A stretch of DNA of 64,000 nt, from the NCBI GenBank assembly GCA_019359315.1, contig JAHHHO010000006.1, positions 62,001 to 126,000 of the forward strand, written 5' to 3'. The notes beneath the pieces were generated by a model. The model did no database searches. It was not told the origin of the DNA and worked only from the letters and a program-made list of their open reading frames with translations. Source of the DNA: Myxacorys californica WJT36-NPBG1 (GTDB lineage Bacteria; Cyanobacteriota; Cyanobacteriia; Leptolyngbyales; Leptolyngbyaceae). This document shows, in pieces, positions 1 through 64,000 of the stretch (its first letter is position 1; each line of letters begins with the position of its first letter). The translations under genes were made by a program, and so were the position numbers.

Positions 1-686
1 TTGCCTGGATCCATCTGGTAAGTTCTGCGATCTCCAAATTGGGGCGCAGAATCCGCCGCATCTCGGAACGGACCATAATACGCCGACGCATACTTAGCCG
101 CATACGACATAATTGGAATGTCTTGAAATCCTGCCTCGTCCAAGCCTTCGCGAACAGCACTCACAAAGCCATCCATCATCCCAGAAGGCGCAATGATATC
201 GGCTCCCGCTTTGGCTTGAGACACGGCTGTTTTTTTCAGCAGTTCCAGCGTTGGATCGTTCAGCACTCGCCCAGTTAAATCGCCTGTTTCGAGATAGCCG
301 CAGTGACCGTGAGACGTGTATTCACACAAACACGTGTCGTTCATGACAATCAAATCAGGAACGGCTTCTTTAACGGCAGTGGTGGCTTTCTGCACAATGC
401 CGCAGTCGTGCCAAGCGCCGGTTGCGTCTGTGTCCTTATCAGCCGGAATGCCAAACAGGATGATGGACGGAATGCCGAGATCGTAAACTTCTTTTGCTTC
501 TTCTACAATCTTATCGATCGAGAGTTGAAAGACACCCGGCATCGACTTGACTTCATTCGCAATGCCATCCCCCGGAACGGCAAACAACGGATAAATTAAA
601 TCGCTTGTATTTAGAACAGTTTCACGCACCATCCGACGCAGTTGGGGATGAGTACGCAGCCGACGAGGACGGTGAGTTGGAAACAT
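1..686 (-). CDS. hemB: Delta-aminolevulinic acid dehydratase (porphobilinogen synthase), 3' end outside window
   Basis: Condenses two 5-aminolevulinate molecules to porphobilinogen, the early common step towards chlorophyll, haem and bilins, in the cytosol. I translated the minus strand from the ATG at 686; about 228 of the usual 325 or so residues lie inside the window, beginning [20 protein letters not shown]. The metal site is the cysteine type: [15 protein letters not shown] at residues 116-130 has Cys119, Cys121 and Cys129, which points to a zinc enzyme. The Schiff-base lysine region [18 protein letters not shown] is present with Lys198 as one of the two active-site lysines; the second lies beyond the window. 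It is downstream of rplU-rpmA on the same strand but separated by a terminator. Confidence 0.95.
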
Positions 687-792
687 AGAGATAAATGCAG
701 GCTTGAGCAGTGGGCAGTATCTTAAAAGTCTAAAACGTTCGAGGCTGCGATCGCTCGCCTATTCAATTACGAACTGTAAAGAAAATCATGAG

Positions 793-820
793 AAAAGCGC
801 CTCCAATTGGAGCCGCTTTT
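793..820 (-). terminator. Rho-independent terminator of rplU-rpmA
   Basis: The sequence AAAAGCG-C-CTCC-AATT-GGAG-C-CGCTTTT folds into a 7-bp plus 4-bp stem with one C/C mismatch and an AATT loop. Read on the minus strand it lies 24 nt after the rpmA stop and ends in four T. It separates the ribosomal protein operon from hemB. Confidence 0.75.
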
Positions 821-843
821 CCACAAGCTGGAATTTCAGAAGC

Positions 844-1110
844 TTAAGCTTCAACCGCAGTAGGATAAACGCTAATCTTCTTACCACTCTTACCGCGCCG
901 TTCAAACGTCACAATGCCTTCGATCAAGGCAAACAGCGTATCATCGCTGCCCCGACCGACATTGTTTCCAGGGTGGAACTTCGTGCCGCGCTGACGCACC
1001 AAAATGTTGCCTGCCTTCACAACCTGACCGCCGTAACGCTTAACGCCCAAGCGCTGAGCGTTAGAATCGCGTCCGTTGCGAGTACTGCCTGTACCTTTCT
1101 TATGAGCCAT
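844..1110 (-). CDS. rpmA: 50S ribosomal protein bL27
   Basis: Component of the large ribosomal subunit whose N-terminal tail reaches the peptidyl transferase centre. The 88-residue product starts [20 protein letters not shown] and contains [20 protein letters not shown], both diagnostic of L27. The frame stays open 14 codons upstream to 1152, but the conserved MAHKKG start at 1110 is chosen. The N-terminus has no cleavable extension of the Firmicute kind. It is 61 nt downstream of rplU, the usual bacterial pairing, and ends at a terminator. Confidence 0.97.
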
Positions 1111-1171
1111 GATTCCCTCTATTGCTTTCTCGTTGATCTTACCGTCTGTCAAAGAGCGGGGCTAAGTTTGC

Positions 1172-1513
1172 CTAGCCTGCTGCCGTCAGCGTTTCACCAC
1201 CAATGGTGATCGACTCCACCATCAAGCGAGTCAACTCTTGACGATGACCGCGCTTTTTGCGAGTTTTCTTCTTGGGCTTCATCTTGTAAACGAGTACCTT
1301 GCGCCCGCGCAGATGACGCATGATCTTAAACTGCACTGATGCACCTTCTACAAGGGGTTCACCAATGCTAATGTCTCCTTCGTTGTTGACGAACAGCACT
1401 CGATCGATCGTGATTTGAGAGTCCGCCTCTCCGACAATCCGATTGAGGTCATAAAATCGACCGTTTTCGACGCGCAGTTGTTGTCCGCCTGCCTCAATAA
1501 TCGCGTAAAGCAT
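1172..1513 (-). CDS. rplU: 50S ribosomal protein bL21
   Basis: Large-subunit ribosomal protein that binds 23S rRNA. The 113-residue product begins MLYAIIEAGGQQLRVENGRF, the typical L21 start, and carries the basic RNA-binding segment KMKPKKKTRKKRGHRQ at about residues 77-92 that precedes the conserved GHRQ motif. It is the first gene of the rplU-rpmA operon, and the 466-nt region upstream of its start at 1513 should hold the operon promoter. No truncation is seen. Confidence 0.97.
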   Translation of the reverse strand: MLYAIIEAGGQQLRVENGRFYDLNRIVGEADSQITIDRVLFVNNEGDISIGEPLVEGASVQFKIMRHLRGRKVLVYKMKPKKKTRKKRGHRQELTRLMVESITIGGETLTAAG

Positions 1514-1979
1514 GTGTTTGTCCTTAGTAAAAGCCGTACAGGTTAACTCGCGTTTGCGAATTATTGGGACCTGATCCGAGCCAAAAAATAGTCAATCAGT
1601 TTACCAGTATCGCGAATATCAGTGTAAACTGTCAACCGATGATTACTTGAATAAATGATTACAGAGGACTACATAGCCTTTGTCGATAATTTCAAATTTT
1701 ACTATGGTCGTTAAATGCTGTCGTAGTGCTTGTTTTGGCCTAAATCAGGAGTGTATGTAATGCAGAAATTAAGCCTTCCATACGCACGTATGTGTATAGT
1801 TAAACCCAACCTGGGCTAAATAAATGCGCGGCGAAGTACTTTCTATATCGACATGATTTGCTTCACGAGGTTGGCATTGAAGTTGGAACGATAAGGCTGA
1901 ACCCTAGCAAGGGTTCTACTACAGGGTGCATTTGCCTTAGAAACTCCACCGCTCTAAATCTGCTCGGAGAAATTTATAG
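1514..1979. other. Intergenic region between divergent rplU and glycosidase gene
   Basis: No gene or RNA recognised. It must hold two divergent promoters. A 7-bp perfect hairpin GAACCCT-AGCA-AGGGTTC lies at 1899-1916, about 65 nt before the glycosidase start, and a near-palindrome ATACGCACGTATGTGTAT lies near 1780. A GGAG ribosome binding site sits about 10 nt before the ATG at 1980. Confidence 0.5.
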
Positions 1980-3950
1980 ATGTCGAATCTCAATCTTGGC
2001 GTCCTAGAGGATGGCCTTAGCTTTAGCGCGATCGCAAATACTAGAAACACCACAACCGGAGCGACTGACTCAAATCTATTCAACGATTCTACTGGCTTAC
2101 AAAATCTCACAGGCAGCAGGAATCTCTCCCGAAGTTCTGACAGCGGCCAAGGGCTACAGGCCCAGTATTACGAAGGTCAGGATCTCACGAATCTAAAATT
2201 AACTCGAATTGATTCAACAGTAGATTTTGACTGGGCATCTAGTTCTCCAGATGCTTCCCTTGAGCCAGAGCATTTCTCAGTTCGCTGGACAGGTCAGATT
2301 CAGCCCAAATACTCCGAAAATTACACGTTCTATACCTATTCAGATGATGGCGTTCGGCTGTGGGTTGACGGGCAACTCCTGATTGATCATTGGACGGATC
2401 ACGCACCAACCGAAGACAGCGGAACCATTGCTCTCGCAGCGGGACAGAAGTATGACATCAAGTTGGAATACTACGAAAACACCGTGGGAGCTGTCTCAAA
2501 GCTCTTATGGTCTAGTGGCAGCCAAACCAAAGAGATTGTTCCTCAGAACCAACTTTATGCTCCAGCAGCAGATCGTGAGTCAACGCCAGCGCCAGCAGCA
2601 AGTTCATCATTTGATGGCATTACAACTACTGTAGATTGGGCAAATGTAGAGGGTTCAACCACAGGACTCGGATTCGGACTCAATGCTTTTCAAGGCTTTC
2701 GTCCTGAAAGCTTTAACAGTGCCGCCTACAAAAGCAATATGTCCTTGATGAAACCCGGGTTGATTCGGTTTCACAATGCCACTGCCATGCAGGACTCCAG
2801 CACCCCTGATGGATTGATTGACACGGCTCATCGCACCTGGGATACCACCAAGATAAAACAAGCGTTGGAGTCTTCATTTTCCTCGTTTGACGCCAGCAAA
2901 CCTGAGCGCATGATCAACATTCCTACTTGGCCTAGCTGGATGGATGCTAATAACGATGGCTTCCTTGATGTCAATCAGTTCGACAATTACGCCCAACTCT
3001 GTGCCGATCTGGTCAAAATCGTCAACCAGGACTCGAACTTCAAAGTTAAGTATTGGGAAGTCACCAACGAGAAAGACGACTCTTATTTCACTCCGTTTCA
3101 CACTGAAAGCGGCTGGGGTGGACTCAAAAACCCTGCCCAACCCGATCGTCTGAATGAGCTGATCGAGATTTACAATAAAGCGGCTGTCGCGATGAAGCAG
3201 GCTGATCCCACAATTCAAGTTGGAGGACCGGGGATGGCACGGTCAGATCTGCAACCGTTCTATGTCCCCTTCATCCAGGGCACTAAAGCGAACCTTGATT
3301 TCTTTACCTACCATCACTATGCCACGGGTAGTGCTTCCACAGCCGACTCCGAAATTTATGATGGTGCAATGGCGATCGGGTCGAGAACGGCCTCGATTGT
3401 TCAAGCACTGAAAGAAGCAAGTCCGACGCGAGAAATTCCAGTCATGTTAGGCGAGTACAACATCAGTTGGACGTGGCAGACACGAGACCCACGCATGACG
3501 ACTCACAAAGGCGTAGTATTCGATGCTTTGGCGATGGTGAGTGCTCAGAAGAACGGGGCAGTAGCGGCTCTGGCATGGAATGAGAAAGATGGCACCTATG
3601 GCAAGATGGGCGATCAGAACGATTTGCGGCTAGGCGGAGCATTTTTGCAGGTGTTGAACAATCGCTTGGTGGGCGAGCAGGTGGCGAGTTCGAGCAACAA
3701 TGAGAAAGCCGTTATGACCTTTGCCGTGAAGAACTCAGCGTTAGGGTACAAGTCGTACTTGCTGATCAATCATTCGGGTACGACCCAAGCGGTGCAAGCA
3801 GATGTTAGTGTCAGCAATCCAGGAACGCAGATAGAGCAATACGAGTTCTCAGAGGCAGGGTCAATTCAGAAGACCGTGAGCTGGGATGCAATTAGGGGAG
3901 GCATGACCTTGCCGGCTGACTCTGTAACCTTACTCACTTTTGCCGATTAG
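1980..3950 (+). CDS. PA14-domain glycoside hydrolase (clan GH-A, GH39-like)
   Basis: Probably cleaves a polysaccharide or glycoside, with the substrate unknown. Residues 55-195 form a PA14 carbohydrate-binding type beta domain (LQAQYYEGQDL, YTYSDDGVRLWVDGQLLIDHW). Residues about 215-575 look like a clan-A TIM-barrel glycosidase: the pair WEVTNEKDD (acid/base Glu364) and MLGEYNISW (nucleophile Glu492) are at the expected spacing, and HHY at 445-447 fits the barrel. A DANNDGFLD calcium-loop-like segment is at 322-330. The N-terminal 50 residues are Ser/Thr/Asn-rich with no classical signal peptide, so export would need another route. It stands alone between terminator-like sequences. Family assignment to GH39 rather than a neighbouring clan-A family is tentative. 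Confidence 0.75.
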   Translation: MSNLNLGVLEDGLSFSAIANTRNTTTGATDSNLFNDSTGLQNLTGSRNLSRSSDSGQGLQAQYYEGQDLTNLKLTRIDSTVDFDWASSSPDASLEPEHFSVRWTGQIQPKYSENYTFYTYSDDGVRLWVDGQLLIDHWTDHAPTEDSGTIALAAGQKYDIKLEYYENTVGAVSKLLWSSGSQTKEIVPQNQLYAPAADRESTPAPAASSSFDGITTTVDWANVEGSTTGLGFGLNAFQGFRPESFNSAAYKSNMSLMKPGLIRFHNATAMQDSSTPDGLIDTAHRTWDTTKIKQALESSFSSFDASKPERMINIPTWPSWMDANNDGFLDVNQFDNYAQLCADLVKIVNQDSNFKVKYWEVTNEKDDSYFTPFHTESGWGGLKNPAQPDRLNELIEIYNKAAVAMKQADPTIQVGGPGMARSDLQPFYVPFIQGTKANLDFFTYHHYATGSASTADSEIYDGAMAIGSRTASIVQALKEASPTREIPVMLGEYNISWTWQTRDPRMTTHKGVVFDALAMVSAQKNGAVAALAWNEKDGTYGKMGDQNDLRLGGAFLQVLNNRLVGEQVASSSNNEKAVMTFAVKNSALGYKSYLLINHSGTTQAVQADVSVSNPGTQIEQYEFSEAGSIQKTVSWDAIRGGMTLPADSVTLLTFAD

Positions 3951-3987
3951 TCTCGATCGGTTGTATTCACAGAATAGTTTTATCTTT

Positions 3988-4044
3988 GAGGGGTCAATTT
4001 TTGGCATTGTTGTGTTGCAGAGATTCGTTGATGGCCCCTCTTTT
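3988..4044 (+). terminator. Possible terminator after the glycosidase gene
   Basis: GAGGGGTCA at 3988-3996 pairs with TGGCCCCTC at 4032-4040 (9 bp including one G-T pair) and is followed by TTTT. The 35-nt loop is long for an intrinsic terminator. Confidence 0.45.
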
Positions 4045-4092
4045 CGTACTTTAAATTAAGCTTCTAAAGAACATTGATGCGTTTTTTGCCTT

Positions 4093-4135
4093 GTACACTA
4101 GTAGATACTCGCGGGCTTTCCCTAATTTAGTGTAC
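4093..4135. promoter_or_regulatory. Inverted repeat just upstream of the PRC-barrel start
   Basis: GTACACTA (4093-4100) and TAGTGTAC (4128-4135) are perfect 8-bp inverted repeats 27 nt apart, ending 2 nt before the ATG at 4138. The position suits an operator or a hairpin over the start codon; this is only inferred from sequence. Confidence 0.35.
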
Positions 4136-4137
4136 TT

Positions 4138-5001
4138 ATGTCGAAGCAGCCAGACGCCGTCAAGCACAGTGACTTGTTAAATCAGGTTGTCCTCGAACGC
4201 CGCTCAATGCAAGAATTTGGACAACTTGAGGTGCTGTGGACTTACCCTCAAATGCATCGCGTGTTGGGGTTTATCTGTCGATCGGGCTGGCTCGGCTCGA
4301 AGAAAACGGCCTTTAATTTAGATCAATTAGACGCGATCGGGGCGAACGGAATCCTGGTGAACTCGAAGCCAGTGGACACCGACGCTGAAAAAGTTCGTCA
4401 GATTGAATCGTTAGTGGGCTGGGAAGTCTGGACAGACAACGGCGAGCGGACTGGAAAAATTATTGATTATTTATTTGATCTCGAAACAGGCGAGATCGAG
4501 CATTACCTCTTTACCTCCAATAGCTTAGGCGGCATTGCGGGAAGCATTTACATGTTGCCCTTTAACTATATTCTCAGCTTTGGCAATCGTCGCGTGTTAG
4601 TGCCTGCGGGCGCAGCGCGATCGTTTGCGCTTTACCGAGAAGGCATCCAAGAAAAGTTCTCAAAAGTCACTGAACTGTTAAAAGAAGAGAAGATCCACCT
4701 GACCCAGGATGTGCGATCGCTGTTTGGGCAAGCCAAGGAACGAGCCAAACTGGTTGCTGAACAAGCGAGAGAAAAAGCTAGAACTGTCGTCGAGCAGGTC
4801 GATGGCTTGATTGACGACATTGATCTAGACGATGCCTCACAACCCCCTGTTTCTACCAGCCGCAATGAACCCGCTCCTTGGGACGACTGGGACATTGACG
4901 CTCCCAAACCTTCAGTTCAAGAACCGCTCAAAAAGCCTGTGAAACCGCCGCAGCCTAAGCCCTCTAAAGATTTGTGGGATGACGATGATGCTTGGCTTTA
5001 G
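4138..5001 (+). CDS. PRC-barrel domain protein
   Basis: Function unknown. PRC-barrels are small beta barrels found in the H subunit of purple bacterial reaction centres and in RimM. Here two copies are seen, about residues 22-78 (EVLWTYPQMHRVLGFICRSG) and 84-160 (VGWEVWTDNGERTGKIIDYL, then IEHYLFTSNSLGG). Residues about 170-225 form an amphipathic, Lys/Glu/Ala-rich helix, and the last 60 residues are Pro- and Asp-rich, ending DLWDDDDAWL. No signal peptide or membrane segment. A paralogue with the same plan (two barrels and a long acidic tail) lies after smc at 62531. The start follows an inverted repeat at 4093-4135. Confidence 0.75.
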   Translation: MSKQPDAVKHSDLLNQVVLERRSMQEFGQLEVLWTYPQMHRVLGFICRSGWLGSKKTAFNLDQLDAIGANGILVNSKPVDTDAEKVRQIESLVGWEVWTDNGERTGKIIDYLFDLETGEIEHYLFTSNSLGGIAGSIYMLPFNYILSFGNRRVLVPAGAARSFALYREGIQEKFSKVTELLKEEKIHLTQDVRSLFGQAKERAKLVAEQAREKARTVVEQVDGLIDDIDLDDASQPPVSTSRNEPAPWDDWDIDAPKPSVQEPLKKPVKPPQPKPSKDLWDDDDAWL

Positions 5002-5093
5002 CTCCATATTCCTCTTTCTGACCGACTACTTTCTGACATACTAAACTTTCTGACATACTAAATAGATACCCAACGACATTCAGGAGATATTGC

Positions 5094-5903
5094 TTGAGTA
5101 ACGCTGGTCTGCCGGGAAAACCTCCCAAAGATTCAAATCCCTCGTTTGATGATATTCCGGTTGCTGAGCGTGAAACCGTTGAAGTTCCGTCAAAGCCGCG
5201 TCGCAATTTGACTGGATTGATTGTGGGAGTTGGCGCGATCGCGCTTGCTGCCTCTGGATTGGTTGCTTATCAATATCGCTCTGCTTTGTCTTCGATCGCG
5301 TCTAATCCGATCTCCCCCAGTCCTGAAGCCTCTCCCAATGTCAGCCCAACTGATGCCGATGGGCGACTGCTCAATCACTACACCTATGCCGAAGCGCCTC
5401 AATCTGAGCTAGAGCCAATTAGTGACGATGGAGGGATAAAGCTGCGCTCTAGTGCTGCGAAAGCTTATCGAGAGATGGTCAATGCCGCTTCAGCCGATCA
5501 GGTTGTATTGGTTCCACTCTCTGCGTTTCGATCGATCGCTGAGCAGCAAGACGTGTATTTCAATGTGAAAGCGGAGCGCAATCAGAGTGTCCAGCAACGA
5601 GCAGAGGTCAGCGCACCGCCCGGACACAGCGAACATCACACGGGATATGCGATCGATCTTGGCGATGGTAATACGCCCGCAACAAATCTAAGCCCTACCT
5701 TTGAAGAAACGGCTGCCTACAAATGGCTGCAAGCCAATGCTGCTCGATTCAATTTTGAGCTTTCGTTTCCAAAAAATAATCAGCAAGGCGTAACCTACGA
5801 GCCTTGGCATTGGCGGTTTGTTGGCGATCAGCAGAGTTTAGAAACATTCTACAAAGCTAGACAAAACAAAGAACAGGGAGCTGAAAATACGAACAAGGGT
5901 TAA
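5094..5903 (+). CDS. Membrane-anchored VanY-family D-alanyl-D-alanine carboxypeptidase (M15)
   Basis: Trims the terminal D-Ala from peptidoglycan stem peptides on the periplasmic side. The N-terminal 36 residues are cytoplasmic, residues about 41-61 are a single membrane anchor (LIVGVGAIALAASGLVAYQY), then a Pro/Ser linker leads to the peptidase. Zinc-site motifs are complete: GHSEHHTGYAIDLG at 177-190 (His181, Asp188) and YEPWHWRF at 235-242 (Glu236, His239). The substrate-binding SAFRS motif is at 143-147. The TTG start at 5094 is supported by a CAGGAG ribosome binding site about 8 nt upstream and by lack of an ATG before the anchor. It follows the PRC-barrel gene by 92 nt. Confidence 0.88.
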   Translation: MSNAGLPGKPPKDSNPSFDDIPVAERETVEVPSKPRRNLTGLIVGVGAIALAASGLVAYQYRSALSSIASNPISPSPEASPNVSPTDADGRLLNHYTYAEAPQSELEPISDDGGIKLRSSAAKAYREMVNAASADQVVLVPLSAFRSIAEQQDVYFNVKAERNQSVQQRAEVSAPPGHSEHHTGYAIDLGDGNTPATNLSPTFEETAAYKWLQANAARFNFELSFPKNNQQGVTYEPWHWRFVGDQQSLETFYKARQNKEQGAENTNKG

Positions 5904-5943
5904 GTAAATCGGCTCTGCTTTAGTTTTCTTACCGTTTATCTCT

Positions 5944-6627
5944 ATGAATCAAACTGGATTAAATCTCGCTGCAATTTCTATTTTCGCAATGACGCTTTCA
6001 GTGTTGCTGGGTCCATTGCTAAACATCTCACCGTTTGTTCCTGCGATCGCAGTCTTCGGTGTCTTGAGCGTCGCGACGCTTGATTCACTGCAATGGCAAG
6101 GAAAGTTTGGTTCCGTTGTCCTAGATTGGTTCGCCAGTTTCTCACCGGATCACCGCGATCGCGTGATTCATCATGAAGCAGGGCATTTTCTCGTAGCTCA
6201 ACAGCTTGAGATTCCAGTTGTGGGCTATACCCTCAGCGCTTGGGAAGCGATCAAACAGGGACAAGCCGGGCAAGGCGGTGTTCAGTTCGATACACAAGAA
6301 CTTGATCAGCAATTGCAACAGGGCAAAATCTCGGCGCAATGGCTCGATCGCTTCTGCACCGTTTGGATGGCGGGCATCGCTGCAGAACAGATCACGTACG
6401 GAAGTTCGGAAGGTGGCAGCGACGATCGCAGCAAATTCCGGCAAATCTTGATGCAGTTGGGCATGACAGCATCAGATATCGAACAGCGAGAACGGTTAGC
6501 CGTTTTGCGAGCAAAAACGTTGCTGCAAAATCACGAATCGACTTACGAGGCATTGGTTACTGCTCTGCAAGAACGACAAACGATCGAATCTTGCTATGAA
6601 GCCATTCACGCCACAATAGAGGCATGA
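5944..6627 (+). CDS. FtsH-peptidase-like (M41-like) membrane metalloprotease without an ATPase domain
   Basis: Probable zinc peptidase. Residues about 7-48 form two hydrophobic segments, so it is likely membrane-bound. HHEAGHFLVAQ at 76-86 holds the HEAGH zinc signature (His77, Glu78, His81) with the same following context as FtsH, and GGSDDRSKF at 157-165 offers the third Asp ligand. The AAA ATPase domain of FtsH is absent; the whole protein is 227 residues. Such stand-alone M41-like proteins occur in cyanobacteria and plastids. It lies 40 nt after the VanY gene and may be co-transcribed. Substrates unknown. Confidence 0.7.
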   Translation: MNQTGLNLAAISIFAMTLSVLLGPLLNISPFVPAIAVFGVLSVATLDSLQWQGKFGSVVLDWFASFSPDHRDRVIHHEAGHFLVAQQLEIPVVGYTLSAWEAIKQGQAGQGGVQFDTQELDQQLQQGKISAQWLDRFCTVWMAGIAAEQITYGSSEGGSDDRSKFRQILMQLGMTASDIEQRERLAVLRAKTLLQNHESTYEALVTALQERQTIESCYEAIHATIEA

Positions 6628-6692
6628 ATGAGAGGAGAGGCATGAATGGCGTCTCAAGGTACCTTTAACCAAGAACCAAGGTTGGAATTGCA

Positions 6693-7261
6693 ATGGTACA
6701 GACCCCTTCTAAAGCGCTAACGATCGAAGAGTTTCTGCAATTGCCAGAAACTAAACCGGCTAGCGAATACATTAACGGTCAAATCATTCCGAAACCAATG
6801 CCTCAAGGAGAACACAGCGTCATTCAAGCCGATTTGGTCGCAGCAATCACACTATTGTTAAGCCTCAAAAGATTGCGAGGGCTTTGCCTGAGTTACGCTG
6901 CACCTTTGGCGGACGAGCGATCGTTCCTGACATTGCTGTGTTTACCTACAACAGGATTCCTCGAAAAACTAACGGAGTTATCGCAAATCACTTCACGATC
7001 GCCCCAGATTGGACAATTGAAATTTTGTCGCCTGATCAACGTTCGACGAGGGTGATGGACAAAATTTTACATTGCTTAAGTCATGGAACTCAGATGAGTT
7101 GGATTATTGATCCGGCTGAGCAAGCCATCTTGGTTTACCCATCCCAAAAGCAGCCGATTTTAGTTTCTCTAGCAACCCCAGAATCTTTTGTTTCCGTTCC
7201 TGAATTTGCTGAAGCAGTGAAATTAACGATAGGTGAGATTTTCGGGTGGTTGTCTCAGTAG
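6693..7261 (+). pseudogene. Uma2-family (DUF820) endonuclease-like gene, split by a one-base frameshift
   Basis: Uma2 proteins have a PD-(D/E)XK nuclease fold and are extremely numerous in cyanobacteria; their role is unclear. The first part, from ATG 6693, reads MVQTPSKALTIEEFLQLPET and EYINGQIIPKPMPQGEHS, then loses the family pattern after residue about 52. The family pattern resumes in another frame from about 6851 (TIVKPQKIARALPELRCTFG, VPDIAVF, WTIEILSPDQ) and runs to the stop at 7261. The bases ATC-AC-ACT at 6846-6853 look like an original ATC-AAC-ACT with one A lost. The catalytic Asp and Glu are in the second frame, so no full-length enzyme is made unless frameshifting or a sequencing error is involved. 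Confidence 0.82.
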
Positions 7262-7437
7262 AGATGAGCACTACCGATGCAAGCTTGTTGGCAGAATTAA
7301 GTTTTTTGCTACCTTAAACGTAATCATTACGAGTTCATTTTAGGACGAGGCACGAACTCTAACCCATAACGGATGAGACACCGCCTCAACTCACTCAAAA
7401 TTCTGATACATTCTCACGCTCTATAGGAACTTCTCTC

Positions 7438-7977
7438 ATGGTCAAATTCGTTGGTATTGCGGGCAGTTTGCGCCCCGAATCGTATACCTTTCAAGCCCTG
7501 ACCCAAGCCGTAGACCGCTTAAAAGCCTTGGATGCAGAGGTTGAAGTGTTGGATTTACGCACAATGAATCTGCCGCTCTCAAATGGCGGTAACGACTATC
7601 CTGATCATCCTGATGTAGAACGATTGCGGACGGCAGTGAAAGAGGCAGACGGTTTGATTTTGGCTACCCCGGAGTATCACGGCAGTGTGAGCGGCGTGCT
7701 AAAAAATGCGCTGGACTTGATGAGTTTTGACCAACTCGACGGAAAAGTGACGGGACTGATTAGCGTGTTGGGAGGACAGCCCAACAGTAATGCGTTGAAT
7801 CATTTGCGGCTCATTATGCGGTGGGTTCACGCTTGGGTGATTCCAGAACAGGTGTCGATCGGGCAAGTTTGGAAAGCGTTTGGACAAGATGGCAAGCTTC
7901 TTGATGAAGGTCTTGCCAAACGATTTGATCAGTTCGCCCAAAGTCTCTTGGATAACACTCGGAAGTTAAGAGGATAA
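7438..7977 (+). CDS. NADPH-dependent FMN reductase family protein
   Basis: Flavodoxin-fold reductase that uses NAD(P)H to reduce FMN, quinones or azo compounds. The 179-residue protein begins MVKFVGIAGSLRPESYTFQA, where GSLRPES is the FMN phosphate loop, and has the flavin-contact motif TPEYHGSVSGVLKNALD at about residues 79-95 that defines the family. No signal peptide. It is 49 nt upstream of pepF and may share its transcript. Exact substrate cannot be told from sequence; ArsH- or SsuE-like activities are alternatives within the family. Confidence 0.87.
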   Translation: MVKFVGIAGSLRPESYTFQALTQAVDRLKALDAEVEVLDLRTMNLPLSNGGNDYPDHPDVERLRTAVKEADGLILATPEYHGSVSGVLKNALDLMSFDQLDGKVTGLISVLGGQPNSNALNHLRLIMRWVHAWVIPEQVSIGQVWKAFGQDGKLLDEGLAKRFDQFAQSLLDNTRKLRG

Positions 7978-8025
7978 GTCAGGGCTAGACAGATGAATTT
8001 GCTGTTGAAGTAAGGAATTGAACCG

Positions 8026-9843
8026 ATGACGCAATCAGTTGAGGCGCAGGCTACGTTTCCGGTGGAAAATGCTCAGGAATGGGATTTGTCGGATCTCTAT
8101 CGAGGATTTGATGATCCGCAGTTAGAACAAGATTTACAGACGTTGCAGAAGCAGGCAACCGAGTTTCGAGATCAGTTTCGAGGTCGAGTCAATACGCTAG
8201 CTCCCGAACAGTTGGCGGAGTGCTTTAAAACACTGGAAGCGATCGCAGAGAAATCTGGCTACCTCTATGCCTTCCCATCCCTGATCTTCTCAGCGGATAC
8301 TCGCAGTACCGAAGCGAAACAGTTTCTCGATCGCGTCATGGAAGCATTGACTGCGATCGAGAATCAGCTCCTATTTTTCGATCTGGAGCTGCAAGGCATT
8401 GAGGCAGATCAATTCGATCGGTTGCAGCAAGCAACGGTTCTCAAGACTTACCAGCATTACCTGAATCGGATTGCAAATTACCGCCCGTACAAGCTCTCAG
8501 AAGCTGTAGAACAAACTCGTAATCAAGACAGTTTGACCGGACGGCAGGCATTTATTCAACTGCGATCGGTGCATCTTGGCGAACAAGAATATGAGCCTGT
8601 CACCACGACGGATAGCAAAACGGCGAACACCGACGCCGAACTCAGTGCATTACTCTATCATCCAAACCCAGAGACGCGGTACGCGGCGTATCAATCGGTT
8701 CGCAAGGTGATGAAGCAACACAATTCGCTGTATGGCTACATCCTCAACACCGTCGCGCAAGATCACAAACTAGAGAATCAGATGCGCGGCTACCCATCTA
8801 CTCTGCACAAGCAACTGTTAGCCGATGAAGTGTCTGAACCTGTGTTTCGGGCCATTATGGATGGTACAGGGGCGCGATTTGATCTGTTTCAGCGCTACTA
8901 TCAGTTGAAAGCCAAGGCGATCGGGCAGACCATTCGGACGTGCGATCTCTACGCACCTTGGGACACAGGGAACAATCAGACCGCAGCGATTAGCTACAAA
9001 GCTGGAGTAGAAACGCTTCTAGCGGCATTAGATCAGTTTGATCCAAATTATGCCCGTCGTGCTGAAGAATTTTTTCTAAACAATTGGGTGGATGCGAAAG
9101 TGCGCCCCGGCAAGCGAGGCGGCGCGTTCTGCTCTTACACCTACGGCAAACACAGCTATCTGCTGCTGTCTTACACCGACGATTACAATTCGCTCTTCAC
9201 CCTTGCCCATGAAATGGGACATGGACTGCACTTTGAATGGATTGGCGATCGCCAGTCGTATTTCAACAGCAATCCGCCGATGGTGTTGGCAGAAATTGCA
9301 TCGACGTTCAACGAACTGCTCTTGCTCGATTATTTGCTGAAGCAAGCAGAAGGCGACAAGGCATTGACAAAGACGCTGATTACCCGGCAGTTAGAAGATC
9401 AGCTCAATCTACTGTTCCGGCAAAGTACGATCAGTCGATTAGAATTGGCAGTCCACGATCGCGCGGCTCAAGGCAGTTTCGACCAGAGTTTTGTGAACGC
9501 AGAATGGATGAAGTTGTACCAAGATCTCTGCGGCGATGCGGTGGAAGTGCTGCCTGAACATCAGTACGATTGGGCGCGAATTGGACATATTTACTTCAAG
9601 CCGTTCTATTGTTACCAGTACACGGCGTCGAATATTGTCAGCTTGGCGTGCTATCAGAAATATCTTGAGGTCGGCAAAGCGTTCATTCCAGGTTATCTAG
9701 AATTACTGGCGTCTGGAGGCAGTATGGATCAGGTTGCAGCCTTGCGGCAGTTTGTCGGCGTCGATATTGAAGATGCTGCCACGATTAAAGGGGCATTGAC
9801 CTATGTGGAGAATTTGCTGAATCAATTGCAGGCAACTCTTTAA
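8026..9843 (+). CDS. pepF: Oligoendopeptidase F-like M3 metallopeptidase
   Basis: Cytosolic zinc peptidase that cleaves short peptides. The 605-residue length matches the PepF family. The zinc motif LAHEMGHGLHFEW places His395, Glu396 and His399, with the third ligand Glu423 in AEIASTFNELLL. The N-terminal half (about residues 20-200) is the helical oligopeptidase domain (WDLSDLYRGFDD). The C-terminal signature YCYQYTASN near residue 528 is also typical. It lies downstream of the FMN reductase and ends at a strong convergent terminator. Confidence 0.92.
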   Translation: MTQSVEAQATFPVENAQEWDLSDLYRGFDDPQLEQDLQTLQKQATEFRDQFRGRVNTLAPEQLAECFKTLEAIAEKSGYLYAFPSLIFSADTRSTEAKQFLDRVMEALTAIENQLLFFDLELQGIEADQFDRLQQATVLKTYQHYLNRIANYRPYKLSEAVEQTRNQDSLTGRQAFIQLRSVHLGEQEYEPVTTTDSKTANTDAELSALLYHPNPETRYAAYQSVRKVMKQHNSLYGYILNTVAQDHKLENQMRGYPSTLHKQLLADEVSEPVFRAIMDGTGARFDLFQRYYQLKAKAIGQTIRTCDLYAPWDTGNNQTAAISYKAGVETLLAALDQFDPNYARRAEEFFLNNWVDAKVRPGKRGGAFCSYTYGKHSYLLLSYTDDYNSLFTLAHEMGHGLHFEWIGDRQSYFNSNPPMVLAEIASTFNELLLLDYLLKQAEGDKALTKTLITRQLEDQLNLLFRQSTISRLELAVHDRAAQGSFDQSFVNAEWMKLYQDLCGDAVEVLPEHQYDWARIGHIYFKPFYCYQYTASNIVSLACYQKYLEVGKAFIPGYLELLASGGSMDQVAALRQFVGVDIEDAATIKGALTYVENLLNQLQATL

Positions 9844-9853
9844 TAGTGACTTG

Positions 9854-9897
9854 TTGCTCCAAAAGAATTAGGTTAGCAAAAGATTCTTTTGGAGCAA
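9854..9897. terminator. Bidirectional terminator between pepF and the PEP-CTERM gene
   Basis: TTGCTCCAAAAGAAT (9854-9868) and ATTCTTTTGGAGCAA (9883-9897) form a perfect 15-bp stem with a 14-nt loop. It sits in the 58 nt between two convergent genes and would serve both. Confidence 0.8.
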
Positions 9898-9901
9898 TAA
9901 G

Positions 9902-10327
9902 TCAGTCGTTAGAAACTCGTGGCCGTTTAATGGTGATTAGTCCTGCGATCGCAATCAATCCCAGCACAACGGATGGCTCAGGAACCTCAACTCGTTTCGG
10001 GGCTGGCGGTACTTCTGACTTGATGATCACCTCATCCTTTGCGCGAAGTGCACTAAACGAATTCACACGAGGCACTTCGCGATAAAGGGGTTGCCGAACA
10101 AGCAATGAGTGTCTGGAGCCAGCTTGAAGCACTTGCTGAGGTGTAAAGTCTTTTGCTGAGGGGAGGGATTGTTTTTGGCGCTCCTCGTCAACGTACTCAT
10201 CATATGGTGTTGCTTGCCGAACGCTGAGACTCGCTAGCGTTCCAGCCTGAGCAGAAGCAGTCATCATCCCCATCAAGGAAAAAACGGCTGCTACATAATA
10301 AACTTTGGGCAACGATCGTTCTTGCAT
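9902..10327 (-). CDS. PEP-CTERM sorting domain protein
   Basis: Probably an exported surface or extracellular protein processed by an exosortase. It has an N-terminal signal peptide (residues about 8-28, VYYVAAVFSLMGMMTASAQA) and, at the C-terminus, the tripartite sorting signal: VPEPS at about 115-119, a hydrophobic helix (VVLGLIAIAGLITI), and the basic end KRPR. The 85-residue middle is rich in charged residues and resembles no family I recognise. No exosortase (EpsH/XrtA) is in the window, so the sorting enzyme must be elsewhere. Two hairpins lie upstream at 10360-10420. Confidence 0.82.
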   Translation of the reverse strand: MQERSLPKVYYVAAVFSLMGMMTASAQAGTLASLSVRQATPYDEYVDEERQKQSLPSAKDFTPQQVLQAGSRHSLLVRQPLYREVPRVNSFSALRAKDEVIIKSEVPPAPKRVEVPEPSVVLGLIAIAGLITIKRPRVSND

Positions 10328-10359
10328 ACGCTAAGGGCAATGGTCGAGCATTAGACTAA

Positions 10360-10420
10360 GTAAGCTGCAAGTGAGCTTACGAGAATACACCCCAAATCAA
10401 CCTTGAATTTACAATTCAAG
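10360..10420. repeat. Two perfect hairpins upstream of the PEP-CTERM gene
   Basis: GTAAGCT/AGCTTAC (10360-10366, 10374-10380, 7-nt loop) and CTTGAATT/AATTCAAG (10402-10409, 10413-10420, 3-nt loop) are both perfect. They lie 33-93 nt before the start of the minus-strand PEP-CTERM gene and could fold in its leader. Confidence 0.4.
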
Positions 10421-10573
10421 CCGTAGATACCGCAGAAGCTTGAAGCAAACCTTGTACCGAGACTGTAGCCTCAGCAGTTGCCTCTTAGTGTAGACAAAAT
10501 GGGTACGAAAGATTACAAAGCCAAGACTAAGTATTTTCCGCAAAAATCAAGAATGTGTGAAGTTGAGTCGAGC

Positions 10574-11737
10574 TTAGAGAAACGTTGCAATGAGATCGAC
10601 AGCTTCCTCTAGGATTTCTGGTTCATGCACCAATGCAAAGCGCACATAGCCTTCCCCTGATTTTCCAAACCCTGAGCCTGGCGACACCGCTACACCCGTT
10701 GCCTGTACAAGTTCCGTACTGAACCGAATCGAATCTGACGCCCATTGCGGCGGTAGTTTTGCCCAAATATACATCGTCGCCTCTGGTGTCGGAACCTGCC
10801 AACCGATGCGATCGAGAGCTGCAACAAAGGCATCCCGTCGCCGCCGAAAAATCTCGACTCCTTTCTGTACGCCCATTTGCGAACCCGTTAGAGCTGCGAT
10901 CGCGCCGTTCAAGATTCCCAAATACTGATTAAAATCCACGGCCGCTTTGACTTGCCGCAACGCGCGGATCAGGTCTGCATTCCCGATCGCATAGCCGATC
11001 CGAAACCCGCCCATGTGATAGGACTTTGACATTGTAAAGAACTCAATCGACACCGTTTTTTCAGGATCAGCCTGCAATATCGAAGGAACGGGCGTTTCTC
11101 CAAAATATAAATCTGCATAGGGAAAATCATGAACCAGCACAAGATCGTGGCGCTGACAGAACGCCACCGCTTCCTTAAAAAACGGCAGCGGTGCGATCGC
11201 GCTGGTTGGGTTGTGCGGATAGCTCAACACCATCATGCGGGACTGTGCTAAAACCGCGTCTGGAACGTCCTCTAGCACAGGCAAAAAGTTATTCTTTTCC
11301 AAAAGAGGCATGGCATAAACCTGCCCACCCGCGAGATACACGCCCCCCACGTGAGACGGATAACCCGGATCAAGCAACAGCGCAAAATCACCAGGATTCA
11401 ACACCGCTAATGGTAAATGTGCCGTTCCTTCTTGAGAGCCAATGAGTGGTAAAACCTCAGTTTCTGGATCAACGGGTATGCCAAATTTATGGGTGTACCA
11501 ACTTGCGGCAGCTTGCCGAAATGCTTTAGTGCCGTTAAACAACAAATAGCCGTGGGTCGCCGGATCGTGAAGTGACGCTGCGATCGCGTCGATCACATGT
11601 GCCTCAGCCGGCAAATCAGACGATCCCAACGACAAATCAATAATGTTCCGTCCGGCGGCTTTGGCAGCGGCTTTTGCCCGATCCATATCCGCAAATACAT
11701 TGGACTGAAGCCAGTCTAGACGTTTGGCAAATCGCAT
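10574..11737 (-). CDS. Class I/II pyridoxal-phosphate aminotransferase (LL-diaminopimelate aminotransferase-like)
   Basis: Fold-type I aminotransferase. The 387-residue protein carries the PLP lysine Lys238 in FFTMSKSYHMGGFRIGYA, the phosphate/ring contacts Asn176 (SYPHNPTSA), Asp204 and Tyr207 (HDFPYADL) and the arginine Arg246. The N-terminus DIIDLSLGSSDLP type is shared with cyanobacterial proteins annotated as aspartate or LL-diaminopimelate aminotransferase; sequence alone does not settle the substrate. It lies 15 nt after a thioredoxin gene on the same strand, so the two are probably co-transcribed. Confidence 0.85.
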   Translation of the reverse strand: MRFAKRLDWLQSNVFADMDRAKAAAKAAGRNIIDLSLGSSDLPAEAHVIDAIAASLHDPATHGYLLFNGTKAFRQAAASWYTHKFGIPVDPETEVLPLIGSQEGTAHLPLAVLNPGDFALLLDPGYPSHVGGVYLAGGQVYAMPLLEKNNFLPVLEDVPDAVLAQSRMMVLSYPHNPTSAIAPLPFFKEAVAFCQRHDLVLVHDFPYADLYFGETPVPSILQADPEKTVSIEFFTMSKSYHMGGFRIGYAIGNADLIRALRQVKAAVDFNQYLGILNGAIAALTGSQMGVQKGVEIFRRRRDAFVAALDRIGWQVPTPEATMYIWAKLPPQWASDSIRFSTELVQATGVAVSPGSGFGKSGEGYVRFALVHEPEILEEAVDLIATFL

Positions 11738-11752
11738 ATCGGGTCACGGTTC

Positions 11753-12085
11753 TTACGCCGTCAATAGATTTTGGGTCACGAGATCTTCAAGCTTTTGTTT
11801 ATTGATCGCCCCTTCGGTTGACTTCTTCATTTCGCCATCTTGAAACAGCCGGAACGCCGGAACGCCTTCCACCTTGTACTGAGCAACCGTTTCGGGGTTT
11901 GGATCAACTTCCATTTTGATCACTTTGATGCGATCACCATAACTGCTGGCAATGCCATCAACTAACGGAGCCGTCAACCGACACGGACCACACCACGACG
12001 CCCAGAAATACACGAGTACAGGCTGAGTGGCATCGAGAACTTCTGCCTTAAATTCGGGATCTGTAATGACGCGAACGCTACTCAT
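11753..12085 (-). CDS. Thioredoxin
   Basis: Dithiol oxidoreductase of the cytosol that reduces target disulfides, in cyanobacteria usually fed by ferredoxin-thioredoxin reductase. The active site WASWCGPCR places Cys32 and Cys35. The cis-proline loop is EGVPAF, and Lys/Asp core residues are in place. I chose MSSVRVITDPEF at 12085, matching usual thioredoxin N-termini; the frame stays open 7 codons further. The final 110-residue length is normal for a single-domain thioredoxin. It precedes the aminotransferase by 15 nt. It is not the classical m-type WCGPCRM form (here WCGPCRL). Confidence 0.93.
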   Translation of the reverse strand: MSSVRVITDPEFKAEVLDATQPVLVYFWASWCGPCRLTAPLVDGIASSYGDRIKVIKMEVDPNPETVAQYKVEGVPAFRLFQDGEMKKSTEGAINKQKLEDLVTQNLLTA

Positions 12086-12123
12086 ACTGCATGGGATACT
12101 TAACAACTGCTTTACATAATTTT

Positions 12124-12164
12124 AAGCCCTAGCTCTCTCATTCGTGAAAGGAAAGCTAGGGCTT
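12124..12164 (-). terminator. Inverted repeat after vipp1, possible terminator
   Basis: AAGCCCTAGCT (12124-12134) and AGCTAGGGCTT (12154-12164) are perfect 11-bp inverted repeats with a 19-nt loop, between the vipp1 stop and the thioredoxin start on the same strand. There is no clear T-run on either side, so termination is only likely. Confidence 0.5.
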
Positions 12165-12198
12165 GTCATGGAACATTACGAAGAGGTTCAATCTGCCT

Positions 12199-12978
12199 CT
12201 AGAGATTATCTAGCTGCTTTTTAAGATCTTCGAGTTCAGAATCAACCGCCGCATCTCTAGGCGCTTGGGTCTGCGTTTGAGGAGCGGCCTGTCCTGGCAA
12301 TGCGGCTTGCGGTTGAGCTGAGCCTGCCAACATTTGTTGCTTCATCGCTTCGAGTTCGAGATCAACATCGCCCGATTCTAGGCGAGCAAACTGCGATTCG
12401 AGATCTGCACCCGCTAACTCGCCTGCTGCCTGCGCTCTCGCTTCCGACTGTAACACTTTGTCTTCCATCCGCTCAAAGGCAGCCATTGCAGTGCCAGTGC
12501 CCATGTTGCTGACCATGCCTTGCAGTTGCTCTTGAGCTTTTGCAGCGCTGGCACGGGCTTTCAGCATATCCTTCTTGGTCTTCGCTTCCGAAATCTTGCC
12601 TTCTAGGGCAATCAAACTGCGCTTGAGCGTCTCGACCTGGGTCGATTGCTGATCGAGTTGACCTTTCAGGGCGTTCGCGGTTTCGGTGTGGGTTTTCTTG
12701 CGCTGCAAGGCTTCACGAGCGAGATTTTCATCGCCTTTCTGCAGGGCAAGTTGGGCACGTTGCTGCCAGTTGTTTGACTCCGATTGAGCTTGGTTATGCT
12801 GCTGCTGCGTGCGTTTTTGGCTAGCGATCGCAGTGGCGACAGCCTGACGCAGTTGCACCAGGTCTTCCTGCATGTCGATCACAGCCTGCTCAAGGATCTT
12901 CTCTGGATCTTCCGCTTTGCTCACCATGTCGTTAACATTCGAGCGAACCACACGGCTGATACGATCAAATAACCCCAT
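12199..12978 (-). CDS. vipp1: Vipp1/PspA (IM30) membrane-remodelling protein
   Basis: ESCRT-III-like protein that forms rings and rods on thylakoid and plasma membranes and is needed for thylakoid upkeep. The 259 residues begin MGLFDRISRVVRSNVNDMVS, the membrane-binding amphipathic helix, followed by long coiled-coil helices to about residue 215. After a Gln/Ala/Pro-rich linker comes a C-terminal helix VDSELEDLKKQLDNL, the extension that separates Vipp1 from plain PspA. Length is close to other cyanobacterial Vipp1 proteins. It is apparently monocistronic. Confidence 0.93.
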   Translation of the reverse strand: MGLFDRISRVVRSNVNDMVSKAEDPEKILEQAVIDMQEDLVQLRQAVATAIASQKRTQQQHNQAQSESNNWQQRAQLALQKGDENLAREALQRKKTHTETANALKGQLDQQSTQVETLKRSLIALEGKISEAKTKKDMLKARASAAKAQEQLQGMVSNMGTGTAMAAFERMEDKVLQSEARAQAAGELAGADLESQFARLESGDVDLELEAMKQQMLAGSAQPQAALPGQAAPQTQTQAPRDAAVDSELEDLKKQLDNL

Positions 12979-13397
12979 AATTCTGTTTCCTTTTGGCGTT
13001 TCTACATTAAGTATGCCGTTGACACCTACGTTAGCCCACCCTTCTCAAATTAAGAACTTGTTTAAAGTTACGCAGACTAGAACTTTAACGTAGGGATTGC
13101 CATTCTCACCACCACTGCTAGAAATACCATCAGTAGTGTCAAGACATGCAACTTGAACAGGCTCTCTCTTAGTTTAGAATTTCAAAGTAAAATCGGCGAA
13201 CTGATCTGAATTTCCTGCGGTGTTCAACCGTTCCTGCCTGGGATCAAACGATTGGTTATGCAGCCGAACACTGTATTATTAGTGAAGCAAAATTATTATT
13301 AGTGAAGCAAAAAATTAGTAGTGAAGCAAAAACAGTAGAGCAATCAGGAAACAGAGGCAGTGGCTTTGAAGTGGTAACTATTATCATCCACAATTGT
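12979..13397. other. Divergent intergenic region with inverted and short direct repeats
   Basis: No gene seen. TTAAAGTT (13062-13069) and AACTTTAA (13081-13088) form an 8-bp inverted repeat about 85-110 nt upstream of vipp1, a possible regulator site. Three imperfect copies of ATTAGTGAAGCAAAA lie in tandem at about 13277-13330; one of them supplies a GTG (13302) that opens a longer but unlikely reading frame into the next gene. Confidence 0.5.
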
Positions 13398-13823
13398 ATG
13401 AAACCGATGAAACCCTTACTCTACTTGAGCGTTTTAGTTGGACTGAGTGCGGCTTCTCTGACATTGCATCTAAATGCAGCAAACAGTGCCCAAACATCAC
13501 CTCCTGCAACTCGTTCCGAAGAATTTAGAGTGGTTGGAACTGAACCTTTTTGGGGAATAAGCGTTGGCAAGCGTGGAATCGTCTACTCCACAACAGATTC
13601 AAAGCCGAGATCGTTCCCTTATTCTGCACCGATGACTGCTCAAGGGCGTCCCGCTGATCTTGTTCGGGTCTATCGCTTGCAGAGCAAACCGAATACGAAC
13701 AATGTTCTGGTGATCAAAAAAGTCGCCGCCTGTAGCGATAGCATGTCTGACAAGCAATATCCCTACTCAGCGACTCTGATCTTAGACAACGCAGTACGAG
13801 AAGGATGCGCTGAGAGAAAATAG
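13398..13823 (+). CDS. Secreted COG3650-like protein
   Basis: Function unknown. The product starts MKPMKPLLYLSVLVGLSAAS, a signal peptide running to about residue 30 (NAANSAQ). The mature part has FRVVGTEPFWGISVGKRGIV, the hallmark of a small periplasmic/lipoprotein family annotated as COG3650, which is often found in heat-shock- or META-type envelope proteins. Two cysteines near the C-terminus (AACSDS and EGCAER) may pair. The frame is open back to GTG 13302, but that segment is made of short repeats, so the ATG at 13398 directly before the signal peptide is preferred. Confidence 0.65.
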   Translation: MKPMKPLLYLSVLVGLSAASLTLHLNAANSAQTSPPATRSEEFRVVGTEPFWGISVGKRGIVYSTTDSKPRSFPYSAPMTAQGRPADLVRVYRLQSKPNTNNVLVIKKVAACSDSMSDKQYPYSATLILDNAVREGCAERK

Positions 13824-13856
13824 TGGCGTTAGTTGCGCTAAAGTCGCAGACGCAGT

Positions 13857-14546
13857 TCAACTCGGATCACTTTCTGGTTCTGATGGCAGCTTTTGCCCTA
13901 GCTTTGGTTCAGTGCCAGCCAGCAACCGCCCAATGTTGGTGCGGTGTCGCCAGATCACATAGATACCGCCTGCGATCGCAAACAAGCAGTAGGGCAACGG
14001 TTGCTTAAAGATAACCATCAGAATTGTGGCGGCGATCGCGCCTGCGATCGAACTAATCGACACAATTCTGGTGATTGCGATACTCAACCCAAACACGCCT
14101 AGTGTGCTGAGTCCCACCATCGGGTTCATTGCCAGCAGAATGCCTAAACTCGTTGCAACTGACTTTCCTCCACTAAAGTTGAGCCAGATGGATTTGCTAT
14201 GTCCTAGCAATGCCAACAATCCTGCTAGGACTACCATCCAGGGTTGCCAATCTGCAAAGCTTCTGTCTACAAATTTCGTGAAGTAGAGCCAGCCGGGGAG
14301 GTGAGTAAAGGCATAGTCGACTGCCAAAATTGCCAATGCGCCTTTGAGAACATCGACGATGAGGACTGCGATCGCAGGCAGTTTGCCCACCGTTCTCAAC
14401 ACATTCGTGGCTCCCGTAGACCCCGATCCTTCTTGACGAATATCAATTCCTTTCAGCATTCGACCCGCTAAATAGCCAGTGGGAATCGAGCCGAGTAGGT
14501 AGGCGAGAATGAGCAGAAGTCCGTTGTTGATGAACCAGGGCAGCAT
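13857..14546 (-). CDS. plsY: Glycerol-3-phosphate acyltransferase PlsY
   Basis: Transfers the acyl group from acyl phosphate to glycerol-3-phosphate, the first step of phospholipid and glycolipid synthesis, in the plasma membrane. The 229-residue, multi-spanning protein shows the three PlsY motifs: SIPTGYLAG (20-28), GSGSTGATNVLR (40-51) and GHSKSIWLNFSGGKSVAT (about 113-130). It lies downstream of DUF3119 and DUF3086 genes on the same strand, a grouping seen in cyanobacteria that hints those proteins are linked to the membrane lipid step. Confidence 0.95.
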   Translation of the reverse strand: MLPWFINNGLLLILAYLLGSIPTGYLAGRMLKGIDIRQEGSGSTGATNVLRTVGKLPAIAVLIVDVLKGALAILAVDYAFTHLPGWLYFTKFVDRSFADWQPWMVVLAGLLALLGHSKSIWLNFSGGKSVATSLGILLAMNPMVGLSTLGVFGLSIAITRIVSISSIAGAIAATILMVIFKQPLPYCLFAIAGGIYVIWRHRTNIGRLLAGTEPKLGQKLPSEPESDPS

Positions 14547-14676
14547 GGGGAGGGATGAGGAATGAGGGATGAAAAAAGCCAGCGTTAGCTAATTACGGAT
14601 TCATTGTAAGTCTTAGCTGAATTTTTCAGCCCAAGAAGCTCAAATCTTGAACAAGCTTTTTCTCTATCCCTCATTC

Positions 14677-15828
14677 CTAATACAAATACGATTGCTGCTG
14701 AATTAGCTGCTGCGGGCTGGGCGCAAACGCCAACCACAGCGGAAATTGCAGCAACGCTAGACTGACCGCTTCTTCGGTTTCGTCAATCACAATGAATGGC
14801 AAAAATCCGTCTTTTTCTAATCGTTCGGCTTTGAGGGCGAGTTGTTCGGGGGTTTCAAACATGCTGATGCCGCGATCGCTGCCAAAGTCACTGCGGGTTA
14901 CGCCCAAGCAATCCTGCAAGCCCCTTCGCCATTCGCCCAACCGCTCTGGCGTATTGGCAAGAATGAGAGTTCTCAGGCGATCGTCGTAGAGATTGTAGAG
15001 GATAGAGATCGCGGCGGAGGCAATGAGAATATTTTGCAAGCGAGACCCCATCGTGCGGATCGCGCCTCTTCCACCTTGACTGAAGAACCAGTTTGATACC
15101 CGCTCTGCATGGACCGGCTCAAAGGTACGGCGCAGTTTCCAAACAGGGCCGTAGTAGTCGGGCTGATTGCGGAATTGATCAATGACGCTGCGAATTTGGC
15201 GTCCTTCGTCCTGAAATTTCTCTTCTGCAAATTTAGGAGTTGGTTTTTGCCCAGGAGCCTCTGACGGGGTAATCTTTTCTGCGTTGCGAGGAGTGCGGGT
15301 AGCAGGAACAGGTAAGGCGTCTACGGCGTTGCGCTCTGGGTTAATCGGTTTTTGTAACTCTAGTTGATCTGCGGCGATCGCAAGATCTTGCAGACTGCCG
15401 ACGAGGTAATCCTTGAAGCTCTGCACCCGAATTGCAATGTCTTGAGATGCGCCCGCAAAGGTCGTTCTCATCTCGTTACGAATTCGATCCTGACGCCGTT
15501 CGAGTTGTTCGATCGCCAATTGCAACGTCTGTCTGCGTTGCTCTAAATCGCTCAAATTTTGCTGCACAAACCGCCCCAAAGAGACTTGTGCCTCCATCGT
15601 TTGAGTCTGTAAATCGGCACGCGTTGCCATCAGCGCGTTAATTTCCTGCTTGAGATCGTGCTCTTGCTGCTGAAGCTCTAGAATGCGTTGACTTAGTAGA
15701 GCTTTGGTCGCCTCACTCACGTCACTATTTCCGTTGGTTTCGGCAGTCGTCTCCAGTTGTACAGGAGCGTCATCCATTGCGGGAGGATCTTGGGCAGATT
15801 GAACAGTCGGCAACTCGTCAGAATTCAT
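14677..15828 (-). CDS. DUF3086 family protein (cyanobacterial)
   Basis: Function unknown. Residues about 40-130 form a coiled coil (QRILELQQQEHDLKQEIN onwards), a Pro/Lys-rich linker follows, and the C-terminal 200 residues are the conserved DUF3086 part with PERLGEWRRGLQDCLGV, SDRGISMFETPEQLALKAER and FLPFIVIDETEE. There is no clear signal peptide or membrane helix. It sits between DUF3119 (35 nt upstream) and plsY (130 nt downstream), an arrangement I recall as common in cyanobacteria, so an operon is likely. Confidence 0.8.
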   Translation of the reverse strand: MNSDELPTVQSAQDPPAMDDAPVQLETTAETNGNSDVSEATKALLSQRILELQQQEHDLKQEINALMATRADLQTQTMEAQVSLGRFVQQNLSDLEQRRQTLQLAIEQLERRQDRIRNEMRTTFAGASQDIAIRVQSFKDYLVGSLQDLAIAADQLELQKPINPERNAVDALPVPATRTPRNAEKITPSEAPGQKPTPKFAEEKFQDEGRQIRSVIDQFRNQPDYYGPVWKLRRTFEPVHAERVSNWFFSQGGRGAIRTMGSRLQNILIASAAISILYNLYDDRLRTLILANTPERLGEWRRGLQDCLGVTRSDFGSDRGISMFETPEQLALKAERLEKDGFLPFIVIDETEEAVSLALLQFPLWLAFAPSPQQLIQQQSYLY

Positions 15829-15863
15829 GAACTAGAGAGTGGGGTACAGGGCACAGAATGGAA

Positions 15864-16298
15864 TTACGGTTTTGGATAGCGTTGCTCTAGGCAAGTCCGT
15901 AACATTTTAGGGTCAAAAATGATTGGTAAGAAATGAATACTTTTAACTTCTCGAAAATAAAACAAAATGGGCACAGGTGACCAGAAGATCTCCCAGTTTT
16001 GCCACTCTTGGTAGGGAAAGCGCCGAATTCGCGTCTCGCCTCGATAGATATCTAAATCAGTAGGGGTGAATCGCAAGCGAAGCGAGACAGCTTGAAATAA
16101 TAAGAATGTGCCAAACAGTGCGATCGCAGCACCGACCCACAGATTCACAAAAACAAAGGGGAGACCAACCAAAACCAGCACCAGCGGAATTGCATAATTT
16201 GGCGCAAGTTCTACTGTTTCGTTCGATTGAGATGTTGCCGCGTCTGTCACAACCGTTATCCTTTGTTTCACTTCACTCTCTATTGTATAGCGCGGCAA
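15864..16298 (-). CDS. DUF3119 family membrane protein
   Basis: Small cyanobacterial and plastid-lineage protein of unknown role. Residues about 34-72 form two close hydrophobic segments (YAIPLVLVLVGLPFVFVNLW, then GAAIALFGTFLLFQAVSLRL), followed by a soluble tail with LRFTPTDLDIYRGETRIRRF and PYQEWQNWEIFW. The tail looks like a PH-like or bPH2-type beta fold used by membrane-associated proteins, but that is only an impression. It is the first gene of the DUF3119-DUF3086-plsY group. Confidence 0.8.
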   Translation of the reverse strand: MPRYTIESEVKQRITVVTDAATSQSNETVELAPNYAIPLVLVLVGLPFVFVNLWVGAAIALFGTFLLFQAVSLRLRFTPTDLDIYRGETRIRRFPYQEWQNWEIFWSPVPILFYFREVKSIHFLPIIFDPKMLRTCLEQRYPKP

Positions 16299-16797
16299 AA
16301 TTTCTCATAGCGATCGCTCAAATGTTGGCTGCAATTGATTACAGCGTGTGAGACAGTTCTCGATGCGGCGTCTTAAATTAGATGCAATCAGGCCTAAATT
16401 CCTTCAGACATAAATTCAACAACTGATAGATTCAACTCAGAGAAGGCTGGTTGAAAACGGAGTCATAGCAATCGAATAAACTCGGATTTCTATAAAGTAT
16501 TACTATAAAGGCTCAATCTATTTGCTAGAAGTAATAGAACGAATTCTTAGCGATTCAAGGCGTTCAATATCAAACATAATAGAGAGTTAACTGCAAAACC
16601 AGGCGATGTGTTAATCCAAACGTAAATCTAAAAAACAGTAGATCTGAAAACGATTAGAAATTGCTTACGCTCTATCGTTTGTATCGAAGTATAAACTATT
16701 GTGTTAACTCTTAAAACAAAGTTGCGTTCCCTTGCAAAAGCGTAAACCTAATATCCCTATAATCCAGGTTGATCATAGATTTGCAAGGAGAAATACT
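16299..16797. other. Long intergenic region upstream of psaK
   Basis: No gene or RNA recognised in about 500 nt. It is AT-rich and must contain the psaK promoter and the divergent DUF3119 promoter. TATAAA at 16690 is a possible -10 element and CTATAAAG occurs twice at about 16490-16510. I did not find a clear pair of HLR1 (RpaB) boxes by eye. An AAGGAG ribosome binding site lies at about 16784. Confidence 0.45.
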
Positions 16798-17073
16798 GTG
16801 CTTCACTCAACCTTACTTGCTGCTGCATCCGTTGCGCCGCGCACTGCTGAATGGTCGCCTGCGATCGGGCTTGTAATGACACTTTGTTGTTTGTTTGCAG
16901 TTGCGATCGGTCGGTTTGCGATCAAAAATCGCGGCGTCGGACCGCAACTCCCAGGTTCTAAACCGGCTCTGTTTGAGGGATTTGGATTACCTGAACTGCT
17001 CGCCACAATGAGCTTTGGGCATGTGTTGGGTGCAGGCATGATTTTAGGCTTAACCAACGCAGGCGTCCTATAG
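16798..17073 (+). CDS. psaK: Photosystem I reaction centre subunit PsaK
   Basis: Peripheral two-helix thylakoid membrane subunit of photosystem I, near PsaA, that binds chlorophyll and takes part in trimer-edge and state-transition antenna contacts. The product starts (GTG) LHSTLLAAASVAPRTAEWS, has helix one SPAIGLVMTLCCLFAVAIG, a loop RFAIKNRGVGPQLPG, and helix two ELLATMSFGHVLGAGMILGL. The GTG at 16798 is chosen because AAGGAG lies about 10 nt upstream and the resulting N-terminus matches PsaK; the frame itself is open from 16732. Monocistronic. Confidence 0.95.
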   Translation: MLHSTLLAAASVAPRTAEWSPAIGLVMTLCCLFAVAIGRFAIKNRGVGPQLPGSKPALFEGFGLPELLATMSFGHVLGAGMILGLTNAGVL

Positions 17074-17210
17074 TTGCCTTGGATGAGGGCTGCTCAACCC
17101 GCTCCCCCATTAGAAATAAATTAATCAAGAGTCGGTTTTCATCCCTCATCCCTCATGCCCCATCCCGGCTGTCTCGTCTATCCTGGAAGAAGATGCTTTA
17201 GGAAAGAGTC

Positions 17211-18452
17211 ATGCAATCAGGTTGGCGAGTCGGGTCATTATTTGGCATTCCGTTACGGATCGATCCGTCCTGGTTCTTTGTCGTCGCTCTAGTGACTCTG
17301 AGCGCGGGAGCTGAGTTTCAAGCCAACTATGCTCAAGAGTGGGGCGCTCAAACGGCTTGGGGAATGGGACTAGCAACAGCACTGCTGTTGTTTCTATCGG
17401 TGCTGCTGCACGAGTTAGGTCATAGTCTCGTTGCAAAACTTCAAGGAATTCAGGTTCAGTCGATTACGCTGTTCTTCTTTGGTGGCATTGCAGCGATCGA
17501 GCAAGAACCGAAGACACCGGGAAAAGCATTTCAAGTTGCGATCGCAGGCCCTGCCGTTAGCTTTAGCTTATTCCTGATCTTTGGCTTAATCGGATTTCTT
17601 ACCCCTGGCGTTGATGCTCCCCTGCGCGTTCTTTTCACTCGCCTAGCGGGAATCAACTTAGTTTTGACGTTGTTTAATCTGATCCCAGGACTGCCGCTTG
17701 ATGGCGGTCAGGTTCTCAAATCGATTGTTTGGAAAGCAACAGGTAGCCAAATTCAAGGCATTCGCTGGGCAGCGAGTTCAGGACGGATGTTGGGATTCAT
17801 TGCGATCGCTTGGGGATTGGCAGATACATTTGGCGTTTCAAGTGCGCTTGGGTTGCCCTATATTGGTGGTTTGTGGATTGCGCTGATCGGCTGGTTTGTG
17901 GTTCAAAATGCAGCAACCTACAGTCGCCTTACCGATTTGCAAGAAGCGCTGCTCAAGATTAAGTCTGAAGACGCGATGACCCGCGAGTTTCGAGTGGTTG
18001 ATGCAAATATGACCCTACGCCGATTTGCCGATGATCACTTACTGTCAGGAACTCGTGCCCCCGTTTACTATGCGGCATCAAATGGTCGCTATCGGGGCAT
18101 GGTCGATGTTGATGGATTGCAACTGATCGAGCGTAGTGAGTGGGAAACCAAAACGCTGAGTAGCATTCTCAAGTCATTAAGCGACGTGCCCACGGTTCAG
18201 GAATCAACGCCCATTGTAGAAGTGATTCAGTTACTCGACGATAAGAATTTATCTCAGATCACCGTGCTGTCTCCTGCGGAAGCAGTTGCTGGCGTGATCG
18301 ATCGCGGTGACATCGTTCGGGCGTTAGGGCAGAAGATGAACTTACGGATTTCTGACACCATCATTAAGCAGATCAAAGAGGACGGCACCTATCCGCCAGG
18401 CTTGAAACTGGGTACGATCGCTCAGTCAGCGGCTGAGTTGAGAGCAAAATAA
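17211..18452 (+). CDS. Site-2-protease family membrane metallopeptidase with CBS domains
   Basis: Intramembrane zinc protease of family M50B. Transmembrane helices run through residues about 20-235. The zinc motif LHELGHSLVA gives His67, Glu68 and His71, and LPLDGGQVL gives the third ligand Asp164. Residues about 250-390 are a pair of CBS domains (SEDAMTREFRVVDANMTLRR; VQESTPIVEVIQLLD), which in this subclass bind adenine nucleotides and may gate activity. The length, 413 residues, is normal for S2P-CBS proteins of cyanobacteria. The target is unknown. It is followed 85 nt later by a patatin gene. Confidence 0.9.
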   Translation: MQSGWRVGSLFGIPLRIDPSWFFVVALVTLSAGAEFQANYAQEWGAQTAWGMGLATALLLFLSVLLHELGHSLVAKLQGIQVQSITLFFFGGIAAIEQEPKTPGKAFQVAIAGPAVSFSLFLIFGLIGFLTPGVDAPLRVLFTRLAGINLVLTLFNLIPGLPLDGGQVLKSIVWKATGSQIQGIRWAASSGRMLGFIAIAWGLADTFGVSSALGLPYIGGLWIALIGWFVVQNAATYSRLTDLQEALLKIKSEDAMTREFRVVDANMTLRRFADDHLLSGTRAPVYYAASNGRYRGMVDVDGLQLIERSEWETKTLSSILKSLSDVPTVQESTPIVEVIQLLDDKNLSQITVLSPAEAVAGVIDRGDIVRALGQKMNLRISDTIIKQIKEDGTYPPGLKLGTIAQSAAELRAK

Positions 18453-18537
18453 GTCTGTAGTTCATCGCCAACTTGACGGCAAATCCTTCACACTCCAAGG
18501 ATGAATATGGGCAAAGATGCTAATTGGAGGAGTGACT

Positions 18538-19518
18538 ATGAGCTACAAGATCTTATGCTTATCGGGTGGCGGTGTTCGTGGACTAATTACGGCGATCTGG
18601 CTACAACGCCTTGAGCAGAAACTAGGGCGGCCCATTGCCGAACACTTTGATCTGATCGCTGGTACATCAACCGGAGCGCTGATCGCCTGCGCCTTAGCTT
18701 CAGGCATCCCTGCCACCGCGATCGTTGAGTTATACCGAACTCGTGCTGGAGGGATCTTTCCGGTTCCGAGAGCGTGGTGGCTCAATCGGCTCTGGCGATT
18801 TCTCAGACAATTTTTTAGACCTCGCTATGACGGTAAAGGCTTAGAGCGAGTTTTGCGAGATGTTTTTGGCGATCGCAGGTTTGGCGATCTGAACGTGCCA
18901 ACCCTAATTACCAGCTATAACCTCCAAACTCGCGAAGCCTTAGTATTTAAGACCATCAAAGGCAGAGCGGAAAAATACAACAGAATCCCAATTTGGGAGA
19001 TCTGCAAAGCTTCGGCATCGGCTCCCGTGTATTTTCCTGCCCACATTACAGACATTGAAGGTCAACGGGTACCGCTGATTGATGGCGGTGTAGTAGCGAA
19101 CAATCCGGCGGCATGTGCGATCGCAGAGGGAGCGAGAATTTTCCAAGAGCAGCAAGATTCAGAGCTTGCCGGAGATAATTTGAGAGGCTTAAACAGCTTT
19201 ATCGTTGCCTCGTTTGGCACAGGCGATGTTGCCCGACCGATTAGCCGCTACGAATCTCAAACCTGGGGCGCGATCGGCTGGGTGTTGCCAATTATTAATG
19301 TTCTATTTGATGGGTCGGCGGATGCTGTCGATTATATTTCTCGCCAATTACTGTCCACTACAAATTACTTTCGCTTCCAAACGAAACTGCCTCCTGCCTT
19401 TGACGATCTCGATCGCTCAGATGATGTTCATCTCAATGCTCTAATTCGAGTTGCTGAAGATTACTTGGCTAGAGAAGGCGATGCCTTGTTAGATCAATTA
19501 GTCGCTAAGCTCCGATAG
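18538..19518 (+). CDS. Patatin-like phospholipase
   Basis: Serine lipid acyl hydrolase with a Ser-Asp dyad. Visible are the oxyanion loop SGGGVRG (9-15), the nucleophile elbow GTSTG with Ser44, and the DGG motif with Asp182 (PLIDGGVVANNP). Residues up to about 326 complete the patatin fold. The frame begins at ATG 18517, but TTGGAGG about 8 nt before the ATG at 18538 and the start MSYKILCLSGGG make 18538 the better choice. No signal peptide, so a cytosolic or membrane-surface enzyme is likely. It is directly upstream of the groESL control region. Confidence 0.9.
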   Translation: MSYKILCLSGGGVRGLITAIWLQRLEQKLGRPIAEHFDLIAGTSTGALIACALASGIPATAIVELYRTRAGGIFPVPRAWWLNRLWRFLRQFFRPRYDGKGLERVLRDVFGDRRFGDLNVPTLITSYNLQTREALVFKTIKGRAEKYNRIPIWEICKASASAPVYFPAHITDIEGQRVPLIDGGVVANNPAACAIAEGARIFQEQQDSELAGDNLRGLNSFIVASFGTGDVARPISRYESQTWGAIGWVLPIINVLFDGSADAVDYISRQLLSTTNYFRFQTKLPPAFDDLDRSDDVHLNALIRVAEDYLAREGDALLDQLVAKLR

Positions 19519-19548
19519 TCCCACTAGGCAAGCCTTCTCGTCCTCTCA

Positions 19549-19564
19549 GTTCGGGAACCCGTAC
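19549..19564 (+). promoter_or_regulatory. K-box-like light/heat element upstream of groESL
   Basis: GTTCGG-GAAC-CCGTAC matches at every fixed position the cyanobacterial groESL K-box consensus as I recall it, GTTCGG-NNAN-CCNNAC. It lies just upstream of the candidate -35 element and CIRCE. Confidence 0.7.
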
Positions 19565-19575
19565 AGCCTGACAAG

Positions 19576-19604
19576 TTGCACCTGACCCCAAGCTCCGATA
19601 AATT
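19576..19604 (+). promoter_or_regulatory. Candidate groESL promoter
   Basis: TTGCAC (-35, 19576-19581) and TAAATT (-10, 19599-19604) are spaced by 17 nt. The CIRCE operator begins inside the -10 element, which fits repression by HrcA. The -10 is only 4 of 6 to consensus. Confidence 0.45.
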
Positions 19605-19629
19605 AGCACTCAGGAGTAGAGAGTGCTAA
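19603..19629. promoter_or_regulatory. CIRCE operator (HrcA-binding site)
   Basis: TTAGCACTC-N9-GAGTGCTAA is a perfect match to the CIRCE consensus, with both 9-nt arms intact. It is 159 nt upstream of groES. HrcA is expected to bind here and repress groESL until heat stress; hrcA itself is not in the window. Confidence 0.96.
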
Positions 19630-19788
19630 CTTAATGCTCCTAATCACAGTAGACTGGTAAACGGTAAGTTACCAGAGCTACCTGTTGGATAGGTTGGACT
19701 GCTGCTAATTCAGGCAAGTCGAGTTTGCCTTTCCGACCAGAATCCTCGGTAAGTATTAATTGTGTTCAAGTAGTTTGGAGAATTTGTA

Positions 19789-20100
19789 ATGGCAGCCGTA
19801 TCTCTGAGCGTATCCACTGTGAAGCCGTTGGGCGATCGCGTGTTTGTGAAAGTCAGTGCAGCAGAAGAAAAAACCGCAGGCGGAATTCTTCTGCCTGACA
19901 ATGCGAAAGAAAAGCCTCAAGTTGGTGAAATCGTCGCCGTTGGACCTGGTAAGCGCAACGACGATGGTTCTCGTAGCGAAGTTGAAGTCAAAGAAGGCGA
20001 CAAAGTTCTTTACTCGAAGTACGCTGGCACAGACATCAAACTCGGTACTGAAGAGTATGTTTTGTTGTCGGAAAAAGATATTTTAGCGATCGTTTCCTAG
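19789..20100 (+). CDS. groES: Co-chaperonin GroES
   Basis: Seven-fold lid of the GroEL folding chamber. The 103-residue protein has [20 protein letters not shown] and [14 protein letters not shown], the latter being the mobile loop that contacts GroEL, and ends [12 protein letters not shown]. It is preceded by K-box, promoter and CIRCE and followed by groEL after 193 nt, an unusually long gap that is half filled by a repeat element at 20159-20240. Confidence 0.97.
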
Positions 20101-20158
20101 TTTTGGATTTGTGAGTCTAAGATTTTCACTGCTCACTCTTAGTTGAGCAGCTCACTGG

Positions 20159-21931
<1,773 letters not shown>

Positions 21932-21949
21932 TTGAATCACTGAGTTTTG

Positions 21950-21992
21950 AAGCCGCGATCGCATCTTTAACCGGGTGCGATCGCGGCTTTTT
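21950..21992 (+). terminator. Rho-independent terminator of groESL
   Basis: AAGCCGCGATCGCA (21950-21963) pairs perfectly with TGCGATCGCGGCTT (21976-21989), 14 bp with a 12-nt loop, followed by a run of five T. Each arm contains a HIP1 octamer. Confidence 0.93.
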
Positions 21993-22189
21993 ATTGAAGC
22001 TTGTAATCGTAAACTGAAACCAAAGATCTGCGATCGCTAGAAGAGCGCTTTGCAGACCTCACGTAGTAGACCTTCCAGAAATCAGGAAAGTTTCTTAGCG
22101 GCAAGTGATATGAAATGCGATCGCTGTGGGCAAGTTATGTTCAGGCGTTAGAAGTTCAACACATCCGCACCTTTTAAGGAGAAATTTCA

Positions 22190-22774
22190 ATGAAATCTGA
22201 ACTAACTGCAAAGTTTCTACAACACCTAAACCTCAAGAAGAAAGACGGTGGTTTTACCCTGATCGAACTGTTGGTCGTTATCATCATCATCGGTATTTTG
22301 TCGGCTATTGCTCTGCCTGCGTTCTTGAACCAAGCTAACAAAGCAAAGCAATCTGAAGCAAAAACAACAGTCGGTTCAATGAACCGCGCTCAGCAAGCGC
22401 TGTACATGGAGAAAGGCGCTTTTGCTAGTTCGAGTGCTGAAGACTTCGGTAAGCTCGGTCTTGGTGTTGCGACTGAGACCACCAACTACAAATACACGAT
22501 TTCAGGTGGTGGTAAATCTGGAGCAGGCACATCTGCGACCGTTGCTACGCTTGTAACGAATCAAGCACAGCCTATCACGAACGCAATCAAGGCATATGTT
22601 GGTGGAGTTCAGCAGGGAAGCATTTCTGCAACAAGCGAAGCTACAACTTTGGTTAGGTTGTGCGAAGCTACAAAAGCAAAAGGTGTTACGGGGTTTCCTA
22701 CAGGCGCTCAAACCGTCACTGGCACAACTGATGGAACGCCTCCTACTTGTCCAACTGACTATGAAGCTCTGTAA
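22190..22774 (+). CDS. pilA: Type IV pilin (PilA-like, pilin G/H family)
   Basis: Major-pilin-like subunit of type IV pili, used for twitching motility, adhesion and DNA uptake. The class III leader KKKDGG ends at Gly21; the prepilin peptidase would cut before Phe22 to give FTLIELLVVIIIIGILSAIA with the conserved Glu at mature position 5. The C-terminal domain is Gly/Ser/Thr-rich with two cysteines near residues 162 and 188 (VRLCEATK; PPTCPTDY) that could form the D-region disulfide. A strong AAGGAG site precedes the ATG, and a terminator follows. Next downstream is a SPINDLY/OGT-type glycosyltransferase, which may modify the pilin. Confidence 0.9.
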   Translation: MKSELTAKFLQHLNLKKKDGGFTLIELLVVIIIIGILSAIALPAFLNQANKAKQSEAKTTVGSMNRAQQALYMEKGAFASSSAEDFGKLGLGVATETTNYKYTISGGGKSGAGTSATVATLVTNQAQPITNAIKAYVGGVQQGSISATSEATTLVRLCEATKAKGVTGFPTGAQTVTGTTDGTPPTCPTDYEAL

Positions 22775-22837
22775 CATCCATAGGGGTTAATTGCGATCGC
22801 TGCTTGAGTATTCAGTTACATTCTTTAGCTTTTTTGA

Positions 22838-22868
22838 GAGTGGGTAGTGTGAGCTATCCACTCTTTTA
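22838..22868 (+). terminator. Terminator after the pilin gene
   Basis: GAGTGGGTAG (22838-22847) and CTATCCACTC (22854-22863) form a 10-bp stem with one G-T pair and a 6-nt loop, followed by TTTTAG. It isolates pilA from the glycosyltransferase gene. Confidence 0.8.
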
Positions 22869-22942
22869 GTTTTTGGGCACTCTGAGAAGACCTACGCATC
22901 TTGGGCTGAATTTAGCTTCCACTTTTCAACTTTCTGTGAACT

Positions 22943-25174
22943 ATGAATGTCATTACCCCCTTGACTCATTCCATTGATTGGCAACAGCAAGCTTACAACT
23001 ATCTCGTGCAGGGAGCCTACACTCAAGCTGCAACCTTCTACGAACAAGCATTAGAAGTCGATCCAACTGTTAAATCTCATTACTGGCATCTCGGCTTATT
23101 CCTGTTGCTTCAAGGATTAGAAGCTGAAGCGCAAACGACTTGGTTTATGGGAATTGCAGATGGCGAACCCGACCAAATCGAACCGTGGACAGCAGAACTA
23201 ATAGCGATTTTGCAAACTGAGGCAGAGCGTCGCGAAACTTTACAAGACTATTTGGTAGCATGGTGCATTCGCCAACACATACGAGAAATTTGCCCAGATC
23301 GGGTAGAAAACGTTCTGCATCTAATTCTGCTAAGCCAGACGCTAGAAACACTAACTACAGAAAATTGTGTCGAGTGGAATGCCATTCCTCTACTTCGTGC
23401 CCAACGAGATCGCAGTGTTGATTCTACTCTATTACTTCAAGCATTAAGTAGTGTATTAAACACACTGTGCCCTGATCCGCTTGTTCTAGAATTTACTGAA
23501 GCTTGTTTGCCGCAAATCCAAGACCCTCAAGAGCTGAAAAACATCGTCGCCGGAATTGCATTCAATGTTGCTCATTCAATGCACTGTGTTGATCTCGCAA
23601 TTCAGCTTTTAGAACTTTGTCTACGTCTAGATTCCACCAATACAGAACTCCTCAGCTATTTAGCGCCCCTTGCTCAAAACGCAGGTCACTTTAACAAAGG
23701 CATCGACGCCGCTCAACAATGCTACGACTTAACAAATAATCTTCCAGAAAAGCTGTTTGCTCATCATCTTTTAATCCGTGGTTTGATGTCTGCAAGCGGG
23801 CGATGGCAGCAAGCGATCGAGGCATGGCAAACCCATCAACACCTCTTAGCTTCTCTCACGCTAAACGATCTCAAAGCGATGGATATAGGCTACACGCTTC
23901 GGTTATTTAATTCTGCTTACTATCTGCCTTACTTCTCAGATCAGCCAGATCAATCTCGCAAGTTGCAAAATCAGTTGACATCGTTGTGCCAAGAGTCGAT
24001 TCAGCTATCTCAAAAAGCCCAAGTCGAACGCTATCAACAGCGCCACTCGCTTAGAGTCCATTCGTCATCTCGACGCTTAAAAATTGGCTACTTGTCTCAT
24101 TGCATGTGCCGACACTCTGTTGGTTGGTTGGCTCGGTGGCTAATGCAACACCACGATCGAGACCAGTTTCAACTCCACGGCTATTTTGTCATTCCTAAAC
24201 AGAATGATGAGCTTCACAACTGGTATATCAGCAGCATGGATAAAGCGCGACAAATTGATCTTGATAGCAAAGTCGATAGCTTCTCCATTGCTGATACAAT
24301 CCACGATGACGAAATTGATATTCTAATCGATCTCGATAGTATTACTTTAGATATTAGCTGTGCAGTGATGGCGCTTAAACCTGCGCCTGTACAAGTTAGT
24401 TGGTTAGGTTGGGATGGGTCTGGTGTTCCTGCGATCGATTACTACATTGCCGATCCTTATGTGCTGCCCGAATCTGCTCAAAGCTACTATTCTGAGAAAA
24501 TTTGGCGATTGCCTCAGACTTACATTGCAGTTGATGGCTTTGAAGTAGATGTACCAACCTTACGACGAACTGATTTAGAAATTCCGACGGATGCTGTAGT
24601 GTTTCTTAGCGCTCAGAGAGGACACAAACGACATCCAGAAACGGCTAGACTGCAAATGCAAATTATTAAAGCCGTCCCTAATAGCTATTTCCTCATTAAA
24701 GGAGCGTCTGATCAGTCTTCTCTCAAGAGCTTCTTTGTAGAGCTTGCCGAAGAAATTGGTGTCTCGATCGATCGATTACGGTTTCTATCGGAGGCGTCTA
24801 TAGAAGCGGCACATCGCGCGAACTTAGCGATCGCAGATGTCGTTCTTGATACCTTCCCCTACAACGGTGCAACCACCACGCTAGAAACCCTGTGGATGGG
24901 TATTCCGCTTGTGACTCGTGTAGGTGAACAATTTGCCGCTCGTAATAGTTACACCATGATGGTAAATGCAGGCATTAGCGAGGGTATTGCTTGGAGCAAT
25001 GAAGAATATGTTGAATGGGGCGTGCGATTAGGCAAAGAGGCCGCACTGCGTCAGAAGATTCATTGGGACTTGATGCGATCGCGCCAAACTGCCCCGCTCT
25101 GGAATGCCAAGCAATTCACCCGTGACATGGAAACCGCTTATCAGCAAATGTGGGAGATTTATCAGCGATCGTAG
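22943..25174 (+). CDS. TPR-containing O-GlcNAc transferase, SPINDLY family (GT41)
   Basis: Likely transfers a sugar (GlcNAc or fucose in known relatives) to Ser/Thr of proteins. The N-terminal third has TPR-like helices (QGAYTQAATFYEQALEVDPT at 28-47). The catalytic part from about residue 376 shows KIGYLSHCMCRHSVGWL, VSWLGWDGSGVPAIDYYIAD, FLSAQRGHKRHPET and the nucleotide-sugar motif DTFPYNGATTTLETLWMGIP with RVGEQFAARNSYTMM after it. It ends YQQMWEIYQRS. A pilin gene lies 168 nt upstream behind a terminator, so pilin is a candidate substrate. Its last 32 coding bases recur at 25908-25939. Confidence 0.9.
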   Translation: MNVITPLTHSIDWQQQAYNYLVQGAYTQAATFYEQALEVDPTVKSHYWHLGLFLLLQGLEAEAQTTWFMGIADGEPDQIEPWTAELIAILQTEAERRETLQDYLVAWCIRQHIREICPDRVENVLHLILLSQTLETLTTENCVEWNAIPLLRAQRDRSVDSTLLLQALSSVLNTLCPDPLVLEFTEACLPQIQDPQELKNIVAGIAFNVAHSMHCVDLAIQLLELCLRLDSTNTELLSYLAPLAQNAGHFNKGIDAAQQCYDLTNNLPEKLFAHHLLIRGLMSASGRWQQAIEAWQTHQHLLASLTLNDLKAMDIGYTLRLFNSAYYLPYFSDQPDQSRKLQNQLTSLCQESIQLSQKAQVERYQQRHSLRVHSSSRRLKIGYLSHCMCRHSVGWLARWLMQHHDRDQFQLHGYFVIPKQNDELHNWYISSMDKARQIDLDSKVDSFSIADTIHDDEIDILIDLDSITLDISCAVMALKPAPVQVSWLGWDGSGVPAIDYYIADPYVLPESAQSYYSEKIWRLPQTYIAVDGFEVDVPTLRRTDLEIPTDAVVFLSAQRGHKRHPETARLQMQIIKAVPNSYFLIKGASDQSSLKSFFVELAEEIGVSIDRLRFLSEASIEAAHRANLAIADVVLDTFPYNGATTTLETLWMGIPLVTRVGEQFAARNSYTMMVNAGISEGIAWSNEEYVEWGVRLGKEAALRQKIHWDLMRSRQTAPLWNAKQFTRDMETAYQQMWEIYQRS
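25142..25173 (+). repeat. Direct repeat A, 3' end of the glycosyltransferase gene
   Basis: CAGCAAATGTGGGAGATTTA and the next 12 bases form the upstream copy of a 32-nt direct repeat; the second copy at 25908-25939 differs at two positions. The two bracket the PIN toxin-antitoxin module. Confidence 0.8.
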
Positions 25175-25225
25175 TAAAGCAGAAATGCAATTAAACTAAA
25201 GACAACCACTAACTAGGTTATTGTC

Positions 25226-25456
25226 GTGTTGTCACAGGATTTGAAGGAACAAATTCATCAGCTACCAACGAAAGATAAGCTAGAACTGGTCAAATTTATT
25301 TTGCATCAGATTCAAACCGAATCTCAGCCAAACGCAGGCTCACCTATCAGCCCACAGCCGCGCCCATTCGGTCTATGTGCAGGAGAGTTTACCGTTTCTG
25401 ATGACTTTGACGCGCCTTTGCCAGAGGATATTTTAAGCGCATTCGAGGATGAATGA
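25226..25456 (+). CDS. Antitoxin of a PIN-domain type II toxin-antitoxin pair
   Basis: Small acidic protein of 76 residues encoded immediately before a PIN toxin, with which it overlaps by 4 nt (ATGA at 25453-25456). The N-terminal helix-rich part MLSQDLKEQIHQLPTKDKLE resembles the short DUF2281/Phd-like cyanobacterial antitoxins, and the C-terminal part (FTVSDDFDAPLPEDILSAFE) is the type that wraps the toxin. The start is GTG at 25226. It presumably neutralises the toxin and autoregulates the pair. Confidence 0.75.
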   Translation: MLSQDLKEQIHQLPTKDKLELVKFILHQIQTESQPNAGSPISPQPRPFGLCAGEFTVSDDFDAPLPEDILSAFEDE

Positions 25457-25836
25457 AAATTCTGCTGGACACGCACATTTTCCTGTGGTTCATCAGTGGT
25501 GACAGGCAATTGTCAAGCGGTGTTCGAGAAGTCATCCGTGATTCAAACAACGAAGTATACCTAAGCGTTGTTTCGGTTTGGGAGTCCATGATCAAGTATC
25601 AGTTAGGCAAACTGCCGCTTCCAGAATCGCCCGAAGCCTATCTACCAAGGCAGCGCGATCGTCATCAAATTGCCAGCCTGACCCTCGATGAACGCAGCGT
25701 TGCTCAACTTGCTGAGCTACCACCCCTGCATCGCGATCCATTTGATAGGATTCTAATCTGTCAGGCTTTGCAGAATGGTTTAACGATCGCGACAGTCGAT
25801 ACAGCAGTTCGAGCGTACTCGATCAGCACTATCTAG
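25453..25836 (+). CDS. PIN-domain toxin (VapC-like ribonuclease)
   Basis: Predicted Mg2+-dependent ribonuclease that targets RNA when free of antitoxin. The acidic cluster of the PIN fold is present: Asp6 (LLDTHIFLWF), Glu44 (VSVWESMIK), Asp95/Asp98 (HRDPFDRIL) and Asp116 (TIATVDTAV). The DTHIFLW start and LHRDPFDR motif are typical of the PIN_Sll0205-like subgroup of cyanobacteria. It overlaps the antitoxin by 4 nt, so translation is coupled. The pair is bracketed by direct repeats derived from the preceding glycosyltransferase gene. Confidence 0.9.
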   Translation: MKILLDTHIFLWFISGDRQLSSGVREVIRDSNNEVYLSVVSVWESMIKYQLGKLPLPESPEAYLPRQRDRHQIASLTLDERSVAQLAELPPLHRDPFDRILICQALQNGLTIATVDTAVRAYSISTI

Positions 25837-25907
25837 GCTTGCGATTGTCCTAGAAAAGCTGCCTTTGCGATTCCTGCTTTGCATAACTCTGAAAGAACTA
25901 CCCTGCT

Positions 25908-25939
25908 CAGTAAATGTGAGAGATTTATCAGCGATCGTA
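25908..25939 (+). repeat. Direct repeat B, copy of the glycosyltransferase 3' end
   Basis: Matches 25142-25173 at 30 of 32 positions. In the coding phase it would read Q-stop-M-stop-EIYQRS-like, so it is a decayed tail. Weaker similarity to the flank after the glycosyltransferase stop continues to about 25970. Confidence 0.8.
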
Positions 25940-25983
25940 ATGTAGTAGAAAGACTGCAATATTAGTTCATCTATGTAGCAAGA

Positions 25984-26022
25984 ATTGATGAGCAAATGTG
26001 GGAACTCTATCTAACAAATTAG
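25984..26022 (+). pseudogene. Second glycosyltransferase tail remnant
   Basis: The reading RIDEQMWELYLTN followed by a stop resembles the end of the upstream gene (AYQQMWEIYQRS) and is differently diverged from repeat B. Only about 13 codons are left. It suggests that another GT41 paralogue once stood here and was deleted, leaving its last codons before the methyltransferase gene. Confidence 0.5.
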
Positions 26023-26036
26023 CGAGGTTGCCCCCC

Positions 26037-26570
26037 ATGTCCCCAATAAAGCTACACCTTGGCGGTAAAGAAGCTCATCCAGACTGGAAGATTGTAGACA
26101 TCGAAGAGCGTCCAGAAGTGGACATAATCTCTGACGCTGCCGATTTGAGCCAGTTCTTAGATAATTCGGTGGAGAGCATCTACGCCAGCCATATTTTGGA
26201 ACACTTTCACTATGGGCTTAATAACGAACTGCTAAGAACTCTTTCAGAGTGGTTCCGAGTTCTACAACCAGGCGGAAAACTGATGGTTAGCGTTCCTAAT
26301 CTGCAAGTTTTGTGCTGGCTATACATGAATCCTGCACTTGATCTACTGCAACGTCACCACGTTATGCGAATCATGTTTGGTGGACATATGAATGAATATG
26401 ATGTGCATCGTGTTGGTTTTGATCCAGAGACCTTAGCATCCTATTTGCAAGAAGTAGGATTTATTAACTGCGTGACTGTAGATGAATTTGGACTGTTTAG
26501 CGATTGTAGTAATATGCGCTTATTAGACACTCTCATCAGTGTCAACATGATTGCGGCGAAACCAGGCTGA
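26037..26570 (+). CDS. Class I SAM-dependent methyltransferase
   Basis: Transfers a methyl group from SAM to an unknown acceptor. The protein starts MSPIKLHLGGKEAHPDWKIV; LHLGG is the glycine-rich motif I variant seen in sugar- and polysaccharide-linked methyltransferases, DIISDAADLSQF fits motif II, and SIYASHILEHFHY with LRTLSEWFRVLQPGGKLMVS are motifs III-IV (methyltransferase type 11). The open frame extends to GTG 25998, but that segment overlaps the glycosyltransferase remnant, so ATG 26037 is chosen. The context next to a glycosyltransferase agrees with a role in glycan modification, unproven. Confidence 0.82.
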   Translation: MSPIKLHLGGKEAHPDWKIVDIEERPEVDIISDAADLSQFLDNSVESIYASHILEHFHYGLNNELLRTLSEWFRVLQPGGKLMVSVPNLQVLCWLYMNPALDLLQRHHVMRIMFGGHMNEYDVHRVGFDPETLASYLQEVGFINCVTVDEFGLFSDCSNMRLLDTLISVNMIAAKPG

Positions 26571-26626
26571 AGAATTAACTTCTCACATGCGTCTAAAGAG
26601 AGCCGAGTAATTGCCAATCTTCTCCT

Positions 26627-27379
26627 ATGCTGACAGGTGGAGTGATTAACCCTAACAGCATGGATAGACACGTTGAAGTTTTGCCCGATCTCGCGGCTCT
26701 CGTTGACCGATCGCTAGAGTTGGTTTTAGAAAAGTTAAACGACGCGATCGCACATCGCAGTATTGCGACGATCGCCCTCTCTGGCGGTAGCACACCAAAG
26801 CCTCTATACGAAAAACTAGCCGAGCAAGATTTACCTTGGGATCAGCTACACGTCTTCTGGGGCGATGAACGATACGTGCCCCCAACCCACGAAGATAGTA
26901 ACTATCGGATGGCACGGCTTGCTTGGTTAGATAAAGTTCCAATTCCAGCCAAGAATATTCATCCGATGCTGACGAATGAAGCCGATCCGGCGATCGCGGC
27001 TCAAAGCCATGAGGCAGATATCCAAACCTTCTTTCAAATAGAACCCGGAGAGTTTCCCGCCTTTGATGTGATTTTGTTGGGGATTGGCGATGATGCTCAC
27101 ACCGCCTCACTATTTCCAGGAACAGACGCCCTCAAAGTCAGAGAGCGCCTGATCACCGTCGGCAATAAAGACGGACAGCCTCGGATTACGTTCACCGCTC
27201 CCCTAATCAACCATGCCCGCACCGTCTTATTTATGGTGGCAGGCGAGAATAAGCAACATGCCCTTTCCCAAATTTTTGCACCCGATGCCGATGCGATGAA
27301 TTACCCATCGCGTCTCATTCAACCCCAAGGTGAACTCTGGTGGTTGCTCGACCAATCTGCCGGAAAAAACTTCTCATGA
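26627..27379 (+). CDS. pgl: 6-phosphogluconolactonase
   Basis: Hydrolyses 6-phosphogluconolactone to 6-phosphogluconate in the oxidative pentose phosphate pathway, which supplies NADPH at night in cyanobacteria. Motifs: IALSGGSTPKPLYEKLA (about 50-66), VFWGDERYVPPTHEDSNYRM (about 82-101), and the catalytic region GIGDDAHTASLFPG (about 151-164; many members have DDGHTASLFP). ATG 26660 (MDRHVEVLPD) is an alternative start 33 nt downstream. Genes for glucose-6-phosphate dehydrogenase and OpcA are not nearby. Confidence 0.93.
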   Translation: MLTGGVINPNSMDRHVEVLPDLAALVDRSLELVLEKLNDAIAHRSIATIALSGGSTPKPLYEKLAEQDLPWDQLHVFWGDERYVPPTHEDSNYRMARLAWLDKVPIPAKNIHPMLTNEADPAIAAQSHEADIQTFFQIEPGEFPAFDVILLGIGDDAHTASLFPGTDALKVRERLITVGNKDGQPRITFTAPLINHARTVLFMVAGENKQHALSQIFAPDADAMNYPSRLIQPQGELWWLLDQSAGKNFS

Positions 27380-27527
27380 TTTACTTGGAGAGGAAATATA
27401 AGTTGTACTCGTGGCGAATTTCATGTCTGTCCTATGCGGATTCCCATCCGTAGCGAGTGAAGTACCCACTAGTGCCTCTGACGTCTGAGTTTCCCACTTT
27501 TTTGACTTACAGACTACACCACATTCC

Positions 27528-28253
27528 ATGCTTGTTTGTCCTAATTGCAATCACCCAAACCCTTCTGGAGCAGTTCAGTGTGAGGCGTGCTATACGCCCC
27601 TTCCCGCCACAATGAAATGTCCAAACTGTGGAGCATCTGTGCAAACCGATGCTAGTTTTTGTGGACAGTGCGGCGTCAACTTAAAAACCGTAGCAGGAAC
27701 TTCCGCGATGCCTACCCCTTCTGAAACGCCCGATCCACAGTCAATTCCGCCTGAACCCGTCATGCTTGATCCGTTAGTAACGCCTGATTCGCTCGTGTTT
27801 CCTCACTCTCCTAGTGCCGAAAACCCGGACGAAACCGCGCCCACTGCTCCAGCCCAGCAAGCTCCTCCAGACATGGCTTCACCTCCAGTCAACCCAGTTT
27901 CCGCAACCGCGACTCAGCTACAGCAATTTTCTGCTCGTCTGCTGCACCTGCAAACTACGAATGTGATTGAACTGCCGCCGGGGCTGCCCGTGATTCACAT
28001 TGGCAAACCCAACGATCGCATTCCGCCAGATATTGATGTCTCAGGCTATCCCGACTCGGAAATTGTGTCTCGCATCCATGCTGATATTCGTGCGGAAGGA
28101 GATGCCTACTACATTGAGGATGTTGGCAGCTCGAATGGCACGTATATCAACAATGTGCCATTGGCAATGGGCAATCGTCATCGGTTACGATCGGGCGACC
28201 GCATCGCGCTTGGCAAAGGCGATAAAGTGACCTTTTTGTTTCAAATGGCGTGA
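27528..28253 (+). CDS. Double zinc-ribbon and FHA domain protein
   Basis: Likely a phosphothreonine-binding signalling adaptor. Two zinc ribbons occupy residues 1-50 with CX2C pairs Cys4/Cys7, Cys18/Cys21, Cys31/Cys34 and Cys45/Cys48. A Pro-rich linker (about 55-130) follows, and the C-terminal FHA domain (about 145-240) shows IHIGKPNDRIPPDID, the SRIHADI motif and DVGSSNGTYINN, all parts of the phosphopeptide-binding surface. No membrane segment. A second FHA protein follows after 94 nt, so they are probably paired. The partner Ser/Thr kinase is not in the window. Confidence 0.88.
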   Translation: MLVCPNCNHPNPSGAVQCEACYTPLPATMKCPNCGASVQTDASFCGQCGVNLKTVAGTSAMPTPSETPDPQSIPPEPVMLDPLVTPDSLVFPHSPSAENPDETAPTAPAQQAPPDMASPPVNPVSATATQLQQFSARLLHLQTTNVIELPPGLPVIHIGKPNDRIPPDIDVSGYPDSEIVSRIHADIRAEGDAYYIEDVGSSNGTYINNVPLAMGNRHRLRSGDRIALGKGDKVTFLFQMA

Positions 28254-28347
28254 AGCTTTGAGAAGAGGGGAGACCGGAGCGGGATTAAACCGCAAATTTT
28301 GGGTATAAGAGAAACGGAATCCCCATCAGAGCTTCTGCTGTGCCAGT

Positions 28348-28866
28348 GTGATTACACTAACCCTGCTGCATCCCGATCAATTAACCCCGGTTCAACATTG
28401 GACGTTTGAGACGGAGCCGATCCTGCGAATTGGACGCTCGACGGACAATCATGTTGTGCTCTACAGTGCCGTTGTGTCTCGCTATCATGTCGAGGTGCAG
28501 CAGATCGATTCTGTTTGGCAAGTCATGAGCTTGGGCGCGAATGGAACTTATCTAGACGGCAAACGGATCGTTCAAGTGCCTGTTCAAGATGGCATGATTA
28601 TCCGCTTAGCTCGCTCTGGGCCTAATATTCAGATTCAGTTAGACCCATCCATTTCAACTAGCGTTAATCCTTCTCCCGCGCGTTCACAAAGACCACCTAA
28701 GATAGGCACTGCTTTGGAGCCGAGCCGAGTTTGTCGGATTCCGTTAGCTAGTATTCCTGCTCCGACACCCAATTCTAAAACGGCATTGGATTCGCACTGC
28801 TCCCACATGCGAAGAACGCAAGATCTGCGGTCTTGCTTAGATTGTGGAGCCTTTTTGCAAGAGTAG
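28348..28866 (+). CDS. FHA domain protein with a C-terminal Cys/His motif
   Basis: FHA domain at residues about 20-95: ILRIGRSTDNHVVLYSAVVS, RYHVEV and LGANGTYLDGKRI, giving the Arg, Ser and Asn/Gly residues that contact phosphothreonine. The C-terminal 25 residues contain HCSHMRRTQDLRSCLDCG, a possible zinc-binding knuckle that would echo the ribbons in the upstream neighbour. Start GTG 28348, with no closer ATG. A role in the same phospho-signalling pathway as the preceding gene is inferred from adjacency. Confidence 0.82.
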   Translation: MITLTLLHPDQLTPVQHWTFETEPILRIGRSTDNHVVLYSAVVSRYHVEVQQIDSVWQVMSLGANGTYLDGKRIVQVPVQDGMIIRLARSGPNIQIQLDPSISTSVNPSPARSQRPPKIGTALEPSRVCRIPLASIPAPTPNSKTALDSHCSHMRRTQDLRSCLDCGAFLQE

Positions 28867-28970
28867 GAGTGAAATGAAAGATTGTCGGGCGCTATTTCCT
28901 TGAGTCGCTTTCTTCTCTAGAATGCTAGTCCGGGTCAGTGCCTCTAGTTTCCCCCTGCCCTACCTTCTGA

Positions 28971-29756
28971 ATGAAAATTGCAACCTGGAACGTCAACTCT
29001 ATCCGCACGCGCCTTGCCCATGTTACGGACTGGTTAACGTCGAGTTCTGTGGATGTGCTGTGTTTACAGGAAACGAAAGTCCCGGATGATTTGTTTCCGC
29101 AGGCTGCCTTTACTGAGGTGGGATATCACAGCTATTTCTATGGGCAGAAGAGTTATAACGGCGTGGCGCTACTGAGTCGATCTCCGCTGGAGAAGGTTCA
29201 AATGGGGTTTGGGGCAGTACTGCCTGAGAGTTTGGTCGGTGATTTAGACGAGCAAAAGCGGGTCATTACGGGCGTTATAGATGGAATTCAAGTTGTCAAT
29301 TTGTACGTTCCTAACGGTTCGGCGTTAGACAGCGATAAGTATGTTTATAAATTGCACTGGCTTAAAGTGCTGCGAGAGTATTTGCAAACGCTGTTGGAAA
29401 CATCGCCTAGTCTGCTCGTGTGCGGCGACTTCAACATTGCCCTAGAAGATATTGATATTCACAACCCGAAAGGCCGCGAAAAGCAAGTGATGGCAACCGA
29501 TGCTGAACGAGATGCCTTGAGAAATGTGCTGGAGCTTGGGTTGTCAGACGTGTTTCGCAAATTTACGGCTGAAGGCGGGCACTTTAGCTGGTGGGATTAT
29601 CGCTCGGCGGCGTTTCGACGTGATGCAGGCTGGCGCATTGACCATCATTACCTAACACCAGAGTTGTATCAGCGTGCGATCGCGTGCCGCATCGATAAAG
29701 AACCCCGCAAGCTCGAACAGCCGAGCGACCATACGCCCGTGATTGTAGAATTCTAG
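28971..29756 (+). CDS. xth: Exodeoxyribonuclease III (AP endonuclease)
   Basis: Repairs abasic sites and removes 3' blocking groups in base excision repair. The 261 residues show MKIATWNVNSIRTRL, LCLQETKV with the metal ligand Glu34, CGDFNIA (about 148-154), the FSWWDYRSAAFRRDAGWRID motif (about 203-222) and the final PSDHTPV with the catalytic His. Length and motif order agree with ExoIII. No operon partner is obvious. Confidence 0.95.
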   Translation: MKIATWNVNSIRTRLAHVTDWLTSSSVDVLCLQETKVPDDLFPQAAFTEVGYHSYFYGQKSYNGVALLSRSPLEKVQMGFGAVLPESLVGDLDEQKRVITGVIDGIQVVNLYVPNGSALDSDKYVYKLHWLKVLREYLQTLLETSPSLLVCGDFNIALEDIDIHNPKGREKQVMATDAERDALRNVLELGLSDVFRKFTAEGGHFSWWDYRSAAFRRDAGWRIDHHYLTPELYQRAIACRIDKEPRKLEQPSDHTPVIVEF

Positions 29757-29813
29757 AGAAATAGTTGGCTTAAATTGTTAGCGTTAGTTAACGATCAATT
29801 ACAGCGAATTATT

Positions 29814-30683
29814 ATGTTTCTCGTGACTGGAGCGACCGGACAATTAGGACGTAGCATCGTACGGCAACTGAGATTACAGGAGTCACCTGTTCGTGCGTTG
29901 GTTCGATTAATGTCGGACTATTCTGAACTTGAGAACCGAGGAGCGGAAATTTTTATTGGAGAGTTGACGCGATCGCGCGACATTGAAAGAGCCGTTCAAG
30001 GGGTTCAATATGTTATCAGCGCTCATGGGGGCGCAAGTGAGGCGCTCAACTATCGCGCCAACATTGACTTAATCGATGCAGCGAAAGAACATGGCGTCCA
30101 GCATTTTGTGTTTATCTCGGTGTTAGGTGTCGATCGCGGCTATGAGGATGCGCTAACGTTTAAAGCGAAGTGGGAAGTTGAGAAGTATTTACAAGCGAGC
30201 GGACTTAACTACACGATTCTTCGTCCCTCAGGATTTGCCTCAAACCTAATTTCGTTAGCCAAGCAATTTCAGCGTACCGGAATTTATTTGCTAGTTGGCG
30301 ATCCGCAGAGCCGTTCTTCTATTGTCAGCACCGATGATTTAGCCCGCATTGCGATCGCGTCTCCTACCACCGAAGCTGCTCGCAATCAAATTTTTGCAAT
30401 TGGTGGGCCAGAAATCTTGCAGCGCCAAGCCGTTCCTCAGATTTTTGGGCGCATTTTTAATCGTGAACCCATTGTCATCAACCCGCCTTTATTTGTGTTC
30501 GATGGCCTCCGAACTGCTATTGGGATGCTTAATTCAGGCGGCAAAGAATCGCTAGGGACGCTACGGACATTGTTAGCCAACGAATTCTACATAACGCCAG
30601 AAGAAGTAGCGCGAATCGAATCCGTATATGGTTTCAAATTGGAACCCTTAGAACAGTTCCTACGCCGTTACGCCAGTCCATAA
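29814..30683 (+). CDS. NmrA-like atypical SDR (Ycf39-like NAD(P)-binding protein)
   Basis: Rossmann-fold protein with MFLVTGATGQLGRSIVRQLR at its N-terminus, the GxTGxxG dinucleotide-binding loop, and the NmrA/atypical SDR layout: FVFISVLGVDRGYEDAL around residue 100 and ILRPSGFASN near 135. Members in cyanobacteria include Ycf39, which helps deliver chlorophyll to photosystem II, and others of unknown use; this one is shorter on such evidence to name it. The frame opens at TTG 29775, but ATG 29814 fits the beta-1 strand start. A perfect hairpin follows its stop. Confidence 0.78.
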   Translation: MFLVTGATGQLGRSIVRQLRLQESPVRALVRLMSDYSELENRGAEIFIGELTRSRDIERAVQGVQYVISAHGGASEALNYRANIDLIDAAKEHGVQHFVFISVLGVDRGYEDALTFKAKWEVEKYLQASGLNYTILRPSGFASNLISLAKQFQRTGIYLLVGDPQSRSSIVSTDDLARIAIASPTTEAARNQIFAIGGPEILQRQAVPQIFGRIFNREPIVINPPLFVFDGLRTAIGMLNSGGKESLGTLRTLLANEFYITPEEVARIESVYGFKLEPLEQFLRRYASP

Positions 30684-30689
30684 GGCCGC

Positions 30690-30715
30690 TAGAGACGCGA
30701 TATGTCGCGTCTCTA
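30690..30715. repeat. Perfect hairpin between convergent genes
   Basis: TAGAGACGCGA-TATG-TCGCGTCTCTA has an 11-bp perfect stem and a 4-nt loop. It may stop transcription of both the SDR and the phytyl-phosphate kinase genes. The same kind of GTAGAGACGCGA palindrome is a frequent dispersed repeat in cyanobacterial genomes, from memory. Confidence 0.7.
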
Positions 30716-30738
30716 CGAACCAATACCAAATCAACAAC

Positions 30739-31509
30739 TCAAACCCAAATTAGTCCCAATAAAATCGCCACGATCGCACCTATCAGGGTGTTCACAATAT
30801 TGACGATATCGTGTGTCAAAAACGGGATTTTGTCTTCAACAGTGGCTCCAATCAAGCTTTCTACCGTCGTTGCCACAAACGCCGCGATCGCACAATACAA
30901 AATTCCGATTGGGGAAATCAATCCTACTGCCCAACCCACCCCTGCGATCGCAATCGATCCGACGACTCCAGCTAGTGTTCCTTCTAAACTGATCGCGCCT
31001 TCTGTTCCCCGTGGCACCGCCTTTAAAGTCGTGATTAAAAATGTGCGTTGTCCATAAGCTTTACCAATTTCTGTCCCGCACGTATCCGAGAGTTTTGTGC
31101 AAAAACTTGCCACAAATCCGAGCAGCAATAGCGGAATCCAATCGAGGTGCTGCTGTTGCACGGTCAGATACAAAACGCCGATCGCACAGGTGGCTCCAAC
31201 CAAAGCTGAACCCCAAACATTGCCCGGCCCACGTGCGCCCGATCGCGCCTCTGCAATGCCGAGTTCTTCTTTCTGCGCTTTGCCAATGAATGTCACGCTC
31301 GACCCTGCTAGAAAATAAAACATCACCAGCAGGTAGCCTTGCCAACCGAGGCAGACCCAGACCAAAACACCTAAAATCCACGCGTGAGCCAATCCGGCAG
31401 GCGTAAGAAGTTTTTTAGGCGCAACAGCCGCAACTCCTAGCAGAGAAGAATTGAGTACGATTGCAACTAGCCAGTCGATCGCCGTCGGAATTTGCATAAG
31501 CTCTGACAT
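30739..31509 (-). CDS. DUF92 / VTE6-like phytyl-phosphate kinase
   Basis: Integral membrane protein with six or seven hydrophobic segments. Plant VTE6 and its cyanobacterial relatives of this family phosphorylate phytyl phosphate to phytyl diphosphate, recycling phytol from chlorophyll breakdown for tocopherol and phylloquinone. Seen here are GLAHAWILGVLVW near residue 40, ARSGARGPGNVWGSALVGA near 87 and the DTCGTEIGKAYGQRTFLITT motif near 143, all conserved in DUF92. Start ATG 31509. It is convergent with the SDR gene and divergent from a VOC gene. Confidence 0.85.
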   Translation of the reverse strand: MSELMQIPTAIDWLVAIVLNSSLLGVAAVAPKKLLTPAGLAHAWILGVLVWVCLGWQGYLLVMFYFLAGSSVTFIGKAQKEELGIAEARSGARGPGNVWGSALVGATCAIGVLYLTVQQQHLDWIPLLLLGFVASFCTKLSDTCGTEIGKAYGQRTFLITTLKAVPRGTEGAISLEGTLAGVVGSIAIAGVGWAVGLISPIGILYCAIAAFVATTVESLIGATVEDKIPFLTHDIVNIVNTLIGAIVAILLGLIWV

Positions 31510-31576
31510 TGCTTTATTGGAAATTCGCCATAATTATTTTGACACTCTCTACCTTGCCGTTCATCTTTATTTTTCT

Positions 31577-32032
31577 ATGTCGCCAACACTGTTTCATCTT
31601 TCCTTTCCGGTAAACGATATTTCGCAAACAAAGAAATATTATGTCGATGGATTGGGCTGTGGCTTAGGGCGAGAAAACGAGCATTCTGTCATTCTGAATT
31701 TGTACGGTCATCAGTTAGTTGCTCATGTTACAGATGAGGTATTGACGACTCAACGCGGGATTTATCCTCGTCATTTTGGGTTGGTATTCACCGATGAGTC
31801 GGATTGGCAGAAGCTCCTGGAACGGGCACAGCAAAAGCAATTGTCGTTCTATCAGAAATCGAAGCAGCGGTTTGTCGGCACGCCCCTCGAACACCGGACG
31901 TTTTTCTTGGTCGATCCGTTTTTTAATCTCATGGAGTACAAGTATTACGCTCGCCATTCGGCAATTTTTGGCGATCGCGAGTTTGCCCAGATTGGCGATC
32001 CTTCGGAGCTTGGCAGAGCCAATCGCGCTTAG
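31577..32032 (+). CDS. VOC (glyoxalase/bleomycin-resistance fold) family protein
   Basis: Metal-dependent enzyme or binding protein of the vicinal oxygen chelate superfamily. It begins MSPTLFHLSFPVNDISQTKK, a canonical VOC first strand with a His ligand, followed by GLGCGLGRENEHSVIL and a second module with HFGLVFTDESDW; the glutamate ligand is in FNLMEYKYY. The 151-residue length is that of a two-module, single-subunit protein. The frame is open back to 31451 through the promoter of the divergent gene, but the ATG at 31577 gives the family start. Substrate unknown. Confidence 0.85.
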   Translation: MSPTLFHLSFPVNDISQTKKYYVDGLGCGLGRENEHSVILNLYGHQLVAHVTDEVLTTQRGIYPRHFGLVFTDESDWQKLLERAQQKQLSFYQKSKQRFVGTPLEHRTFFLVDPFFNLMEYKYYARHSAIFGDREFAQIGDPSELGRANRA

Positions 32033-32035
32033 AAA

Positions 32036-32659
32036 TTACCTTGTTGGCTCTTGAAGCGCCGATAGAACCGGTGCATTTAGGCTCTGATAGATGGCATCAA
32101 AAGCTCTAGAATCAGTCACCATCCAAGCGTGAAGCGGCACTTGAACCTGAATGTTTTGCCCGACGGGTAGCTCAGAACTCCGGGCAGGCAGAATTATCGT
32201 GTCTAGCGGCGTCCAAATCGACGTGAAATTGATGGCCTCCAGCATGGCTGTGTCCCGCTCGAGATCCTTGAGAAAGGCGCTTTGAGGGCGCATCTGTAGA
32301 CATCCTGGACGCCCCGAAAGGTAAGCAACTAGCGTTCCATTATGAGGGGACGAAATGGTAACAAAGCGCTGCACCCGCTTGATGCCTCCCAAGCGCTGTA
32401 CATAGTACCGGCTCACTAGCCCGCCCATGCTGAAGCCAATCAAATCAAAAGGTTGGTTGTTTGGCAAGATTCTATCGACGAAATCAGCGAGCTGATGAGC
32501 TAGAAAATCGAGGGTGCGATCGCCATTGGCAGGAATCAGATCCAGACTATAAACTGTCCAGCCTAATTGCTCTAATCGTGTAGTCAATAATTTGAAAATG
32601 GCAGCCGTGTCGGTAATCCCATGAACCAATACGACAGGATTTCGAGATTGAGTATTCAT
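32036..32659 (-). CDS. Alpha/beta hydrolase, lipase-like
   Basis: Serine esterase or lipase. The oxyanion HG motif is PVVLVHGITD (8-17), the nucleophile elbow GFSMGG has Ser77, Asp153 is in PLDTIILPAR and His177 is in PLHAWM, so a Ser-Asp-His triad can be assembled. It is 207 residues long, has no signal peptide, and so is probably cytosolic. It ends 3 nt from the convergent VOC gene with no obvious terminator. The substrate is not predictable. Confidence 0.85.
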   Translation of the reverse strand: MNTQSRNPVVLVHGITDTAAIFKLLTTRLEQLGWTVYSLDLIPANGDRTLDFLAHQLADFVDRILPNNQPFDLIGFSMGGLVSRYYVQRLGGIKRVQRFVTISSPHNGTLVAYLSGRPGCLQMRPQSAFLKDLERDTAMLEAINFTSIWTPLDTIILPARSSELPVGQNIQVQVPLHAWMVTDSRAFDAIYQSLNAPVLSALQEPTR

Positions 32660-33146
32660 TGTCGATCAAAGTCGATCAAAAGGCTTCTTCATCCAGGGTA
32701 GTGCAGTGCCTAAGGAGGTCGATCGCAACTGTAGGACACCTGGCAAAATGGCTGTGTATCTGCCTAGTTAAAGATATCATCGATTTCGATGGAGTTGCAT
32801 CTCGCGCTAACTGTCATCATTCAAAGATGTCGATCTGTTTCTACTATCGATATGCAGGACTTACACGAACCACCGCAGATGTTGCAGGGCATCTGTCTGG
32901 ACCAACGAGGTTTCTGTCGTGGCAAATTGGATTCGTGTGGTCACCAACGGGGTTCGTGTAGTAACCAACGGGGTTTTTGTGAGAACCAACAAGGTCTGTG
33001 TCGTGACAAATCTTGGTTGCGTAGTTAAGTCCAGGTTCAGTGTGGTGACCAATAGATTCGTGTCGTTTGAGGTCAGGGTTACGAGGTCACCTAGTGCGTA
33101 AGTCTTGGATAGCAAACACGATATACAACAGATCGACACTGGCGAT
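32660..33146. other. Intergenic region with a 21-bp tandem repeat
   Basis: Nothing recognisable as a gene in 487 nt. A 10-nt tandem GTCGATCAAA pair lies at about 32662-32681. The tract 32890-33077 is a degenerate tandem repeat described separately. All open frames across it on either strand are repeat-derived. Confidence 0.6.
32890..33077. repeat. Degenerate 21-bp tandem repeat, about nine units
   Basis: Consensus TTCGTGTGGTNACCAACGGGG. The best pair, 32932-32952 and 32953-32973, agree at 19 of 21 bases; outer units are more diverged, and one base is lost near 33035. Because the period is a multiple of three, every frame that stays open encodes a heptapeptide pattern (for example VRVVTNG on the plus strand or TPLVTTR on the minus strand), so coding capacity cannot be deduced from this. 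Confidence 0.8.
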
Positions 33147-33350
33147 TTAGTCTTCTGGCAAGATCCATTGAGGCGGAGCCGAGGCTCGCTCTCGTGCTTT
33201 TTTGCGTACCGCTTCGTCTGCCATCTCTAGCAGCTTATCTAGAGGTGTGTCGCTGATGAACTGCGAGGTTTGCTCTTTGTACTCAAGATTGGGACATTGA
33301 TCTCCTAGAACACATCCGTTTTGGCACATTTCGGCACAGTTAATGTCCAT
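33147..33350 (-). CDS. Small conserved cysteine-rich cyanobacterial protein
   Basis: Not assigned. The 67-residue protein begins MDINCAEMCQNGCVLGDQCP with cysteines at 5, 9, 13 and 19, spaced like a metal- or cluster-binding loop. The second half is an Arg/Lys/Glu helix (LLEMADEAVRKKARERASAP) that ends in PPQWILPED. I have the impression of having seen this protein as a conserved cyanobacterial hypothetical; that could not be checked. It stands alone. Confidence 0.65.
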   Translation of the reverse strand: MDINCAEMCQNGCVLGDQCPNLEYKEQTSQFISDTPLDKLLEMADEAVRKKARERASAPPQWILPED

Positions 33351-33502
33351 AGTCTCTTCTCCGTGATTTTAGAGGCTGATCGGCATGTCCCTATCTTACC
33401 GACCATTTCGGATTGTTCTGATCTCCACTATGGAAGAAGAATTCGTCCTAGAGTAGAACAATTCACCAAGGCGATTAATTCTAGTTTTGGGGTGAAGGAG
33501 CA

Positions 33503-34159
33503 ATGAGATTCCCTCTACTTTTGGCAAGTTTTGGTTGTCTAGCGATCTCAAACGCGGGGTATGCAGTAGACGTGCTTTCTCCCGAGCAGCAGGTTCGAGA
33601 GGTGTCTAATCGTTTGATTGGAGTGATGAGTACGGCGGAGCAGTCTGCCGCTAATCCCAAGATTGCAAATGTTCAAATGACAACCTGTGCTGTGTCAGTG
33701 AAAGGGGTGTCAGATCCCAAATCTGTTTATCTCTATCAAGAACAAGCCATTAATGCGGCGCAAAATTCAGGCGCGGCTCAGTTTGGGAAACCTTATCGGC
33801 AGCGGTTTTTGCAACTTTCACCTAATGCCGCAAATGGGAGTGTGCGATCGCTATCGTTTCGTCCTGCCGAAGCAACTCGATGGATCGGTCTGTGTAATCG
33901 CCCTGAATCTGCGCGAGTTGTGCAACTTCAAGATGTGGGCAAACCAACTTGTGCGGTCTTCTTAAAGCAATCTGGAGACGCCTATATTGGGAGAACTCCG
34001 ATTAATGGCTGTCCTTCTAATGTTCGGGGAGCCGTGCGTGTTACCAACTATATTGAACTCGAACGCAATCGAATGAATACCTACGATCGCGGTTATGACG
34101 CGAATGGCAAACAAGTATGGGGCGCAAAAGAGGGGGCGTATCAATTCAAGAAAATCTGA
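33503..34159 (+). CDS. CpcT/CpeT-family (chromophore lyase-like) protein with a signal peptide
   Basis: CpcT and CpeT attach or chaperone bilins on phycobiliprotein beta subunits in the cytosol. Here the C-terminal 70 residues follow that family: CAVFLKQSGDAYIGRTPING with Cys170 after it, then a charged strand and the ending TYDRGYDANGKQVWGAKEGA-YQFKKI. Arg101 and the SLSFR motif (116-120) also fit. In contrast to the true lyases, residues 1-21 (MRFPLLLASFGCLAISNAGY) are a signal peptide, so this product should be exported. Thus it may bind another ligand. There are no phycobilisome genes in the window. Confidence 0.75.
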   Translation: MRFPLLLASFGCLAISNAGYAVDVLSPEQQVREVSNRLIGVMSTAEQSAANPKIANVQMTTCAVSVKGVSDPKSVYLYQEQAINAAQNSGAAQFGKPYRQRFLQLSPNAANGSVRSLSFRPAEATRWIGLCNRPESARVVQLQDVGKPTCAVFLKQSGDAYIGRTPINGCPSNVRGAVRVTNYIELERNRMNTYDRGYDANGKQVWGAKEGAYQFKKI

Positions 34160-34262
34160 TCACAGCGCAACTTTTGAAGAGAATTGAACGAGTCAACGCC
34201 TTAAGGTAGACGGTGAATCATTTCAGCCCCAATACCCTGAAGTAGGTTTCCAGAATTAAACA

Positions 34263-34766
34263 ATGAAGACAACATCTCTCACTTCAAACGCAACACAGAC
34301 TCAGGATCTGCCAAAGCGATTAATTGCGGCTGGAATTCTTTTGGGACTTGGATTTGCAGGGTTTTTTGATGGCATTGTGCTGCATCAAATTCTGCAATGG
34401 CATCATCTACTATCCAATGTTCGCCCAATGCTTAGTTTAGATGATGTGAAAGTTAATACGTTAGCCGATGGATTATTTCATCTGCTGTCTTATGTTTTTG
34501 TACTCACTGGCGTTGTGACTTTATGGCAAACTCATCAGCAAACTGATATGCCTAAATCTGCTCAACCATTCCTTGGGGCAATCTTAATGGGTGCTGGAGC
34601 ATTTAATGTTATTGAAGGTTTAATCGATCATCAGATTCTCGGCATTCATCATGTCCGTTCTGACAGTAATTACATTCTTTGGGATGTTGGTTTTCTTGCG
34701 ATCGGAGCATTGCTTTTCTTAACAGGTACGGCAATGATTCGGCGTTGGAGAAGTGCTCGCCCATAG
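34263..34766 (+). CDS. DUF2243 four-helix membrane protein
   Basis: Unknown function. Four hydrophobic helices are seen at about 20-42, 63-85, 102-125 and 135-157. Conserved polar motifs lie at the helix ends: GFFDGIVLHQILQWHHL (39-55) and its internal echo NVIEGLIDHQILGIHHV (117-133), which suggests an internal duplication and a possible metal- or haem-binding set of histidines. DGLFHLLSYVF is the third conserved piece. Both repeats give the DUF2243 signature. Confidence 0.85.
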   Translation: MKTTSLTSNATQTQDLPKRLIAAGILLGLGFAGFFDGIVLHQILQWHHLLSNVRPMLSLDDVKVNTLADGLFHLLSYVFVLTGVVTLWQTHQQTDMPKSAQPFLGAILMGAGAFNVIEGLIDHQILGIHHVRSDSNYILWDVGFLAIGALLFLTGTAMIRRWRSARP

Positions 34767-34805
34767 ATTTAACCTTCTCCCGCCATTTAGAAGATCTGTT
34801 CTGTG

Positions 34806-34849
34806 CGATCGCTGGTTTTTGTCCGATGTCTGAACCAAACGAGCGATCG
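34806..34849. terminator. Inverted repeat between convergent genes
   Basis: CGATCGCTGGTTT (34806-34818) and AAACGAGCGATCG (34837-34849) pair at 12 of 13 positions with an 18-nt loop, between DUF2243 and gatC. T- and A-tracts flank the arms on the inner side only, so termination is uncertain. Confidence 0.4.
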
Positions 34850-34905
34850 TAGGTCTGAGCGAGACAACACAATACCTCAAGGAATTGCAAGTACTCAACG
34901 TTGAC

Positions 34906-35196
34906 CTACTCGCCCGTCACAATCCTTGGCACTTTGAAGAATTCACCATCGCGATCGGGCGCATTCTCTAGCAACGCTTCGCGCTCTGCATACGTTTGGT
35001 GATGGTCTGGGCGCACTACATTACTGACATCGATCGCTCGGGTTGTCGGCGCAACATCAGCAACATCGAGTTCGCTCAATTGCTCAAAATAATCGAGAAT
35101 ATCGTTGAGTTGAGTCGTAAATTGCTCTTCCTCTTCAGACGTAAGTTGAAGACGAGCCAGATGGGCGACTTTTTGAACCTGTTCGCGATCGATCAT
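34906..35196 (-). CDS. gatC: Asp/Glu-tRNA amidotransferase subunit C
   Basis: Small subunit of the GatCAB complex, which converts Glu-tRNA(Gln) (and Asp-tRNA(Asn)) to the amidated form; cyanobacteria lack GlnRS and need it. The 96-residue sequence has VQKVAHLARLQLTSEEEEQF and LNDILDYFEQLSELD, the typical GatC start, and VVRPDHHQTYAEREALLENA near the end. gatA and gatB are not adjacent here, which is normal for cyanobacteria. Confidence 0.95.
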   Translation of the reverse strand: MIDREQVQKVAHLARLQLTSEEEEQFTTQLNDILDYFEQLSELDVADVAPTTRAIDVSNVVRPDHHQTYAEREALLENAPDRDGEFFKVPRIVTGE

Positions 35197-35234
35197 AAAG
35201 ATATGGGGTTAGACGACTTCTTGGACACACAACG

Positions 35235-35756
35235 CTAGAAATAGATATCCATTCCAGAGCGACCTGTGGTCTTGAGCCAGTTCTGAGCCTCGATATAGTT
35301 GTTGGGAGCAAGCACGATCGCGCGTTTCCAATACTCTGCCGCTTTATCGAAGAATTCTTCGCTTTCCTTCGTTTGGCCTTCTTCTTCCGCTTTTTCGCCC
35401 ATGTAGTGATAAATCACTGCAATGTTATTAATCGCTTGCGGCAAGCGAGGATTTTCCTCGATCGCTTGATGGTAATAATCTAATGCTTCTTCATGCTCAC
35501 CATTACTGGCATGAATTAGACCAACGTTGTAAAGGATATAGCTGCGATCGTTGCCGTCTTCTTCTAGCTTCAGCGCTTCATGGTAATTTTCTAGCGCTTC
35601 TGCATATTCGCCATCTGCTTGAGCGGACATGCCATCACGGTAATAAGCAAAGGCGACTTTCTCTTTGCGGCTGGCAGGAAAGACCTTCAAAATCAGATCT
35701 GCCATCACCGTAAAGCTTTTATCAATGAAGTTATCGTTGCGTTGCGATCTAGACAT
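35235..35756 (-). CDS. ycf3: Photosystem I assembly protein Ycf3
   Basis: TPR protein on the thylakoid surface required to build the PsaA/PsaB core of photosystem I. The 173-residue length is standard. It begins [20 protein letters not shown] and has three TPRs: [20 protein letters not shown] (about 36-55), [20 protein letters not shown] (about 75-94) and [20 protein letters not shown] (about 112-131). The last residues GRSGMDIYF are conserved. It lies 38 nt after (minus direction, upstream of) gatC, and the two may be co-transcribed. Confidence 0.97.
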
Positions 35757-35926
35757 AGTTGGCTCTGTAACAAATTGAAAACAGCTTGTTATGCGGCATT
35801 CAGACGCTTAATTAGTGTAGCGTTCTCTGACGATACCGCGAAAGGGGTAATTTAACAGACTGCTAGTTCGAAAATCTATACTGGAGATCAGGCAACTCGA
35901 ATCTAATGTTATGTGGAGGAATGCCA

Positions 35927-37231
35927 ATGACCATGACTCCTGCCCCAGATCCAGCCATTCTTAGGGCTGTCGAGCGGCTTGATTATCGTGTAACTGCCGG
36001 AGATATCGCCGCTCAAGCTGGGCTAGATGTCAATTTGGCACAGCAAGGACTGTTAGCGTTAGCCTCCGAAGCGGGCGGACATCTGCAAGTGGCAGAATCG
36101 GGCGATGTTGTTTATCAATTTCCTCAAAATTTTCGCGAGGTTCTTCGCAATAAATATTTTCGCTTGCGCCTCAAAGAATGGTGGGAGAAAGTATGGCGCG
36201 TTTTATTTTACTTAATTCGGATTTCGTTTGGAATTGTATTAGTGTTGCTGATTGTGCTGGCGATCGCAGCCCTTGTGATTTTGGCGATCGCGGCATCGGC
36301 AGCGGGGCGAGACGACAATGACGGTGGCGGCATCGATTTTGGTGGCGGTGGCGGCGGGGGCTTCTGGTTTTTCCCAGACTTTGGCTGGATCTTCTATCCC
36401 AACTACACCGACCATTACAGACGCAAAGAGTCTCAGTCTGGTAATTTGAATTTTCTAGAATCGATTTATTCGTTTCTGTTTGGGGATGGTAATCCCAATG
36501 CCGATTTAGAAGAGCGACGCTGGAGAACTATAGGAACAGTCATTCGCAACAATCGAGGAGCCGTCATTGCTGAACAGATCTCGCCTTACTTGGATGATGT
36601 CGGTCAAGGGTTTGATCAGGAGTATGAGCAATATATGTTGCCTGTGCTGACCCGGTTTGATGGACGCCCAGAAGTGAGTCCAGACGGGCAGTTGGTCTAT
36701 CACTTTCCCTCGCTGCAAACGACAGTCGTAGAGAAGACGAAATCGCGAGCCATTCCTCCATTTTTGAGAGAAGCCCTCTGGCGATTTACTCAAGCCAGCA
36801 GCGGACAGAAGATCACGGCGATCGTTCTCGGTTGCGTCTTATTAGTATTAGCAGGTGTGCTGAATGTATGGGTCGGCGGTGTTGCGATCTCCGGCGGCGC
36901 TCTCACATTTGTCAAAGCGATCGCGGTAATTTCCCTGGGTTACAGCGTTGCATTCTTAGGAATTCCGCTGATTCGTTACTTCTGGCTGCAATGGAGAAAT
37001 CGCAAAATTCAAGCGAGAAATAACGAACGAGAACTGCGATCGCATCAACTCGCGCAAGCCGATCCGCTTCTAGAGCAGAAGCTTGCTTTTGCTCAACAAT
37101 TTGCGGCTGAAACGGTGATTCGAGATGAAGACCTAATCTACAGCACCGAAACTAATTTGATTGAACAAGAGAGCGAGCAAGCCGATCGAATTGATGCTGA
37201 ATGGCGAGAAAGATTAGAGGGGAGAGGCTGA
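35927..37231 (+). CDS. Conserved cyanobacterial/plastid membrane protein
   Basis: Function not established. N-terminal residues about 10-60 are a helix-turn-like unit (RAVERLDYRVTAGDIAAQAG, GLLALASEAGGHLQVA), repeated in degenerate form after the first membrane helix (about 185-260). Membrane segments lie near 95-125, 300-320 and 330-355, and a Gly-rich stretch (FGGGGGGGFWFFPDFGW) lies between them. The ends are charged. It resembles a chloroplast-envelope protein family annotated in plants as iron-sulphur cluster biosynthesis related, recalled without checking. ATG 35927 is preferred because GTGGAGG lies 7 nt upstream; an upstream ATG at 35906 also exists. Confidence 0.6.
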   Translation: MTMTPAPDPAILRAVERLDYRVTAGDIAAQAGLDVNLAQQGLLALASEAGGHLQVAESGDVVYQFPQNFREVLRNKYFRLRLKEWWEKVWRVLFYLIRISFGIVLVLLIVLAIAALVILAIAASAAGRDDNDGGGIDFGGGGGGGFWFFPDFGWIFYPNYTDHYRRKESQSGNLNFLESIYSFLFGDGNPNADLEERRWRTIGTVIRNNRGAVIAEQISPYLDDVGQGFDQEYEQYMLPVLTRFDGRPEVSPDGQLVYHFPSLQTTVVEKTKSRAIPPFLREALWRFTQASSGQKITAIVLGCVLLVLAGVLNVWVGGVAISGGALTFVKAIAVISLGYSVAFLGIPLIRYFWLQWRNRKIQARNNERELRSHQLAQADPLLEQKLAFAQQFAAETVIRDEDLIYSTETNLIEQESEQADRIDAEWRERLEGRG

Positions 37232-37247
37232 TTGTTTGGCAGACTTA

Positions 37248-37335
37248 CCCTCACCCTAGCCCTCTCCCACCGGAGAGGGAACAAGAGCAGAATATCAGCT
37301 CCCCTCTCCCGTGGGAGAGGAGTTGGGGGTGAGGG
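37248..37335. repeat. Copy 2 of the dispersed 82-88 bp repeat
   Basis: Starts CCCTCACCCTAGCCCTCTCC and ends GGGGGTGAGGG, with internal CTCCC/GGGAG hairpins. It fills most of the gap between two convergent genes and may act as a terminator for both. Confidence 0.8.
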
Positions 37336-37371
37336 CAATCCTCACTTCACGTCGAATTACTTCACATCGAA

Positions 37372-38565
37372 TTACTTCACATCAATGGTGGAAAGCGCTG
37401 TGTTTTGGTAGTAATGACCGAGAATTTGCCGATAATTCAAATTCTGACGTGCCATATTATAGGCTCCCCATTGGCTCATGCCTAATCCATGACCAAATCC
37501 GCGACCGTTGATCACAAAACCAGTCGAGGTTGACTTAGTATTGCCCTTTGAACTGGCAACCACTTGCGGCGAAATTTGAGTTAAGTAAGTGCTTTTGAGA
37601 CCTAAGCGATCGCGGAAAGTATCTCCACTAACCCGGACTCGCCGACCCCGATCCCCTACAATTTCAACTTCTTTAATACGCCCGCAGTTCGAGGTTTTTT
37701 TGGTCGGAGTGATGCTCTGGACATTTCCTACCCCAAAGCTGCCCAGTTGACTCGCGCTAACTGGCTTAGACCACACATTAACTGGCGATCCTTCATCAAA
37801 CTGATCCTTAGTGCCGCGAAGATACGGTAACGCTTGAACCCAAATCTCCTCAGATTTGTCAGTACAGCCGCCTGCAGATGAGTGGAACACGGCATTGATG
37901 ATTCGGCTATTACTGATTAGCACTTGCCCAGCGGTCGCCCCCACTGCTGCTTGAGTACCGCCCGATTCAGTTTGCACCCCGCCATAAACTTGCCATCCGG
38001 CAGTATTTCCGAGATCGAACAGTTGACTTCTCGACCCTTCTCGCTCATACAAAGCATAGCTACGAGCCGCTACCGCTTGAGCTTTCAGCGCTTCTTGAGG
38101 CCAACTGCCACTCATCTCGCTGCCCAACACGCTAAAGAGATAATGCTCCAAATCGACGTAGTTGATTACCGTTAGCCCCTTGCCCGTTGGCACGATCGCA
38201 ACACTGCCGCGATACCAGCGATCGCCAATCCAAACCACACCGTTGGGATCATCTGGCTGAATCCGGATCGCGTTGCCTTGCCACCGATCGAGGGCCACCC
38301 CTCCATTTTTTGCCTGAGCCGCAAAGCCATTCATACCTTGAATTTTGCCTAGCGTCTGATTCGAGGCGTCTAACACTCGTGCATCAACAGAGCTTCCAAC
38401 ATTCACCTGAGCAACGTTTTGCTGAATCGCCACTCGCAAGATGACAGAGTTCGCGGCGCGGGCAGGTGGCGGTACGATCGCGGCTAGCGAGATCAAAGCG
38501 GCTAACCAAATTTTGTGAGGGGTGATCAGGGTTGAAGAGAACCGGAGGAGCGAACGAAATTTCAT
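37372..38565 (-). CDS. SpoIID/LytB-domain protein
   Basis: SpoIID in Bacillus is a peptidoglycan lytic transglycosylase; the cyanobacterial relatives are exported wall-active proteins of uncertain role. From ATG 38565 the product has a signal peptide (about residues 20-38, WLAALISLAAIVPPPARAA) and the domain features VINYVDLEHYLFSVLGSEMS, WPQEALKAQAVAARSYAL and the C-terminal GRGFGHGLGMSQWGAY; the active-site Glu of SpoIID lies in the GSEMSGSWP region. The frame is open 52 codons upstream to 38721, but no signal peptide would result. It is convergent with the preceding membrane protein. Confidence 0.9.
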   Translation of the reverse strand: MKFRSLLRFSSTLITPHKIWLAALISLAAIVPPPARAANSVILRVAIQQNVAQVNVGSSVDARVLDASNQTLGKIQGMNGFAAQAKNGGVALDRWQGNAIRIQPDDPNGVVWIGDRWYRGSVAIVPTGKGLTVINYVDLEHYLFSVLGSEMSGSWPQEALKAQAVAARSYALYEREGSRSQLFDLGNTAGWQVYGGVQTESGGTQAAVGATAGQVLISNSRIINAVFHSSAGGCTDKSEEIWVQALPYLRGTKDQFDEGSPVNVWSKPVSASQLGSFGVGNVQSITPTKKTSNCGRIKEVEIVGDRGRRVRVSGDTFRDRLGLKSTYLTQISPQVVASSKGNTKSTSTGFVINGRGFGHGLGMSQWGAYNMARQNLNYRQILGHYYQNTALSTIDVK

Positions 38566-38918
38566 CTTCTGAACAGTCCTTACAGGGTAATTAGAGAGAA
38601 TGGTTGCTACCTGAATTAAGTTGCCACGAGCCACCGAATTGCTAACATCGCTTAATATATGCGAATTTTCCAACAAAGCTACCATTAGTTCTGCTGTTAT
38701 GCAGCATCCAGTCGCTGCCAAACGTCAGTATTCATCAGAAATTCATAGTTAAATTGGGCGCTGCTCTGAGGATTTACTACTGTTGTTTCGAGCCTCGCCT
38801 GCTTAACTCCGTAAAAATTGGGAGCAGCAGTTCTGACCGAATGCCTTGACCGGACTACCGAAGCGAAGGTTCCTGTGTCACCATAATAAGGAATGTGAAG
38901 TCACAGGGTTAATTTGAG
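38566..38918. other. Divergent intergenic region upstream of spoIID-like gene and rnz
   Basis: No gene seen. Must contain two promoters. CCTGTG (near 38871) and CACAGG (near 38901) form a short inverted repeat just before rnz. Confidence 0.4.
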
Positions 38919-39875
38919 TTGCAAATTACGTTTTTAGGCACAAGCTCTGGCGTTCCGACACGATCGCGCAATGTCTCCAGTGTGGCGTTGAGGCTCCCGC
39001 AGCGCTCCGAAATTTGGCTGTTTGATTGCGGTGAAGGCACTCAACACCAGTTCCTGCGGAGTGATCTGCGCATGAGTCAAATTCGCCGCATTTTTGTGAC
39101 CCACATGCACGGCGATCACATTTTTGGCTTGATGGGACTGTTAGCGAGTTGTGGTCTCGCCGGAAACGTCGAAGAAGTGGATATCTACGGCCCACCCGAT
39201 TTAGATGAGTATCTCAAAGCCTCTAGACGCTACTCTCAAACCCGCTTCGCCTACCCGATCCGGGTTCACACGGTACAGCCTGGCGTCGTGTTTGAAGATG
39301 AAGAATTTACCGTGAAATGCTTGCCGCTCAAGCATCGTGTGCCTGCGTTTGGCTATCGCATTGAAGAAAAGGATCGGGCGGGGCATTTTGACGTGAATAA
39401 AGCAAAAGCCCTTGGCATTCCGTCAGGTCCTGTTTATGGGCAATTGAAACGTGGCGATCGCGTCACTCTAGCTGACGGACGCACGATCGATGGTAAGGAT
39501 CTCTGTGGCCCGACCGAAATTGGGCGAAAGGTCGTCTACTGTACCGATACGGTCTATTGTGATGCAGCGGTCAAACTGGCAGAAGATGCTGATGTTGTGA
39601 TTCACGAGGCGACCTTTGCCCATCAAGAAGCAGAAATGGCCTTCCAACGGCTGCACTCGACCTCAACGATGGCCGCTCAAGTTGCTTTAGGAGCGCAAGC
39701 GAAATCCTTGATTCTGACTCATTTTAGCCCCCGCTATGCGCCAGGAAATCCGGTAGAACTTCATCATCTGCTTGATGAAGCGCGTGCCATTTTTCCAAAC
39801 ACCCAACTCGCCAAGGATTTCTGGACGTATGCCGTTCCGAGACGGTTATTGCCAGAGTTGACCATTAAGGGTTGA
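38919..39875 (+). CDS. rnz: Ribonuclease Z
   Basis: Beta-lactamase-fold endonuclease that trims tRNA 3' ends. The metal motif [10 protein letters not shown] supplies His62, His64, Asp66 and His67; [12 protein letters not shown] (about 138-149) is the family's amino-acid motif and the exosite loop follows; CTDTVYCD and LTHFSPRY supply the remaining ligands. It is 318 residues, the short RNase Z form. The start is TTG at 38919 giving [20 protein letters not shown], the usual N-terminus. Confidence 0.95.
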
Positions 39876-39878
39876 CCC

Positions 39879-40295
39879 CTACGAACTGGACTTTAAGCGA
39901 TCGCGGATCTTGAGCAACAATGCTTGAGTGCTGACCGGATCTCTAGGCTGAGGCGTCTCAGTGTCAGGCCAATTTGGCAGATCAAAACACGGGCAGCTTT
40001 CGGGCGGCATTCCAACCGCTCGGATCGGCACAGGCATCGCGCACCGAGAACACGGATTAATCTCCCAGGCAGAACTTAAAAGCTCGCTGAAGGGTTGCTC
40101 TGTTCCTTCGATGTAGCAATCGCCCGATTCTGGCGAACGCACAAAATTCCAAATGTCCTCAACCTCTTGGCTGTAGCGATCGCCCGCAATAATTGTTTTG
40201 GGCTGAATTGTCTCTTGCCCATTGCGAACCACTACTTTCTTCCCTAACTGCAACCAGTAGGCAAGATACTGTTTAACTTGTTGCTCAGATGCCAT
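39879..40295 (-). CDS. Conserved cyanobacterial hypothetical protein with cysteine motifs
   Basis: Not assigned. From the ATG at 40295 it starts MASEQQVKQYLAYWLQLGKK. The middle has GDRYSQEVEDIWNFV, and the C-terminal half carries a CSRC pair and a CPC motif (INPCSRCAMPVPIRAVG, PPESCPCFDLPNWP), which might bind zinc. The frame is open 7 codons upstream to 40316. No membrane segment or signal peptide. It is convergent with rnz, 3 nt apart. Confidence 0.65.
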   Translation of the reverse strand: MASEQQVKQYLAYWLQLGKKVVVRNGQETIQPKTIIAGDRYSQEVEDIWNFVRSPESGDCYIEGTEQPFSELLSSAWEINPCSRCAMPVPIRAVGMPPESCPCFDLPNWPDTETPQPRDPVSTQALLLKIRDRLKSSS

Positions 40296-40316
40296 AATTT
40301 GTTTGAAGATAAACAA

Positions 40317-40678
40317 CTACACCGGGTCGAGTGATTTTGTCTGAAAATTTATGGCAGTCTCGGAACAGCTATTCTCAACAGAATCACTATTTATGCCGCG
40401 CTCTTTCACATTTTATAGAACTGCGTAAGCTGTAAATTACATCTCATTATCTTCTATGGTATCGCGCTAGAACCGCTTCCAGTCAGTAATAAAGATTAAA
40501 GAAGCTTGTATCAAAACCGTTTTAATTTCTCCATTTAGCTTAATTTCTGTAGCTGCAAGAAAGTAATTAATGGTAGTTTTTCTACTTAAGAATTTACAGG
40601 TCTATCTACAGTTCTACAGTCGTTGCTCTATACGCTCTTGTCTAGCGTTTATGACTGTTGAATTTTGACGATTCAAGT
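40317..40678. other. AT-rich intergenic region
   Basis: About 360 nt with no recognisable gene, RNA or repeat between the minus-strand hypothetical and the minus-strand cobU. It presumably contains the promoter of the former and the terminator of the latter; no strong hairpin was seen. Confidence 0.4.
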
Positions 40679-41290
40679 TTAAGAAAGCTGTTGATCTAAC
40701 GGACAACCAAGCTGACTCAGATTCAGAACATGTCCTCCAGTAACCAGGTAAACCGTATCAGCGATCGCACCTACGCAGCGAGTCAAATGCCCCAGGCGAT
40801 CGCGAAACGTTCTGCCAATTGGGTAAGCGGGTACGACCCCCCACCCTGTTTCTTCTGACACTAGAATCACATTGCTTTTCACGTTTCTTAAATTTTGCAA
40901 GAAATTCTTTAGGTTTTGTTGCCAAATTTCATCATCTTGCTCTACTACATTGGCTAACCACGTTCCTAAAGAATCGATCAGCAGACAGTCATTTTCTGTT
41001 GCAGATAGAAATACGGATGCGAGTTCAATTTCAACCGACAGCGTTTTCCAGCTTGTCGGTCGGCGTTGTCGATGGAGGTCAAGGCGGGCTTGCCACTCGC
41101 GATCGCTCGGATTCTCTTGAGCCGTTGCCACATAGATGACTGATTTTTGAGCAGCAGTTTCTCGTTCTTGCCTCAAGGCAAGCTGTTCTGCCCATTCGCT
41201 TTTTCCCGATTTGGTCGGTCCAGTCACCAAGATAATCTGATTGGCATGGCTAGAATCGGCAGAATGGAAGGGATTTTGTTGCTCAAGCAT
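40679..41290 (-). CDS. cobU: Adenosylcobinamide kinase / adenosylcobinamide-phosphate guanylyltransferase
   Basis: Phosphorylates adenosylcobinamide and transfers GMP to it, in the lower-ligand assembly part of cobalamin (pseudocobalamin) synthesis. The P-loop GPTKSGKSEWAEQL spans residues 24-37; YVATAQENPSDREW follows with the family's substrate loop, and LIDSLGTWLAN (about 108-118) and SEETGWGVVPAYPIGRTFRD (about 151-170) are CobU-specific. It is alone; no other cob genes are in the window. Confidence 0.94.
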   Translation of the reverse strand: MLEQQNPFHSADSSHANQIILVTGPTKSGKSEWAEQLALRQERETAAQKSVIYVATAQENPSDREWQARLDLHRQRRPTSWKTLSVEIELASVFLSATENDCLLIDSLGTWLANVVEQDDEIWQQNLKNFLQNLRNVKSNVILVSEETGWGVVPAYPIGRTFRDRLGHLTRCVGAIADTVYLVTGGHVLNLSQLGCPLDQQLS

Positions 41291-41436
41291 TGTACAATCT
41301 GCACCAGAGATTTTCTGAAAATAAAATTAGTCGCTACAATAACCGCTACAGATTGCGCTTGCAATCCTACTCCAACGCAACATATAGTGGTCATCGAGTG
41401 GAACTCATGTAAAGCAGCCCCTTTGAGAGGAGACGA

Positions 41437-42258
41437 ATGCCCATGAAACGAGATCTCAGACGAATTGAAGCTACCCTAAACCAGCTTAGCCAGAAATCAG
41501 CCGTAGCGACCGTTTCACGCACGCCTCAATCGAGCGATGCATCCGCTCCTCTCGTCTCCTTTGAAGTTCAAGCAAGAGTCTCTAAATCACCTGCCGCTAA
41601 GCTACCTGCCACTATACCTGCTGTAACTGAGGAGATGCCCCCACTTCAGGCTGAAGCGTTACCTTCAACGGTAGAGTCAAATTCCTCTTCCTCTGTCGCT
41701 CCTATTCATCCCGCGCCCGAGGCCAAAGAGAGTTTGAATCTGCCGAAGTTCAAGATGCCGAGCTTTACAAGCCATCGTAATAGCGCCAATCCTGCCCTCG
41801 CCTCAAGTCTATTAAAGGAACTGTTGACTATCACAGAAGGATGGCAAACCGATTTGGCTCAAGTGCTGCGCGACATTCAAGATTTATATGCAGAAGGCCC
41901 GATCGTGGACGGTTGGTTAGAGTCTCGTGCCACTGGTTCAGAGTCTAACCCAGCAGTGCTGCGTCATGCTGAACCTGATCGCTTATTGAACTATGTCGAG
42001 GAAATTTGCGCGACGCCCCAAGCCAACACCGCTTCTCAAACGCCAAAACCTGGATACTTTCTCTGCGGGCTAAATGCTGATGGTCAAGTGTGGTCAACGC
42101 CTTGTCCTCCAGAGCAAGTTCCAAGTGTTGGACTTGCGATCGCGCGTCATCACAAACTTCGCCAATTGCTCTCTCGCAAACAAGAGTTAGAACATCGCCT
42201 CAACCATCTGTCTGAAAGCTTGGTTGTGATGCACGGCCACCTCAAGGAAGAGCAGTAA
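41437..42258 (+). CDS. Conserved cyanobacterial protein of unknown function
   Basis: Not assigned. Residues 1-120 are Ser/Pro/Ala-rich and low in complexity. The conserved part (about 128-260) has SLLKELLTITEGWQTDLAQV, AEGPIVDGWLESRA and YFLCGLNADGQVWSTPCPPE, ending in a helical segment LRQLLSRKQELEHRLNHLSE. It has no signal peptide or membrane helix. ATG 41437 has a GAGGAG site 5 nt upstream. It precedes a family 2 glycosyltransferase by 62 nt. Confidence 0.6.
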   Translation: MPMKRDLRRIEATLNQLSQKSAVATVSRTPQSSDASAPLVSFEVQARVSKSPAAKLPATIPAVTEEMPPLQAEALPSTVESNSSSSVAPIHPAPEAKESLNLPKFKMPSFTSHRNSANPALASSLLKELLTITEGWQTDLAQVLRDIQDLYAEGPIVDGWLESRATGSESNPAVLRHAEPDRLLNYVEEICATPQANTASQTPKPGYFLCGLNADGQVWSTPCPPEQVPSVGLAIARHHKLRQLLSRKQELEHRLNHLSESLVVMHGHLKEEQ

Positions 42259-42320
42259 TGGGAGTTCGTGGGTACTCTGTCCTGTAGACCACACTAACGG
42301 CAGTGTTTCCGGGATCAGCT

Positions 42321-43271
42321 ATGCTTCAACCCAAGCTTCAACCCAAGGTGTCAGCCATTATTTGCACCCATAACCGCGATCGCTATTTAGGGCTCGCGAT
42401 CGACAGTTTGCTTCAGCAAGATTTCCCAGAGTTTGAAATCATTGTGGTCGATAATGCTTCGACAGATCAGACGCGTGAGGTGGTAGAAACTCGGCAGAGT
42501 GATGCTCGCGTGAAGTACGTTTACGAAGCCGTCACCGGATTATCTGTTGCGCGAAATACAGGAGCAAAAGCCGCTCAGAGCGAGATTTTAGCTTATTTGG
42601 ATGATGATGCGATCGCCAGCCCTATGTGGCTAAGCAGCTTGTACGAGGCGTATAACGCGAATGAGAAGTTAGCGATCGCGGGCGGTAAAGTCACGTTGCT
42701 TTGGACAGACGGGATCACCGCTCCAGTTTGGCTTTCAGACGGGCTTGCCGGAAACCTCGGAGCGTATGATTTGGGCGATTCACTGGTTTACATCACTCAA
42801 CCCGGACTCACACCCAGAGGCTTAAACTATTCGATTCGCAGAGCGTTTTTAGAGCAGATTGGTGGGTTTGACCCTAATCTAGGGCGGGTTGGCAAAAATT
42901 TGCTTTCTAATGAAGAACTACACATGACCAATCTAGCGCTCCATTCGGGCTGGCAAGTAGCGTATCTACCAAACGCGCTAGTCGCGCACCATGTTGCTCC
43001 CGAACGAGTCAAGCGACGTTGGTTTTTCAGTCGGGGTTGGTGGCAAGGCATCAGCGAATGCTATCGAGAGCAACTTGCTGGAGAGGCGGGAGTCGGTCAG
43101 TTTCGTCGCGGTGGTGAACGGCTGATTCGAGGGTTGTATAAATCCTTGAAGTTTGTCACCAGTCCATCTCAACGCTTTGAGAACCTAGTTTACAGCTATG
43201 GTCAGATTGGGTATTTAGTGAAAGCGTTTCAGGGCTTGGTCTCTTCTCGGCATTCTGTGAAACGCTCATAA
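42321..43271 (+). CDS. Family 2 glycosyltransferase
   Basis: Adds a sugar from a nucleotide-sugar to a growing polysaccharide or glycolipid. GT-A fold features: VSAIICTHNRDRYLGLAIDS near the N-terminus, VVDNASTDQTREVV, and the metal-binding YLDDDA (about residues 94-99). A C-terminal segment has RVGKNLLSNEELHM and the WFFSRGWWQGISECYREQ motif that I recall from HpsE-like hormogonium polysaccharide enzymes. The frame opens at GTG 42303; ATG 42321 gives a cleaner N-terminus. Acceptor unknown. Confidence 0.85.
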   Translation: MLQPKLQPKVSAIICTHNRDRYLGLAIDSLLQQDFPEFEIIVVDNASTDQTREVVETRQSDARVKYVYEAVTGLSVARNTGAKAAQSEILAYLDDDAIASPMWLSSLYEAYNANEKLAIAGGKVTLLWTDGITAPVWLSDGLAGNLGAYDLGDSLVYITQPGLTPRGLNYSIRRAFLEQIGGFDPNLGRVGKNLLSNEELHMTNLALHSGWQVAYLPNALVAHHVAPERVKRRWFFSRGWWQGISECYREQLAGEAGVGQFRRGGERLIRGLYKSLKFVTSPSQRFENLVYSYGQIGYLVKAFQGLVSSRHSVKRS

Positions 43272-43315
43272 AGCCCCGACCCTATAATCCTAATTTCATA
43301 AAATAGAGTCCTGAT

Positions 43316-44563
43316 TTACGACTTCTGCATCTGCTGGATTAGACATTGAGCAATCCGATTGGCGGCTCCAGGTTTGCCCATACGACGATGCCCGTTCTCT
43401 GCGATCGCGCTCAGTCGATCAGGATTATTCAGCAGCGATCGTAAAGCCCCTTTAACTTGGTTGGGTTGCTCGACTAAGGTAACAGAAGCTCCCAGTAAAC
43501 GAGTTTGCGCCTCCGCAAAGGCAGGTGTGAACTGAGGTCCTGCCCCTACGATCGCGATTGCAGGTTTTCCGAGTCCAACAAATTGTTCAGTGGCAGTTCC
43601 GGCCATCGCGATCGCAACATCGGCTCTTCCAATGCATTCTGCAAAGCGTCCTGGCATTAGTACCAGCGTTGATTTCTTATCACCGAGTCCAATCGTATAA
43701 GTATGGGTATCCGTTTGCTGCCAGCGATACTCTAATAGTTTGTGATGAAGTTCATCGAGATCGAGTTGGGGCGCGATCGCCGCTAGGCAAGCGACCGGGC
43801 GCTCTCCTACGATGCCATTGAGGGCTTGTAGAATCAGTTCCCAGTTGGCGAATACTTCGGACGGACGGGAACCGGGAATGAGGGCGAGGGTGAGAGGAGG
43901 GACGGAGGAGGAAGGAGGGAGAACAGGGGCACTCCAGTCTGAGTCGTCCGTCTCCAAGCCGTCCATCATGGGATTGCCTAGATCGAAGGCGGGAATGTTA
44001 AAGCGTTGGAGCGTGCCGGCAGTAATGCGATCGCGCGGAAAAACAGCCTTGCACTGCGGACGAGACATCAGCCAACGTTCCCAGGGTTGATAGATGCATC
44101 CGGTTGATCGTTCGATGCGATCGTCCCACCAGGAGGAGCGGGGCAACCATCCGGTCTCATCTCGCAAATAGTATTCTGATTTGGCGGTTCCAACAAAGGC
44201 AAAGGGTGCGCCGCTTGTCCAAGCAAACAGCATCGGCACAATGTCACCCACGGCTAAAATCAGCGCTGATTTGTGTTCTTTTGCCCACGATCGCACCGCT
44301 TTAATTTGCTCTAATGTCAGCTTGAGCAATCCACCTTGAAGGTCTCGTGCTAACTGTCGCCCGTCCATGTAAATGAAACCACCTGATGGCATCACTTTGA
44401 CGGAACCAATTAGCGGAAATCCGGCGTTTTGATAAACGTGGCCTTCGCCTACAATCGGCAGGACTTCGATTTTGGGACAACCGGGATGCTGTTGCAACGC
44501 TTGAAGGATGCGGAGGGCGATGATGTCTTCGCCATGACCGTTGCTGAGGCAGAGGAGACGCAT
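43316..44563 (-). CDS. Lipid-A-disaccharide-synthase-related glycosyltransferase
   Basis: A cyanobacterial GT-B family of unknown role that resembles LpxB; cyanobacterial outer membranes lack the standard lipid A sugars or use a different acceptor. From ATG 44563 it begins MRLLCLSNGHGEDIIALRIL; then VLPIVGEGHVYQNAGFPLIG, AVGDIVPMLFAWTSGAPFAF, IPGSRPSEVFANWELIL and AMAGTATEQFVGLGKPAIAI correspond to the two Rossmann halves and the UDP-sugar loop. An open frame extends to 44737 but would add no conserved sequence. Convergent with the preceding glycosyltransferase. Confidence 0.82.
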   Translation of the reverse strand: MRLLCLSNGHGEDIIALRILQALQQHPGCPKIEVLPIVGEGHVYQNAGFPLIGSVKVMPSGGFIYMDGRQLARDLQGGLLKLTLEQIKAVRSWAKEHKSALILAVGDIVPMLFAWTSGAPFAFVGTAKSEYYLRDETGWLPRSSWWDDRIERSTGCIYQPWERWLMSRPQCKAVFPRDRITAGTLQRFNIPAFDLGNPMMDGLETDDSDWSAPVLPPSSSVPPLTLALIPGSRPSEVFANWELILQALNGIVGERPVACLAAIAPQLDLDELHHKLLEYRWQQTDTHTYTIGLGDKKSTLVLMPGRFAECIGRADVAIAMAGTATEQFVGLGKPAIAIVGAGPQFTPAFAEAQTRLLGASVTLVEQPNQVKGALRSLLNNPDRLSAIAENGHRRMGKPGAANRIAQCLIQQMQKS

Positions 44564-44789
44564 GAGAATGGGGGATAGAGGGAGACAGAGGGGCGTGTGT
44601 TGAAGCGAGTTAAGAGATGGCAAGAGGACTGAAATGACTACCTTTCTGATGAGCCAGCCTAACCTTGATCGCGCTCTGTCAAGCTTAACTTGAGGAATAA
44701 CGGATAAAGCCATCTGGCTTTTTATTTCATCCCTCACCCCTGTAACAAAACCTTGTAAGATTTGGGGAAATTGAGTTCAGAGCGTTCTT

Positions 44790-45818
44790 GTGTTAGCTGC
44801 CTTACTATACGGTCAAGAAGATTTACGGCTAGAAATCGTTCCCGATCCGACGCCGCTTGCAGGAGAAGTGGTCATCCAAGTGGGCGCAGCTACGACGTGT
44901 GGAACGGATCTCAAAGTGTGGCGGCGCGGCGGTCATGCCAAGATGCTGACGCTTCCCACGCTGTTTGGGCATGAGGCGGCAGGGCAGATTGTTGCGATCG
45001 GAGCTGGGGTGACGGGTTGGAAGATAGGCGATCGCGTCGTTGCCAATAATTCTGCACCCTGTATGACCTGCTTTTTCTGCCAGCGCAGAGAGTTCTCCCT
45101 GTGTACAGATTTAAGGTTTAACAACGGCACGTTCGCCGAGTATCTGAAGATTCCTGCCGCGATCGTGCAACACAATTTGCTGCCGATTCCCGATGGGCTA
45201 CCCGATGCGATCGCGGCTATGACCGAACCGTTGGCGTGTGTTCTACATGGCGTCACCCGCTCGAATGTCAAACCCCAAGATCGCGTTATTCTCTTGGGCG
45301 ATGGTGCGATCGGCTTGATGTTTGTGGCCGCGTTAGCTCAACAACCGGTTGAGGTTTTTGTGTTTGGTGGCAGCGAGGCTCGGTTGCAAATTGCTCAAAA
45401 ATTTGGAGCCGCGAAGACATTTAACTATCGACAAATCCCTGATATTCCGGCGTTTGTGAGGGATTTAACCGATGGCTGGGGAGCAGATGGTGTGATCGAA
45501 GCGACGGGCGTTCCATCGGCTTGGGAAACCGCGATCGCGTGCGCCCGTCCTGGCGCTACAGTCAATCTGTTTGGCGGTTGTCCGCGCGACACGACAATTA
45601 CGGTCAACACCGAACAACTGCATTACAATGAACTGACTTTAAAGGGAGTGTTTCACAATACGCCAGAGTTTGTGCGATCGGCACTGGCATTTTTGGCGAG
45701 CGGAACCGTTCCATTTGAGTTACTAATTAGCGACTATCAACCGCTTCACAACTTAGAGCAAGTCTTTCAGAATATGAAAGCGCGAACGGTGGTGAAGGTT
45801 GCAATTGGGGGGAGCTAA
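44790..45818 (+). CDS. Zinc-dependent medium-chain alcohol dehydrogenase
   Basis: NAD(P)-dependent oxidoreductase of the MDR family. Catalytic zinc ligands are Cys37 (TTCGTDLKV), His61 and Glu62 (GHEAAG), with another Glu; the structural zinc site has Cys91, Cys94, Cys97 and Cys105 (CMTCFFCQRREFSLC). The Rossmann loop is ILLGDGAIGLMFVAALA. The start is GTG 44790. Sorbitol/threonine dehydrogenase-like subgroups are possible; the substrate is not predictable. It runs divergently from the lpxB-like gene. Confidence 0.9.
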   Translation: MLAALLYGQEDLRLEIVPDPTPLAGEVVIQVGAATTCGTDLKVWRRGGHAKMLTLPTLFGHEAAGQIVAIGAGVTGWKIGDRVVANNSAPCMTCFFCQRREFSLCTDLRFNNGTFAEYLKIPAAIVQHNLLPIPDGLPDAIAAMTEPLACVLHGVTRSNVKPQDRVILLGDGAIGLMFVAALAQQPVEVFVFGGSEARLQIAQKFGAAKTFNYRQIPDIPAFVRDLTDGWGADGVIEATGVPSAWETAIACARPGATVNLFGGCPRDTTITVNTEQLHYNELTLKGVFHNTPEFVRSALAFLASGTVPFELLISDYQPLHNLEQVFQNMKARTVVKVAIGGS

Positions 45819-45861
45819 GTGCGCCCAAAGCAGAAACGGCTAGTGTGCGTGGAGAATACAG

Positions 45862-46449
45862 GTGATTTACAGACTCAGATCGATTCTAGGCATAGGATTT
45901 TTTTTACTAATGGGAGCCACGTCCGCTAGAGCGCTTCCCGGACAATCGGCTAGCGAGGTGGCTTCTTGGATGCAAGCCAACCCAACCGTGCGTCCGAGCC
46001 GAGGAGAGAAGTTTTTAGTTCGGAAAAATGACTCGGCAGCCCAAAGTTTTTCGTTTCAAGCCTCGCTTTTATCGCCGGGCAGAATTACCGCTCTTTCCAA
46101 GGGTGGCATTATTCGCAGCGAAGTTCTGACCTTATTTGATGTCCGCAATGGTGTTAGCTTCAGTCGGCTCAAAGAGTCGCTGCGGACAATCTATGGGATG
46201 GGGATCTCCCAAGACTACGATCGCGCCACAACCATTTACACCTACCCCAACGATAAAATCGTCCAACAAGACATTAGGCGGGCAAATCCTCAACAGTCTG
46301 CCCTGCAAGGTGAACTCCGCCGAGGCGACCGCTACGCTTATTGGCTAGAAGTTGCCCAAACCTCAGAAGGACGTGCGAACTCAGGACGCCTGACGGTGTT
46401 TCTGCGAGACGACGTAGAAAAGCTGGTAGCCGAATTGAGACAGCGTTGA
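45862..46449 (+). CDS. Exported protein of unknown function
   Basis: Signal peptide MIYRLRSILGIGFFLLMGAT with probable cleavage after SARA (about residue 24). The mature part, about 170 residues, has a conserved-looking FQASLLSPGRITALSKGGI and DYDRATTIYTYPNDKIVQ and no cysteine. It is soluble and periplasmic in outline. The GTG start follows a GGAG site about 8 nt upstream. It sits between an alcohol dehydrogenase and ftsW, 43 nt before the latter. I do not recognise the family. Confidence 0.6.
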   Translation: MIYRLRSILGIGFFLLMGATSARALPGQSASEVASWMQANPTVRPSRGEKFLVRKNDSAAQSFSFQASLLSPGRITALSKGGIIRSEVLTLFDVRNGVSFSRLKESLRTIYGMGISQDYDRATTIYTYPNDKIVQQDIRRANPQQSALQGELRRGDRYAYWLEVAQTSEGRANSGRLTVFLRDDVEKLVAELRQR

Positions 46450-46492
46450 TCAGGGCGGCCCAAACCCCTATGCAAAGTGGAGCGTATTTGCT

Positions 46493-47707
46493 GTGAAGTT
46501 GCGTCAACTAATTCCCTTTCTTGATACCACTGCCCAAGATTGGGCTTGGGAAGCCCGAATCTTGCGGTGGCTGACCTTTGTGTGGGTATTTGTCGGATTG
46601 GCAGTGATGTTCAGCGCATCCTACCCCGACGGAGACGCGAATTATGGAGATGGGCTGTATTTCGTCAAACGGCAACTGATTGCGATCGCCATCGGCATGA
46701 TTGGCTTCAATATCCTCGTGCATTCCTCGCTTCGATATATTCAAGGCATTGCAGACTGGGTGTACTTCATTTTGCTCGCAGGTATCCTCATCACGCTGCT
46801 ACCGGGGATCGGCACGTCAGTCAATGGTGGTGCGCGATGGTTTGCGATCGGCCCGTTCCTCATCCAACCTTCTGAACTGATCAAACCCTTCATCATTCTG
46901 CAAAGCGCCCGCATCTTTGGGCAGTGGGAACGGCTCACCTGGACAGTCCGCCTCACCTGGATGGGCATCTTCTGCATCATGCTATTTGCCATTCTGCTGC
47001 AACCCAACCTCAGCACCACTGCCCTTTGTGGCATGACCCTCTGGTTGATTGCCCTAGCGGCGGGATTACCTTACATCTACCTATGGGGAACCGCAGGCGC
47101 AGGAGTGTTACTCGCTACATTGAGTATTAGTCTGCGGGAATACCAGCGGCGGCGAGTGATGTCATTCCTCAATCCGTGGTCTGACCCCACGCAAGATGGC
47201 TATCAACTCATTCAAAGTTTGCTGGCGATCGGGTCAGGCAGCATTAGCGGAACCGGATTTGGACTCTCGCAGCAGAAATTATTTTATTTACCGATTCAAT
47301 ACACTGACTTTATCTTCGCCGTTTTTGCAGAAGAGTTTGGCTTGATCGGGAGTGTGTTACTGATGCTGTTGCTGTCGGTCTACGCAACGATGGCGCTGAT
47401 TGTGGCGCGTAAAGCTAGAAATGCGATTCATCGATTGGTCGCGATCGGTGTAATGGTATTGATGGTGGGTCAGTCATTATTAAATATTGGGGTGGCGACC
47501 GGAGCCTTACCAACGACAGGTTTACCGCTCCCCTTCTTTAGCTATGGTGGAAGCTCGATGATCTCGAGCTTGATTTGTGCAGCCTTGTTGATTCGCGTCG
47601 CGCGAGAAAGCAGTGAAGCTGAGGTGGTTACGCTCTCTGACCGTCGCCCAAAAACACTAGTCGAGTTAAAATCCCGTCGTCCATCGCGTCCTACTCCTCA
47701 TTTTTAA
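46493..47707 (+). CDS. ftsW: Cell division protein FtsW (SEDS peptidoglycan glycosyltransferase)
   Basis: Polytopic SEDS-family enzyme that polymerises lipid II at the septum with a class b PBP. Ten transmembrane segments are seen between residues 25 and 375. The SEDS signatures are present: NGGARWFAIGPFLIQPSE (about 116-133, with the catalytic Asp region upstream in other members), YQLIQSLLAIGSGSISGTGF, DFIFAVFAEEFGLIG and GLPLPFFSYGGSSMI near the end. The 404-residue length agrees with FtsW; RodA is an alternative. Start GTG 46493. It is 43 nt downstream of an exported protein gene. Confidence 0.88.
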   Translation: MKLRQLIPFLDTTAQDWAWEARILRWLTFVWVFVGLAVMFSASYPDGDANYGDGLYFVKRQLIAIAIGMIGFNILVHSSLRYIQGIADWVYFILLAGILITLLPGIGTSVNGGARWFAIGPFLIQPSELIKPFIILQSARIFGQWERLTWTVRLTWMGIFCIMLFAILLQPNLSTTALCGMTLWLIALAAGLPYIYLWGTAGAGVLLATLSISLREYQRRRVMSFLNPWSDPTQDGYQLIQSLLAIGSGSISGTGFGLSQQKLFYLPIQYTDFIFAVFAEEFGLIGSVLLMLLLSVYATMALIVARKARNAIHRLVAIGVMVLMVGQSLLNIGVATGALPTTGLPLPFFSYGGSSMISSLICAALLIRVARESSEAEVVTLSDRRPKTLVELKSRRPSRPTPHF

Positions 47708-47726
47708 GGTGACGGGTGAGTTCTAG

Positions 47727-47743
47727 AAGGCGCTCAGCCTTTT
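47727..47743 (+). terminator. Weak terminator candidate after ftsW
   Basis: AAGGC-GCTCA-GCCTT forms a 5-bp stem followed by TT within 20 nt of the ftsW stop. Short, so low confidence. Confidence 0.3.
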
Positions 47744-47827
47744 GGCAATTGACGTGCAGGGTCAGAGGGACGTGAACTTATTTCACAGCGTGATCGTCAT
47801 TAAGTAGGTGATCTTTAGAACGAAATT

Positions 47828-48364
47828 ATGAATACTTTTTTAGCTCGCTACATCAGTCTCGGATTGGGCGCAACGATGATGCTTGCTAGCGTTCCAGCCC
47901 TTGCAGCAGAACGAGTTGTGCTGAAATATAAAATTTTGCGAGAATCGGTTTCTGTTAGCGAACTGACGACCTTTGCTGACACTGGACAAGCTTCTCCTGA
48001 CTTGCAAACCTATTTCCGGTTGTCGAAGCAAAATCCTGAAGCGGTTCAGCGATCGCTAACCCGACAAGTGAGCGTCAGCCCAGTCTTGCTCGATCGAGTT
48101 CTCAACAGTCCGCTTGGAAATGGCGCATTAGATCAGTTGGGACAAGCGATTCAAACGCCGAAAGGCGGAGCAGAACGCCAAGCCCTAAGAGCCGCTCTCG
48201 TTTTGTCTGCAAGTGGTGATGGCAAGGTATCGATTTTAGAGATTTTGCAGAAATACCCAACTGAGGAAGTGGTGGTTGATGGCGATCGCGTTGAAGGGGC
48301 ATATCGTCAGTTGAATCAGCTTGCAGAGCGCTTTAGAAACCCTTTAGGAAACATTTTTAGATAA
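47828..48364 (+). CDS. Standalone DUF1400 secreted protein
   Basis: DUF1400 usually forms the N-terminal part of cyanobacterial alpha/beta hydrolases; here it is the whole 178-residue protein, with no hydrolase domain following. Signal peptide: residues 1-26 (LGATMMLASVPALAA). The mature protein has VVLKYKILRESVSVSELTTF, LDRVLNSPLGNGALDQLGQA, GGAERQALRAALVLSASGDG and PTEEVVVDGDRVEGAYRQL. A perfect palindrome follows the stop. It could be a substrate- or wall-binding helper, but this is speculation. Confidence 0.8.
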   Translation: MNTFLARYISLGLGATMMLASVPALAAERVVLKYKILRESVSVSELTTFADTGQASPDLQTYFRLSKQNPEAVQRSLTRQVSVSPVLLDRVLNSPLGNGALDQLGQAIQTPKGGAERQALRAALVLSASGDGKVSILEILQKYPTEEVVVDGDRVEGAYRQLNQLAERFRNPLGNIFR

Positions 48365-48393
48365 GTAACACGAACCCAAACAACAGGGTATCT

Positions 48394-48426
48394 AGATCTT
48401 TAATTTCTTCAAGAAATTAAAGATCT
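48394..48426. repeat. Perfect 33-nt palindrome
   Basis: AGATCTTTAATTTCTT, one base, then AAGAAATTAAAGATCT: 16-bp perfect inverted repeat with a 1-nt centre, 30 nt after the DUF1400 stop. Possibly a terminator or a regulator site; it is AT-rich. A further pair GGGCGGCT (48450-48457) / AGCCGCCC (48499-48506) lies downstream. Confidence 0.6.
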
Positions 48427-48561
48427 TTGCACAATGAGAAATGCAGTAAGGGCGGCTCTTTCAAGCGGTGTCTACCTAGAAGATCACAACGCTGAAGCAG
48501 CCGCCCCTATTCAGTTTCAACCAAAATTCTGTAGAACACTAACCAATCGGCTAACTGCAAA

Positions 48562-48777
48562 TTAGTACGCAAGAGTCTCTAAGGTTTCTCTCAGATAGCT
48601 GTGTACTAGGGTGTCTAAACTGAGGGCCTGAAACTGTTCATCTCCTGCATGTTCGAGTTGCCAGCGCTTAAAGCCAGAACTCCCTGCGATCGCCCGCTTC
48701 AAACTTTCCCAAACTTGAGGATTACCCGCACTAGGGTCAGAATCTCTAAACGATATCGATGTGTGAGGAATTGCCAT
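48562..48777 (-). CDS. Small conserved cyanobacterial protein
   Basis: Seventy-one residues, starting MAIPHTSISFRDSDPSAGNP. It continues with VWESLKRAIAGSSGFKRWQL and ends VHSYLRETLETLAY. There is no signal peptide and no domain I can name. Its start is clear and the composition is protein-like. It lies alone, in a region of small genes, and reads away from the membrane protein gene upstream of it. Confidence 0.6.
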   Translation of the reverse strand: MAIPHTSISFRDSDPSAGNPQVWESLKRAIAGSSGFKRWQLEHAGDEQFQALSLDTLVHSYLRETLETLAY

Positions 48778-48937
48778 AGTTCACCTTAAGTAACGACGGA
48801 GAGAAAGCAGCACAGACCAAAATAAAACCCTACAATACAAAGCCAAGTTCAACACGGCAATATAGAACTTGACTTTCTAACAAGCATACCGTAGGGAAAT
48901 TAAACGTCTGTGCCTAGGACGACATTTAGGATTAGGA

Positions 48938-49618
48938 TTACCCTAATGGGTCACTAGACGAAGAAGAATCTATCTGGGGACTGGAAGCGGCTGACATAGG
49001 CGGCTTAGAAGCTGCCAGAGATGCATCTGAAATAACGGGAGGCAAAATCTGATTCACTCGCAGACCAATCACCGAAAAATTGGGAGGAATCTGGTCTAGC
49101 ACAAAGGTAGGAGCCGCTGCAAATTCTGATTCAGACGCTAACATCACCCGCAACACGCTAAGCGGAACCTGTAAAAACAAATTGGCAGCGAAAAAGCCGA
49201 TCGCGGCTAGCAAAAGTCCGACTCCGCGCAAACTTGGAGAGATGGGCGTCAGATCAGCTGCAATTGGGGCAATGTTATAGATTTGATTCAATAGAATAAC
49301 CAGTAGTACGGCCCCGCCGCCAATCCAATTTGGACTGCGACGAGTTCTAAACAGGGTGAGAATGCGGCGCTGATCCTCTGTCAGGTTCTCCGGCTTGATC
49401 GAAACGGCAAGCAAACTAAAAATATAAAACGGCTTCTGCCACTGCATCCAGGCAATTGGCACGATTCCGAGGACAAGAATGATGCTCAACTCAAACCACG
49501 TTGGAAGAGCAGGATCACCTGCTGCAAATCCCAGTAAGCATAAGAGTAAAGACGCGGGAACGGCTGCCACTCCTGCTAGATGAATCCACAGATACGGATC
49601 AGACCAGAACGATCGCAT
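48938..49618 (-). CDS. Low-complexity-tail membrane protein
   Basis: Conserved cyanobacterial type. Four hydrophobic segments (about residues 13-33, 45-60, 98-112 and 133-150) and a Ser/Pro/Ala-rich low-complexity tail SAASSPQIDSSSSSDPLG. Conserved features are the N-terminal MRSFWSDPYLWIHLAGVAAV and NLTEDQRRILTLFRTRRSPN. ATG 49618 is preferred to TTG 49624 (residue 1 of the longer frame). Function unknown. Its start overlaps a second reading frame at 49599-49772. Confidence 0.75.
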   Translation of the reverse strand: MRSFWSDPYLWIHLAGVAAVPASLLLCLLGFAAGDPALPTWFELSIILVLGIVPIAWMQWQKPFYIFSLLAVSIKPENLTEDQRRILTLFRTRRSPNWIGGGAVLLVILLNQIYNIAPIAADLTPISPSLRGVGLLLAAIGFFAANLFLQVPLSVLRVMLASESEFAAAPTFVLDQIPPNFSVIGLRVNQILPPVISDASLAASKPPMSAASSPQIDSSSSSDPLG

Positions 49619-49772
49619 AGTCAACGCCTAATGGATAGCCATGATTCAGTATATGACGTTGCGCCATGAGTGCAAGGCGCAACTCTGAAGGAACCGCTGA
49701 CAGAGCAGCGAACCGACAGACTTCACGAAGCAAATCCTTTTGAAGCTTGGCAGGGCCAATCGCGATCTCCAA
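49599..49772 (-). CDS. Possible small protein, coding-like frame (57 aa)
   Basis: Reading the minus strand from TTG 49772 to the TGA at 49599-49601 gives a 57-residue frame containing IAIGPAKLQKDLLREVCRFA and ALSAVPSELRLALMAQRHIL. The same frame continues open upstream, overlapping the 3' end of the next gene (DLDPLDL), but no ATG or GTG is found. Composition and hydrophobic pattern look like a real helical protein; the absence of an obvious ribosome binding site and the overlap at both ends are against it. It might be a decayed or frameshifted piece of the 49816-50040 gene or a short gene of its own. Confidence 0.35.
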   Translation of the reverse strand: MEIAIGPAKLQKDLLREVCRFAALSAVPSELRLALMAQRHILNHGYPLGVDYAIVLV

Positions 49773-49815
49773 ATCTAAAGGATCTAAATCTAATACAAGA
49801 AGTGGCGCTTGTCCT

Positions 49816-50040
49816 CTAGCTGTCGCTAATCTCGTCAGAGGTGCGCTGCTGCTTTAGCTCTTGGAGGCGATGCAACAGCGTTTCAGTTTCGGCTTGCAAA
49901 TTCAAAAATTTGGCTTGCTGATCGGCTTGATATAGCGTCTTCATCTTTTCTAATGATTTCGCTAATGTCAAGGCCGCATTCAGAGGAGGTTCACAAACAG
50001 CGCTGTTACTAAATTGCAGATTTGAAGCGTTAGATGCCAT
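49816..50040 (-). CDS. Small coiled-coil cyanobacterial protein
   Basis: The start MASNASNLQFSNSAVCEPPL (ATG 50040) is followed by a heptad-like coiled coil LEKMKTLYQADQQAKFLNLQ and AETETLLHRLQELKQQR. 74 residues. The open frame extends 9 codons upstream (50067), with no conserved look. No signal peptide, no named domain. Its 3' end overlaps a second reading frame that continues to 49599. Confidence 0.6.
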   Translation of the reverse strand: MASNASNLQFSNSAVCEPPLNAALTLAKSLEKMKTLYQADQQAKFLNLQAETETLLHRLQELKQQRTSDEISDS

Positions 50041-50287
50041 AGGACTTAGTAATTTGTACTTACTCACACCAGTAAACTATCTTAACCTAAACTTTACGCG
50101 GGGGAGTACTTTTAATGCATAGTCCAAGTGACGCGGGGTTGGGGTGGTTGTTCCAGGGATTAGCCTTGCTCATTAATGAACATTTACGCGTGCTGACTGG
50201 GGGTTGTTCCGTCAGTTCCGCTAATCAAACGCAGCGATCGCAGTAAACTAGAATCTACCCTTGTTGCACTGTAAGAAGTAGACTCCT

Positions 50288-51412
50288 GTGACCTTAAGCG
50301 CGTCTGTATCTCAATCCCCTTCGGAAGCTCTGCCCTCTGACGCCTTGCCGAGAGTGGCAAATTGGCGCGGTTTGATTCACACCTATCGGCGCTATCTGCC
50401 TGTGACAGACAGTACGCCAATCGTTACGTTGCACGAAGGAAATACGCCGTTAATTCCTGCCCCTGCGATCGCGGCAGAGATTGGGCGGGGTGTTCAAGTG
50501 TTTGTGAAATACGATGGTCTCAACCCGACCGGAAGCTTCAAAGATCGGGGCATGACCATGGCACTGACTAAGGCGAAAGAAGCAGGCGCGAAAGCCGTCA
50601 TCTGTGCCAGTACCGGAAATACATCGGCGGCGGCAGCAGCCTATGCGCGACGAGGCGGAATGCGGGCATATGTGCTCATTCCTGACGGGTATGTAGCACT
50701 GGGTAAGCTGGCGCAGGCGTTACTGTACGGAGCAGAAGTACTCTCAATCAAGGGCAACTTCGATCGCGCTCTAGAAATTGTTCGGGAAGTCTCTGAGAAC
50801 TACCCAGTGACGCTAGTGAATTCGGTAAATCCCTATCGACTAGAAGGGCAAAAAACAGCCGCGTTTGAAGTGGTCGATGTGTTGGGTGACGCTCCTGATT
50901 GGCTTTGCATTCCGGTTGGAAATGCTGGCAATATCAGCGCGTACTGGATGGGCTTTTGTGAGTACCACCAGGAAGGACGCTGTTCTCACTTACCCAAGAT
51001 GATGGGATTTCAAGCGGCGGGTGCGGCTCCCTTGGTGGGTGGCCAGGTGGTAACACATCCCGATACTTTGGCAACGGCAATTCGGATTGGCAATCCGGCC
51101 AACTGGCAGCGGGCGATCGCGGTTCAAGAAGCGAGTCAGGGTGAATTTAACGCTGTGACCGATGATGAGATTATGGCGGCGTATCGGCTGTTGGCGTCTG
51201 GAGAAGGCATCTTCTGTGAGCCTGCAAGTGCGGTGTCTGTGGCGGGACTGTTGAAGCACAAAGAAAAAGTTCCGGCAGGGGCAAAGGTGGTTTGCGTGCT
51301 GACCGGGAATGGGCTGAAAGATCCAGATTCAGCCATTAAGTTCAGCGAAAACAACTTTAAGCAGAACGTTGAACCGCAGCTAGATGTCGTCGCGCACACG
51401 ATGGGATTTTAG
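50288..51412 (+). CDS. thrC: Threonine synthase
   Basis: PLP enzyme that converts O-phosphohomoserine to threonine. The 374 residues have the PLP lysine Lys85 in [41 protein letters not shown], the phosphate-binding [15 protein letters not shown] and [12 protein letters not shown] near the end. The start is GTG 50288. The length, without a long SAM-binding N-terminal extension, is that of the short bacterial form. Monocistronic. Confidence 0.96.
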
Positions 51413-51541
51413 AAGGTTGCGGTTGACATGGACGATTCATAGGGCAATTCACCCAGAAGGGCGATCGTGCTTGTTCGATAGAGCGATGCGGCAGCTCAGC
51501 ACTTGAGTCTATTTGTCCTGGATGGTCATTGTCGCGAATGA

Positions 51542-51994
51542 TTAATCTTGCGATTTTAATTTTGTTAGCATATCCACTGCGTCACCCAACGCCATAGAGA
51601 GATTCTGACGAGTCTGGATGTGTTGGGCTTTTTCCGTCTCAAGCTCTTGCGCCAAGCGATCTCGCTCTGACCACACTTGAATCAACTGTGCTTTCAGTTC
51701 AGCTATTGTGTTCATCTGCTCGACCCTCTGTTCGATCTCAGATGAAACAATCGCCGCATCTGAGATTGGTTGGTGCAGATCTTGCTGTGCCGATTCTTGG
51801 GATGAAGCGAATTGCAGTTGGTCTAGCGTTTGCTGCATCGACTCTACTTCTTGGCGGCGTTGTTGTGCTTCAATCTCGTAGCGTTTTCGCCAGTTGTCAG
51901 CACTCGCATTAGCGGCCTCTTGCGACTGCTGCGCCGCTTGCAGTTGCCGCTTGAGATCTTGGATTTCGTTCAGCCACTGAACAACGTCTGACAT
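51542..51994 (-). CDS. Coiled-coil protein of unknown function
   Basis: 150 residues, almost all helical. MSDVVQWLNEIQDLKRQLQA, then RKRYEIEAQQRRQEVESMQQ, a short non-helical break (FASSQESAQQDLHQPISDAA) and a second helix IAELKAQLIQVWSERDRLAQ. No membrane or signal sequence. Conserved hypothetical in the cyanobacterial sense; function unknown. It is monocistronic on the minus strand between thrC and a cytochrome gene. Confidence 0.65.
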   Translation of the reverse strand: MSDVVQWLNEIQDLKRQLQAAQQSQEAANASADNWRKRYEIEAQQRRQEVESMQQTLDQLQFASSQESAQQDLHQPISDAAIVSSEIEQRVEQMNTIAELKAQLIQVWSERDRLAQELETEKAQHIQTRQNLSMALGDAVDMLTKLKSQD

Positions 51995-52112
51995 CGCCTA
52001 TCCTCCCTGTGATCCTTAGCTGATTAAGATACACCAAGTTAGCAAGGTAAGCGGCAATTGACTGCTGGAGTTAATTCTGTTGATCTAATGTTTTTGATTT
52101 AATATTTTTGAG

Positions 52113-52487
52113 CTAATGTTTCCGCCAATTCTGTCGAGCTTGGTCCAGCACGTAAGCAGAGACGATCTGAATTTCTTCGGAGGTTAACCGATCCCGATAA
52201 GCGGACATGTTGCCTTTGCCGTTGGTCACAATTTCAGCGATCGCGGCTTCTGTGCCATACCCATTCTTCTCCAACGCCTTCAGCTTCAACGTCTTCCCCC
52301 GCCTGATAATGTTTCCTCCATTGATGTGACATCCAACGCAGTGAGTCTCAAAGAGCGTTGCTCCCTGATCTGTCTCTGCCCTAACGGGTAGGACAACCAT
52401 TGCCCATCCAACCAAGGCACCCAAAACCGCGATCGCAATTCGTTTCAGCACAGATCTACCTATTAACCCCTGCCTCAATCCTCGCAC
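52113..52487 (-). CDS. Cytochrome c6-like protein (c6B/c6C type)
   Basis: Soluble lumenal or periplasmic class I c-type cytochrome. A signal peptide (IAIAVLGALVGWAMVVLPVR) precedes the haem motif CVGCH (Cys50, Cys53, His54), and Met94 in GKGNMSAY is the likely axial ligand. HINGGNIIRRGKTLKLKALE resembles the c6B/c6C group rather than true PetJ. The frame opens at GTG 52487; GTG 52451 (LKRIAIAV...) would give a more usual signal peptide length and is the other candidate start. It may carry electrons alongside c6 or plastocyanin. Confidence 0.85.
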   Translation of the reverse strand: MRGLRQGLIGRSVLKRIAIAVLGALVGWAMVVLPVRAETDQGATLFETHCVGCHINGGNIIRRGKTLKLKALEKNGYGTEAAIAEIVTNGKGNMSAYRDRLTSEEIQIVSAYVLDQARQNWRKH

Positions 52488-52541
52488 ACACGTCTAATTC
52501 AAGGCACAATAACAAATGACGTGAGGAAAAAAGGAGTCTCT

Positions 52542-53039
52542 GTGCTGGTCAGAATTGGCGTCACGGTTTTGTGCTTTGCGATCGCGTTTGTCTTAGCCAG
52601 TCTCGTAGAGTATTGGATGCATCGCCTCATGCACGTGTCTGAAAAAATTGGAGAACGTCACCGCGATCACCATCGCCGTAATGAAGGACAGGGCGTGGTT
52701 TGGGAGTTTTTTGACTACCTTAAGGGCACGATCGTGATTATGTGTCTCCTGTTCTTTTACTCGCCGGAAGCTGGAATCGGTTGGTTCCTTGGCGGGTTTG
52801 TCTATGCGGCGTTCTCATCCTACGCCCATCAGCTACAGCACGAAAATCCAACCAAATGCTTCTGGATGAAAATGCCCGTTCATTATGTCCATCACAAATA
52901 CGGCATGTGGCATCACAACTTTGGTCTCGCCGTCGATTGGTGGGATCACGCGTTTGGGACGTATAAGGCGGTTGATTGGCTAAGCGAGAAAGAATTGAGT
53001 CAGCCAGAGCGCGGTTATCTCGAATTGCGCTGGCGTTAG
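52542..53039 (+). CDS. Fatty-acid hydroxylase / sterol-desaturase family protein
   Basis: Membrane di-iron oxygenase family. The histidine clusters are in place: EYWMHRLMH (residues 23-31), ERHRDHHRRN (38-47), HQLQHEN and HYVHHKYGMWHHNFG. Two hydrophobic pairs flank them. Such enzymes hydroxylate fatty acids, sterols or carotenoids; this short version also resembles beta-carotene hydroxylase, so the substrate is open. The start at GTG 52542 follows an AAAGGAG site 5 nt upstream; the frame is open from 52521. An Mpo1-like gene comes next, after a terminator. Confidence 0.88.
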   Translation: MLVRIGVTVLCFAIAFVLASLVEYWMHRLMHVSEKIGERHRDHHRRNEGQGVVWEFFDYLKGTIVIMCLLFFYSPEAGIGWFLGGFVYAAFSSYAHQLQHENPTKCFWMKMPVHYVHHKYGMWHHNFGLAVDWWDHAFGTYKAVDWLSEKELSQPERGYLELRWR

Positions 53040-53061
53040 GGCAAATAGTGCATATGTGGAA

Positions 53062-53089
53062 AAGGTGGGGGTTAACCTCACCTTTTTTT
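53062..53089 (+). terminator. Rho-independent terminator after the hydroxylase gene
   Basis: AAGGTGGGG and the complementary CCTCACCTT, with one G-T pair, form a 9-bp stem around a short loop (53062-53084), followed by a run of seven T in total. Strong intrinsic terminator. Confidence 0.9.
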
Positions 53090-53240
53090 ATCTGAGTATA
53101 AATTACGAAAGATTACAATCGCTAACAATTTTGTGACCAGAAATTGCGAACTACAAATCTTAGATTAAATTTTTCGATCACTCTCTAGGGGCAAAATTTC
53201 GTCGTGCTATGGTTCCAACAACTGATATGGAGATAGGGAC

Positions 53241-53558
53241 ATGACTTACTTCCAAGAAGCGAAAGCCCATTTCATTGCTTCCCATCAGAATCCCATTAAT
53301 CAAGCGCTCCATCATCTGACGAATCTGCTGGCGATCGCTGCCGTTGTCTACTTGTTTATCGATTGGCAAATCACGCTGCTGTGCCTGGTACTGACGCAAG
53401 TGTTTGCTCTCGGTGGACATGCTGTGTTCGAGAAAAACGAGCCTGCCTTTGTGAAATATCCCGGCATCACTATTCTCGCGTCCTTGCAATGGTCGTTTGA
53501 GAATTGGTTTGGTGTGCGCCAACTCTGGCAACGCTCCAAATCTAGAGTCAGAGCTTAA
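53241..53558 (+). CDS. Mpo1-like (DUF962-type) membrane protein
   Basis: Yeast Mpo1 is an iron-dependent dioxygenase that shortens 2-hydroxy fatty acids by alpha-oxidation. The 105-residue protein has the family N-terminus FQEAKAHFIASHQNPINQAL (His15 and the Asn-Pro-Ile-Asn turn), His24/His25 behind it, two or so hydrophobic helices (about 30-58), and GGHAVFEKNEPAFVKYP (59-74), which matches Mpo1. The preceding gene codes for a fatty-acid-hydroxylase-like protein. A link between the two, hydroxylation then alpha-oxidation, is plausible but not shown; they have separate transcription units. Confidence 0.75.
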   Translation: MTYFQEAKAHFIASHQNPINQALHHLTNLLAIAAVVYLFIDWQITLLCLVLTQVFALGGHAVFEKNEPAFVKYPGITILASLQWSFENWFGVRQLWQRSKSRVRA

Positions 53559-53566
53559 AGTCTTTG

Positions 53567-53654
53567 CCCTCATCCCCTAGCCCCTTCTCCCACGGGAGAA
53601 GGGGAATTGGATCTCTTACTCCCCTCTCCCACGGAAGAGGGGCAGGGGGTGAGA
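53567..53654. repeat. Copy 3 of the dispersed 82-88 bp repeat
   Basis: Begins CCCTCATCCCCTAGCCCCTT and ends GCAGGGGGTGAGA. It contains the perfect hairpin CCCTTCTCC-CACG-GGAGAAGGG at 53582-53603. Between the Mpo1-like gene and the amidohydrolase gene. Its end carries a false in-frame extension of the latter. Confidence 0.8.
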
Positions 53655-53696
53655 GCGTACCCTCTATTGCTACACACAAGCCTTCACGGAGTCCCT

Positions 53697-55097
53697 ATGT
53701 ATCAAGGTTTACTAGTTGTTGATGCTGACGCCCACAAGTTAGAAAATCCATTGATTATTCGCGACTACATTCCAGAGGAGTATCGCGATCGCGTGGGCTT
53801 AATTGTTGACAACCTCGGCGATCAGCGCATGCGAGTGATTGATTTCAATCCCCAAACTGGACAGAACGATCTCGTTCGGCTCTTTCCGCAACCCCAAGGA
53901 TTGGGTAAGGGTGGGTTTCGGAATTTGCACCCCGAAACGACACTTGGAGCAATGTTTAACGATGTCCGTGTCGCTCACATGGATCAAGAAGGTGTTGATG
54001 TTCAGGTGATTTACGGGACGTGGAATCTCAGTTTTTCTAGCTACCTTGATAAGGATTTAGCGATCGCACTTTGTCGCGCCTACAACAACTACATGGCAGA
54101 TGACTGTCGCAGCCATAGCGATCGCCTCAAGCCGATCGGAGTACTGCCGCTGCAAGATGTAGACGAAGCGGTAAAAGAAATGTATCGCTGCGTGAACGAA
54201 CTTGGCATGATCGGCATCTCGGTCGCTCCGAATATTGCCGTTCCTCATCCCAAAGCGCCCGATGCTTTCCCTGAAATTCGCACCTGCAAAACGCTGAGCC
54301 ATCCTGACTTTGAGCCAATTTTGCGGGCAGCCGTAGATCTCGATATTGCGATCGGGCTACATGGCGGACCCGGTTCTTACATGGTGGGTGGGCTGTCTGA
54401 TCATACCGAAACCTTTGTTCTGAGCCATATTTTTGTGCAGCGCAACCAGCAGCAGCTTGCCCTAGCGCGGATGGTGTTTGATGGCGTATTCGAGCGCTTC
54501 CCGACGCTCAGAGTTGGCTTCCTGGAAGGAGGCTGCGGTTGGATTCCCGATCTGGCTCATTCGTTCCACGAGCATTGGGAGAAGCGAATTCGCGATTTTG
54601 ATCCCAAGCATCCTTACCGTCCGTCATTGGTTGATTTCACAAAACTGATGATTCAAGAACGCGGTATCCACAACAGCAGCAACATCATGTCTCAGGCGAA
54701 AAACCTGTTTGATCTGATGTGGACAAAGCAACACGATCCCAGCAAGATTGACGACGCCAGCTTATACGAACACGCTGATCTGCGTCACCGCGATCCGATG
54801 GAGTATTTCGCACGCGGACAAATCTTCGCGTCGTTTGAATCCGATGATCCCGCTCCTGCCTATCTTCACACTGGGATGGGCGAAATGGGCAAACACATCG
54901 CCTGTTTCTCAGGAGACTATGGGCATTGGGACGGCGTCCTTCGCAATTGCGTTTCCTCTGTTGCCGAAGTGACCGACTACGATCGCGACCATCTCGCCCT
55001 GCTGTTTGCGGGAAATGCCTTGGCGCTATATGGCGATCGCTTAAAAAACACTCTGCCCCAAACCACAAGTAGTGATTTGGTTGGGGCCAGACGCTAG
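53697..55097 (+). CDS. Amidohydrolase-2 family metal-dependent hydrolase
   Basis: TIM-barrel amidohydrolase related to aminocarboxymuconate semialdehyde decarboxylases (COG2159). It begins MYQGLLVVDADAHKLENPLI, where DADAH carries the first metal ligands. AIGLHGGPG (about 217-225) and FLEGGCGWIPDL (about 278-289) are barrel-strand motifs, and FSGDYGHWDG (about 403-412) contains the final Asp. The frame opens at 53607 inside the repeat, so ATG 53697 is the real start. Full length 466 residues, longer than the classical 330-residue members, with an insertion between about 315 and 390. Substrate unknown. Confidence 0.85.
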   Translation: MYQGLLVVDADAHKLENPLIIRDYIPEEYRDRVGLIVDNLGDQRMRVIDFNPQTGQNDLVRLFPQPQGLGKGGFRNLHPETTLGAMFNDVRVAHMDQEGVDVQVIYGTWNLSFSSYLDKDLAIALCRAYNNYMADDCRSHSDRLKPIGVLPLQDVDEAVKEMYRCVNELGMIGISVAPNIAVPHPKAPDAFPEIRTCKTLSHPDFEPILRAAVDLDIAIGLHGGPGSYMVGGLSDHTETFVLSHIFVQRNQQQLALARMVFDGVFERFPTLRVGFLEGGCGWIPDLAHSFHEHWEKRIRDFDPKHPYRPSLVDFTKLMIQERGIHNSSNIMSQAKNLFDLMWTKQHDPSKIDDASLYEHADLRHRDPMEYFARGQIFASFESDDPAPAYLHTGMGEMGKHIACFSGDYGHWDGVLRNCVSSVAEVTDYDRDHLALLFAGNALALYGDRLKNTLPQTTSSDLVGARR

Positions 55098-55277
55098 TAG
55101 TTCGTCAAGCGAAGAATGAGGGGTAAAGTGAATCCGTGTTCTCTTTTGATCCCTCCTTCGTTTGGCATTGAACCCCATCAAGAGAACCGTTTCGGGAACG
55201 GGTCGTTCTGATTCTCAGTCAGTCACCTAGACTAGATTTAACGATCCGCATCCACCCATAGTTCTAGTTCTCCCTCT

Positions 55278-56561
55278 ATGCCCTCGATCGCTCGAAAAAA
55301 TCTCTTTGAAGACATTCCTCGGTTTCTCGTCGCCCAAGCGGGCATTATGTTTGCTGTCAGCCTCGTTACGATCCAAATTGGCATCCTCAAAGGCTTTACT
55401 CGCTCCACCGCTCGCCTGATTGATCAATCCAATGTCGATCTGTGGGTGGCCGCAAAAGACATGGTGCATTTGGAGTTAAGTTCTGCGATCGTAGCTGAAC
55501 GAGTGGTGCAAGCCCAAAAAGTTGAAGGCGTCGATCGCGCCGAAGCTTTGATGATTCGTTCCAGCATTTGGCGCGACCAGTCAGGAAATATCACCCCAAT
55601 CAGAATTTTTGGATTTGATCCTAGTACCCGCATGTTTGCGGGCTTTGAGATTCCAAAAGGTAAACTTGACTCGCTCAAACAGCCTTACACCGTCATGGTC
55701 GATCAAGGCAGCTTGAAATTTTTGAGCCTAGATCAAGTCAGCGATCCTCCAGAGACTTCTCCAGCCAATCGCGGCAGCATTGGAGCGTTTGGGGCACTGC
55801 CCGCTCAGATTGTTGGACTTTCCAAAGATACTCAATCGATCGCCTCTAGTGTCTTTATCTTCACATCGCTAGAGAACGCAAACGCTTACGGTACGGCAGG
55901 TTTAAACAGTTCAATCAACTGCATTCGACAATCGTCTGGTGAGTTGTCTTGTGTCAATAATTTTGAAAATCAGTCTCTGAACGCCGCTCCGGTAGACGCT
56001 CCTCCCCCCCGTCGCCTGACGATCGCTGATCCAATCTCCTTTGTCATGATTCGCGCCAAGGCTGGGCAAGACTTGGGGCAACTGAAGCAGCGTCTCGAAT
56101 CTACCTTGCCCGGAACGCATGTCTACACTCAAGCCCAAATGTCAACCATTACCCGTAACTATTGGGAACAGCGCACTGGTGTTGGCTTTGTACTTGGACT
56201 CGGGGCAACGGTCGGCTTCATTGTCGGTATGGTGATCGTTGGACAAATTCTCTACTCGTCTGTTGCCGATCACCTGCGCGAATTTGGAACTCTCAAAGCA
56301 ATGGGTGCGTCAAACTGGGTAATATACAGCGTGATTTTGGAACAAGCGCTATGGATGGCAGTCCTGGGTTACATCCCTAGTATTGCTTTGTGTTTGGGGC
56401 TGGGTGCATGGACACAAGCGGCTAAAGGCATCATGATTTTGATTACTCCAGCGACGGCAGGCGGCATTTTGGTACTTACGGTGGTGATGTGTGTTGGTTC
56501 AGCCCTCTTTGCGGTTCAGAAAGTGATGCGGGTTGATCCAGCGATCGTCTTTAAGGCGTAG
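55278..56561 (+). CDS. ABC transporter permease of the DevC/MacB (FtsX) type
   Basis: Four-helix FtsX-type permease of an exporter: an N-terminal helix (LVAQAGIMFAVSLVTIQIGI, about 17-37), a large extracytoplasmic domain (about 45-290) with a Cys pair (NCIRQSSGELSC), and three C-terminal helices (VGFVLGLGATVGFIVGMVIV onwards). LREFGTLKAMGASNWVIYSV is the coupling-helix region. In cyanobacteria DevBCA exports glycolipids or other hydrophobic compounds, often with a TolC partner. The partner ATPase gene is 314 nt downstream; no DevB adaptor gene is visible. Confidence 0.85.
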   Translation: MPSIARKNLFEDIPRFLVAQAGIMFAVSLVTIQIGILKGFTRSTARLIDQSNVDLWVAAKDMVHLELSSAIVAERVVQAQKVEGVDRAEALMIRSSIWRDQSGNITPIRIFGFDPSTRMFAGFEIPKGKLDSLKQPYTVMVDQGSLKFLSLDQVSDPPETSPANRGSIGAFGALPAQIVGLSKDTQSIASSVFIFTSLENANAYGTAGLNSSINCIRQSSGELSCVNNFENQSLNAAPVDAPPPRRLTIADPISFVMIRAKAGQDLGQLKQRLESTLPGTHVYTQAQMSTITRNYWEQRTGVGFVLGLGATVGFIVGMVIVGQILYSSVADHLREFGTLKAMGASNWVIYSVILEQALWMAVLGYIPSIALCLGLGAWTQAAKGIMILITPATAGGILVLTVVMCVGSALFAVQKVMRVDPAIVFKA

Positions 56562-56875
56562 TAGAATCTCTAACCAATAATACGGCGATCTTCTGACAAA
56601 CGATAAAACCGCGACAGAGCAAAGGTTCGGGCGCTGATGTGTCACACCTATCCTCCCTCCGCCAAATTTTATCCTTTAAAATAAGAGTTGAGGTTCTACG
56701 CCGTTTTCAGCAGAAGCCCGATTGCTCTAGGTAAACTACTTCTATAAGGAGGTTTTAATCTGAACTCCATCTGGATTCCAGATTTTCGATTAGAAGTAAT
56801 CTTTAGCAACATCTGTTTGAACTGCTCCCCACACCATCGCTGTCTAAGTTTTGTCCGCCCTTTTTATTTAAACGA
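56562..56875. other. Intergenic region with an orphan Shine-Dalgarno
   Basis: No canonical gene. AAGGAGG at 56749-56755 is a near perfect ribosome binding site but is followed by CTG (at about 56760) rather than ATG/GTG/TTG. From that CTG a 39-codon frame runs to a TGA that overlaps the ATG of the next gene by 4 nt (GAATGA). The rest is featureless. Confidence 0.4.
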
Positions 56876-57634
56876 ATGACTGCTACCTCGATCGAATTAA
56901 TACACGGTTCTAGGAGTCACACTAGTACTGTTCGTTCTACATACATTGACCGGGCAGAGACAAACGCGATCGCTGCTTGTGGGATCGAGATGGTGTACCA
57001 CACGGGTGCAGAAAACTATCAAGCCTTAAAACAAGTCGATCTAGAAGTTAAGTTTGGCGATATTCAGCTTTTGATGGGTCCGTCGGGGTCTGGGAAGACG
57101 ACGTTCTTGTCAATCTTGGCAGGAATTTTGACGCCTAGCGGTGGCAGTGTACGCCTTTTGGGTCAAGAAATCACGAAACTATCTAGCAGCAAACTGGCGC
57201 AGTTTCGCCTAGAAAATATCGGTTTCATCTTTCAAGGATTTAATCTGTTTCCAGCGCTGACAGCGCTCGAAAACGTTGAAGTGGCTCTGAAACTAAAAGG
57301 GATTCGTAAGACGGCCGCTCATCAGCAAGCTCAAGAGTTACTAGAACAAGTTGGACTGAGTGATAAGGGGAAGCGCTTGCCGCAAGACTTGTCAGGCGGA
57401 CAAAAGCAGCGGGTAGCGATCGCGCGTGCTTTGGCTGGAAATCCACAACTGATCATGGCAGACGAGCCAACGGCCGCTCTCGACTCTCAAAATGGTCATG
57501 CGGTGATCGAACTGCTGCGCAACCTTGCCAAGGAAAAAGGTCGCACCGTTCTGATTGTGACTCACGATCCGCGCATCATTGATGTTGCTGACCACGTGGC
57601 TTATCTTGAAGACGGAATTATGCGTGACTCATAA
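56876..57634 (+). CDS. ABC transporter ATP-binding protein (DevA/LolD/MacB type)
   Basis: Drives the permease encoded upstream. Walker A GPSGSGKTTFLSI (68-80), Q-loop IGFIFQGFNLFPALT (about 117-131), signature LSGGQKQRVAIARAL (172-186), Walker B LIMADEPTAALD (about 194-205) and the H-loop VLIVTHDPRI. The first 35 residues before the beta-1 strand (MVYHTGAENYQALKQVDLEV) are unusual in composition and could be an artefact of start choice, since ATG 56876 is the only upstream ATG and the next, at MVYHTG, lies close to the domain. Function in a DevCA-like exporter is inferred from adjacency. Confidence 0.9.
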   Translation: MTATSIELIHGSRSHTSTVRSTYIDRAETNAIAACGIEMVYHTGAENYQALKQVDLEVKFGDIQLLMGPSGSGKTTFLSILAGILTPSGGSVRLLGQEITKLSSSKLAQFRLENIGFIFQGFNLFPALTALENVEVALKLKGIRKTAAHQQAQELLEQVGLSDKGKRLPQDLSGGQKQRVAIARALAGNPQLIMADEPTAALDSQNGHAVIELLRNLAKEKGRTVLIVTHDPRIIDVADHVAYLEDGIMRDS

Positions 57635-57957
57635 TCGATAGATTACTAGTCGATAGACTGCCAGATCCTAGACTCAAGAGAAACAGTAGAAGAGTAATTT
57701 CTCTTGCCTGATGATGCCACTGCAATAGGTTTCTTGCACGTTTGTAAGAAGTTTACTGCAGTGGCATCATCATTTATCTAGCTCAATGAGCCTGAAGGTT
57801 TGCCATAACCGCTGCATCAGCCAGCACAAGATGATGAATTTGAGTTGCGACGGAAACTCAATCGCTAAATTGCACCACTCGTAACGAGATTCCATTGGAG
57901 CCTGTTAACGTTCCCTCCATAACTTTGAGAATAGAGAGAAAGACTAGAGGTAACGGC
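57635..57957. other. Intergenic region with a long hairpin
   Basis: No gene. GATGATGCCACTGCA (57710-57724) and TGCAGTGGCATCATC (57757-57771) form a perfect 15-bp inverted repeat whose 32-nt loop contains an inner TTCTT/AAGAA pairing. It may terminate the ABC transporter transcript from the left and the minus gene from the right. The remaining sequence is featureless. Confidence 0.6.
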
Positions 57958-58365
57958 TCAAATAAAACGCTCCGCTTCGGGGTCAAAGACGACGGCTTTT
58001 GGAAGCTCTTTCATCGCTTTGAGAACCAACACATAATCATCGAAATACTCTAAGTCGGGATCGGCATCACAACTGATATCAAACCGGAATCCATAAGTCG
58101 CTAACGTGGATTGATCAGCGCGATCGCTGCCAAATAATTCCACAATGCCTTGAGTTTCTTCTAAAACGGTGGGAGAGGAATCTGCCCAGACGTATAGCGA
58201 CCAATCATTAATAAACAGCGTCAGTTGAGATTCCTCTCGAAATACTTCGATTGCGCCACTCCGTCCTGCTGGCGTTGAACTGAGCGCCGATCGCAGTTTC
58301 GCCTCAACTTGCTGAAGCGACACCGAAGTGTCGGTAGGGAGTAACACCATTGCTGTGTATGACAT
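57958..58365 (-). CDS. Conserved hypothetical protein
   Basis: 135 residues, soluble, starting MSYTAMVLLPTDTSVSLQQV. Beta/alpha pattern: ESQLTLFINDWSLYVWADSS and RFDISCDADPDLEYFDDYVL, ending in a strand/helix FDPEAERFI. No catalytic motif and no membrane segment. It has an Imm- or SMI-like feel, but I cannot name a family. It has no partner on its strand. Confidence 0.6.
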   Translation of the reverse strand: MSYTAMVLLPTDTSVSLQQVEAKLRSALSSTPAGRSGAIEVFREESQLTLFINDWSLYVWADSSPTVLEETQGIVELFGSDRADQSTLATYGFRFDISCDADPDLEYFDDYVLVLKAMKELPKAVVFDPEAERFI

Positions 58366-58680
58366 CTAGAACGTTCTCACTCAACAATAAAGCCGATTTC
58401 CGAAAAAACTCGTGACAAGGAATTCTCTAGTCTTAATTCTTTAGTCTTCTTAATTCTTTAGTCTATAGAGGAAAGGGTTGCGAAAAATGCGTTTCCCTGT
58501 AGAATTGCACAAACTTATCAAACAAATCCTAGAGGCAGGTGCTTTGCTGGCAGCAAAGAATTTCAATTCGTGTAGATCATCCGTTCTAAGTATGTTATCA
58601 ATGATAGAAATCACCCAATTTTCGTTCATAGCATCGGTTCGAGGCTACACTAAACACTGATTTTTACCGTTCTCTAACTA
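58366..58680. other. Intergenic region upstream of smc
   Basis: No gene supported. A short tandem duplication of TTAATTCTTTAGTC lies near 58432-58465. A 57-codon frame from ATG 58487 has a possible purine-rich ribosome binding site but no convincing protein features. The smc promoter should lie here. Confidence 0.4.
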
Positions 58681-61600
58681 TTGCCTGTGTACGTCAAGCG
58701 CGTTGAACTAACTAACTTTAAATCGTTTGGGGGCACGACGCCAATTCCGTTGCTGCCAGGATTTACTGTGATTTCAGGTCCAAACGGATCTGGAAAGTCG
58801 AATTTGTTAGATGCGCTACTGTTCTGTTTGGGTTTAGCAGGCTCGAAAGGAATGCGGGCGGAGCGGTTGCCTGACTTGGTGAATCAAACGCAGAGCAGCA
58901 AAGGCCGATCAACTGTGGAAGCGATCGTCACGGCGACGTTTGATCTGTCAGATGAATTGGATGTTCTCAATGCGTTAATCAACCCGAATGAAGAGAACGC
59001 GGATGTTTCACTGAATCATTCTAATGGTCATCTTACCAACGGCAATGGACACGCTTCAAAAGATCATGAGTTAAATGGGCACACCGATAAGAATGGCAAT
59101 GGAAACGGCATCATTAACGCAGAGTGGAGCGTGACGCGCAAGCTCCGAGTCACACAACAAGGAACTTACACTTCAAATTATTTTATCAATGGTGAACCGT
59201 GCACGTTAACTGAGCTACACGATCAGTTAAATCGCTTGCGTATTTACCCTGAGGGTTACAATGTTGTGCTTCAGGGAGACGTAACCCGGATTATCTCGAT
59301 GAATGGACGAGAACGGCGGGAAATTATTGATGAATTAGCAGGCGTAGCATCGTTCGATCGCAAGATTAATCAAGCTAAAGATAAACTCAACGCGGTTAAA
59401 GAACAAGAAGATAAATTTCGCATCGTTGAAACTGAATTGATTGCTCAGCGCGATCGCTTAGCGCAAGACCGGATCAAAGCCGAGAAATATAAGAAACTCC
59501 GGGCGGACGTGCAGGCAAAAGAACTGTGGGAAGTCGTCATTCGCTTCCAAGATGCAGAAAAGAACGTTAGAAAGGTACAGGAGCAAATTGAGTCTGATGA
59601 CAAGCAAACGATCAGTCTTACAGAACAATTAACCGTCTTACAAACAGAGATTGAGAAAACATCTGTTGAATTAGAAAAACTCAACGTGATTGTGCGATCG
59701 CTGGGCGAAGAAGAACAGATTGCCATTCAGTCAACCTTAGCCACTCGTGAAGCAGAACTGAGGCAACTCCAGCGTCAAGCAGAAGATTTAACGGCGGCAA
59801 GAGCCGAATTAGCCAAAGGGTTAGCGCGATCGCAGCAAGACCTCAGTGAGCATCTGCAAATGCTAGAGTCCCTGACTCTAGAGCAACAGAGCGTTGGTTC
59901 GAGAGAACTTGCGATCGCCACTCACCACCGCGACACCGCTCGCCAAAATTTAGAACAAAAACGCGAGGAAGCGAGTCATTCTGCGGCGAGTGCAGAAGCG
60001 TGGGTACAAGAACAAACGCAACTCCATCACCAAATTGAAACCTTAACGAAAACGCTTGAACCTCAGCGTACCGAACAAGCGCGGTTGCGCGAGAAAACCG
60101 AGCAACTCGAACGCCAAGTCCAAGAGCAAGCCAACATGCTACAACAGGCGGAACAGCAGCTTGCTCAGAAACAAACAGAATCTGCCGATCTCACTGCTCA
60201 ATTAGAGGTGCAGACCCATCAAGTTCAATTCTCTGCCCAAGCCGTTTCGGAAGCCGAAGGTGAATTAAAGCTTCAACAAGAAACTCAAACGCGATTGTTA
60301 AATGAACAACGAGAAAAACAACGCAAGTTAGATAGATTAGAAGCGCAGGCGCAAGCCACTCAAGAAGCGCAAGGCACACAGGCATCTCAAGTCATTTTGC
60401 AGATGGGATTGTCGGGCGTGTGTGGGCTAGTGGCACAATTAGGACAGGTTGAACCGCGCTATCAGCTTGCGGTCGAGACGGCAGCAGGCGGACGATTGGC
60501 AAGCATCGTCGTGGAGGATGACGCGATCGCAGCGGCGGCGATCGAAATTCTCAAACAAAAACGCGCTGGACGCGCCACGTTCTTACCGATCAACAAAATT
60601 AGAGCGCCTCATATTCCGAACCTTTCGACTCAGCGACCAATGCGCGGCTGTGTCGATTACGCCGTCAATCTGATCGATTTTGAAGACAAGTATTACAACA
60701 TTTTTGCTTACGTCTTTGGCACAACGCTGATTTTTGAAACGCTAGAGGATGCCCGTCGTCATCTCGGACAGCACCGCATTGTCACCCTGACCGGAGAATT
60801 GCTAGAAGCCAGTGGCGCGATGACCGGAGGCAGTACGGGACATCGATCGTCGCTGAAGTTTGGCAACGCTACTGCCGCTGAGTCACCCGAAATTGTTTCG
60901 CTGCGATCGCGCCTCAACGAAATTGATCGCATTCTGGCGCATTGTGACAGCGCGATCGCCAAAGCCAGCGATCGCCAAAAAGAGCGAACTGGAGCGCTCA
61001 TCGAAGCACGGCAACAACTCCGAGAACTCCAGATTAAGGCGGAGCAAACCCAAAAAGAGGTCAAGCAACTCGAAAAGCAGCGCGATCTCCTCGCGCCACA
61101 GCTTAAAGCCAATCGAGAAGCTCTGGCGACGGCTCAGCATCGATTGCAAGCGCTAGATACTGGAGTGCCGATTCAAGAACGGCAGCTCGACGAGATTCGT
61201 CAGGCTTTAGCAACATTAGAGCAGTCTCAAACGCACAGCGAATGGCAACACATTCAAGCTGGGTTGCGATCGCTAGAAGCCGACCTGAATGAGAAAGAAC
61301 TGGCGCTCCGGGGAATTGAACAACGCATCCAAACCCTCGAAACTCAGCGTCAGCGACTGCAAGAGAAGATCGAACAGGGACAAATTCGGATTGGGGAGCA
61401 GCGATCGCAGCAAACCATCCAACTTCAGCAGCAAACCGAAAATTCCAATCTGCAAGTCACCGTTCGGCAACAGGTTGCCGAATTGAGTGCCGCGATGTCC
61501 GCGCTGGATCAAAAACTAGGCGAAGAACGGCGCAAGCGAGATGCGATCGATCGTCAACTCCGAGATCAGCAAACCAACCAGCAGCAACTGACCTGGCAAC

Positions 61601-62385
61601 GCGATAAAGTCCATGAAACGAGCCAAGCCCGCCGCGCTGAACTGATCGAACTGCAAGCACAATTAGAAACCCAGCGTGCCGATTTGCCCGATCCCTTACC
61701 TGAAATTCCAGCCGACGCCGATCGCAACTTAGGACAACTCCAGCACGAGATTCGCTCGATGCAGAAACGGCTCCAAGCAATGGAACCCGTGAACATGCTG
61801 GCGCTGGAAGAGTACGATCGCACCCAAGCCCGCCTCGAAGAACTGACTGAAAAATTAAGAACCCTAGAAGACGAGCGCACCGAACTGTTGCTCAGAATCG
61901 AAACGTTCACAACCTTGCGTCGCCGCGCCTTTATGGAAGCTTACGAAGCCGTAGACATCAACTTCCAGGCGATTTTTGCGACCCTTTCTGAGGGCGACGG
62001 ACGGCTGCAACTCGAAGATCCTGAAGATCCCTTCAATGGTGGACTCAACCTGATTGCTCACCCAAAAGGCAAACCTGTTCAGCGACTTGCTTCGATGTCG
62101 GGAGGCGAAAAATCCCTGACGGCGCTCAGTTTTATCTTTGCTTTGCAGCGCTATCGACCCTCCCCCTTCTATGCCTTTGACGAAGTAGACATGTTCCTAG
62201 ACGGCGCAAACGTGGAGCGATTGTCTAGAATGATCAAACAGCAGGCACAGCAAGCGCAGTTTATTGTGGTGAGTCTGCGTCGTCCGATGATTGAATCGGC
62301 GCAACGAACAATCGGGGTCACTCAAGCGCGGGGAGCCTACACCCAAGTTTTGGGGATCAAACTGCCGCAAAGTGCCCCTGTTTAG
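58681..62385 (+). CDS. smc: Chromosome segregation protein SMC
   Basis: ABC-like ATPase of the condensin complex that organises and segregates the chromosome. Head motifs: Walker A GPNGSGKSNLLDA (33-45) and, near the C-terminus, SMSGGEKSLTALSF (about 1139-1152) and FYAFDEVDMFLDG (about 1162-1174). Two coiled-coil arms (about 180-540 and 700-1050) flank a hinge with GVCGLVAQLGQVEPRYQLAV. An Asn/Gly/His-rich, low-complexity insertion (about residues 103-146, HSNGHLTNGNGHASKDHELN) interrupts the N-terminal head domain. Start TTG 58681; GTG 58687 is an alternative. ScpA and ScpB are not adjacent. A PRC-barrel gene follows after 145 nt. Confidence 0.96.
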   Translation: MPVYVKRVELTNFKSFGGTTPIPLLPGFTVISGPNGSGKSNLLDALLFCLGLAGSKGMRAERLPDLVNQTQSSKGRSTVEAIVTATFDLSDELDVLNALINPNEENADVSLNHSNGHLTNGNGHASKDHELNGHTDKNGNGNGIINAEWSVTRKLRVTQQGTYTSNYFINGEPCTLTELHDQLNRLRIYPEGYNVVLQGDVTRIISMNGRERREIIDELAGVASFDRKINQAKDKLNAVKEQEDKFRIVETELIAQRDRLAQDRIKAEKYKKLRADVQAKELWEVVIRFQDAEKNVRKVQEQIESDDKQTISLTEQLTVLQTEIEKTSVELEKLNVIVRSLGEEEQIAIQSTLATREAELRQLQRQAEDLTAARAELAKGLARSQQDLSEHLQMLESLTLEQQSVGSRELAIATHHRDTARQNLEQKREEASHSAASAEAWVQEQTQLHHQIETLTKTLEPQRTEQARLREKTEQLERQVQEQANMLQQAEQQLAQKQTESADLTAQLEVQTHQVQFSAQAVSEAEGELKLQQETQTRLLNEQREKQRKLDRLEAQAQATQEAQGTQASQVILQMGLSGVCGLVAQLGQVEPRYQLAVETAAGGRLASIVVEDDAIAAAAIEILKQKRAGRATFLPINKIRAPHIPNLSTQRPMRGCVDYAVNLIDFEDKYYNIFAYVFGTTLIFETLEDARRHLGQHRIVTLTGELLEASGAMTGGSTGHRSSLKFGNATAAESPEIVSLRSRLNEIDRILAHCDSAIAKASDRQKERTGALIEARQQLRELQIKAEQTQKEVKQLEKQRDLLAPQLKANREALATAQHRLQALDTGVPIQERQLDEIRQALATLEQSQTHSEWQHIQAGLRSLEADLNEKELALRGIEQRIQTLETQRQRLQEKIEQGQIRIGEQRSQQTIQLQQQTENSNLQVTVRQQVAELSAAMSALDQKLGEERRKRDAIDRQLRDQQTNQQQLTWQRDKVHETSQARRAELIELQAQLETQRADLPDPLPEIPADADRNLGQLQHEIRSMQKRLQAMEPVNMLALEEYDRTQARLEELTEKLRTLEDERTELLLRIETFTTLRRRAFMEAYEAVDINFQAIFATLSEGDGRLQLEDPEDPFNGGLNLIAHPKGKPVQRLASMSGGEKSLTALSFIFALQRYRPSPFYAFDEVDMFLDGANVERLSRMIKQQAQQAQFIVVSLRRPMIESAQRTIGVTQARGAYTQVLGIKLPQSAPV

Positions 62386-62530
62386 AGCATCGCTTAAACC
62401 ATTTCTACCGAATCTTTCCGGTAGGGATTCCCGCTACCCTCAGATCGCATACCCGTAGGTATATGATGATGGGGTTCGGAACTATGATTTTAGTAATTAG
62501 ACCAGATTTGTAAGCAGGATTCGGGACATA

Positions 62531-63595
62531 ATGACAGAAGAATTTCGCCAACGCTCCGACATTCTTGGAACTCAGGTCATCACCCGCACCGCCGGAAAGC
62601 GACTGGGCGTCGTCAGTCAGCTTTGGGTTGATATCGATCGCCAAGAAGTCGTCGCCCTGAGTCTCCGCCCGAATCTGTTCTACGGCACGCCTCAGCCGAT
62701 GATGCTCTCCAGCATTCGCCAAATTGGAGATGTAATTTTAGTGGATGATGAAGATGTGATCGAGGATGTTGATCTCGACATCTACAGCAACTTGGTCGGC
62801 TTCGAGGTGATCACCGAGACGGGCGAGTTGCTGGGCAAAGTGAGAGGCTTTCGGTTTGATATCGATAGCGGCAGGATTGATACGTTAGTGATTGCATCGA
62901 TCGGGCTTCCCCTCATTCCTGATCAGATCGTCAGCACCTACGAACTTCCGATTGATGAAGTGATTAGTAGTGGCCCAGATCGGTTGATTGTGGTTGAAGG
63001 CTCAGAAGATCGGATGAGCCAAATTACGGTTGGTGTTCTAGAACGGTTGGGGCTTGGCAAAGCTCCTTGGGAACGGGAAGAAGAAGGTCAGTATTTTGCG
63101 CCCATTAAAACCGAGAATCAGCTGCCGTCAGGTCAACAAATTCCGATCGCAGCGCCTCCTCGCTATGAACCCAGCTATGAACCTAGTGTTGAGGAACAAA
63201 CGTGGGACGAAGACACCTGGGAACCGGAACCGATTCAAATGCGATCGCCAGAACCTCCCATGCGTCAAGCTGAACTCTATCCTCCTACGTATGAAGAGGA
63301 CGACGAGGACGATAACTGGAGTGCGGCGAGTAATAGTGATGTCTACAGCCAAAGCGATCGCTATGAAGACGAGCCCGAATACGAGGAAGATTTCGTTGAT
63401 GAAGATGTAGAAGACATTGAAGTTGACTTTGTAGAGATTCAGGAACCCGCTTCTCCGCCGCTTCAACTGGCTGAGCCTACCGAAGATCCGTGGGCAGACA
63501 AAACGGAGGATGACTACAAGCCTCAAGAACTGAAGCTGCCTGAGAAGCCGCTTGAGAAACAAAAGGAGCCAGAATACGAGGAAGAAGGATATTAA
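62531..63595 (+). CDS. PRC-barrel protein with acidic tail, downstream of smc
   Basis: Two PRC barrels at residues about 8-85 (LGTQVITRTAGKRLGVVSQL) and 88-165 (LVGFEVITETGELLGKVRGF), then a long, very acidic, intrinsically disordered tail from about 185 to the end, rich in Glu, Asp, Pro and Tyr (EEDDEDDNWSAASNSD, EDEPEYEEDFVDEDVEDIEV). No signal peptide. The tail ends EKQKEPEYEEEGY. The domain plan matches the protein at 4138-5001, and the start context is ATG with a GGATTCGGGAC upstream. Co-transcription with smc is possible; a role in chromosome organisation is only suggested by the position. Confidence 0.78.
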   Translation: MTEEFRQRSDILGTQVITRTAGKRLGVVSQLWVDIDRQEVVALSLRPNLFYGTPQPMMLSSIRQIGDVILVDDEDVIEDVDLDIYSNLVGFEVITETGELLGKVRGFRFDIDSGRIDTLVIASIGLPLIPDQIVSTYELPIDEVISSGPDRLIVVEGSEDRMSQITVGVLERLGLGKAPWEREEEGQYFAPIKTENQLPSGQQIPIAAPPRYEPSYEPSVEEQTWDEDTWEPEPIQMRSPEPPMRQAELYPPTYEEDDEDDNWSAASNSDVYSQSDRYEDEPEYEEDFVDEDVEDIEVDFVEIQEPASPPLQLAEPTEDPWADKTEDDYKPQELKLPEKPLEKQKEPEYEEEGY

Positions 63596-63685
63596 TCCTC
63601 AACTCCAATAGGCTTCACAAATCAGGGCTAAGACGTTTGACCTTCTGCCATACTGGAGAAAAGAACGTTTTGCCCTGATTTGCTT

Positions 63686-64000
63686 ATGTTTGGTACATTT
63701 CAGCAGAGTAGCCTCCGCATTGAAGTTGATGCTTCCCAAGAAACGTTGCGGAACGGATTGACCCATCCGCGTGAGTTGCAAAAATGGCTCTGGTTTGAGC
63801 GATTGTCTGCTGGGTTGCCCGATACGTTGCAGCCTGGAGTGAAATTTACAGGTCAGATTGGCGCGATCGCAATCCAACACCAAGTCGAACTTGCTGAACC
63901 GAACCGGATTCGATTCTTACTGAGCCAAGGCATTGATGGCTTCCATGAATGGGCATGGGGGGACGGCTGGGTGCAGTCGAGAATTGAAGGGATCTCGCTG
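63686..64000 (+). CDS. SRPBCC (START-like) family protein, 3' end outside window
   Basis: An open frame from ATG 63686 to the window edge gives at least 105 residues, MFGTFQQSSLRIEVDASQET at the start, then LTHPRELQKWLWFERLSAGL and RIRFLLSQGIDGFHEWAWGD. Strand-helix-helix pattern and placement of Leu/Trp residues suit a ligand-binding SRPBCC fold of the cyanobacterial type; no conserved residues can confirm it. It is 90 nt downstream of the PRC-barrel gene and may belong to the same transcript. Confidence 0.6.
   Translation, partial: MFGTFQQSSLRIEVDASQETLRNGLTHPRELQKWLWFERLSAGLPDTLQPGVKFTGQIGAIAIQHQVELAEPNRIRFLLSQGIDGFHEWAWGDGWVQSRIEGISL

Follow-up and report, generated by a model that had tools for sequence, protein, structure and literature searches.

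A predicted exported CpeT/CpcT-fold protein of cyanobacteria and its affinity to plant CRL

The gene and its signal peptide

The window analysed here is a 64,000-nucleotide stretch of a Myxacorys californica WJT36-NPBG1 contig, and at 33503..34159 on the + strand it carries an open reading frame of 218 amino acids. Its domain match, an orthologue search and alignment assign the product to the CpeT/CpcT fold, as a predicted exported protein of the branch that includes the plant protein CRL. The ATG is the first in-frame start downstream of an upstream TAG, and direct reading reveals the sequence AAGGAG (33495..33500, +) 2 nt before it, a possible Shine-Dalgarno sequence at a short spacing. Codons 1–21 (33503..33565, +) have the sequence features of a signal peptide, with likely cleavage after GYA (A21). 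A heuristic reading of the N-terminus, MRFPLLLASFGCLAISNAGYA followed beyond this predicted site by VDV, distinguishes n-, h- and c-regions of the Sec type, with a positive n-region, a hydrophobic h-region and an AxA-like end. The AlphaFold model (mean pLDDT 90.2) has a low-confidence helix at residues 4–17, followed by a confident barrel domain.

A signal-like N-terminus is also a regular feature of the relatives. By a crude heuristic it is present at 84 of 89 orthologue loci; the cytosolic lyases give 0 of 53 and the remaining neighbouring ORFs 121 of 586, a contrast which argues that it is not there by chance; the five orthologue loci that fail are mostly truncated, frameshifted or mis-anchored. 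Exported relatives in other taxa likewise score as signal-like by this crude heuristic, in 25 of 26 cases. In the orthologue loci inspected, the frame upstream of the domain is open and hydrophobic, and usually AxA-ended, although the sequence itself diverges. The original prediction of a signal peptide at residues 1–21 is thus borne out, and we infer from these sequence features that the protein is directed to the Sec pathway, cleaved and exported. A mis-called start, in which the GTG at codon 24 (33572) would yield a family member of the usual cytosolic kind, is most improbable and was rejected: this GTG lies just past the hydrophobic stretch and is the only downstream start ahead of the domain that omits it, but conservation of the hydrophobic segment in the orthologues argues against its use.

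Domain, pocket and cysteines

The CpeT/CpcT domain, which is already in Pfam as PF06206, spans residues 34–217 (33602..34153, +) and matches its profile with 161.9 bits (cut-off 21; E-value 2e-47) over profile positions 2–181 of 181. A poor match or a partial one can therefore be set aside, and the original assignment to the CpcT/CpeT family, made from a C-terminal signature, stands as to the family and fails as to the C-terminus, since the profile spans the full domain. A search of NCBIfam with the window protein assigned no family.

Several residues of the bilin pocket of the T-type lyases are retained. The PYRQR motif at residues 97–101 (33791..33805, +), which we take to represent the bilin-pocket arginines and tyrosine of CpcT, is invariant in the alignment of the exported cyanobacterial clade, with Y98, R99 and R101 present in 66/66 proteins, and the pocket equivalents E80, D195 and W206 are likewise invariant in all 66. 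The bilin-pocket residues of Nostoc CpcT are presumably E54, Y65, R66, R68, D163 and W175; the alignment also shows that the equivalent of R97 of the CpcT pocket is not kept in the window protein. Near the C-terminal end the alignment defines the signature DRGYDANGKQVWG at residues 195–207 (34085..34123, +).

The mature domain contains exactly four cysteines, and these are always C62, C131, C150 and C170 in 66/66 distinct proteins of the clade, whereas the total per lyase varies from two to five. Two of them, Cys150 (33950..33952, +) and Cys170 (34010..34012, +), are conserved in every group but CRL. Cys62 (33686..33688, +) is shared by the exported cyanobacterial clade, a small exported group with PEP-CTERM-like features and CRL, and occurs in at most one of 32 lyases; it co-occurs with Cys131 (33893..33895, +), its predicted disulphide partner. 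The pair is accompanied by the motif FC[DN].P...R in 34 of 34 exported cyanobacterial proteins and also in CRL, and both cysteines also occur together in the PEP-CTERM-like group. None of 26 exported relatives of other taxa has the pair, and among the 32 lyases there is at most one isolated case. Because C62 and C131 co-occur perfectly and the number of cysteines is even and fixed, the pattern fits disulphides formed in an oxidising compartment, and we regard this as the probable state of all four.

Relationships to the lyases and to CRL

The host genome encodes phycobiliproteins and haem oxygenase, and has three PF06206 genes: a typical CpcT on contig C118, a paralogue resembling Slr1649 (type b) on contig C76, and the window gene. 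The first two begin right at the domain, without a signal. The C76 paralogue shares its Pfam domain and its genome with the window gene, but it is only 24% identical to the window protein and sits in the lyase clade.

Within its own family, searches with the window protein found orthologues in 26 of 42 genomes, at about 101–102 bits or more and then with a gap down to 47 bits, and in 57 of 390 sampled genomes of the class at the same score level; they are about 42–59% identical to it. A named scan places the exported clade in Leptolyngbyaceae, Calothrix, Moorena, Planktothrix, Aliterella, Hyella and others. The genome searched from the same genus lacks an orthologue, so the distribution is patchy. 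We also note some variant forms of the family. A second and very divergent exported CpeT group belongs to another cyanobacterial family (L089, about 1399–2124, and L096); it keeps all four cysteines, has lost the PYRQR, DRG and WG motifs, and has a weak PEP-CTERM-like sorting tail. Three loci (L068, 916–2130; L067, 946–2115; G480:C2:2012923-2014050) encode two tandem CpeT-like domains behind one signal peptide, and in L067 Pfam sees the first domain only. At G066:C1:4760747-4761420 (L088, L095) a cpcT-like gene is split across frames and contains an internal TAG, so that it may be a pseudogene or reflect an assembly error.

An unrooted tree separates a group of exported cyanobacterial proteins (99/96) from one of cytosolic lyases (100/99), with the other exported proteins between them. 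The question of whether exported members form a clade, raised with the original prediction, is thus answered positively for the cyanobacterial ones, which stand apart from the lyases; the accompanying view of an exported member as an odd exception does not hold, as the exported members make up two large groups. Because one constrained search gave a better tree than the free search, the deep branching among the three groups is tentative. The T-type phycobiliprotein lyases CpcT and CpeT (PDB 4o4o, 4o4s and 5hi8) share with the window protein the Pfam domain, the fold, the pocket residues and the equivalents of C150 and C170, but they differ in being cytosolic (signal peptide in 0/53), in their separate clade, in the lack of the C62/C131 pair and in their variable total of cysteines.

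The nearest solved match by sequence, profile and fold is CRL (CRUMPLED LEAF) of the Arabidopsis outer plastid envelope (PDB 6lix and 6liy). First, a profile search of solved structures gives CRL at 2.8e-28 and CpcT at 1.3e-6. Secondly, a fold search with the model ranks CRL 6lix best (E 5.9e-15), then CpcT 4o4s and CpeT 5hi8, with nitrobindins, which are haem proteins, next after these. Thirdly, profiles of the three groups score CRL itself at 105 bits (exported cyanobacterial), 96 bits (other exported) and 59 bits (lyases). The two proteins share C62, C131 and the motifs FC[DN].P...R, P[YF]RQR and DRGFD...QVWG, and CRL, like the clade of the window protein, is not linked to phycobilisomes. 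However, they are only about 27% identical, CRL has no equivalents of C150 and C170 and forms a long branch, and it is listed as an outer-envelope signal-anchored protein whereas the window protein has a cleavable-looking signal. In the tree CRL joins the exported cyanobacterial group (100/99, and 99/96 when the columns of the Cys motifs are left out), although it stands there as one long branch, and an AU test rejects neither its placement with the lyases (p 0.41) nor one among the other exported proteins (p 0.47). These comparisons suggest that the exported cyanobacterial clade holds the closest bacterial kin of CRL found here, with a tree placement that the AU test weakens. An earlier network defined four bacterial groups, none of them named as exported, and kept eukaryotic sequences apart from these (PMC2408579); one study places the origin of CRL at the terrestrialisation of plants rather than in the plastid ancestor (PMC11135702). 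In the open-access literature searched, we found no description of the exported cyanobacterial branch or of its tie to CRL.

The named scan also found PF06206 relatives in Planctomycetota, Bacteroidota, Calditrichota, Ignavibacteriota and one Lysobacterales bin; almost all of these proteins begin with a signal peptide or in the manner of a lipoprotein. These proteins share the signal peptide, PYRQR, GC...C and DRG.DA.GKQVWGA with the window protein and their hosts are without phycobilisomes, but they lack the C62/C131 pair, are often lipoproteins, are 29–35% identical to the window protein and fall outside the cyanobacterial clade. Fifteen genomes carrying exported relatives gave no match to the phycobiliprotein family PF00502, which argues that a role in phycobilisomes is not what keeps the exported form in genomes; haem oxygenase (PF01126) is present in two of these genomes and absent from 13. 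The family search further showed that two genomes of the same phylum as the host of the window but outside its class (G001 and G026) encode CpeT proteins with lipoprotein-like starts (L078 and L079), and searches of both found no match to phycobiliproteins or haem oxygenase. In one exported protein of Planctomycetaceae (L155, about 5100–6580) a CpeT domain is joined to DUF1684, a fusion that may hint at function.

Possible roles and gene context

We think it probable that the window protein is exported and forms a barrel of the CRL branch, stabilised by disulphides, which binds a ligand and has its role in the envelope and not on phycobilisomes. The pre-protein would be exported via the Sec pathway and cut after about residue 21, and would fold outside the cytosol, most likely in the periplasm and possibly in the thylakoid lumen, as a lipocalin-like barrel held by the four invariant cysteines, probably in two disulphides including C62–C131. 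Because the ligand pocket of the T-type bilin lyases is kept, the ligand would most likely be a linear tetrapyrrole or one of similar shape, bound non-catalytically, and the protein would resemble CRL, its relative, in acting at the cell envelope rather than in phycobilisome assembly. That an exported member does not serve phycobilisomes and has another role was part of the original prediction, and it gains support from the separate clade, the phycobiliprotein-free hosts of its kin, the fixed four cysteines, and a nearest solved relative, CRL, from plants without phycobilisomes; the tie to CRL itself was not part of that prediction. The phycobilisome lyases are just one cytosolic branch of a family that occurs in exported form in several phyla without phycobiliproteins, and to call this protein a chromophore lyase, after its family, is probably misleading as to both location and substrate.

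As to the molecular role, the main rivals are tetrapyrrole binding as such and assistance to Omp85. The first, raised in the original prediction as binding of a different tetrapyrrole, would have the protein scavenge, store or chaperone haem, biliverdin or some other tetrapyrrole in the periplasm, as a binder of lipocalin type without lyase activity. The invariant pocket residues, the place of the nitrobindins in the fold ranking and the exported lipoprotein relatives in heterotrophs are consistent with this, but haem oxygenase occurs in so few of the phycobilisome-free genomes with relatives, and haem-uptake genes are absent from the 20 scanned neighbours of the other exported members; we consider it a possible alternative.

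Somewhat doubtful is a periplasmic partner of the Omp85 barrel assembly machine, with a pocket that binds lipid or peptide. The host genome has three Omp85 matches, and the bacterial hosts named here fall in phyla that we take to be outer-membrane (diderm) phyla. The place of CRL as nearest solved relative also favours such a partner. Oep80, the Omp85 of plastids, is a reported interaction partner of CRL, and its complex shrinks from ~200 to 160 kDa on loss of CRL (PMC12373785); CRL is also tabulated under 'OEP80 insertion' (PMC10542568). By analogy the exported protein may act at the outer membrane. However, no Omp85 gene lies near the window gene in the host genome or among the 20 scanned neighbours of other exported members, and the gene cannot be essential for barrel assembly because it is patchy, being present in so small a part of the sampled class and missing from the same-genus genome. 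We speculate, as a doubtful extension, that CRL has its bacterial counterpart in the exported cyanobacterial clade, as a periplasmic barrel assisting the Omp85 machine, and that plastid CRL descends from, or has a common ancestor with, a cyanobacterial protein of the exported kind and not a cytosolic phycobilisome lyase. A cyanobacterial CRL relative with four fixed cysteines and a signal peptide would offer a simple genetic system for the role of the CRL fold at the envelope.

A true bilin lyase, whether it charges an exported or lumenal acceptor or acts on cytosolic phycobiliproteins ahead of its export or instead of being exported, is improbable: the protein has the T-lyase fold and pocket, but its clade is separate from all lyases, the signal region and the four-cysteine pattern are conserved, and it has kin in genomes without phycobiliproteins.

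Gene context was dropped as a guide to the function of this probable envelope protein, since the neighbours of the exported gene differ between lineages and the context is not conserved. A scan of 20 neighbours of the other exported group found no functional theme. About 11 Leptolyngbyaceae-type loci do share an order. Judged from reading the sequences, the gene is flanked in them by one whose product has SGNH-hydrolase-like motifs and, on the other side, by genes of response-regulator, RsbW-like and dnaA-like type, and there are no bilin-related genes among the neighbours in these loci. We also note a divergent neighbour, a cysteine-rich ORF of 67 aa (33150..33350, − strand), which matches no Pfam family and is kept beside the exported gene in related genomes. 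It begins with C-x3-C-x3-C-x5-C, its relatives contain INCAEACxNGCVLGDKCPNLEY, and it is divergent to the exported gene in about 16 related genomes, sometimes with one or more genes between the two.
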